Positions 1 through 20,823 of a stretch of DNA of 20,823 nucleotides are shown one piece after another. This DNA is from a virus. The DNA lies in the IMG/VR virus record IMGVR_UViG_3300031787_001003, positions 1 to 20,823 of that record; one strand, 5' to 3'. The notes below the pieces were generated by a model. The model saw only the letters and a program-made list of their open reading frames with translations. It was not told where the DNA came from and made no database searches. Numbering within the stretch: position 1 is the stretch's first letter; the number at the start of each line of letters is the position of its first letter. The position numbers and the translations under genes are program-made.

Positions 1-1452
1 TGGCCCAATCTTAGGTCTATTAACTCCTATATAAATAGGTGTAAACCCTCCAGGATTATTCATACCCCAGTAAGAAGGAATATTTGGTCCAATCTTAATA
101 CCTCCCCAAACCTCATTGATCCAGATCCAATCTATGTGTTCTCCAAATATTAGATTATCTTTTGTTTTATTCTTAAATAATCTAGTATCATAAAGTGGCT
201 TATCTGTTATACTATAATCTTCACTAATTATTTCTGTTGTTACTTCACCAAGATCATTTACTTTAGTTAAGTGTCCAACTTTCTTCTGAGACTTCCAGTA
301 TCCTGTTGTTATTCTCAATAGATAAGCAGTACCTTGATCAACATAATCTTCTCCTTCAGCAAGTATCTGTGTAATAATATCAGAACCATCTAATACATTT
401 CCTGACATAAATGAAGTATATTGTCTGTATGCTAATGATGGCATATTTGTATTCCAGTCATGTGACTTTGTTCCATCATAGAAAGACCCATCATTTTGTA
501 AACCTCCAATATTATAGGCAGCAGATCTAATTGGATAAATTGCTTCTAAAGCAGCCAGTTGATCTTCATCCATTAAATATCCATACTTATCAATTACATC
601 TGATGGTGTATACATATCTGTTTTACCTACCCAGTTAGCTTGTGAGATATATCTGTTATCTGGAGACTTATGATAGAATGTAATAACAGGATTCCAAAGC
701 TCTACTTCATAATCATCTTCCATCATTCTAAAGTGCCAGAACTCTCGATCTGTAATTAACATGTCTCTAAAACCTCTTTCTTCAAGCTCATCCATTCTAA
801 ATCTTTCCACATCTACTTTGTGCTGATGAGATGCCCATTGTTCTATTAATGATCTATAATCCTTTTGAAAAAACTTTTCAATTTCTGGTAAAGATTTGAT
901 ATTCTCTGGAGCTAATTGTTGTTGTGCTTCTTCAGAATTTGGGTCTAGTCCTTGCTCTAGTAAAGCAGAAATAATTTTTGTTTGAGCATCTGCCATAAGT
1001 GTTTCTTCAATCATGGCTCTTTTTTGTTCTAACATTTCATTATATGAAATATCATCAACAGCTCTGTAATTTAATTTAGTAGATCTTTTAGCAAATTCAG
1101 CTACAAGAACATTAATAACATTTGGAATAATAGGATAGAACTTTAATTCTAGTGCTGAAGAATCTTCTTTTGTAAGTGATTCAATAATATCTCTATATTC
1201 ATTATCCTCTTCAACAATATAATCTGTTCTATCTATAACCCCTTTTGCCAACTTATAATTTTTCATTAATCTTCTGGCATTTCTACGGATTTGTTTTAAT
1301 CCTTGCCATTCTAACCAATCTAAATTCCAAGCAGCCCATTCTTCATCCTTTTCTTTTTTAGGAAGAAACTGTAAAGGTTGAGTTACACTACCCAATCGGT
1401 TGTGTTCAACTTTTGCTCCTTTCTTTAATTGCATTGCATTATATACCTGCAT
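1..1452 (-). CDS. Portal protein, crAss-like, C-terminus beyond the window
   Basis: The reading frame is open for 484 codons from the ATG at 1452 to the left edge, so the C-terminal part is missing. The portal is the dodecameric ring at the capsid vertex through which DNA is packaged and ejected, and onto which the tail is built. The N-terminus (MQVYNAMQLKKGAKVEH) is followed by a Trp-rich helical segment (EEWAAWNLDWLEWQGLKQIRR, here shortened in effect to its pattern), a long acidic helix-rich middle with Gln-rich stretch EEAQQQLAP, and later aromatic segments such as EFWHFRMMEDDYEVELWNP. I recognise this as the portal of crAss-like phages from overall pattern and from its place directly downstream of TerL with a 5-nt gap. 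It is the last gene visible in the packaging operon. Confidence is good for portal, lower for the exact family. Confidence 0.82.
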   Translation of the reverse strand, partial: MQVYNAMQLKKGAKVEHNRLGSVTQPLQFLPKKEKDEEWAAWNLDWLEWQGLKQIRRNARRLMKNYKLAKGVIDRTDYIVEEDNEYRDIIESLTKEDSSALELKFYPIIPNVINVLVAEFAKRSTKLNYRAVDDISYNEMLEQKRAMIEETLMADAQTKIISALLEQGLDPNSEEAQQQLAPENIKSLPEIEKFFQKDYRSLIEQWASHQHKVDVERFRMDELEERGFRDMLITDREFWHFRMMEDDYEVELWNPVITFYHKSPDNRYISQANWVGKTDMYTPSDVIDKYGYLMDEDQLAALEAIYPIRSAAYNIGGLQNDGSFYDGTKSHDWNTNMPSLAYRQYTSFMSGNVLDGSDIITQILAEGEDYVDQGTAYLLRITTGYWKSQKKVGHLTKVNDLGEVTTEIISEDYSITDKPLYDTRLFKNKTKDNLIFGEHIDWIWINEVWGGIKIGPNIPSYWGMNNPGGFTPIYIGVNRPKIGP

Positions 1453-1457
1453 AACTC

Positions 1458-3665
1458 TTATTTAAAGTTTTTGAATGGTGATCTTTTAATACTATTTGGA
1501 TTAAAAGAAGAGTTGGTTCCAATATTACGGAACGGACTCTTATTTAATTTAAACAAATTTTCTGACTTTTGCAAGTTTTTAGAAGCATCATCACTAATAT
1601 GTCTTTTTAAATATCCTCTGTTAGAATCTTGTATTTTCATAAAAGAAACTAATGCTGCAAATGATACTAGTCTATCCACGTTGAGACCATCTCTATATTC
1701 TTGCATTTCTCTTATTAGCATAGGATCTGGAATTCTTTCTATGCCATATTTTGTTTTTACTATTGTACCATCTGGTTTTGTTTCTACATCTAATTCTTCT
1801 TTAGTAAACTCAATAGCATAACTAAGTAAGTGAGCTTTAAATAATGTACCCGTGTTTTTCCATCCATACTCCTGATACACATTTGCATTTGCTCCCAAAT
1901 CTTTTAGGAAAAGAATTTGACTTTTAGGTACAAGATATCTTTGCTTTCTTCTTGATATTATATACTGTATAAATAATGAAATGTTATTCTCTACAACTGT
2001 CCATGCATTATACCACTCCATAATTAACTCAAGCATTTGGTGAGTTTTATTAATATCATCATATCTACCACACCAAGATGCTACTATTTTGCTTTGTTCT
2101 ATATATGTTTCTACTTCTCCAGCTACTTCTTTATTTACTTCTATAGAAGATTTCATAACATATATAGAGCACAGGGATTCTGAAGTTGTTGTCTTACCTT
2201 CACCAACAGGGTCAATAGATGCATAATACATTCCAAATGTAGGATTGTCTACTGGTCTTTCCCATACAGCAAGACAACTAGTTTTATCTTCTGTCTTTTT
2301 ATTTATTGGAAACTCTGATATAGGTCTTTTATTACTTGTCTTTACAGCAGGTTTACCATGCTCATCTGTAAAAATATCTAGATACTCAACACCATATTCT
2401 TTTTCTTCTATTCTTCTTTGTTGTGCAGCTAACAAGTGAGTTGGAAAAACTGATACAGTTCTATTTGCAAAAGCTTCATGTATATTTCTTGGGTGCTGAG
2501 AGATTCTTAATTGATATTCTTCTGGTGCAAGTTCATCTTTCCAAATTTTAAACTGGTCATTAAGTGCATTTAATGCATCTTCCACAAGTGAATTACCATG
2601 CTCATCAATATGTGGTGGCATAGACCATTGCTCTGGAATAAATAAACCTGAGAGACCTGTTGTACCTTTATCATCTATTAAGTCTGTTTCCACAGCATAA
2701 ATATCTTTAGCTGTTGGATTTAGAATCATATCTTTTAATGGAAGACATTGAGCTAAATCACCTACAGATCCTGCGGCTATAAACATACCAGTAGTAATCA
2801 AACCAGATCTCATTGCAGGTCTCATGTACTCATATGTTTGATCCATCTTTGGTGCAATACCAGCCTCCTCATGAAAGAAGTACTTTACTGGACCCCCTAC
2901 ACCATTTGTTGGATCTTTCTCAAATGACATACCTTGTATAGTACCTTTTAAACCAACTTCATTCTTTCTATCTCCTTTTCTTACTTCAATCTTCTGCTGC
3001 CACATCATGACTTTATCCGGAGACATTGGTCTATACCATGCAGTATGTTCATTTAAGAATGCAGCATATTCTTGTAAGAACTTCCAAGAACCTTTCTCAT
3101 TTATATAATCTTTAAGACTTGCTCCTATCTTTAAAGTAACCCCGGCTTCAAACCATTGTTGATTTATAAGTTTACCCATATGATAATAAGAAGAAGCAAT
3201 CTGTCTTTTTTTAAGAATAGCAACATGTTTATATGCTAACTCAGCTAATAATTCATACAAAGCCATATGATACTGAGCATCTCTAATTTTGGCAAAATCA
3301 AACTTCTGTTGTTCTTTATCAAAGATTGGTAAAAAGTTTAACCACATGTAGTATTCTCTGCAGACATACCATGTAAGATTTCCTTCTTTTACTAGTATAC
3401 CTTTTCTACATCTATTTTTTTGTTCATCCCAATATGTTATATAGTCTTTAGACTTAAAGGGAGATGTACAATATACTCCGTCTCTTCTAAACTTTGTAGA
3501 CTCTGAAGTAAATAGTTCACTTGTTGTTTTATTAAATTTATATTTTCCAGGTTCACTAAATACTTCATTAAGTATAAACTGTTTAAATTCATCTCTAGAT
3601 TCGAAACTGGTTGTTATCCAATTTCCATTATCATAGGTTGGTATGTCTTGATAAATTTCACTCAT
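1458..3665 (-). CDS. terL: Terminase large subunit (TerL)
   Basis: This 735-residue protein is the ATP-driven DNA packaging motor and headful nuclease. The ATPase domain shows a deviant Walker A, KKRQIASS at residues 152-159, and a Walker B-like FFHEEA at 263-268 with the catalytic Glu. The C-terminal RNase H-like nuclease domain shows its three acidic positions: D485 in YYASIDPVG, E559 in TVVENN, and D664 in GLNVDRLVSFA. The length and this motif set match TerL of crAss-like phages. The start overlaps the stop of the upstream gene by one base (TAATG), indicating translational coupling. It sits between a conserved 171-aa protein and the portal, the usual packaging context. Confidence 0.95.
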   Translation of the reverse strand: MSEIYQDIPTYDNGNWITTSFESRDEFKQFILNEVFSEPGKYKFNKTTSELFTSESTKFRRDGVYCTSPFKSKDYITYWDEQKNRCRKGILVKEGNLTWYVCREYYMWLNFLPIFDKEQQKFDFAKIRDAQYHMALYELLAELAYKHVAILKKRQIASSYYHMGKLINQQWFEAGVTLKIGASLKDYINEKGSWKFLQEYAAFLNEHTAWYRPMSPDKVMMWQQKIEVRKGDRKNEVGLKGTIQGMSFEKDPTNGVGGPVKYFFHEEAGIAPKMDQTYEYMRPAMRSGLITTGMFIAAGSVGDLAQCLPLKDMILNPTAKDIYAVETDLIDDKGTTGLSGLFIPEQWSMPPHIDEHGNSLVEDALNALNDQFKIWKDELAPEEYQLRISQHPRNIHEAFANRTVSVFPTHLLAAQQRRIEEKEYGVEYLDIFTDEHGKPAVKTSNKRPISEFPINKKTEDKTSCLAVWERPVDNPTFGMYYASIDPVGEGKTTTSESLCSIYVMKSSIEVNKEVAGEVETYIEQSKIVASWCGRYDDINKTHQMLELIMEWYNAWTVVENNISLFIQYIISRRKQRYLVPKSQILFLKDLGANANVYQEYGWKNTGTLFKAHLLSYAIEFTKEELDVETKPDGTIVKTKYGIERIPDPMLIREMQEYRDGLNVDRLVSFAALVSFMKIQDSNRGYLKRHISDDASKNLQKSENLFKLNKSPFRNIGTNSSFNPNSIKRSPFKNFK

Positions 3666-4180
3666 TACATGTCATATGCTAGTCCTTGTCCACCTCTTAC
3701 TTTGCTTGATTGTTCTTCTTGAAGATCTTTATATGCACCTTTAAATGATTGTCTTATTGCCTCATAGTTTTTTGCTGCAGCAATTATAGAATTAAAGTTA
3801 CCATCTCTTCCATGTGTAATAGGAGTATTTTCCATATACCTACCTAATCTATCTAACATAGTTGCAATACCTCTATATGCTCTAGATGTAGGTGTTTCAT
3901 ACATTCTTTCACAAAACTTTAATGCTGCAAAGATTGTTTCATCTTCAGTAGAGAACTCTGCCTCAATCTCTTTTAGAATAATAAATTCTTTATCTTGTTC
4001 TGGAACAAAAAAGAAAGGATTCATATCCGGATTTGGGCAACACATGTAGAATAAATACAAGTATATTTTTAAGTGATCATCTGGATATTCATCCATCACA
4101 TCTTTAAGTGCCTTTAATGTGTAGCAATGTTCTGTTGGAACAACTACACCATTTTGAATATCAAACAATTTTGCAAACAT
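3665..4180 (-). CDS. Conserved protein upstream of TerL, candidate small terminase partner
   Basis: A 171-residue soluble protein with no signal or membrane segment. It is predicted mostly helical, has a Cys-containing aromatic stretch (YLYLFYMCCPNPDMNPFFF, residues about 40-58), an acidic middle, and an Arg-rich helical C-terminal half (SRAYRGIATMLDRLGRYMENT). I do not recognise a named domain. Position immediately before TerL with a one-base stop/start overlap is where a terminase small subunit is often found, and the helical, charged composition is compatible with that, but no helix-turn-helix is obvious. The role is therefore an inference from position only. Confidence 0.75.
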   Translation of the reverse strand: MFAKLFDIQNGVVVPTEHCYTLKALKDVMDEYPDDHLKIYLYLFYMCCPNPDMNPFFFVPEQDKEFIILKEIEAEFSTEDETIFAALKFCERMYETPTSRAYRGIATMLDRLGRYMENTPITHGRDGNFNSIIAAAKNYEAIRQSFKGAYKDLQEEQSSKVRGGQGLAYDM

Positions 4181-4182
4181 GG

Positions 4183-5019
4183 TTATTTTCTTTTAATAAA
4201 GTTTGGACTATTTTTCATATGATTTATTACTGCAATTACTTCATCATATAAATATGGTACTGGTATTAAGTTAACATCTTTTACAATAGGTTCTCCATTT
4301 AGATCTAATTTTGCAATAGGATACCCCCATTTATCTTTACCCTCAGTTTCAAATACAATATGGTGAATGTATATTGTTCCTGGTAATAACTTAGGATTAT
4401 GCTTCAATATCATATACATATAGATACTAAGTTGTAATGAGTAATGATTAAAATTACAATCATCCAAATTAGAAATAGGATGGAGCATCTTCTCTGAGAT
4501 TCCCTCCCAGTCCTTGAATGACTCCATCTTAATTTCTTTATTTGTTTTGTAATCAATAATATTTACTCTACCATTAACTACTTCTACGAGATCTGATTGT
4601 CCACAGATGCCTGCAGACTTAAGATAAACCATATGCTCTGGATAAACACCCGGTTCTAGTTTTTGTGATGGCGCATATTTTATACCATCTTTTAAAGGTA
4701 AAGGTGCAAAAATTGGAACTACTGTACCTTCTCTTTCTATTGATGCCAAAGAACATAAGTCAGCTTCTCTTTGGTTATGATACCAAGTACCTAAGTCTAC
4801 AGCTCTCTTAGCTTCATTTGCCCAGATCTCTTCAATGATCTTAGGTTCTATTCCGTGCCATTTAGACTTAGTATTCTTACTAACTTTTTGAGCAGTCTTT
4901 TTTGCATCAAATGGTTTCTTTAAAGATGATACTACAGTAGTTACACTATACCATGCTATTTCAGGTTCAGTAGTTAAACTCTTATAACTATGATCTTTTG
5001 CATTAAAGAAAATACTCAT
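4183..5019 (-). CDS. PD-(D/E)XK superfamily nuclease
   Basis: A 278-residue protein with the RecB/Cas4-like nuclease signature. Visible motifs in order are LGTWYH (residues 76-81), E128 before the core, D143 in GQSDLVEV, the DYK triad element at D156-K158 (IIDYKTNK), and the QLSIYMY helix at 196-202 (Q...Y motif). These are the usual metal-binding and catalytic positions, so nuclease activity on DNA is expected. In phages such proteins serve DNA processing, recombination or packaging. It is coupled to its neighbours: the start overlaps the zinc-binding gene's stop by four bases (ATGA) and two bases separate it from the next gene. Its place among packaging genes favours a role in genome maturation, which is inference. 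Confidence 0.88.
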   Translation of the reverse strand: MSIFFNAKDHSYKSLTTEPEIAWYSVTTVVSSLKKPFDAKKTAQKVSKNTKSKWHGIEPKIIEEIWANEAKRAVDLGTWYHNQREADLCSLASIEREGTVVPIFAPLPLKDGIKYAPSQKLEPGVYPEHMVYLKSAGICGQSDLVEVVNGRVNIIDYKTNKEIKMESFKDWEGISEKMLHPISNLDDCNFNHYSLQLSIYMYMILKHNPKLLPGTIYIHHIVFETEGKDKWGYPIAKLDLNGEPIVKDVNLIPVPYLYDEVIAVINHMKNSPNFIKRK

Positions 5020-5309
5020 AACTGTTCAAGTTTAGTTTCTTCTTCTTCTGTAGCAATAGCACCCCATTTTCCAAGTGGACATTCAGAAGATAATGATCTA
5101 GTTTTAAATGTAAGTGAACATCCACATTCATTACAACAAGGTGCCGTTCCTTTTACTGCACATTTTCTACCTTTACTTGAACAACTATCACAGATGTCAT
5201 ATCTAAGTCTAGATATTTCTTCTACTGTTTCATCTCTTACAACACTATTAGTAATTCCTTCTATAATTTGTTTTCTGTTGTCCCAAATTAGTTTAAGCGT
5301 GTTTTTCAT
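5016..5309 (-). CDS. Small zinc-binding (Cys-rich) protein
   Basis: A 97-residue protein with a Cys-rich core: C40 and C43 (ICDSC), C50 (RKC), C58-C59 (PCC), C62 and C64 (NECGC), and C77 in ECPLGKWG. The paired CxxC elements suggest a zinc ribbon or two small zinc sites; the closing CPxGKW motif is typical of small phage zinc proteins. The N-terminal 35 residues are helical and the C-terminus is acidic (ATEEEETKLEQL). Function is not known; binding of nucleic acid or protein is plausible. The start lies within the end of the IHF-like gene (17-nt overlap), so the two are probably translated together. Confidence 0.8.
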   Translation of the reverse strand: MKNTLKLIWDNRKQIIEGITNSVVRDETVEEISRLRYDICDSCSSKGRKCAVKGTAPCCNECGCSLTFKTRSLSSECPLGKWGAIATEEEETKLEQL

Positions 5310-5664
5310 TTTTTATTTTTTTAAATTGTTCTTTTTTCAATTCTGTTTCATCTAATTTTTTATCTATCTTCTCAAGACTCTCAACTTTTTCTTCAAGCAT
5401 TTTTTTATTATAATATGCTTTAAAGGTTGATGTATCATGATCAGATAATGCTTTTTTATATCTCTGAATTGATTTTTTAATTAAGCCTGGCCTTGCAACA
5501 AATTGACCTAATCCTTCAACATTTATTCTAGGATGACTAAGACTTGTTAAATTACTTCTTACATTCTTATAATACTCCTCTATTAAATCTTGTATAAGTT
5601 CTAAAGGAACGTTTTGTTCTTCTGCTAACTCTTTGAATAACTGTGTAGATTTTTTAGGAATCAT
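5293..5664 (-). CDS. IHF/HU-like DNA-binding protein
   Basis: A 123-residue protein. The first half reads like an IHF/HU fold: two helices (residues about 5-40, KSTQLFKELAEEQNVPLELI...LIEEYYKNVRSNL) then the beta segment PRINVEGLGQFVARPGLIKKSI at 45-66, where the phrase VEGLGQF corresponds to the I.G.G.F core that starts the DNA-gripping arms of HU/IHF proteins. The second half is a highly charged helix rich in Lys and Glu. IHF-like subunits are a known feature of crAss-like phages. A role in bending DNA during packaging, replication or transcription is plausible. Overlaps of 4 nt upstream and 17 nt downstream place it firmly in the operon. Confidence 0.75.
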   Translation of the reverse strand: MIPKKSTQLFKELAEEQNVPLELIQDLIEEYYKNVRSNLTSLSHPRINVEGLGQFVARPGLIKKSIQRYKKALSDHDTSTFKAYYNKKMLEEKVESLEKIDKKLDETELKKEQFKKIKNEKHA

Positions 5665-6020
5665 CTTCCAAGAAATTTATAATCTAAAAAAATGTTTCCC
5701 TCAGTTTGTATTTGTAAATTAGGATTAAGACTAACTACCTTTTTATTTTTCGGATCCTTTACAACTAATGCATTCTTTTCACATTTATTTATACAGTTCC
5801 TAACGGTTTGTTCTGACTTAAAAATTAAATGTTCATCTGATGCCTCAAAACAAAAACTTGATAATTCAATCGGTCCTATAGTACTAAGCAAAGTCAAGCA
5901 CTCCAAATCAGAATCACTCAATGATATTTTATTAATATAACAATGAGTAAGTATCTGATATTTAATAACGTCTTTTTTAGACATTACTACTTTCTTCTGT
6001 ACTTGATTTACTAAAGCCAT
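5661..6020 (-). CDS. Predicted winged-helix DNA-binding protein
   Basis: A 119-residue protein. After a basic N-terminus, residues 17-60 are helical, and residues about 70-105 (SEQTVRNCINKCEKNALVVKDPKNKKVVSLNP) have the look of a recognition helix followed by a beta wing, as in winged helix-turn-helix proteins. The last residues (IFLDYKFLGR) form a beta strand. This is inferred from pattern, not from a diagnostic motif. It could be a transcription regulator or a DNA-binding packaging accessory. It overlaps the IHF-like gene by four bases and follows the 95-aa gene with a two-base gap. Confidence 0.65.
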   Translation of the reverse strand: MALVNQVQKKVVMSKKDVIKYQILTHCYINKISLSDSDLECLTLLSTIGPIELSSFCFEASDEHLIFKSEQTVRNCINKCEKNALVVKDPKNKKVVSLNPNLQIQTEGNIFLDYKFLGR

Positions 6021-6022
6021 TT

Positions 6023-6310
6023 CTATTGTTTTTTAAGCTTTCTTGGAGAAGGCATTTCCTCTGGATTTGGAAAGTCAGAATCATCATCTTCTGATTGATC
6101 TGGGTTTTCCATTTGATTCATTAACATAGCATATTGCATTTGAACAGTTGTTCTTTTAAATCTTACTTCATCAATTTGAAAGAGTAGTTGCTCGTGCTCT
6201 AATTGTGCAGTTAAATACGGCTTAGATTCATTATAGAAATTAAGCATTTCTTTTCTTTTCATTTCTAGTTCTTCAGGTGTAAATACCTTTTCTTGAGATT
6301 GATTTTCCAT
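6023..6310 (-). CDS. Small helical protein with acidic C-terminal region, unknown function
   Basis: First gene of the packaging operon, 95 residues. Residues 9-68 are almost continuous charged helix with coiled-coil character (EELEMKRKEMLNFYNESKPYL... QLLFQIDEVRFKRTTVQMQYAMLMNQ), followed by an acidic, Ser- and Pro-rich linker (DQSEDDDSDFPNPEEMPSP) and a basic tail RKLKKQ. No known domain. The shape would suit a scaffolding-like or protein-bridging role. A TTGTATATT box lies about 30 bases upstream and a terminator of the preceding operon just beyond it. Confidence 0.7.
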   Translation of the reverse strand: MENQSQEKVFTPEELEMKRKEMLNFYNESKPYLTAQLEHEQLLFQIDEVRFKRTTVQMQYAMLMNQMENPDQSEDDDSDFPNPEEMPSPRKLKKQ

Positions 6311-6334
6311 TTTTATATATTTTTAGTTTACACA

Positions 6335-6343
6335 AATATACAA
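6335..6343 (-). promoter_or_regulatory. Putative promoter box TTGTATATT of the packaging operon
   Basis: On the minus strand TTGTATATT ends about 25 bases before the start codon at 6310 and lies just after the terminator of the lysis operon. The same nonamer stands before the genes starting at 12220, 14457 and 15579. Here it continues as TATATTTG, which also fits the Bacteroidota -7 consensus TAnnTTTG; a well-spaced -33 TTTG is not clear. Confidence 0.5.
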
Positions 6344-6371
6344 GAAAAGTTTAAACAAGATATATTTAAAC

Positions 6372-6403
6372 AAAAAAATCCAGGTACTGTATATACCTGG
6401 ATT
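6372..6403 (-). terminator. Intrinsic terminator of the fibre-lysis operon
   Basis: Read on the minus strand, AATCCAGGTA (6403-6394) pairs perfectly with TACCTGGATT (6386-6377), a 10-bp stem with a 7-nt loop, and is followed by a run of seven T (6378-6372). It lies 27 bases after the stop of the last lysis-operon ORF. Confidence 0.9.
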
Positions 6404-6430
6404 ATCTTACTTAGAGAAGATTAAGTAATA

Positions 6431-6589
6431 TTATCTATTTTTAAATGTAAAATTTAAAACAGTAAGTGCATAAAAATTTCTTGCAGGATCAATCTCTAAA
6501 GAAAAGATATCTACTAGAGATACTCTACATCTTATTGTAATTGTTCTCCAACTAGGTTTATGACTTTTCCAACCGTTTCTAAATTTCAT
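6431..6589 (-). CDS. Small ORF coupled to the amidase, 52 aa, unknown function
   Basis: The ORF reads MKFRNGWKSHKPSWRTITIR... and ends ...ALTVLNFTFKNR, 52 residues, basic, with two predicted beta-rich halves and no membrane segment. Its ATG overlaps the amidase stop in an ATGA junction, the same coupling used throughout this operon, and the operon terminator follows 27 bases after its stop. Those two facts, rather than homology, are why I call it real. It would be the last product of the lysis block; a lysis accessory or regulator role is possible but unproven. Confidence 0.6.
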   Translation of the reverse strand: MKFRNGWKSHKPSWRTITIRCRVSLVDIFSLEIDPARNFYALTVLNFTFKNR

Positions 6590-7272
6590 TTTGATAAAGA
6601 TTTAAGCATTTCAATCATTTTTGGCTGAGGAGAAATATCACTCTTATCTTTACGGTAAGAGTTGTGAGTATATAATCCAGGAACTGCACTCAGCGCATTC
6701 TTGGATACTTCCCACATATCTTTCTCATTATATGTGAGTGGGATATCCCATATCTTATTCCAATAGACTAGTAATTGTTTTACAGATTCTATTTGAGCAT
6801 CCGTGTAAGCATGATAATAAAGATGTCCTTTATAAGGTCTATCTAGTTTGCATACTTGATCAATAGGTACTTCTCTATTTACATAGTTGTAATACTTTCC
6901 ATCTTTCAAAGTCAATGGTCCCCAATTGCATATCTCAATTCCTATTGATAATGGGTCAAGAGATTTATATGGCAATCCATTTGCACGGAATACATCTGGT
7001 TTAATACCTAAATGATATGCCCAATATTTAGATGAGAATGCCTGACAAATTTCTCCATCATATGTATCTTTAGATATACCTTTTCCAGATATAGTTACAC
7101 ATGTTGCAATTCTACCCCTATTATCAGTATTCCACATTTTAATTACTCCAGGACCTGATGAATTACCTGCAGTATGATGTAAAACAATCTGAAGTTTTTT
7201 AATATCAGATTTGATATATTGAGATTCTGATAAAGGAACTTGTTTTATTTTCTTTAAGTCTAAAGAACTCAT
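6586..7272 (-). CDS. N-acetylmuramoyl-L-alanine amidase (endolysin, Amidase_2 fold)
   Basis: A 228-residue peptidoglycan amidase that cleaves between MurNAc and the stem peptide. The zinc-binding pattern of the T7 lysozyme/PGRP family is visible: H32-H33 in IVLHHTAG, H203 in GLYTHNSYR, and D212 in the KSD segment (K210-S-D212) as third ligand. WAYHLG at 84-89 and the SIGIEICN strand at 109-116, with E113, are also family hallmarks. No signal peptide is present, so export should depend on the holin encoded upstream. It overlaps both neighbours by four bases (ATGA). Confidence 0.93.
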   Translation of the reverse strand: MSSLDLKKIKQVPLSESQYIKSDIKKLQIVLHHTAGNSSGPGVIKMWNTDNRGRIATCVTISGKGISKDTYDGEICQAFSSKYWAYHLGIKPDVFRANGLPYKSLDPLSIGIEICNWGPLTLKDGKYYNYVNREVPIDQVCKLDRPYKGHLYYHAYTDAQIESVKQLLVYWNKIWDIPLTYNEKDMWEVSKNALSAVPGLYTHNSYRKDKSDISPQPKMIEMLKSLSK

Positions 7273-7577
7273 TTTTTTTTCTTATTAAATTTTTTAGCAT
7301 AGAATTTAGCAAGCCATTCTCCTACTCTTTTTAATGCAGAATTTTTAGCATCAACATTAACTACAGTACCTTCTTCTGTTTTAGTTACATTCACATCAAG
7401 TTTCTCACTATCCAATTTGAATTCTTTCTTTTCTTCATCTTTGTGAATTTCAACATCAACTTTTTGAGTATCAACTACTACATCAACTTTTTGACCTTCT
7501 TTCTTGGCCTTTACATTTACTTTTTTGGTTTTTATTTCCACCTCAAAGTCTTCTACTTTTTTTTCTTTCTTTGACAT
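7269..7577 (-). CDS. Lys/Val-rich repeat protein in the lysis block
   Basis: A 102-residue highly charged protein. Residues about 10-78 alternate charged and beta-branched residues in degenerate units (KVNVKAKKEGQ, KVDVVVDTQ, KVDVEIHKDEE, KLDVNVTKTEE), a pattern typical of a regular beta structure. The C-terminus (residues about 80-102, SALKRVGEWLAKFYAKKFN then KKKK) is a cationic amphipathic helix. I do not recognise a family. Between a membrane protein and the amidase, it might act in lysis, for example by contacting the envelope. It overlaps the amidase start by four bases. Confidence 0.75.
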   Translation of the reverse strand: MSKKEKKVEDFEVEIKTKKVNVKAKKEGQKVDVVVDTQKVDVEIHKDEEKKEFKLDSEKLDVNVTKTEEGTVVNVDAKNSALKRVGEWLAKFYAKKFNKKKK

Positions 7578-7587
7578 TTTATATTAT

Positions 7588-7821
7588 TTATGGATTTACA
7601 ATAATTTCAGAATCATCAACTGTTAACTGGGCAGTTGTTGCTACTGTTGCACTTACTGCTGCGATATATGTAGCAGTTGTTATAATTGCTGCTGGTAATG
7701 CTACTGGTGCAGCTATAATTGCTCCTGCAACTGCTCCTGTAATAATAGCCCACCTTTGTACTTTTTTCCAAAACTTTGGTGTCTTACTATTCCATCTTTC
7801 TTTAATTGTTTTCTTTCTCAT
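7588..7821 (-). CDS. Small membrane protein, possible second holin or antiholin
   Basis: A 77-residue protein with a basic N-terminus (MRKKTIKERWNSKTPKFWKKVQR) and a long Ala/Ile/Thr-rich hydrophobic stretch at about 25-67 that can form two membrane helices separated near APVALP (39-44). The tail is short and acidic. Small basic proteins with two hydrophobic segments beside a holin and an endolysin often take part in holin timing. The start lies inside the end of the holin gene (20-nt overlap). Function is inferred from context only. Confidence 0.7.
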   Translation of the reverse strand: MRKKTIKERWNSKTPKFWKKVQRWAIITGAVAGAIIAAPVALPAAIITTATYIAAVSATVATTAQLTVDDSEIIVNP

Positions 7822-8350
7822 GATTTATTGGTTTTATAGGTTCATCTTTTATATATTTTGATAGTTGTTTGAGTATTGGAGAATACTCTGTCCATCCCAA
7901 TCTTTTAAAGTTTTCTAGATTTGACCAGATTAAATTAATAATTACATAGTTATAAAAAGCATAATGCAACCATTCATAAATATTAAAAGTGAATCCAAAG
8001 ATAGGTTTTATTTTTATATTAGTTGCCATTGCATGAGATATTCCTATCATTAACATATAAACAAATAATTTAAACCAGCCTTTTCCAAAGAGTTCAGAAT
8101 CAAATTTTTTACCTTCTTTCTTAGAAGCTTTAAGTCCTGTATAGAATTCAAGTCCAAAAAGAAGTACAATCCCAATACCTACTGGCAGTACTATTCCAAA
8201 CACTGTGTTAAAATAATAAGCAATAGCTGCAAAAATAGCACTTACACCTGTACAAGTTCCAGCCATTTGAGGATGAAATGCACTTGTTAGAAAATGATCC
8301 ATATCTCTGTATCCTACTGAAATTACCAATTTTGTAAGTGTTGTTTTCAT
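7802..8350 (-). CDS. Holin, phage holin family 4-like (toxin secretion/lysis type)
   Basis: A 182-residue membrane protein with about four hydrophobic segments (residues 33-47, 50-70, 92-110, 125-145). The phrase LLFGLEFYTGLKASKKEGKK after the second segment and the following ELFGKGWFKLFVYMLMIG resemble the D..TG...A...G...SS..G..RK.... pattern of phage holin family 4. The role is pore formation in the inner membrane so that the amidase reaches peptidoglycan. The C-terminus is cytoplasmic-looking and charged. It heads the lysis block directly after the structural genes. Confidence 0.8.
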   Translation of the reverse strand: MKTTLTKLVISVGYRDMDHFLTSAFHPQMAGTCTGVSAIFAAIAYYFNTVFGIVLPVGIGIVLLFGLEFYTGLKASKKEGKKFDSELFGKGWFKLFVYMLMIGISHAMATNIKIKPIFGFTFNIYEWLHYAFYNYVIINLIWSNLENFKRLGWTEYSPILKQLSKYIKDEPIKPINHEKENN

Positions 8351-8362
8351 TTCCTACCAATA

Positions 8363-8911
8363 TCAATATATTTTATTTAATGTAAAGATATCTGAGTAAA
8401 TAGAATTAAGTGGTGATGTACTACTAAACTCTGCTGTAACATCTAATGTATTTGATGTTGTTGTATCAAAGGTTGTATTGTTTACTGTATTAAAACCAAA
8501 TCCTTCTGATGTTCCATTAGATTGTTTTATACTTAAAAAATTAGCAAGTGTAACAATTGAAGCTACTCCTGCAGCACCAACGGCTCTAATAGTAAAGTCC
8601 AATGATAAAGACCAAACAGCATTTGTAGTAGCAGGTAAGGTTTGTGCTCCACTATCAGCTAATATTATAGATCCTGTTTTAATTCTGATTCTAATTGTAT
8701 CACCATTTTTTGCTGACAGTAAACCACCAAAGTCTCCTCTGAAAGTATCTCCAACTGAAAATCCATTTGCTGGAACTGTTAAGCTACCTACTCCACCATC
8801 AATTAAAGTTAACTCAGCTGTTGTACCAGTAATTACTGGACTATTTCCCAACTGTGCAAATAAACCATAGTTAGTAGCTGCAGGTCCACGCAAATAAATT
8901 TCAGTGCTCAT
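8363..8911 (-). CDS. Putative virion fibre/spike protein with beta-sandwich (jelly-roll-like) domain
   Basis: A 182-residue protein, almost all beta. The segment at about 42-130 (SLTVPANGFSVGDTFRG..GGLLSAKNGDTIRIRIKTGSIILADSG..TLPATTNAVWSLSLDFTIRAVG) is the kind of repeated phrase seen in phage fibre or decoration proteins with a jelly-roll tip. Further on, NTTFDTTTSNTLDVTAEFSSTSPLNSIYSDIFTL completes the sandwich. The gene lies between the fibre genes and the lysis block. Receptor binding or head/tail decoration is the likely job; which one cannot be told from sequence. Confidence 0.7.
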   Translation of the reverse strand: MSTEIYLRGPAATNYGLFAQLGNSPVITGTTAELTLIDGGVGSLTVPANGFSVGDTFRGDFGGLLSAKNGDTIRIRIKTGSIILADSGAQTLPATTNAVWSLSLDFTIRAVGAAGVASIVTLANFLSIKQSNGTSEGFGFNTVNNTTFDTTTSNTLDVTAEFSSTSPLNSIYSDIFTLNKIY

Positions 8912-8914
8912 TAT

Positions 8915-9262
8915 TTATGATAACCAAGTGATTAAAAATGTTGTACCTGTTGCATCATAGTTTACACCATTGATGGTATTATTTAAAGTTCCTGGATCAA
9001 AATTAACTGTTGTTCCTGCAGGAATTGGTTGTCCATCCATTATACCAGGAGCTGATCCAACATTTGCTATAGAAAATCCATAAGAAGGTGGTATACTTCC
9101 AGAACCTGCAGTACTTAATATATTAGCACTTCTTGTTTGAGGACCAAAGTATTGAGCTATACCAGTATATATATTATCTAATCCTTTTAAAACTCTAAAC
9201 TGCCATGGCCAGTTATTTCCTTGTAGACCACTATTTTTTAAGTCTCCTATACTATTTGACAT
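8915..9262 (-). CDS. Small virion-associated protein, unknown
   Basis: A 115-residue protein rich in Gly, Ser, Asn and Pro and without charged clusters. The N-terminus SNSIGDLKNSGLQGNNWPWQFRVLKGLD looks like a conserved phage structural start I have the impression of having seen in Bacteroidota phages; the rest has short beta segments ending in TTFLITWLS. Three bases separate it from the next gene. A fibre-associated role is inferred from neighbours. Confidence 0.65.
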   Translation of the reverse strand: MSNSIGDLKNSGLQGNNWPWQFRVLKGLDNIYTGIAQYFGPQTRSANILSTAGSGSIPPSYGFSIANVGSAPGIMDGQPIPAGTTVNFDPGTLNNTINGVNYDATGTTFLITWLS

Positions 9263-9282
9263 GACTTTAAATATTAATTAAT

Positions 9283-9534
9283 TTATATACTTCCTGGTCT
9301 TACAATCTGAACATTAAATTCTAGTTCAGGAGTTTCTCGGTCATCAATAACTACAAAAGCTCCTACAGGAACACCATCTTCATATGCAGCTTGAACAGAA
9401 TCATAAATTCCTGCATTTAATAACATTCTTAAAAGATTAGTTAGTTCTACTGCTTTTGAATCATTGTTCTCAACAAAAAGTTTATTTATTGTATAAACTT
9501 GAGCTGAAATATTATCTATCGTTAGTATTTCCAT
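9283..9534 (-). CDS. Small protein in the fibre cluster, unknown
   Basis: An 83-residue protein with N-terminal beta segment (MEILTIDNISAQVYTI), a central helical Leu-rich part (VELTNLLRMLLNAGIYDSVQ) and a C-terminal beta part (GAFVVIDDRETPELEFNVQIV). Not recognised. It lies between two small fibre-associated genes in the same direction and is presumably a virion component or chaperone of the fibre. Confidence 0.6.
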   Translation of the reverse strand: MEILTIDNISAQVYTINKLFVENNDSKAVELTNLLRMLLNAGIYDSVQAAYEDGVPVGAFVVIDDRETPELEFNVQIVRPGSI

Positions 9535-9541
9535 GATATTT

Positions 9542-9790
9542 TTAATTTACAATTTTAACAATTAAATCTGTACCAGATACTGTTACATAAAAATCTCCTT
9601 TTGTTAAACCAGCAGCTATAGCAGCTGCATTGTTTGCATACTGTCTTGCAGCAAATTTTACTCCGGCATCTTTTAGAAATTTATCAGCAGATCTGTTTTG
9701 ATATTGCCACATTTGTGTAAGTGGAGATCCATACTCCGGCATTACACTCTGTGCATTATCTACATTTTCGTATTCAGGTAGTGCTCCCAT
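9542..9790 (-). CDS. Small fibre-associated protein, unknown
   Basis: An 82-residue protein. Its second half (YANNAAAIAAGLTKGDFYVTVSGTDLIVKIVN) carries a motif common at the C-termini of phage fibre proteins: an Ala-rich helix, then A.GL..GD.Y and a short beta hairpin. This suggests a small fibre or tip component. Nineteen bases separate it from the long collagen-like fibre gene upstream. Confidence 0.65.
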   Translation of the reverse strand: MGALPEYENVDNAQSVMPEYGSPLTQMWQYQNRSADKFLKDAGVKFAARQYANNAAAIAAGLTKGDFYVTVSGTDLIVKIVN

Positions 9791-9808
9791 GATTATATTA
9801 TTTGGTTA

Positions 9809-12220
9809 TTATACGGTTAATAAAAGTTTATATGCTACACCATTTATAGTTACTGGCAAGTAATGTGTTTGTGTTTCAGTAGAAAGTACAACTGGACCTA
9901 CTGGAGTTGCTAAACTACCAATTACAAGTTGTCCACTTCCGGTAGCTGTAGCACCTTGTCCAATTACAATACAGTTATTAAATGCACCAGTATCAGTATC
10001 AGAACCAATTGCTGTGTTATTAGATCCTGTTGCAGAAGCCATTGATCTACCTCCAATTGCAGTATTCTTTAAACCTGTAATATTATTAGCTAATGTATTA
10101 TATCCTAAAGATGTGTTATTGGCTCCAGTTGTCATATTTTGACCTGCCAAATGTCCAACGCTTGTGTTGTTATTTCCAGTTGTAAGATTTTGGTAACTTG
10201 CATTACCAATTACAATATTATATGATCCACTTAATGATGCTGAATTTAATACTGAACCTGAACCCATAGCTACGTTATTACTACCTGTTGCACTACCAGA
10301 TAAGGTTTGATAACCAAATGCTGTATTATTTGAACCAGTATTATTATTACTTAAAGCAAAAGTTCCTACAGCAGTATTATAACCACCATTGGTAGTACTT
10401 CTTAAGGCATATCTACCCATAGCAACATTGGATGTGCCAGTCGAAAGAGTTCCTAAAGCACCTTCACCAAAAGCTGAATTATTAGTTCCAGTTGAAACAA
10501 ATGCTAATGCACTCTGTCCAAAAGCTGAATTACTAGTTCCACTTGATATATTTGATAATGCACCCTCTCCAAACTGTGTATTACTTGAAATATTACCCGT
10601 CCCATTACACCATACAGTTCTATTACTATTATCATATTCAAACTGCGGTGGTAAACTGTAGTTAGGTACATTTAAAGTTGAACCTACTAAAGTTGCAACA
10701 CCAGTTGTACCAGTTGTAGTTAGAGTTGCAATACCTGATGGACCAGCTGGACCTTGAGGACCAATTGGACCAGTTGCACCCGCAGGTCCTACGGGACCTA
10801 CAAGACCTTGTGGTCCTACTGCACCAGGTGCACCAGTTGCTCCTGTTGCCCCAGCAGCTCCGGCAGGACCTGTTGCTCCTACAGCAGCTAATAGTGCCCA
10901 ATTTCCTGGATCAGATGGAGGATCTAAAAAAGATGGACCTGCACCTGCAGGATTATAACAGAAATAAGATGCTCCACCAAAAGAAACAGCATCATTTTGT
11001 GCATAAGTTGCGGATGGATCCCAAAGTCCTTGCCAAGTTAATCCTGCAGGTCCGATTGGACCCTGTGGACCCGTTGCTCCTGTAGGACCTTGTGGGCCAG
11101 TAGCACCTGTCGCGCCACTAGCTCCAGTAGCACCAACAGGACCGGTAGCACCAACAGGTCCAGCAATTCCTTGTAGTCCTGTAGCTCCGGCTGCTCCAGC
11201 TGGTCCTGCTGGACCTGTAGCACCTATTGATGTTAATAATGCCCAGTTACCTGGATCTGAAGCTGGGTCACTTGCAGATGTTACACCTGCAGGATTTGTA
11301 CAAAAATATGTAGAACCTCCAAATGCTACTGCATCATTTAATGCATATGTAGCCATAGAAACCCAGTTACCTTGCCAGTTTAAACCTGCTGGTCCTACTG
11401 GTCCTTGAGGCCCTTGAGCACCTGTTGCCCCTTGAGGTCCCGCAACTCCTTGAATTCCTTGAGGTCCGGCAGGTCCTGTTAATCCAATTGGACCTTGTAA
11501 ACCTGTAGCTCCTGTTGGACCGACTGGACCCGCAGAGCCTGTGGCACCTGTAATACCCTGAATACCTTGAGCTCCTGTAAGACCAATAGGTCCTTGAGGG
11601 CCAGTTAAACCTATAGGTCCTTGTATACCTTGATTTCCTTGTGGACCTTGTGCACCTTGAGATGCAAGTAAAGCCCAATTAGTAGAATCTAAATCAGGAG
11701 TTAATGTTCCTGCTGTTGCATTAATACAAAAATATGATGCTCCACCATAAGCTACTGCATCATCAACCACATATGATCCACCAGATACCCATGAACCTTG
11801 CCAATTTAATCCAGCTGGACCAACAGCACCTGCTGGGCCTTGGATTCCTTGAGGACCTGCAACCCCTTGGACTCCTGATGCTCCCGTTGCTCCAGTTAAT
11901 CCTTGAGATCCTATTAATCCTTGAGGTCCTTGAAGTCCTTGCGCACCCTGTGGACCAACAGGTCCCTGTGCTCCATTAGCTCCCTGAACTCCAGTTATAC
12001 CTTGGATACCTTGTGCTCCTTGAGGTCCAACGGGTCCTTGTGGACCAACTTGACCTTGACCAACTTGAGTTAAAAAATTTTGAACAGATATGCCTGCAGC
12101 TAAAAAATCATCATCTCTTTGATCATCTTTAATACCGATTGGTATTAAGGTTTTAGTAGGATCAACAGAAGTTACTACACGTCTACTTCGTAACCAGTAT
12201 ATAAAATTTAAAATGTCCAT
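9809..12220 (-). CDS. Collagen-like tail fibre/receptor-binding protein with YadA-type head repeats
   Basis: An 803-residue modular fibre. Residues 1-52 form the anchor. Gly-X-Y collagen-like blocks run at about 55-136, 187-277, 332-390 and 448-497. Between them lie three related 50-55-residue modules (137-186, 278-331, 391-447), each starting WQG.W and containing Y...DAV..GG..YFC...DP.NWALL, which resemble small carbohydrate-binding modules (CBM5/12-like). The part from about 545 to 745 is a string of NTAFG/NSAFG/TGSNN repeats like the left-handed beta-roll of trimeric YadA-type heads. The C-terminus (HYLPVTINGVAYKLLLTV) is a common fibre end. A trimer that binds host glycans is expected. 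It is the first gene of its operon. Confidence 0.92.
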   Translation of the reverse strand: MDILNFIYWLRSRRVVTSVDPTKTLIPIGIKDDQRDDDFLAAGISVQNFLTQVGQGQVGPQGPVGPQGAQGIQGITGVQGANGAQGPVGPQGAQGLQGPQGLIGSQGLTGATGASGVQGVAGPQGIQGPAGAVGPAGLNWQGSWVSGGSYVVDDAVAYGGASYFCINATAGTLTPDLDSTNWALLASQGAQGPQGNQGIQGPIGLTGPQGPIGLTGAQGIQGITGATGSAGPVGPTGATGLQGPIGLTGPAGPQGIQGVAGPQGATGAQGPQGPVGPAGLNWQGNWVSMATYALNDAVAFGGSTYFCTNPAGVTSASDPASDPGNWALLTSIGATGPAGPAGAAGATGLQGIAGPVGATGPVGATGASGATGATGPQGPTGATGPQGPIGPAGLTWQGLWDPSATYAQNDAVSFGGASYFCYNPAGAGPSFLDPPSDPGNWALLAAVGATGPAGAAGATGATGAPGAVGPQGLVGPVGPAGATGPIGPQGPAGPSGIATLTTTGTTGVATLVGSTLNVPNYSLPPQFEYDNSNRTVWCNGTGNISSNTQFGEGALSNISSGTSNSAFGQSALAFVSTGTNNSAFGEGALGTLSTGTSNVAMGRYALRSTTNGGYNTAVGTFALSNNNTGSNNTAFGYQTLSGSATGSNNVAMGSGSVLNSASLSGSYNIVIGNASYQNLTTGNNNTSVGHLAGQNMTTGANNTSLGYNTLANNITGLKNTAIGGRSMASATGSNNTAIGSDTDTGAFNNCIVIGQGATATGSGQLVIGSLATPVGPVVLSTETQTHYLPVTINGVAYKLLLTV

Positions 12221-12246
12221 GGTATTTTTTGATTAGTTAAATATAC

Positions 12247-12262
12247 TATAATATACAAAAAA
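12247..12262 (-). promoter_or_regulatory. Putative promoter box TTGTATATT of the fibre-lysis operon
   Basis: The minus strand reads TTTTTTGTATATTATA, ending about 27 bases before the fibre start codon. Fifteen of these bases are identical to those before the gene starting at 15579. It is directly downstream, in transcription sense, of the terminator of the preceding operon. Confidence 0.5.
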
Positions 12263-12289
12263 TAATTTAGATAACAAACTATTCAAAAC

Positions 12290-12319
12290 AAAAAAATCCC
12301 CAGTTTTGCAACCGGGGAT
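12290..12319 (-). terminator. Intrinsic terminator of the 14.6-12.3 kb operon
   Basis: On the minus strand ATCCCCGGTT (12319-12310), a GCAA tetraloop and AACTGGGGAT (12305-12296) form a 10-bp stem with one G-U pair, followed by seven T. On the plus strand the same position would be an A-C mismatch, so the hairpin is built for the minus-strand transcript. Confidence 0.9.
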
Positions 12320-12359
12320 CATTTTGCTGTATTGCTAGAAACAAGGAAAGAAACACAGA

Positions 12360-12551
12360 CTATAGTAGTAAGCCGATTGTTAGTGCAAGAGCTAACATAA
12401 CTGTAATACAAATATTTGCAAGTTTAAAATCATCTTCATTAATAACATACTGCTGTGATATTTTATCATACACAGGCTTATATAAGATGTGTGCTATTGC
12501 CCAAAACATGGCAATAACAACGAACATAATTATAATTGCAATTATTTTCAT
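12360..12551 (-). CDS. Small membrane protein with two transmembrane segments
   Basis: A 63-residue protein: first hydrophobic segment at residues 2-23 (KIIAIIIMFVVIAMFWAIAHI), a polar middle (YDKISQQYVINEDDFK), and a second segment at 46-63 (ICITVMLALALTIGLLL). Both termini would be on the same side of the membrane. Last gene of its operon; the terminator follows about 40 bases later. Function is not known. Confidence 0.65.
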   Translation of the reverse strand: MKIIAIIIMFVVIAMFWAIAHILYKPVYDKISQQYVINEDDFKLANICITVMLALALTIGLLL

Positions 12552-12554
12552 GAC

Positions 12555-12863
12555 TTATAATTTATCAATCCTTCTTTGTAAATATACTAAAGCTTTTTGT
12601 AAATCTTCTTTTTTGTTAGAAGTTTTTTTACCAGCTCGCGCTAAGTACTTCATAACATTGCCTAGATAAAAGTCTTTATCTAGTTCCCAGGCTTCTAGTA
12701 CATTAAATACTTCATAAGTATTTCCGGCCCCACCATAATACTTAGGTCTGTTATAATCCAATATTCTATCATCAATAGGTTTTTCAATAGAATTTATTGT
12801 ATTATACTTTCTGTACATTTGGGTATTGTACAAGTTTTCTGACTCTTCTGTATAATTTACCAT
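12555..12863 (-). CDS. DUF3310 family protein
   Basis: A 102-residue protein. Residues 42-101 (YYGGAGNTYEVFNVLEAWELDKDFYLGNVMKYLARAGKK..KKEDLQKALVYLQRRI) match the DUF3310 phage family well: the Y..G...YE..N.LEAW......L.N..KYL.RAGKK....EDL.KA..YL pattern. The family is widespread in phages and often described as nucleotide-kinase-like, but its activity is not established. Its start overlaps the co-chaperonin stop by seven bases. Confidence 0.85.
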   Translation of the reverse strand: MVNYTEESENLYNTQMYRKYNTINSIEKPIDDRILDYNRPKYYGGAGNTYEVFNVLEAWELDKDFYLGNVMKYLARAGKKTSNKKEDLQKALVYLQRRIDKL

Positions 12864-13135
12864 ACTATTGCTATAGAATTATCTGGAACAAGTATTTTTA
12901 TTTTTCCATCGATCTCTATTTTTTCTCCAGTTTCTAAAGCATATGATTGAATATAAACTTTATCACCTGCTTTTAAATCAGCTACTTCATCACCTACGGC
13001 AAAGATTTCAAGCTTTTGCCATTTCTTCATTGCTTCTTGCATGATTGCTTCTTCATCTTTAGCAGATAATTCAACCGGTGATTTTTTAATTTCTGGTATT
13101 GTTACCAAAATTCTTTTTCCTCTTAGACTTTTCAT
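12857..13135 (-). CDS. GroES-like co-chaperonin
   Basis: A 92-residue protein with the Cpn10 layout: N-terminal beta strand GKRILVTIPEIKKSP (6-20), a gap with helix where GroES has its mobile loop (21-44), then EIFAVGDEV..LKAGDKVYIQ (44-64), and the closing DGKIKILVPDNSIAIVW. The phrases VG..V..LK.GD.V and the final strand are typical of GroES and of phage GroES substitutes such as T4 gp31. It would cap the host GroEL to help fold a phage protein, probably the capsid or fibre. Confidence 0.8.
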   Translation of the reverse strand: MKSLRGKRILVTIPEIKKSPVELSAKDEEAIMQEAMKKWQKLEIFAVGDEVADLKAGDKVYIQSYALETGEKIEIDGKIKILVPDNSIAIVW

Positions 13136-13152
13136 TATATTGGTTTTATTTA

Positions 13153-13365
13153 TTACGCATCATATTTTTGACCTATTGTAATTACAGGTGTAGATACAGA
13201 GGTTTCTTTTTTTTCTGGTTTAATTTCTGTATCTGATAGTAAAGATAACTTAATTTGTTCTATTAAACCTACTAAGCCAAAATTACCATAAGCTTTTTCA
13301 TTTATGTGGATTTCCATTCCTTCTTCAGTTTCTACTATAGAAAGCATTATTGATTTTTCTGTCAT
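13153..13365 (-). CDS. Small unknown protein, 70 aa
   Basis: Starts considered are 13443, 13395 and 13365. I prefer 13365 (MTEKSIMLSIVETEEGMEIH), which leaves a 16-base gap after the upstream stop; the longest version would overlap the upstream gene by 62 bases and adds a non-conserved-looking basic leader. The protein has a beta hairpin (MLSIVETEEGMEIHINEKAY), a helix (GLVGLIEQIKLSLL) and an acidic-to-basic tail. No family recognised; small phage proteins with this layout are common. Confidence 0.6.
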   Translation of the reverse strand: MTEKSIMLSIVETEEGMEIHINEKAYGNFGLVGLIEQIKLSLLSDTEIKPEKKETSVSTPVITIGQKYDA

Positions 13366-13381
13366 ATGCAAATGTAATAAA

Positions 13382-14014
13382 TTATTCGTTATCATAGAAC
13401 ATTCTTTCTGAATCTTCTGTACTCCACTTCTCAAATCCCTCACAATTATAGTAATCTTTGTTTACCAAATAATCTGGTTTTTCAGGGAATGGTTTAGTAA
13501 CAAAGCTAGGCTCAGACCATTTGATTCTATTATTTGGTTGCAAAGCTATCTGCCCATTGTCAAGTAAAATAATGTGATGACTCTTATGCTCTAATGGATC
13601 TTCAGCTAAAGATATGTCAGTGTTAATATCTCCACTACCCCAGTTTATTGTAGCATAATATTTACCAGGATAAAACTTTCTATCCTTCATATAAACTTCT
13701 ACAGGAGTATCATAAAGATATGATAGATGTATTATTGTAAAGTTATATGAGAAGCAGTTCCATATCTGTAAATAATGAAAGGGTAGATCTGGTTCTGGTA
13801 ATTCTGGTTCTGTCAGTAATGCATGACTTGGTAGTTTATCTCTAAGTACTCCATTCTCTAACAGTACTTGGAACAATGCAGCTTGTCCCGGTAGACATCT
13901 TACAGATATAATTACCCCCGGGGTAAATTCTCCATGACCCTTTTCTCCTTGGTACATGTACTCATTCCTAACAAATACTTTGAGAGGAAAAAAGTTGTGT
14001 TCAATATATGCCAT
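13382..14014 (-). CDS. Conserved-looking phage protein, unknown function, 210 aa
   Basis: A soluble 210-residue protein rich in aromatics and Pro. It begins with basic beta strands (YIEHNFFPLKVFVRNEYMYQGEKGHGEF), contains PELPEPDLPFHYLQIWNCFSYNF at about 69-91, and later VEVYMKDRKFYPGKYYATINWG and IALQPNNRIKWSEP. This suggests a mostly beta fold. I do not recognise it. The start codon shares one base with the stop of the upstream HExxH gene (TAATG), so both are coupled. Confidence 0.7.
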   Translation of the reverse strand: MAYIEHNFFPLKVFVRNEYMYQGEKGHGEFTPGVIISVRCLPGQAALFQVLLENGVLRDKLPSHALLTEPELPEPDLPFHYLQIWNCFSYNFTIIHLSYLYDTPVEVYMKDRKFYPGKYYATINWGSGDINTDISLAEDPLEHKSHHIILLDNGQIALQPNNRIKWSEPSFVTKPFPEKPDYLVNKDYYNCEGFEKWSTEDSERMFYDNE

Positions 14015-14457
14015 TATTTTTTAAAGAAGTTTTTCTTTGGTTGTTCTTTAGAGCTAAAACCCAGCTTTTCAATTATCTTGTTTGCTTCGTCTTCTGCAAA
14101 GGTAATAACTTCTTCTTCTTTATCCTTGATATTCCAATTATTTAGTAAAATGCTCATGTGCACAGTTTCATGCATAATAGCTGTAGCTTTCTCTGTAAGA
14201 CTATACTTCTTAAAAGTACCCATATTCAAAAACAAGAAAGGTTTGTAGGGAGCTTTAGCTGTAAGTTTTTTATCAGCGGGATCATAGTTAGTAAGACCAT
14301 AGATGTAAACTCCATTACCTTTAGTCTTATCTACTTCTTCAGCCTGAGCATCTGCTCTACTTAAGCCATGCATTTCCGGAACCTTGTAATAGTCAAATAT
14401 CTCGGTAGCATCATTACCAATAAGTAAGATATACTTACCCATGTCAAACTTCTTCAT
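14014..14457 (-). CDS. Putative HExxH zinc metallopeptidase-like protein
   Basis: A 147-residue protein. In its second half AIMHETVHMSILLNN carries the zinc-binding HExxH signature, followed about 20 residues later by EEEVITFAEDEANKII, which offers the third Glu ligand in the gluzincin arrangement. The protein is shorter than most peptidases, similar to the minimal zincin domains found in phages. The N-terminus is soluble, with no signal. Targets may be phage or host proteins; unknown. An inactive or non-peptidase role is possible. Confidence 0.7.
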   Translation of the reverse strand: MKKFDMGKYILLIGNDATEIFDYYKVPEMHGLSRADAQAEEVDKTKGNGVYIYGLTNYDPADKKLTAKAPYKPFLFLNMGTFKKYSLTEKATAIMHETVHMSILLNNWNIKDKEEEVITFAEDEANKIIEKLGFSSKEQPKKNFFKK

Positions 14458-14461
14458 ATAC

Positions 14462-14472
14462 TAATATACAAA
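14462..14472 (-). promoter_or_regulatory. Putative promoter box TTTGTATATTA before the HExxH gene
   Basis: Minus strand TTTGTATATTA lies only 5-15 bases before the ATG at 14457, too close for an ordinary leader if it is a -7 box unless the message is nearly leaderless. It shares the core TTGTATATT with three other operon starts. Confidence 0.35.
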
Positions 14473-14604
14473 TTATTTACCAAACTCTGTATTACCATAA
14501 GCATCACATTTCTGAGAGGACTTGCACCCAGTCATGAAATACCCTATAGCAACTCCTATACATACAGCAAATATATACAGGCAAAATAGTTTCCACTTAT
14601 CCAT
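14473..14604 (-). CDS. Small lipoprotein-like or membrane protein, 43 aa
   Basis: Translation from the ATG at 14604 gives MDKWKLFCLYIFAVCIGVAI..., 43 residues. A basic N-terminus and hydrophobic segment (residues 5-24) lead to FMTGC at 23-27, a plausible lipobox with C27 as lipidated residue, followed by a short polar tail KSSQKCDAYGNTEFGK. It fills the gap between the terminator of the phosphoesterase gene and the HExxH gene, 15 bases from the latter. Small outer-membrane lipoproteins can be o-spanins, but this one is outside the lysis block, so its role is open. Confidence 0.6.
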   Translation of the reverse strand: MDKWKLFCLYIFAVCIGVAIGYFMTGCKSSQKCDAYGNTEFGK

Positions 14605-14609
14605 AGAAC

Positions 14610-14658
14610 AAATATAATAAAATAACAAAGGCCCGGGCTTTCAACTCCAGACCTTTGT
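14610..14658 (-). terminator. Intrinsic terminator of the phosphoesterase gene
   Basis: On the minus strand ACAAAGG-TCTGG (14658-14647) pairs with CCGGG-CCTTTGT (14636-14625), 12 bp with two G-U pairs and a 10-nt loop, followed by the T-rich TATTTTATTATATTT. The two wobbles would be mismatches on the plus strand, which fixes the orientation. Confidence 0.75.
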
Positions 14659-14700
14659 GCTATGTATTAACCCCTTAATATAGCTTCACAAATATATAAA

Positions 14701-15579
14701 TTAAATTGGGAAAGATCTACTATCCACTTTTTTTTCTATATAATTTTTATCATTTTCATCAACTGAGTCTTTTACAGAAAAAGTAATTATTCTACCACCT
14801 AATGGTTTTGGAGGAGCACCCCTCTCTATATGCCAACCATGTGATCCTTCACCATACTCTTCTTTGTATGTCCCAGTAATGCAATGATGAATCTGTCTTT
14901 GTTGAATCTTGTATTTACCATTATGGTTTAATAAACTTTCTCTAACATCATTACGAGAAGAGTTCTCATGTATGTGACCCATGGTAAACAAATCCATATC
15001 CTCATACATCTCTAAAGCACGAGTAAGATTCAAAGCACCTTTAGTCACAATACCTCCACCGCCAGAACCATGATAGTACTTATGCTTAAATGAAGCTGTT
15101 GAGTTTTTTCTATAGTGCATAGTATAAACTATCCAACCACCATACCCGCCAATTTGCATATTAGTATTATACTTAAGGTTCATCATCTCAACAAACCTCT
15201 TAAGTAGATCAGTCTCCTGATACTTAATTATCCCGGTCTCATGATTACCATAACCAATAACCTTGATAATATCGGCATATGGTTTAAACCACTCTACCGC
15301 AGTCTCTACAATTGAATCTAAGTAAAATGCATTATTATGTTCCGGGAGTATATCTGACTTATTCCTTCTATTATCCCCCCTCCCTTGCATAAGACAGAAT
15401 AGATCCCCTACAATAACAACAGGTAGACTATTCTCCTTACAGTAATTAAGATGTTTCTTTAAAAGCTTTCTATCACAATGTGGATTATCCCAGTGTATGT
15501 CTGACAACACAGCAACCTCTGCTGTCTTTCCAGTAAGACTTATACTATGTATATTCTTACTAATCTTCTTAACCTCCAT
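14701..15579 (-). CDS. Calcineurin-like metallophosphoesterase
   Basis: A 292-residue two-metal phosphoesterase. The five classical motifs are visible: DIH at D27-H29 (AVLSDIHWD), GD at 58-59 (VIVGDLF), GNHE at 111-114 (GYGNHETG), H170 in KYYHGSGGG, and GHIH at 201-204 (FTMGHIHEN). It could hydrolyse phosphoesters in DNA, RNA, cyclic nucleotides or proteins; the substrate cannot be read from sequence. It is alone in its unit, first gene left of the divergent junction, with a TTGTATATT box upstream and its own terminator. Confidence 0.92.
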   Translation of the reverse strand: MEVKKISKNIHSISLTGKTAEVAVLSDIHWDNPHCDRKLLKKHLNYCKENSLPVVIVGDLFCLMQGRGDNRRNKSDILPEHNNAFYLDSIVETAVEWFKPYADIIKVIGYGNHETGIIKYQETDLLKRFVEMMNLKYNTNMQIGGYGGWIVYTMHYRKNSTASFKHKYYHGSGGGGIVTKGALNLTRALEMYEDMDLFTMGHIHENSSRNDVRESLLNHNGKYKIQQRQIHHCITGTYKEEYGEGSHGWHIERGAPPKPLGGRIITFSVKDSVDENDKNYIEKKVDSRSFPI

Positions 15580-15602
15580 GTATCTGGTTTAGTGGGTTAC
15601 AT

Positions 15603-15617
15603 TATAATATACAAAAA
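15603..15617 (-). promoter_or_regulatory. Putative promoter box TTGTATATT of the phosphoesterase gene
   Basis: Minus strand TTTTTGTATATTATA, about 24-38 bases before the start codon, identical over 15 bases to the sequence before the fibre operon. It forms the left side of the divergent junction. Confidence 0.5.
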
Positions 15618-15660
15618 TTTTTCTTGGCACCAAAATTATTTCATATTAGAGGAGGAGATG

Positions 15661-15849
15661 GATCCCGGCTGCAGGGGCCCCCACCCCTTAGCCGGACTGG
15701 TGGTACCCCCCAGTCTGAGCCAGCTGGCAGATTGCATCTGACCATCTGTCTAAGAAAATTTCCTTGGCAGGAAATGTTTCTATGACTGTACCATGCTGTG
15801 CATGCTACACTAGCTGTCATGTCATCACAAGCTCTGACATAGGACAGCT
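15661..15849. other. GC-rich hairpin cluster at the divergent junction
   Basis: No gene is seen between 15580 and 15895. Instead there is a tight row of stem-loops: CCGGCT/AGCCGG (15665-15695) with an inner GGGG/CCCC; GACTGG/CCAGTC (15695-15715); CAGAT/ATCTG (15728-15740); ATTTCC/GGAAAT (15758-15775); and a 13-bp stem AGCTGTC-ATGTCA with TGACAT-(AG)-GACAGCT (15812-15849). The first hundred bases are far more GC-rich than anything else in the window. It separates the two oppositely transcribed halves, so a control region, a structured leader or an origin are candidates; none is proven. Confidence 0.6.
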
Positions 15850-15856
15850 CTTCTGG

Positions 15857-15872
15857 CTAGCCCTGAACATAA
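15857..15872 (+). promoter_or_regulatory. Repeated leader box, copy 1 (CTAGCCCTGAACATAA)
   Basis: First of five copies of CTAGCCCNNAACATAA. It begins 7 bases after the 13-bp hairpin and 39 bases before the ATG at 15896. Candidate promoter or processing site of a phage-specific system. Confidence 0.6.
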
Positions 15873-15895
15873 TATAAAATATTAAATTTTATCTT

Positions 15896-16165
15896 ATGAA
15901 TAATCTTATCATTCGGGTTATTGCTAACCCAAACTCAAAGAAAACCTGGGTTGTCTATCCCAGTGCAGGCATAAAGCCTTTCGTTATAGACAAGACCAGG
16001 TGCAAAGGTGTCAAGCTTAAGCCCAACAAACATTATGTTGTTGAGCTTAAGCATGCAAAGAGTAAAACTCCACCTTTGCCTGACACCATATTTGTATATT
16101 GCATATATGCATATGGTGAGCTGATGTTAGACAAGTCTACCACAGCTAAGAAGAAAGGGAAGTAA
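15896..16165 (+). CDS. Small basic protein, unknown, first early-type cassette
   Basis: An 89-residue basic protein, predicted beta-rich (NNLIIRVIANPNSKKTWVVYPS, then KGVKLKPNKHYVVELKHAK and DTIFVYCIYAYGEL), with a Lys-rich tail TAKKKGK. No signal or membrane segment and no family recognised. It is alone between a leader box and a terminator. Short single-gene units beside a divergent junction are typical for early host-takeover genes of phages, which is an inference. Confidence 0.75.
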   Translation: MNNLIIRVIANPNSKKTWVVYPSAGIKPFVIDKTRCKGVKLKPNKHYVVELKHAKSKTPPLPDTIFVYCIYAYGELMLDKSTTAKKKGK

Positions 16166-16200
16166 GATTCCCTTTCTAAAGGGATTTTATCCCTTTTTTT
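16154..16200 (+). terminator. Terminator with two overlapping hairpin options
   Basis: AAAGGGA (16154-16160) can pair with TCCCTTT (16169-16175), the first arm lying in the last codons of the gene, and AAAGGGAT (16178-16185) pairs with ATCCCTTT (16189-16196) running into seven T. The second is the terminator proper. Confidence 0.85.
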
Positions 16201-16204
16201 CTTT

Positions 16205-16220
16205 CTAGCCCAGAACATAA
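16205..16220 (+). promoter_or_regulatory. Repeated leader box, copy 2 (CTAGCCCAGAACATAA)
   Basis: Directly after the T-run of the previous terminator and 35 bases before the ATG at 16240. Same box as before the other cassettes. Confidence 0.65.
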
Positions 16221-16239
16221 CATAAATAAATTTATTGTT

Positions 16240-16554
16240 ATGAAAACACTTTTTGACCTGTCAAAAACTATTCCTGTGATAACTGAAGTTCCACAGGCAT
16301 CAATGGCCATATTAGACTGTGGCTCCACCAAAGTCTTAATGCCCCTATTATCAGATGAATACAATGGTATTCAACAGATAAACAGTCTTTGTTGGACAAC
16401 ATTGTCCAAAAAGACTTTTGACCAAATGTATGAACTTATTTCCAAGGAAATAACTTGCATACATATTGATTCTCATATCTATTGCCTTGCAGACAAAAGT
16501 TATGAGAATAGAATGGCCAAGGCCATTAATGATGATTATGCTTTAGCACCATAA
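16240..16554 (+). CDS. Small protein ending in a tmRNA-tag-like DYALAP, unknown
   Basis: A 104-residue mixed alpha/beta protein (KTLFDLSKTIPVITEVPQASMAILDCGSTKVLMPLL, then helices around KKTFDQMYELISKEI). Not recognised. The C-terminus AINDDYALAP closely resembles the ssrA tag ending (E. coli ...DENYALAA), differing in the last residue. The final codons lie in a perfect 10-bp hairpin GATGATTATG/CATAATCATC (16531-16559) that includes the stop codon. Single-gene unit with its own leader box and terminator. Confidence 0.75.
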   Translation: MKTLFDLSKTIPVITEVPQASMAILDCGSTKVLMPLLSDEYNGIQQINSLCWTTLSKKTFDQMYELISKEITCIHIDSHIYCLADKSYENRMAKAINDDYALAP

Positions 16555-16560
16555 TCATCA

Positions 16561-16585
16561 AAAGGGATTTTATCCCTTTCTTTTT
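16561..16585 (+). terminator. Terminator, same hairpin sequence as the previous cassette
   Basis: AAAGGGAT, loop TTT, ATCCCTTT, then CTTTTT. The hairpin is identical to that at 16178-16196, showing that the cassettes share their terminator as well as their leader. Confidence 0.85.
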
Positions 16586-16595
16586 CCCTTTCTTT

Positions 16596-16611
16596 CTAGC
16601 CCTTAACTTAA
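16596..16611 (+). promoter_or_regulatory. Repeated leader box, copy 3 (CTAGCCCTTAACTTAA)
   Basis: One base differs from the AACATAA core. It begins 48 bases before the ATG at 16644, after a pyrimidine-rich stretch following the terminator. Confidence 0.6.
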
Positions 16612-16643
16612 AATGAAATCATTTTAAGTAAATCAATTTTATT

Positions 16644-16835
16644 ATGCTAACAAAATTAATTTTTGCACTATACCTGTTAACAGGCACAGTGACCCCTCAA
16701 GATGAACATGAGGGGAGAGAAACATATACAATCTTCTTAGAAGATGGTACATGTATAGAACATGCCTATGCAGGCGAAGTTCTAGAATGGATTGAGACAG
16801 GCTCATTCCATTATAACGAAGACTTAGAGGATTAA
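16644..16835 (+). CDS. Small acidic protein, possibly exported, unknown
   Basis: A 63-residue protein. The first 18 residues (MLTKLIFALYLLTGTVTP) could be a short signal peptide or membrane anchor; the rest is acidic with a beta hairpin (RETYTIFLEDGTCIEHAYAG) and ends in HYNEDLED. Not recognised. Third single-gene cassette. Confidence 0.65.
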   Translation: MLTKLIFALYLLTGTVTPQDEHEGRETYTIFLEDGTCIEHAYAGEVLEWIETGSFHYNEDLED

Positions 16836-16852
16836 CATCCTCTAACTCTTCT

Positions 16853-16880
16853 GAAGAGTTATTCTAACTCTTCTTTTTTT
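16853..16880 (+). terminator. Intrinsic terminator of the third cassette
   Basis: GAAGAGTT (16853-16860), loop ATTCT, AACTCTTC (16866-16873), then seven T. A competing hairpin AACTCTT/AAGAGTT (16844-16860) uses the same arm. Confidence 0.88.
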
Positions 16881-16890
16881 CCCTTTTATT

Positions 16891-16906
16891 CTAGCCCTTA
16901 ACATAA
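16891..16906 (+). promoter_or_regulatory. Repeated leader box, copy 4 (CTAGCCCTTAACATAA)
   Basis: Begins 45 bases before the ATG at 16936, 10 bases after the T-run of the preceding terminator. Confidence 0.65.
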
Positions 16907-16935
16907 ATTGATAAATCAATTAAATTTTATAAATT

Positions 16936-17451
16936 ATGGCTTTACAAGCAAAATTTCTAAAAGTTGGCAAAGGTGGAACCTTAGCCATCTATGAAGTGCG
17001 TGGCACTTCAACTGAGTTAGCATCTTACGTTGCTAACAACTTTAAAAACAGCGAACCTGTTTTCAAATCTACTCCGGATGGCAAGCTCATCCTGAGTAAT
17101 GGAAATAAAGTTCCACTTTATTTCACTTCTTACCCGTTACCGGGCAAGAATATGTGGCACCCTTTGTATCAAGTACAAATGGGTGACAATGCAGGTTCTT
17201 GGACTTTAGACAAGTCAGAACTGCAATTTGATGCTCTTGTTGCCAAGAGCCTCGGTGCTGACTTAGGTCAGGCAATTGCAGCCGAGTCTGCAAAAAGGTA
17301 TGCTGATAGCACACCTGTGTCATCATCTGCATCAAGCTTGCTTGATGAAGAAGATGATAGTGAAGAGGACTTCACTGCAGATGCTTCTGAAGAAGCAAAT
17401 TTGGAAACTGTTGAAACAACAGCTCCCAAAACAGCTAAGACTAACAAGTAG
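16936..17451 (+). CDS. Protein with globular N-terminal part and acidic tail, possible ssDNA-binding-like
   Basis: A 171-residue protein, the largest of the cassettes. Residues 1-120 look globular and beta-rich (ALQAKFLKVGKGGTLAIYEVRG.. VPLYFTSYPLPGKNMWHPLYQVQMGDNAGSWTLDKSEL), followed by a low-complexity acidic region (LLDEEDDSEEDFTADASEEANLETVE, about 135-160) and a short basic end KTAKTNK. A beta-rich core plus an acidic tail recalls phage ssDNA-binding proteins, but the acidic residues are not at the very tip and no OB-fold signature is clear. The gene ends in TAG. Strong terminator follows. Confidence 0.8.
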   Translation: MALQAKFLKVGKGGTLAIYEVRGTSTELASYVANNFKNSEPVFKSTPDGKLILSNGNKVPLYFTSYPLPGKNMWHPLYQVQMGDNAGSWTLDKSELQFDALVAKSLGADLGQAIAAESAKRYADSTPVSSSASSLLDEEDDSEEDFTADASEEANLETVETTAPKTAKTNK

Positions 17452-17466
17452 CCTTAGCAAAATAAT

Positions 17467-17503
17467 AAGAGTAGCCACTAACGTGGTTACTCTTTTATTT
17501 TTT
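17467..17503 (+). terminator. Strong intrinsic terminator
   Basis: AAGAGTAGCCAC (17467-17478), loop TAAC, GTGGTTACTCTT (17483-17494): 12 bp with one G-U pair, followed by TTATTTTTT. Confidence 0.93.
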
Positions 17504-17530
17504 CAAACCTGAAACATAACCCTCTTTCTT

Positions 17531-17546
17531 CTAGCCCGTAACATAG
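17531..17546 (+). promoter_or_regulatory. Repeated leader box, copy 5 (CTAGCCCGTAACATAG)
   Basis: Last copy of the box. Unlike copies 1-4 it is not followed by a close ATG: the next start codon is 405 bases away, so it seems to open a non-coding transcript or a long structured leader. A partial echo (CCTGAAACATAAC) lies at 17509-17521. Confidence 0.6.
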
Positions 17547-17935
17547 TTTGCTATTGCACTCTTTATAGAGTGCTAATACAAGAAACATACAAGTAATATG
17601 TAGTTATTTTAAACATTGTGTTTTAAATTTTACAGTTAATAGGCTCAAAGTATAGGGAAATATACTTGCTACTTGCATGTATCAGGTTTCAGGTTTCTAA
17701 CTTTTTGATTAAAATCTTTTGTCTCCACCGTGTGTAGCAAGTAGACTTTAGTATTGATAATCAGATAGTTACAAAATGCGGAAATAAGTATGTATATATC
17801 TGTATGTTATGTATATTGTTACTACTTACTACTTTATACCTTCTACTTATCTTGTATTATTGTATTATAATACTTTAGTATTATATAGATTTTATATAGC
17901 TAAACCTAATTGTGTAACCAACTAAACACATATAT
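17547..17935 (+). ncRNA. Structured non-coding zone 1 (leader or ncRNA)
   Basis: No ORF of note. It begins with a perfect hairpin GCACTCT-TTAT-AGAGTGC (17556-17573). A 10-bp long-range stem TACTTGCTAC (17663-17672)/GTAGCAAGTA (17734-17743) closes a 61-nt internal region. ATAATAC-TTTA-GTATTAT lies at 17867-17884. It shares exact 12-mers with the two later zones: TAGTATTGATAA (17749) and ATAATCAGATAG (17757). Either a separate RNA or the 5' leader of the two small genes that follow. Boundaries are not defined by sequence except the box at the 5' side. Confidence 0.5.
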
Positions 17936-18124
17936 ATGAATTCTGTTAATAGAATTACCATTACAGAAGATTATGCTTTACAGCTTAATACTTCTATTGA
18001 AGCTCTTATACTAGAGCAAGAGAAACAAGGCTTCCGGGAAGTTAATAGATACACACATCCTGCGGTAGGATTAGTAGTTGTTCTAACTGATGCACCTGTA
18101 CCTGATTATTCTCTTGCACCATGA
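17936..18124 (+). CDS. Small protein ending in DYSLAP, unknown
   Basis: A 62-residue soluble protein (MNSVNRITITEDYALQLNTSIEALILEQEKQGF...) with a helix-rich first half and a beta segment HPAVGLVVVLTDAPV before the C-terminal VPDYSLAP. That ending parallels the DYALAP of the protein encoded at 16240-16554 and resembles the tmRNA tag. The stop overlaps the next start (ATGA), so the two genes are coupled. Confidence 0.7.
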   Translation: MNSVNRITITEDYALQLNTSIEALILEQEKQGFREVNRYTHPAVGLVVVLTDAPVPDYSLAP

Positions 18125-18366
18125 GTAATAGAGATTCATTCCTTATAGGCTTTATACTTGGAGCTGTTTCTTTCTGCGTACTTATACATATAGTATTACA
18201 TGTTATTGTAAAGAAAGAAACTCCCGGGAAAGCCTCTCAGCACATCAAGACTGAATACTTTCTTGAAGTGTCTGAAGACAGCATTAAAGTTGAATCTTTA
18301 CATGGTAATGTTTATCAAGGTACATATAGTGACCTTGATAGCATTATCTGTAAGGATAATCTTTAA
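18121..18366 (+). CDS. Small single-span membrane protein, unknown
   Basis: An 81-residue protein: residues 7-31 (FLIGFILGAVSFCVLIHIVLHVIV) form one membrane helix, followed by a soluble part (KKETPGKASQHIKTEYFLEVSEDSIKVESLHGNVYQGTYSDLDSIICKDNL) with beta character. N-terminus is short, so the soluble part may face the cytoplasm or periplasm. Coupled to the preceding gene by a four-base overlap. No family recognised. Confidence 0.7.
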   Translation: MSNRDSFLIGFILGAVSFCVLIHIVLHVIVKKETPGKASQHIKTEYFLEVSEDSIKVESLHGNVYQGTYSDLDSIICKDNL

Positions 18367-18929
18367 TTATTAGTACATCAACTGTAAATAACCGAGGGGG
18401 AGTTTTTAACCTTTGCACTCTATGCGGTTTACATACAAGTAGCAATACTTGAGGGGGTTGTTGATGTCAAGCAAAGTTCATTACTGTTAGTAAACAGTGA
18501 CAAACCTGTGGGGCTACTATTGGGTTCTATATTTCTCCTGCAAAGAGAGTATAGTACTGACATATCATTTGCAGTGATATGAATCCAAAGTTAGTGCAGA
18601 CTTAAAAATCAGGTATTTTACACATAGTATTGATAAAGCTATGTGAGTTTAATTTAAACTATCATTATCATGAGAACTTATTAGTCTCATGTTATATGAT
18701 TATCTATTCTCCTTCACAAGATTCCACTTGGGAGAATACAGCTGACTGAAGTGGAATTCAGTTTACTTACAAGAATAAGGATTCAGCGATCCTTCTCTAT
18801 GGCCTAGGAAACCATATGTGTCTTGTACAGTTGTTTAAATATTGAGCACAATCAATATTATTATTATTACTAACAATCAAGTCCTGTGTACCTAGCACAG
18901 GCAAGTCCTCAAACTAAAAAAATTAAGTT
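18367..18929 (+). ncRNA. Structured non-coding zone 2: dense array of stem-loops
   Basis: About 560 bases without a gene. Perfect stems follow one another: ACATCAAC/GTTGATGT (18375/18460) closing a three-way junction with AACCG/CGGTT and CAAGTA-GCAA-TACTTG (18436-18451, GNRA loop); ACTGTT/AACAGT (18483-18498); CTATA/TATAG (18527-18554); CATATCA/TGATATG (18561-18581); CACATAG/CTATGTG (18621-18645); CATGAGA/TCTCATG (18669-18691); ATTCTCC/GGAGAAT (18706-18737); ACTGAA/TTCAGT (18745-18762); AAGGAT/ATCCTT (18777-18794); AATATTGA/TCAATATT (18838-18859); CCTGTG/CACAGG (18883-18901). No T-run follows the last stem, so transcription may continue into the next small gene. A large structured RNA, comparable in size to known large phage RNAs such as GOLLD or ROOL, is a reasonable reading; identity is unknown. 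Confidence 0.55.
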
Positions 18930-19064
18930 ATGATTGTTAAAACTATGATTGAATTGTTCCAAGGTAATTTAACCAAGGTACAATATGTTAAGTATTCTAA
19001 TGGTAAAACTATTAAAAGAATACTTGGTAAAGATAATGTTCCTGAATTCATCATTAATCTGTAA
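18930..19064 (+). CDS. Small basic protein, 44 aa, unknown
   Basis: The ORF MIVKTMIELFQGNLTKVQYV... ends in PEFIINL, 44 residues. The leader AAAAAAATTAAGTT just before the ATG resembles the AT-rich leaders of the other plus-strand genes, and the stop is only four bases before the next start. It reads as a beta hairpin plus helix. No family recognised; short length limits certainty. Confidence 0.5.
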   Translation: MIVKTMIELFQGNLTKVQYVKYSNGKTIKRILGKDNVPEFIINL

Positions 19065-19068
19065 GACT

Positions 19069-19221
19069 ATGAAGAATTATATGCCATATATCTTTGTTGT
19101 TCTTTTGTTAGGAACATTTTCCGGGTTACTTATGTCTATGGGAAGCAACATACTTGCTTCTGTAGGTATGATGTCATTATTCTGGGCAGCTATGCTTGCT
19201 CCCGTATTGGTTAGCAAGTAA
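19069..19221 (+). CDS. Small membrane protein, 50 aa, two hydrophobic segments
   Basis: I take the ATG at 19069 (MKNYMPYIFVVLLLGTFSGL...) rather than an upstream ATG at 18985, because the upstream extension would run through the preceding small gene in another frame. Residues 5-22 and 27-48 are hydrophobic, Gly/Ser/Met-rich, with a basic N-terminus and C-terminal SK. It could be a small phage membrane effector; no family recognised. Confidence 0.55.
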   Translation: MKNYMPYIFVVLLLGTFSGLLMSMGSNILASVGMMSLFWAAMLAPVLVSK

Positions 19222-19230
19222 CCATACTAT

Positions 19231-19255
19231 CCTGAGTAGGATATAAAACTGCTCA
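19231..19255 (+). repeat. CCTGAG...GCTCA element, copy A, at the 5' edge of zone 3 RNA
   Basis: CCTGAGTAGG...AAAACTGCTCA. TGAG and GCTCA are separated exactly as in copies B and C (18 bases start to start), but no T-run follows, so this copy is not a simple terminator. It ends in the first arm of the 16-bp stem of the zone 3 RNA. Confidence 0.5.
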
Positions 19256-19599
19256 CTGCCTATTGTATTATTAAAGACATGAAAGAGTCAACTGTAAAAA
19301 TCAGTTATAATACAATAAGAAATGGTGAAGCAAAACAGTTAAACAGAAACCATTAATAGCAGTTATTTACTCTCATCCAAGCAGGATAACATACTACCAT
19401 TGAGCTTATGATGCTCCGTGATGGATGTATGTCAAGGGTTGCAACCTTGTGAGAGTACCAATAATCAGATAGAGAAGAAAGTTCTCACTCAGCAGTATAA
19501 CTGACTAGTATACACTTATGTCTAGTCAACATAAGAAAAACTGAGAGGTCAGCAGGTGAAAGTCCTGCTTCTGATTAAGATACAATAGAAAGGCAGTGA
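19253..19599 (+). ncRNA. Large structured RNA closed by a 16-bp long-range stem
   Basis: TCACTGCC-TATTGTAT (19253-19268) pairs with ATACAATA-(GAAA)-GGCAGTGA (19580-19599), enclosing about 310 bases. Inside are: AATGGT/ACCATT (19321/19349); a three-way domain closed by TACTCTCA/TGAGAGTA (19368/19450) with nested CATAC/GTATG, CCAT/ATGG, GAGC/GCTC (19390-19431) and CAAGG/CCTTG (19433-19449); and a domain closed by TAATCAGA/TCTGATTA (19462/19570) with GAGAA/TTCTC, CTCAG/CTGAG, TGACTAG/CTAGTCA and AGCAGG/CCTGCT (19551-19569), the last abutting the closing strand. A local alternative, TATTGTATTAT/ATAATACAATA (19261/19307), competes with part of the closing stem. No protein-coding frame. Function unknown. 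Confidence 0.7.
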
Positions 19600-19612
19600 T
19601 ATTCTGCGTATA

Positions 19613-19644
19613 CCTGAGCATGTAGACAAAAGGCTCATTTTTTT
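19613..19644 (+). repeat. CCTGAG...GCTCA element, copy B, with T-run
   Basis: TGAGC (19615) and GCTCA (19633) can pair and are followed by seven T, so it could terminate the zone 3 RNA. It lies 34 bases before the ATG at 19678. Same internal spacing as copies A and C. Confidence 0.55.
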
Positions 19645-19677
19645 AAACTTAATTAATCACTTATAAATAAACTTAAA

Positions 19678-20478
19678 ATGAAAATTCATTTAAACTCAAG
19701 ACAAGGTCTCTATGAAGTAGAGACATATGGTAGAGATACAATTACATTATCTACCAAACATAATGTGTTTCAAGTACCAGTATCTGATTTTAAATCATTT
19801 GCCGGTGGTAATTGGAACTTTAATGTACCCAAAGAAAAAATGGATACATTTTTATCAGTTGTTCAACCTGATAAATATAAAATACAAGTTGAACAAGAGA
19901 ATCAAATACTAACTCTAGCTGTTAGATTAGGTATGATTCAAGATGCAGTTAAAGCACAACAATCAGTTGTTGTAGAAGAATCAGATGATTATCAAGATAT
20001 ACCATTTGAAACTGATGAACCTACCAAAGATGAATATGAAAAATGGTGGAGAGATAAATGTAATGAGCTTGATACTACAAAAAATAAAATGAGAAATATT
20101 GCATCTGAAGTATATTCTCAGAATCTTGACTTCAGTAATTTTCAGAATCACAAGGGTATTAAATTCATTATACAAACAGATGCATATGAAACAGAATTTA
20201 GATTCCGTTGGGACCCATATGGATTTGTATCTAATGGTCACAGTGATATCAGTAGCATCTTTAGAGCAGATGATTGGTATACTGTCAATGGTGGTTGGAT
20301 TAAAATCATTGGTGATTATGTGATTTTATATTCTAAATCAGGTGATTATGGTGTGTATGATGATGCAATAGCTACTGCATGTGCAAAGAAAGTATTTCCT
20401 ACTAAAGAAATACATTCATTTGCAGGTAGATACTGGGATGATGAACTTGATTCTCTTTTTATGGAACTCCCATTTTAA
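19678..20478 (+). CDS. Unknown phage protein, 266 aa
   Basis: A 266-residue soluble protein. The first 60 residues are beta-rich (MKIHLNSRQGLYEVETYGRDTITLSTKHNVFQVPVSDFKSF), with a helical middle containing an acidic stretch (VVVEESDDYQDIPFETDEPTKDEYEKWWRDKCNELDTTKNKMRNIASEVYSQ, about 96-148) and an aromatic-rich beta C-terminal half (IKFIIQTDAYETEFRFRWDPYGFVSNGH...WYTVNGGWIKIIGDYVILYSKSGDYGVYDDAIATACAKKVF). No known domain recognised. It is the largest plus-strand gene and sits in its own unit between two CCTGAG...GCTCA elements. Confidence 0.85.
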   Translation: MKIHLNSRQGLYEVETYGRDTITLSTKHNVFQVPVSDFKSFAGGNWNFNVPKEKMDTFLSVVQPDKYKIQVEQENQILTLAVRLGMIQDAVKAQQSVVVEESDDYQDIPFETDEPTKDEYEKWWRDKCNELDTTKNKMRNIASEVYSQNLDFSNFQNHKGIKFIIQTDAYETEFRFRWDPYGFVSNGHSDISSIFRADDWYTVNGGWIKIIGDYVILYSKSGDYGVYDDAIATACAKKVFPTKEIHSFAGRYWDDELDSLFMELPF

Positions 20479-20486
20479 CTCTATGT

Positions 20487-20517
20487 CCTGAGTATGACAA
20501 TAAAGTGCTCACTTTTT
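20487..20517 (+). repeat. CCTGAG...GCTCA element, copy C, with T-run
   Basis: TGAGT (20489) and GCTCA (20507) can form a 5-bp stem with a G-U pair, followed by CTTTTT. Eight bases after the preceding stop and 47 before the next ATG, it could be a weak terminator, a promoter, or both. Confidence 0.55.
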
Positions 20518-20563
20518 CAACTTAAAAATCAATTTATTTATTAACTCTCAAAAAACAAAACAA

Positions 20564-20823
20564 ATGAGAAATTTATCTACTAAGGGTTTAAGCATGTCCC
20601 AAGCACAATCAATATCTAACTTGTGTAATCAAAATGCTGTTGAGATTCAACGTGAGTTGGATTCTTACAACAACTGCAGTAAAACTATTACTGTTGATGG
20701 TGAAAGCTACTTATTACAAGAAGGAATATCTATTCCTGATAATGTAATTGAGAAGCTTAAAATCAAGGGTGATTTACATGCTTGTCAAGCTTTCCTTATG
20801 GAAGCTATCAAGGGTAAAGAAGC
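20564..20823 (+). CDS. Unknown phage protein, C-terminus beyond the window
   Basis: Open from the ATG at 20564 to the right edge (86 codons). It starts MRNLSTKGLSMSQAQSISNL..., a Ser/Asn/Gln-rich helical segment (residues 10-40), followed by SKTITVDGESYLLQEGISIPDNVIEKLKIKGDLHACQAFLMEAIKGKE. The phrase LSMSQAQSISNLCNQ gives the impression of a conserved phage N-terminus but I cannot name it. Leader AT-rich, as for the other plus-strand genes. Confidence 0.75.
   Translation, partial: MRNLSTKGLSMSQAQSISNLCNQNAVEIQRELDSYNNCSKTITVDGESYLLQEGISIPDNVIEKLKIKGDLHACQAFLMEAIKGKE

Follow-up and report, generated by a model that had tools for sequence, protein, structure and literature searches.

In the 20,823-nucleotide viral DNA analyzed here (IMG/VR record IMGVR_UViG_3300031787_001003; hereafter, the window), the plus strand carries no gene from the stop codon at 18366 to the ATG at 18930, and the question raised by this locus is what fills the gap. 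The initial annotation described a gene-free zone of about 560 bases with at least eleven tandem stem-loops, and took this density of stems as the sign of a structured RNA with a job. The ORF list confirmed the absence of a gene; the sole listed ORF of at least 40 aa wholly inside 18367-18929 is a 44-aa minus-strand frame, which is not kept in relatives. A mechanical count of non-overlapping perfect hairpins (stem of at least 6 bp, loop of 3-12) gave 10 in the zone versus 1.73 ± 1.16 in dinucleotide shuffles, with 0 of 200 shuffles as high. Although the unusual density was thus borne out, the stems do not make up a string of eleven unconnected hairpins; they form a separate three-way-junction module and a single RNA of about 435 nt that starts with a ribozyme, as described below. 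Folding of the whole 563 nt gave z = -3.2, well away from zero. However, a sliding folding z-score alone would not single out the zone, since z falls as low as -8 in coding stretches at 15.9-17.4 kb, and we dropped folding energy as a lone argument. The case for the zone is carried by the density of perfect stems together with homology. The coding DNA at 15900-17450 folds unusually strongly on both strands, with z down to -8.

A cmscan search with Rfam 15 identified the hatchet ribozyme (RF02678) as the only Rfam family in the whole window. The match is full-length (model positions 1-133) and scored 82.1 bits against a gathering cut-off of 51. The initial annotation had suggested an Infernal search against GOLLD, ROOL, and other large phage RNAs; the search was apt, but the single family it revealed was the hatchet, and the GOLLD and ROOL covariance models had no match in the window, either at gathering score or with the limit relaxed to E = 5. 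When GOLLD, ROOL, introns, and other Rfam families were examined at a lax threshold, nothing convincing was found beyond the hatchet, and a SNORD57 match in the window fell inside a coding gene. No tRNA or tmRNA was found in the window, and blastn of 17400-20823 against named phages gave no match. In the cmscan alignment, the conserved hatchet nucleotides between P1 and P2 and in the P2/P3 bulge are kept (ACAAACCUGUGGGGC and GUGCAGAC..AAAAUCAGG), and a C is present at position -1 (18479), as in the published hatchet construct. Because C at -1 and a cut at the base of P1 were reported for hatchets (Li et al., 2015, PMC4604424), the cut should lie between C18479 and A18480 according to the alignment. 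Hatchet RNAs cleave at the base of P1 in vitro and need no tail to do so (PMC4604424), and self-cleavage of 18477-18614 is strongly expected from its family membership. The zone consists of three parts, namely the three-way-junction module (18375-18476), the hatchet (18477-18614), and a structured tail that continues the hatchet (18615-18911); their coordinates are collected in Table 1.

Table 1. Features of the gene-free zone and its flanking genes (window coordinates)
Feature	Position	Strand	Remarks
Upstream gene, 81-aa small membrane-type protein	18121..18366	+	From the ORF list; family also upstream of the hatchet in several relatives
Module M1, three-way junction and conserved CAAGCAAAG reaching to the hatchet	18375..18476	+	9 distinct relatives; 27 pairs, 3 compensated
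M1 outer helix	18375-18382/18460-18467	+	
Hatchet ribozyme RF02678	18477..18614	+	cmscan 82.1 bits, E 5.9e-16; predicted cut 18479/18480
KL0, two P4-region hairpins	18527-18554 and 18561-18581	+	Loops CTGCAAA/TTTGCAG; complementary with other sequences in L180, L182, L185, L011
Hatchet-linked tail, ending at conserved AAGTCCTCA	18615..18911	+	Block border in most relatives; never without hatchet
KL1, HP1 loop TTCCAC/HP2 loop GTGGAA	18705-18762	+	Other sequences in L011, L157, L032
HP1 hairpin	18705-18738	+	Compensated stem
HP1-HP2 linker	18739-18744	+	Can pair with HP3 loop (PK2)
HP2 hairpin	18745-18762	+	Compensated stem
Tail three-way junction, span	18768..18827	+	Outer helix 18768-18774/18821-18827
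HP3	18777-18794	+	Compensated
HP4	18798-18816	+	Compensated
3'-terminal hairpin, loop CCTAG	18883..18901	+	Complementary to HP4 loop CTAGG (KL3)
KL3, HP4 loop CTAGG/3'-terminal hairpin loop CCTAG			Other sequence pairs in L006, L031, L180, L182
Downstream gene, 44 aa	18930..19064	+	Start 19 nt past tail

By neighborhood and pattern searches of IMG/VR, we obtained about 40 hatchet-bearing phage contigs, with one hatchet per phage contig in the records scanned. In most relatives, the block shared in blastn extends from the very start of the hatchet (18477/18478) to about 18911 or somewhat beyond, and the conserved block runs from the hatchet to AAGTCCTCA in about 30 related phage contigs. The unit lies in sense orientation with the flanking genes, none of the relatives has a conserved ORF within it, and the next ORF, which belongs to one of several unrelated small families, follows 19-46 nt after the unit in about 20 window-type contigs. 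One relative, L005, is 92-96% identical nearby and lacks 18370-18916, with a different filler instead. This empty site and the sharp borders at the cut site would also suit a retrozyme-like mobile RNA-based element that inserts at the cut site. Such transposition is hardly credible and was set aside, as the unit is single-copy in a semi-conserved neighborhood, direct repeats and a reverse transcriptase were not seen, and ordinary phage recombination explains the borders.

The module upstream of the hatchet, M1, behaves differently from the shared block. The three-way junction at 18375-18467 proposed in the initial annotation is genuine: its 27 pairs were formed in 99% of cells among 9 distinct relatives and 3 pairs were changed on both sides. 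The GNRA cap ascribed to one arm is present in the window as GCAA on the third arm, but it is not a conserved feature because several relatives have non-GNRA loops there. M1 is an element separate from the hatchet. It lies ahead of the hatchet in the window, L017, L021, L022, L031, and L035, and ahead of other sequences in L012, L024, L034, L152, L153, and L154. Other phages have other structured elements directly 5' of the cut, which by eye are H-type pseudoknot-like in L006, L012, L026, and L040 and hairpin modules in L025/L037-L039/L046, L019/L034, L023/L027/L030, and L028; in L018 and L160, only a short hairpin and no module lies between the upstream gene and the hatchet. About 90% of published hatchets have a P0 hairpin 5' of the cut (PMC4604424). 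The window RNA resembles them in its full model match, its conserved core, and the structured element just 5' of the cut. It differs in that the P0 position is taken by the M1 junction, which ends 12 nt before the predicted cut, and the comparison shows a P0 position filled by exchangeable, larger modules.

Further recurrent non-coding elements lie in the window and its relatives. A hairpin module, M3 (19365-19456, core TTGCAACCTTGTGAGAGTAC), belongs to no Rfam family; at least 120 IMG/VR stretches contain its 20-base core, dozens of different sequences follow it, and its inner parts are exchangeable. The 148 non-coding bases at 19433-19580 are 99.3% identical to 5635-5782 of L003/L004/L009 with unalignable flanks, and thus look like a recently exchanged module. 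A small pseudoknot-like element (a stem, loop TGAGYA, and a later GCTCA) occurs three times (19228-19256, 19610-19640, and 20483-20512), with a T run after two of the three copies, and other phages carry it immediately 5' of the hatchet. In L012, an ORF resembling a GIY-YIG homing endonuclease (by eye) lies at about 3880-4550 inside another recurring non-coding module. Finally, CTAGCCCNNAAC is present five times on the plus strand (15857, 16205, 16596, 16891, and 17531; 0.01 expected) between small ORFs, several times just past a terminator-like hairpin, and is probably a phage promoter.

Rfam has no description of the conserved, knotted tail of about 300 bases. In an alignment of 22 tails (window 18700-18835), 14 pairs were changed on both sides (48 such cells), the covariation score was 0.166 versus 0.089 ± 0.006 in shuffles (0 of 500 as high), and 88% of cells were paired compared with 34-47% in slid controls. 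The outer helix of the tail junction aligned poorly, with 40% of cells paired in the 22-tail alignment, but it forms with different sequences in most relatives when these are folded singly. A mutual-information test run globally over the unit was dominated by two swapped hatchet P4 variants and was left unused; helix-wise counts on sub-alignments replaced it. We looked by eye for a sequence that could pair with the conserved GTCCTCA end and found none. Together with the hatchet match, the hairpin excess, and the lack of a conserved frame in relatives, the compensated pairs refute both gene decay and a chance succession of AT-rich stems as the origin of the zone. Nothing speaks for either beyond the missing ORF, and we regard the probability of such an origin as negligible. 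The refuting outcomes named in the initial annotation did not occur: z is -3.2, conservation is strong, and no decayed gene was seen in relatives.

The tail is tightly linked to the ribozyme. A covariance model of the tail matched 31 loci in the 1.57 Mb scanned, all 31 of them hatchet-bearing, and no tail turned up apart from a hatchet. Because about 100 of the searched loci had been fetched through the unrelated M3, this linkage is not merely a matter of locus choice. The linkage bears on the possibility that only the hatchet is functional, with the tail an independent element that stands behind it by chance, one of many inter-gene modules. These phages do line up exchangeable modules, and the hatchet cleaves in vitro without any tail (PMC4604424); nevertheless, the constant association of the two in the 1.57 Mb, together with the same layout after very diverged hatchets, makes an independent tail improbable.

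Four loop contacts, KL0, KL1, PK2, and KL3, show complementarity in the window that recurs in diverged hatchet RNAs although the sequences differ. For PK2, the pair reads GCTG/CAGC in the window, CTCC/GGAG in L011, TTGC/GCAA in L182, and AACAC/GTGTT in L157; KL0 occurs as CTGCAAA/TTTGCAG, TTATCAG/CTGATAA, and TTACAG/CTGTAA. Cognate partners were better than swapped ones by permutation for KL1 (p = 0.017), PK2 (0.008), KL3 (0.003), and KL0 (0.042), values that are optimistic because the loops were chosen by eye with 4-6 types each. L032 gives weak support to PK2 and KL3. KL0 is not needed for in vitro cleavage, because hatchet activity was retained after 44 nt of the P4 loop were replaced (Li et al., PMC4604424). 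These contacts appear to tie the RNA of about 435 nt together. The tail that follows the hatchet, with helices that covary and with loop contacts, is a further difference from the published hatchets (PMC4604424).

We also compared the locus with named phages. The large terminase of the window is about 25% identical over 85% to that of cr130_1 and others, and Flavobacterium and Cellulophaga phages match too; judging from this similarity, the phage is probably related, at a distance, to crAss-like phages. Among the hatchet contigs, L181 matches a stretch of the complete cr115_1 genome (NC_055898, Crassvirales) letter for letter, and cr53_1, cr125_1, cr114_1, and cr4_1 carry hatchets as well, all five of them unannotated in the records. 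The diverged units L157 and L182 had no direct DNA matches in named phages. No hatchet was known from a completely sequenced genome in 2015 (PMC4604424), in contrast to the identified phages described here. In Crassvirales, a conserved non-coding block of about 425 nt starts at the hatchet, and by eye its tail looks unlike that of the window. These hatchets adjoin RAGATH-7 or RAGATH-14 RNAs and/or tRNA-Leu. RAGATH-7, -9, and -14 are structured RNAs beside hatchets in the gut Crassvirales records, L033, and L155, but none is present in the window or the scanned window-type relatives and the tail matches none of them. Tandem hatchets with starts 210-263 nt apart were observed in L187 (cr53_1; 990/1200), L190 (cr4_1; 947/1210), and L162 (1238/1501), where double cleavage would free a short RNA of defined length.

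To our knowledge, hatchet ribozymes have no established biological role. We cautiously favor, as somewhat probable, that the hatchet cut uncouples two cistrons, leaving the upstream mRNA with a module-shielded 3' end and the downstream RNA with a folded leader. The zone would be transcribed on the plus strand with its neighbors, and the hatchet would then fold and cut the transcript at the predicted site, freeing the mRNA of the upstream gene from the downstream RNA. The upstream fragment would end just past a stable module, M1 here and other modules elsewhere, so that in the window the cleaved upstream RNA would terminate with M1. The position of structured modules directly before the cut suggests 3'-end protection of the upstream mRNA, for which they would be well placed. 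The downstream fragment would begin with the ribozyme, followed by the tail of about 300 nt, which would be folded by several loop contacts and stops 19 nt short of the next start codon. Because the tail reaches almost to a start codon, it may serve the next cistron as a folded 5' leader, and from this arrangement we infer that cleavage in cells may separate two cistrons of one operon and affect the downstream gene by giving its RNA a compact folded leader. The occurrence of the unit in sense orientation before several unrelated gene families, with its end just before the start codon, is consistent with a leader; a gene-specific leader function is unlikely because the next genes are unrelated small families. 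The short hairpin that stands in for a module ahead of the hatchet in L018 and L160 also speaks against the proposed arrangement.

That same lack of relationship among the downstream genes fits the main rival to the leader, a free non-coding RNA of about 430 nt whose 5' end is made by the hatchet and whose 3' end is made by a nuclease near AAGTCCTCA, with the neighboring genes incidental. ROOL and GOLLD are large phage RNAs whose intricate folds include kissing loops, and tRNAs often lie close to them (PMC12286853). The window RNA shares a large, intricate fold with loop-loop contacts, and tRNA neighbors are found beside the gut Crassvirales unit, which adjoins tRNA-Leu, a setting that recalls the tRNA islands close to which ROOL and GOLLD are often located. 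The window RNA has no Rfam match to either, is shorter, and begins with a self-cleaving ribozyme. The single copy per phage contig scanned, the compact fold, and the conserved 3' end also agree with a free RNA, but no terminator or 3' processing signal was identified and in about 20 relatives a start codon follows closely on the end of the unit, and we consider a free RNA possible though rather doubtful. A bolder and equally tentative proposal is that the hatchet forms no more than the 5' domain of large, intricately folded phage RNAs, about 430 nt long, that make up a widespread class; several loop-loop contacts would hold these RNAs together, self-cleavage would release them, and they may multimerize like ROOL and GOLLD, while exchangeable modules would cap the 3' end left by the cut.

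Because a hatchet predicted to cut itself and a conserved, knotted tail of 300 bases occupy the gap, it is, as the initial annotation had supposed, a functional RNA and not empty DNA, and the cause of the stem-rich gap is more specific than was guessed there. On every feature testable here, the zone is a member of the hatchet family with a conserved extension beyond the Rfam description, neither an artefact nor a known large phage RNA. While the hatchet family itself was already known, the hatchet as the 5' domain of a larger phage RNA is new; in the phage group of the window, conservation covers an RNA three times the length of the ribozyme. Hatchets are now placed between genes in defined phages, including complete human-gut Crassvirales genomes, and the tail, the loop contacts, and the swapped upstream modules are concrete test pieces for the job of a small self-cleaving ribozyme in a phage.

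Follow-up and report, generated by a model that had tools for sequence, protein, structure and literature searches.

A conserved tRNA-shaped RNA frame with an exchanged central arm in crAss-like phage contigs

Introduction

Does a strongly folding stretch between two small genes of a crAss-like phage represent one large RNA or several short ones? The window, i.e. the whole stretch of DNA analysed here, is a 20.8-kb virus record encoding a portal and a crAss-like terminase that is 22–25% identical to those of many Crassvirales among its best hits. Both genes belong to a minus-strand block, which is followed by plus-strand small genes. The folded stretch is located among these small genes, after a small ORF whose end is at position 19221 and before the gene at 19678. 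Searches of protein families with the small genes gave just distant Pfam matches, below the cut-off, for two of them. The first-pass annotation had interpreted the stretch as a single RNA of about 350 nt, possibly of a new family, closed by a 16-bp stem of TCACTGCC-TATTGTAT with ATACAATA-GAAA-GGCAGTGA and comparable to the large phage RNAs GOLLD and ROOL.

Results and discussion

The folded stretch is a tandem of separate short modules

A 387-nt segment folded at −104 kcal/mol, compared with a shuffle mean of −79.1 (sd 5.1, z −4.9), and none of 100 shuffles was as stable; the span originally proposed gave a z-score of −5.65. The presence of structured RNA in a crAss-like phage was borne out. 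All the stems quoted were found in place, with TCACTGCC at 19253, TATTGTAT at 19261, ATACAATA at 19580 and GGCAGTGA at 19592, as were two inner 8-bp stems (19368–19375/19450–19457 and 19462–19469/19570–19577) and the direct junction of CCTGCT with TCTGATTA. The following features were assigned.

18477–18614, plus strand: Hatchet ribozyme (RF02678), 82.1 bits (gathering threshold 51), E 5.9e-16, full model length
19233–19255, plus strand: intergenic hairpin TGAGTAG..CTGCTCA, related to the second hairpin of module E, repeat family D2, repeated at 20488–20511
19253–19366, plus strand: segment D, local stem TATTGTATTAT/ATAATACAATA at 19261–19271/19308–19318, or the long-range 16-bp stem instead; z −4.2
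19367–19458, plus strand: module A, tRNA-shaped scaffold whose central arm varies, closed by stem P1 at 19368–19375/19450–19457
19376–19385, plus strand: 5' frame of module A, consisting of U, P2 (CC 19377–19378/GG 19384–19385) and loop AAGCA (19379–19383), near-invariant in 59 copies
19386–19432, plus strand: variable insert of module A, window type, stems 19389–19394/19427–19432, 19397–19401/19420–19424 and 19402–19405/19413–19416
19433–19449, plus strand: P4 of module A, T-arm-like hairpin CAAGG-GUUGCAA-CCUUG adjoining P1, loop 19438–19444
19440–19442 with 19381–19383: proposed kissing contact of UGC in the P4 loop with GCA in the P2 loop
19459–19578, plus strand: module B, predicted 8-bp terminal stem 19462–19469/19570–19577 and three predicted arms, with a possible H-pseudoknot (GACTAG/CTAGTC with CTTATG/CATAAG)
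19583–19641, plus strand: module E, hairpins 19593–19596/19604–19607 and 19616–19619/19633–19636, followed by a U-run in the window

The comparative evidence on the 16-bp stem came from module E (AAUAGAAAGGNNGUGAUAUUCNNCGUAUACCUnnGCAUGUAGACAAACUGCnn). An alignment of 26 distinct copies showed 98.7% of cells paired, compared with 24–56% in slid controls, and both sides had changed in six of the nine pairs. The first hairpin covaries locally (GCAG/CUGC, GACG/CGUC, GUAG/CUAC, GUCG/CGAC), and its 5' strand is GGCAGTGA at 19592, the very sequence proposed as the 3' arm of the long stem, whereas some 30 further distinct E copies lack the upstream complement of GGCAGTGA. The 5' arm lies in segment D, which was met in no contigs other than those of this phage, and modules A, B and E occur elsewhere in other orders and singly. 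It is true that the 16-bp stem is part of the minimum-energy fold and that, when the region was shuffled 300 times with its dinucleotide content kept, only two shuffles produced a comparable perfect 8+8 closing stem, in a test made after the stem had been seen; its rarity may perhaps reflect that D contains, in both orientations, sequence akin to the beginning of E. A single 350-nt RNA is nevertheless very improbable, and 19253–19641 is a mosaic of the separate short modules D, A, B and E in tandem, not one closed fold. Folding of a single sequence can therefore make several independent RNA modules look like one giant RNA.

GOLLD and ROOL share with the window the property of being structured noncoding RNAs of phage genomes, but each of them is one RNA several hundred nt long, whereas the modules here measure about 60–120 nt, occur independently elsewhere and have no Rfam match, so the likeness did not hold. 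Neither Rfam 15 nor a permissive Rfam search gave a match for A, B, D or E, and the region 19253–19640 was without a credible match even permissively; in the window only the Hatchet ribozyme passed, outside the span in question. Short E probes searched against 50,697 GenBank phage records gave chance-level matches only. The intergenic TGAGTAG..CTGCTCA hairpin was also seen in other loci.

Module B folded with a z-score of −3.1. An identical stretch of 119 nt was found in L003/L009 and in L226, where the neighbouring insert differs, and a covariance model of B retrieved identical copies only, together with weak matches, the best of which rested on the common GCAGGTGAAAGTCCTGC hairpin. Of the two inner domains, strong covariation was thus obtained for 19368–19457, whereas 19462–19577 was met elsewhere only as identical copies. 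The GCAGGTGAAAGTCCTGC hairpin recurs alone directly after a stop codon in L007 (11349), L020 (2639) and L067 (10758).

Module A is an unnamed RNA family

A search by neighbouring genes yielded nine loci for comparison with the window, and BLAST among these showed 19367–19458 to be conserved at its ends and not in its middle. Viral contigs were then scanned for CAAGGRTTGCAACCTTG, giving at least 120 stretches, the majority of which had the frame of module A; as this bait is the conserved P4 hairpin, the invariance of P4 is partly due to selection, while P1, the arm and the loop variants were not so selected. At least about 100 distinct copies were present in crAss-like phage contigs, with the near-invariant frame UACUCUCAUCCAA(UU)GCAGG...CAAGGRUUGCAACCUUGUGAGAGUA. 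Alignment of 59 copies revealed 21 invariant columns, all within the two frame pieces, and model R1, built from these copies, scored 79.9 bits at the window copy. E-values of such home-made models are rough, and copy numbers are lower bounds since at most 150 candidates per record were scored in the record-wide search.

The fold of module A is strongly supported by covariation. In P1, both sides had changed in six of the eight pairs over the 59 copies, and 97.3% of cells paired as against 35–49% in slid controls. Three further helices in the arm were supported by 15 copies of the window type, whose alignment likewise showed 97.3% of cells paired (slid controls 31–45%) and 11 pairs changed on both sides. 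The proposed contact between the loops is compensated as well: a change of UGC to UAC in the P4 loop is matched by GCA to GUA in the P2 loop, and this was seen three times on an insert background that has the standard pair in other copies (L066/L276, L067/L280, and L020 or L080/L042). When the plus strand is read, G-U pairs occupy about 25 of the 450 cells in the 15-copy alignment, which favours this strand as the one transcribed.

Two kinds of departure from the common form were noted. A sub-class (L022, L266, L274, L275, L277 and L278) has loops AAUAG/AUUAGAA and stands outside the GCA:UGC pairing rule. In L026, L041, L047, L083 and L091 two additional hairpins come before the 3' strand of P1, and some of these copies end with GGATGAGAGTTTTT, which would permit a stem of 10 bp with a U-run behind it and could be a terminator form.

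The layout of module A is reminiscent of tRNA (RF00005) and of viral tRNA-like structures. Its closing stem is about as long as that of a tRNA; stacked directly on the 3' strand of this stem is a hairpin of 5 bp and a 7-nt loop, as found for P4 in the 59 copies, and a D-arm-like hairpin lies near the 5' strand with a contact between the two loops. In contrast to tRNA, however, the D-like stem has 2 bp, the T-loop is RUUGCAA and not the tRNA consensus, the contact between the loops consists of Watson–Crick base pairs, and the place of the anticodon arm is taken by unrelated arms of 6–157 nt. ARAGORN found no tRNA gene in the window, nor did RF00005 give a match there. A tRNA with an encoded CCA end was also considered and rejected, as the sequence following UGAGAGUAC varies and the ACCA of the window is not conserved.

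Neither the whole span nor module A gave any BLAST match in the 50,697 GenBank phage records, short probes for the frame yielded chance-level matches only, and a scan of cellular genomes returned one match, taken as chance. No description of the family was found in the literature covered, to which the main RAGATH-motif paper does not belong. Module A is thus an unnamed RNA family, widespread in crAss-like phage contigs; the novelty suggested earlier for the whole span as one RNA applies to at least this one domain.

Module A lies between co-directional genes and occurs patchily

Among 73 contexts with a gene called on both sides, module A lay between co-directional genes in 69; 13 copies overlapped an ORF of the mechanical caller. 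There is no fixed neighbour gene. Large contigs usually carry one copy each; in 13 of these the terminase large subunit (TerL) was 52–100% identical to that of the window in ten, matched distantly in two and gave no match in one. In the ten, A lies about 8–25 kb from the terminase and on the opposite strand. Module A was present in two of the 20 records chosen as TerL relatives, which are mostly fragments, as are the carriers of module A, all of them metagenome contigs. This patchy occurrence indicates that A is accessory and its function not essential. Two very small ORFs precede the module in the window (18931–19221; 44 and 50 aa, the second membrane-like), and similar ORFs sit upstream of A in L005, L006 and L020.

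The position between co-directional genes, sometimes 25–40 nt before a start codon, could suggest a cis-acting element of the neighbouring early genes, such as a 5'-UTR regulator, a terminator or an RNA-stability element, the more so as module E and its related hairpin can end in a U-run. We regard this as quite unlikely, because the distance from A to the next gene ranges from 26 to about 2000 nt, the next gene differs among loci, a U-run rarely follows A, and a cis regulator would not need at least about 60 unrelated arms.

The central arm is replaced as a block

Among the matches listed, the arms fell into 61 families in one clustering (98 copies) and into 59 in another (110 copies). When locus pairs with both flanks alike were compared, the arms were unrelated in 25 of 26 pairs, these pairs sharing members and not being independent. 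In L005 and L104, for instance, the flanks agree at 96.5% over 200 nt and at 98% over 103 nt and the arms are unrelated; the window and L003 have the frame and module B in common at 99%, again with unrelated arms. The same arm was moreover seen with different downstream modules, and vice versa. Judged from these sequence comparisons, the arm is replaced as a block between otherwise nearly identical phages, a wholesale exchange that is not visible from one sequence.

Since all carriers are metagenome contigs and the frames are shared and only 20–30 nt long, the exchanged arms might be assembly artefacts. This would require two mis-joins per locus with both flanks kept; furthermore, individual arm families turn up in more than one contig and their structure covaries, and the version in the window is identical in L002 and L010, whose names point to other datasets. 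An artefact is accordingly hardly credible.

No arm was found outside its frame in the DNA searched. Complementarity of the arms to their own locus equalled that to foreign loci, so arms antisense to their own locus were rejected and any antisense target must lie elsewhere or be nonexistent. The stability of the arms is only modestly above that of shuffles (mean z about −1), both strands being alike.

Very conserved, near-palindromic frames, exchanged arms and modules in many intergenic slots would also be expected of a DNA-level element in which the inverted-repeat frame serves as a recombination or transposition site, folded as single-stranded DNA, with the arms as cargo. We consider such an element unlikely: G-U pairs are tolerated on one strand, nearly all copies run in the direction of the flanking genes, the loop–loop contact covaries, no recombinase gene is tied to A, and there is usually one copy per genome.

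A second frame, module C, and the Hatchet ribozyme

Many relatives carry, about 0.7 kb or less downstream of A, a second frame designated module C, which was not seen in the window. Its layout is UAAUGCACCAU, a hairpin with loop UUCCCAAGG, CAGUUGUA, a variable arm and UACAACUGAGUGCAGAGGG; examples are L005 (9570–9830), L008 (8243–8350), L044, L117 and many more. The frame stems covary (GCAC/GUGC, GUAC/GUAC, GCAU/AUGC, GCGU/ACGC, in addition to several hairpin stems), no Rfam match was obtained, and the arms were unrelated in 28 of 30 flank-matched pairs. One common pool for A and C arms was rejected, matches between them being at chance level with one exception.

The Hatchet ribozyme shares the noncoding region with the modules, 0.75 kb upstream of A, and in seven further loci (L006, L020, L104, L110, L112, L127 and L130) it was also recognized, by pattern, at 0.6–1 kb upstream of A. 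Like A it carries a variable arm, but it is a separate module to which no sequence or structural relation was found.

These ribozymes raise the question of whether A and C might themselves be ribozymes that cleave themselves, or processing elements of a ribozyme-like kind, in which a peripheral arm varies; the array would then be cut into small RNAs. Long variable arms are often tolerated by ribozymes, and the UAAU...CCCAAG...GAGGG motifs of frame C recall twister by eye. Yet A has no match among the Rfam ribozymes and offers no identifiable cleavage site, and a twister identity for C was not supported, the twister-P1 model matching none of eight records at E 10. We also know of no ribozyme family in which peripheral arms are exchanged as unrelated blocks between near-identical genomes. 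A ribozyme identity for A and C is, on balance, rather unlikely. The theta ribozymes of gut phages are likewise structured RNAs of Bacteroidota phages in a tRNA context (PMC10879173), but these have an HDV-like fold adjoining real tRNAs, and no such match occurs in the window.

A trans-acting RNA with a specificity arm is the favoured explanation

The explanation that we favour, tentatively and at a little short of an even chance, is that module A is a trans-acting phage RNA in which a constant scaffold presents a hypervariable arm under arms-race selection. It is preferred on account of the conserved frame, the rapidly replaced part, the low copy number and the setting among small accessory genes, an outcome typical of such conflict. 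Counting against it are the modest stability of the arms, the shared members of the flank-matched pairs, the mostly fragmentary carriers, the absence of arm complementarity to the own locus and the patchy occurrence. The scaffold consists of the 8-bp P1, a short D-arm-like P2 and the T-arm-like 5-bp P4 with its 7-nt loop stacked on P1; the P2 and P4 loops would touch through 3–5 base pairs, and the variable arm is held where tRNA has its anticodon arm. The RNA would be transcribed with the surrounding block of small genes and act in trans, its scaffold either stabilizing it or docking it on one constant partner. The arm would be the specificity part, diversified as its target varies, whether this is part of the host's defences, a host factor or a rival phage. 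The simplest route for its exchange would be homologous recombination between related phages that encounter one another, proceeding through the conserved frames. The neighbouring modules E, B and D are separate RNA pieces of the same array.

It is conceivable, and we put this forward with reserve, that crAss-like phages possess, in RNA, the equivalent of a variable-region system, in which specificity arms are shuffled as cassettes within frames A and C and each phage's trans-acting RNA has its own target in host–phage or phage–phage conflict. Exchange of whole domains inside a conserved frame is familiar in proteins, as in tail fibre tips, antigens and DGR targets; to our knowledge no structured RNA family is known to do this. 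Should specificity reside in the arms, these phages hold a natural library in which at least about 60 RNA modules share one scaffold, and the purpose of a phage noncoding RNA becomes testable by arm swapping.

Two further observations concern the inserts and their surroundings. The inserts of L011 and L112, one an A arm and the other a C arm, each include a GGTTCAAATCC hairpin resembling the T-arm of tRNAs. Between A and C, at least five other unnamed modules of RNA-like appearance recur, in L021/L067, L031/L055, L037/L061/L111, L039/L129 and L020/L117.
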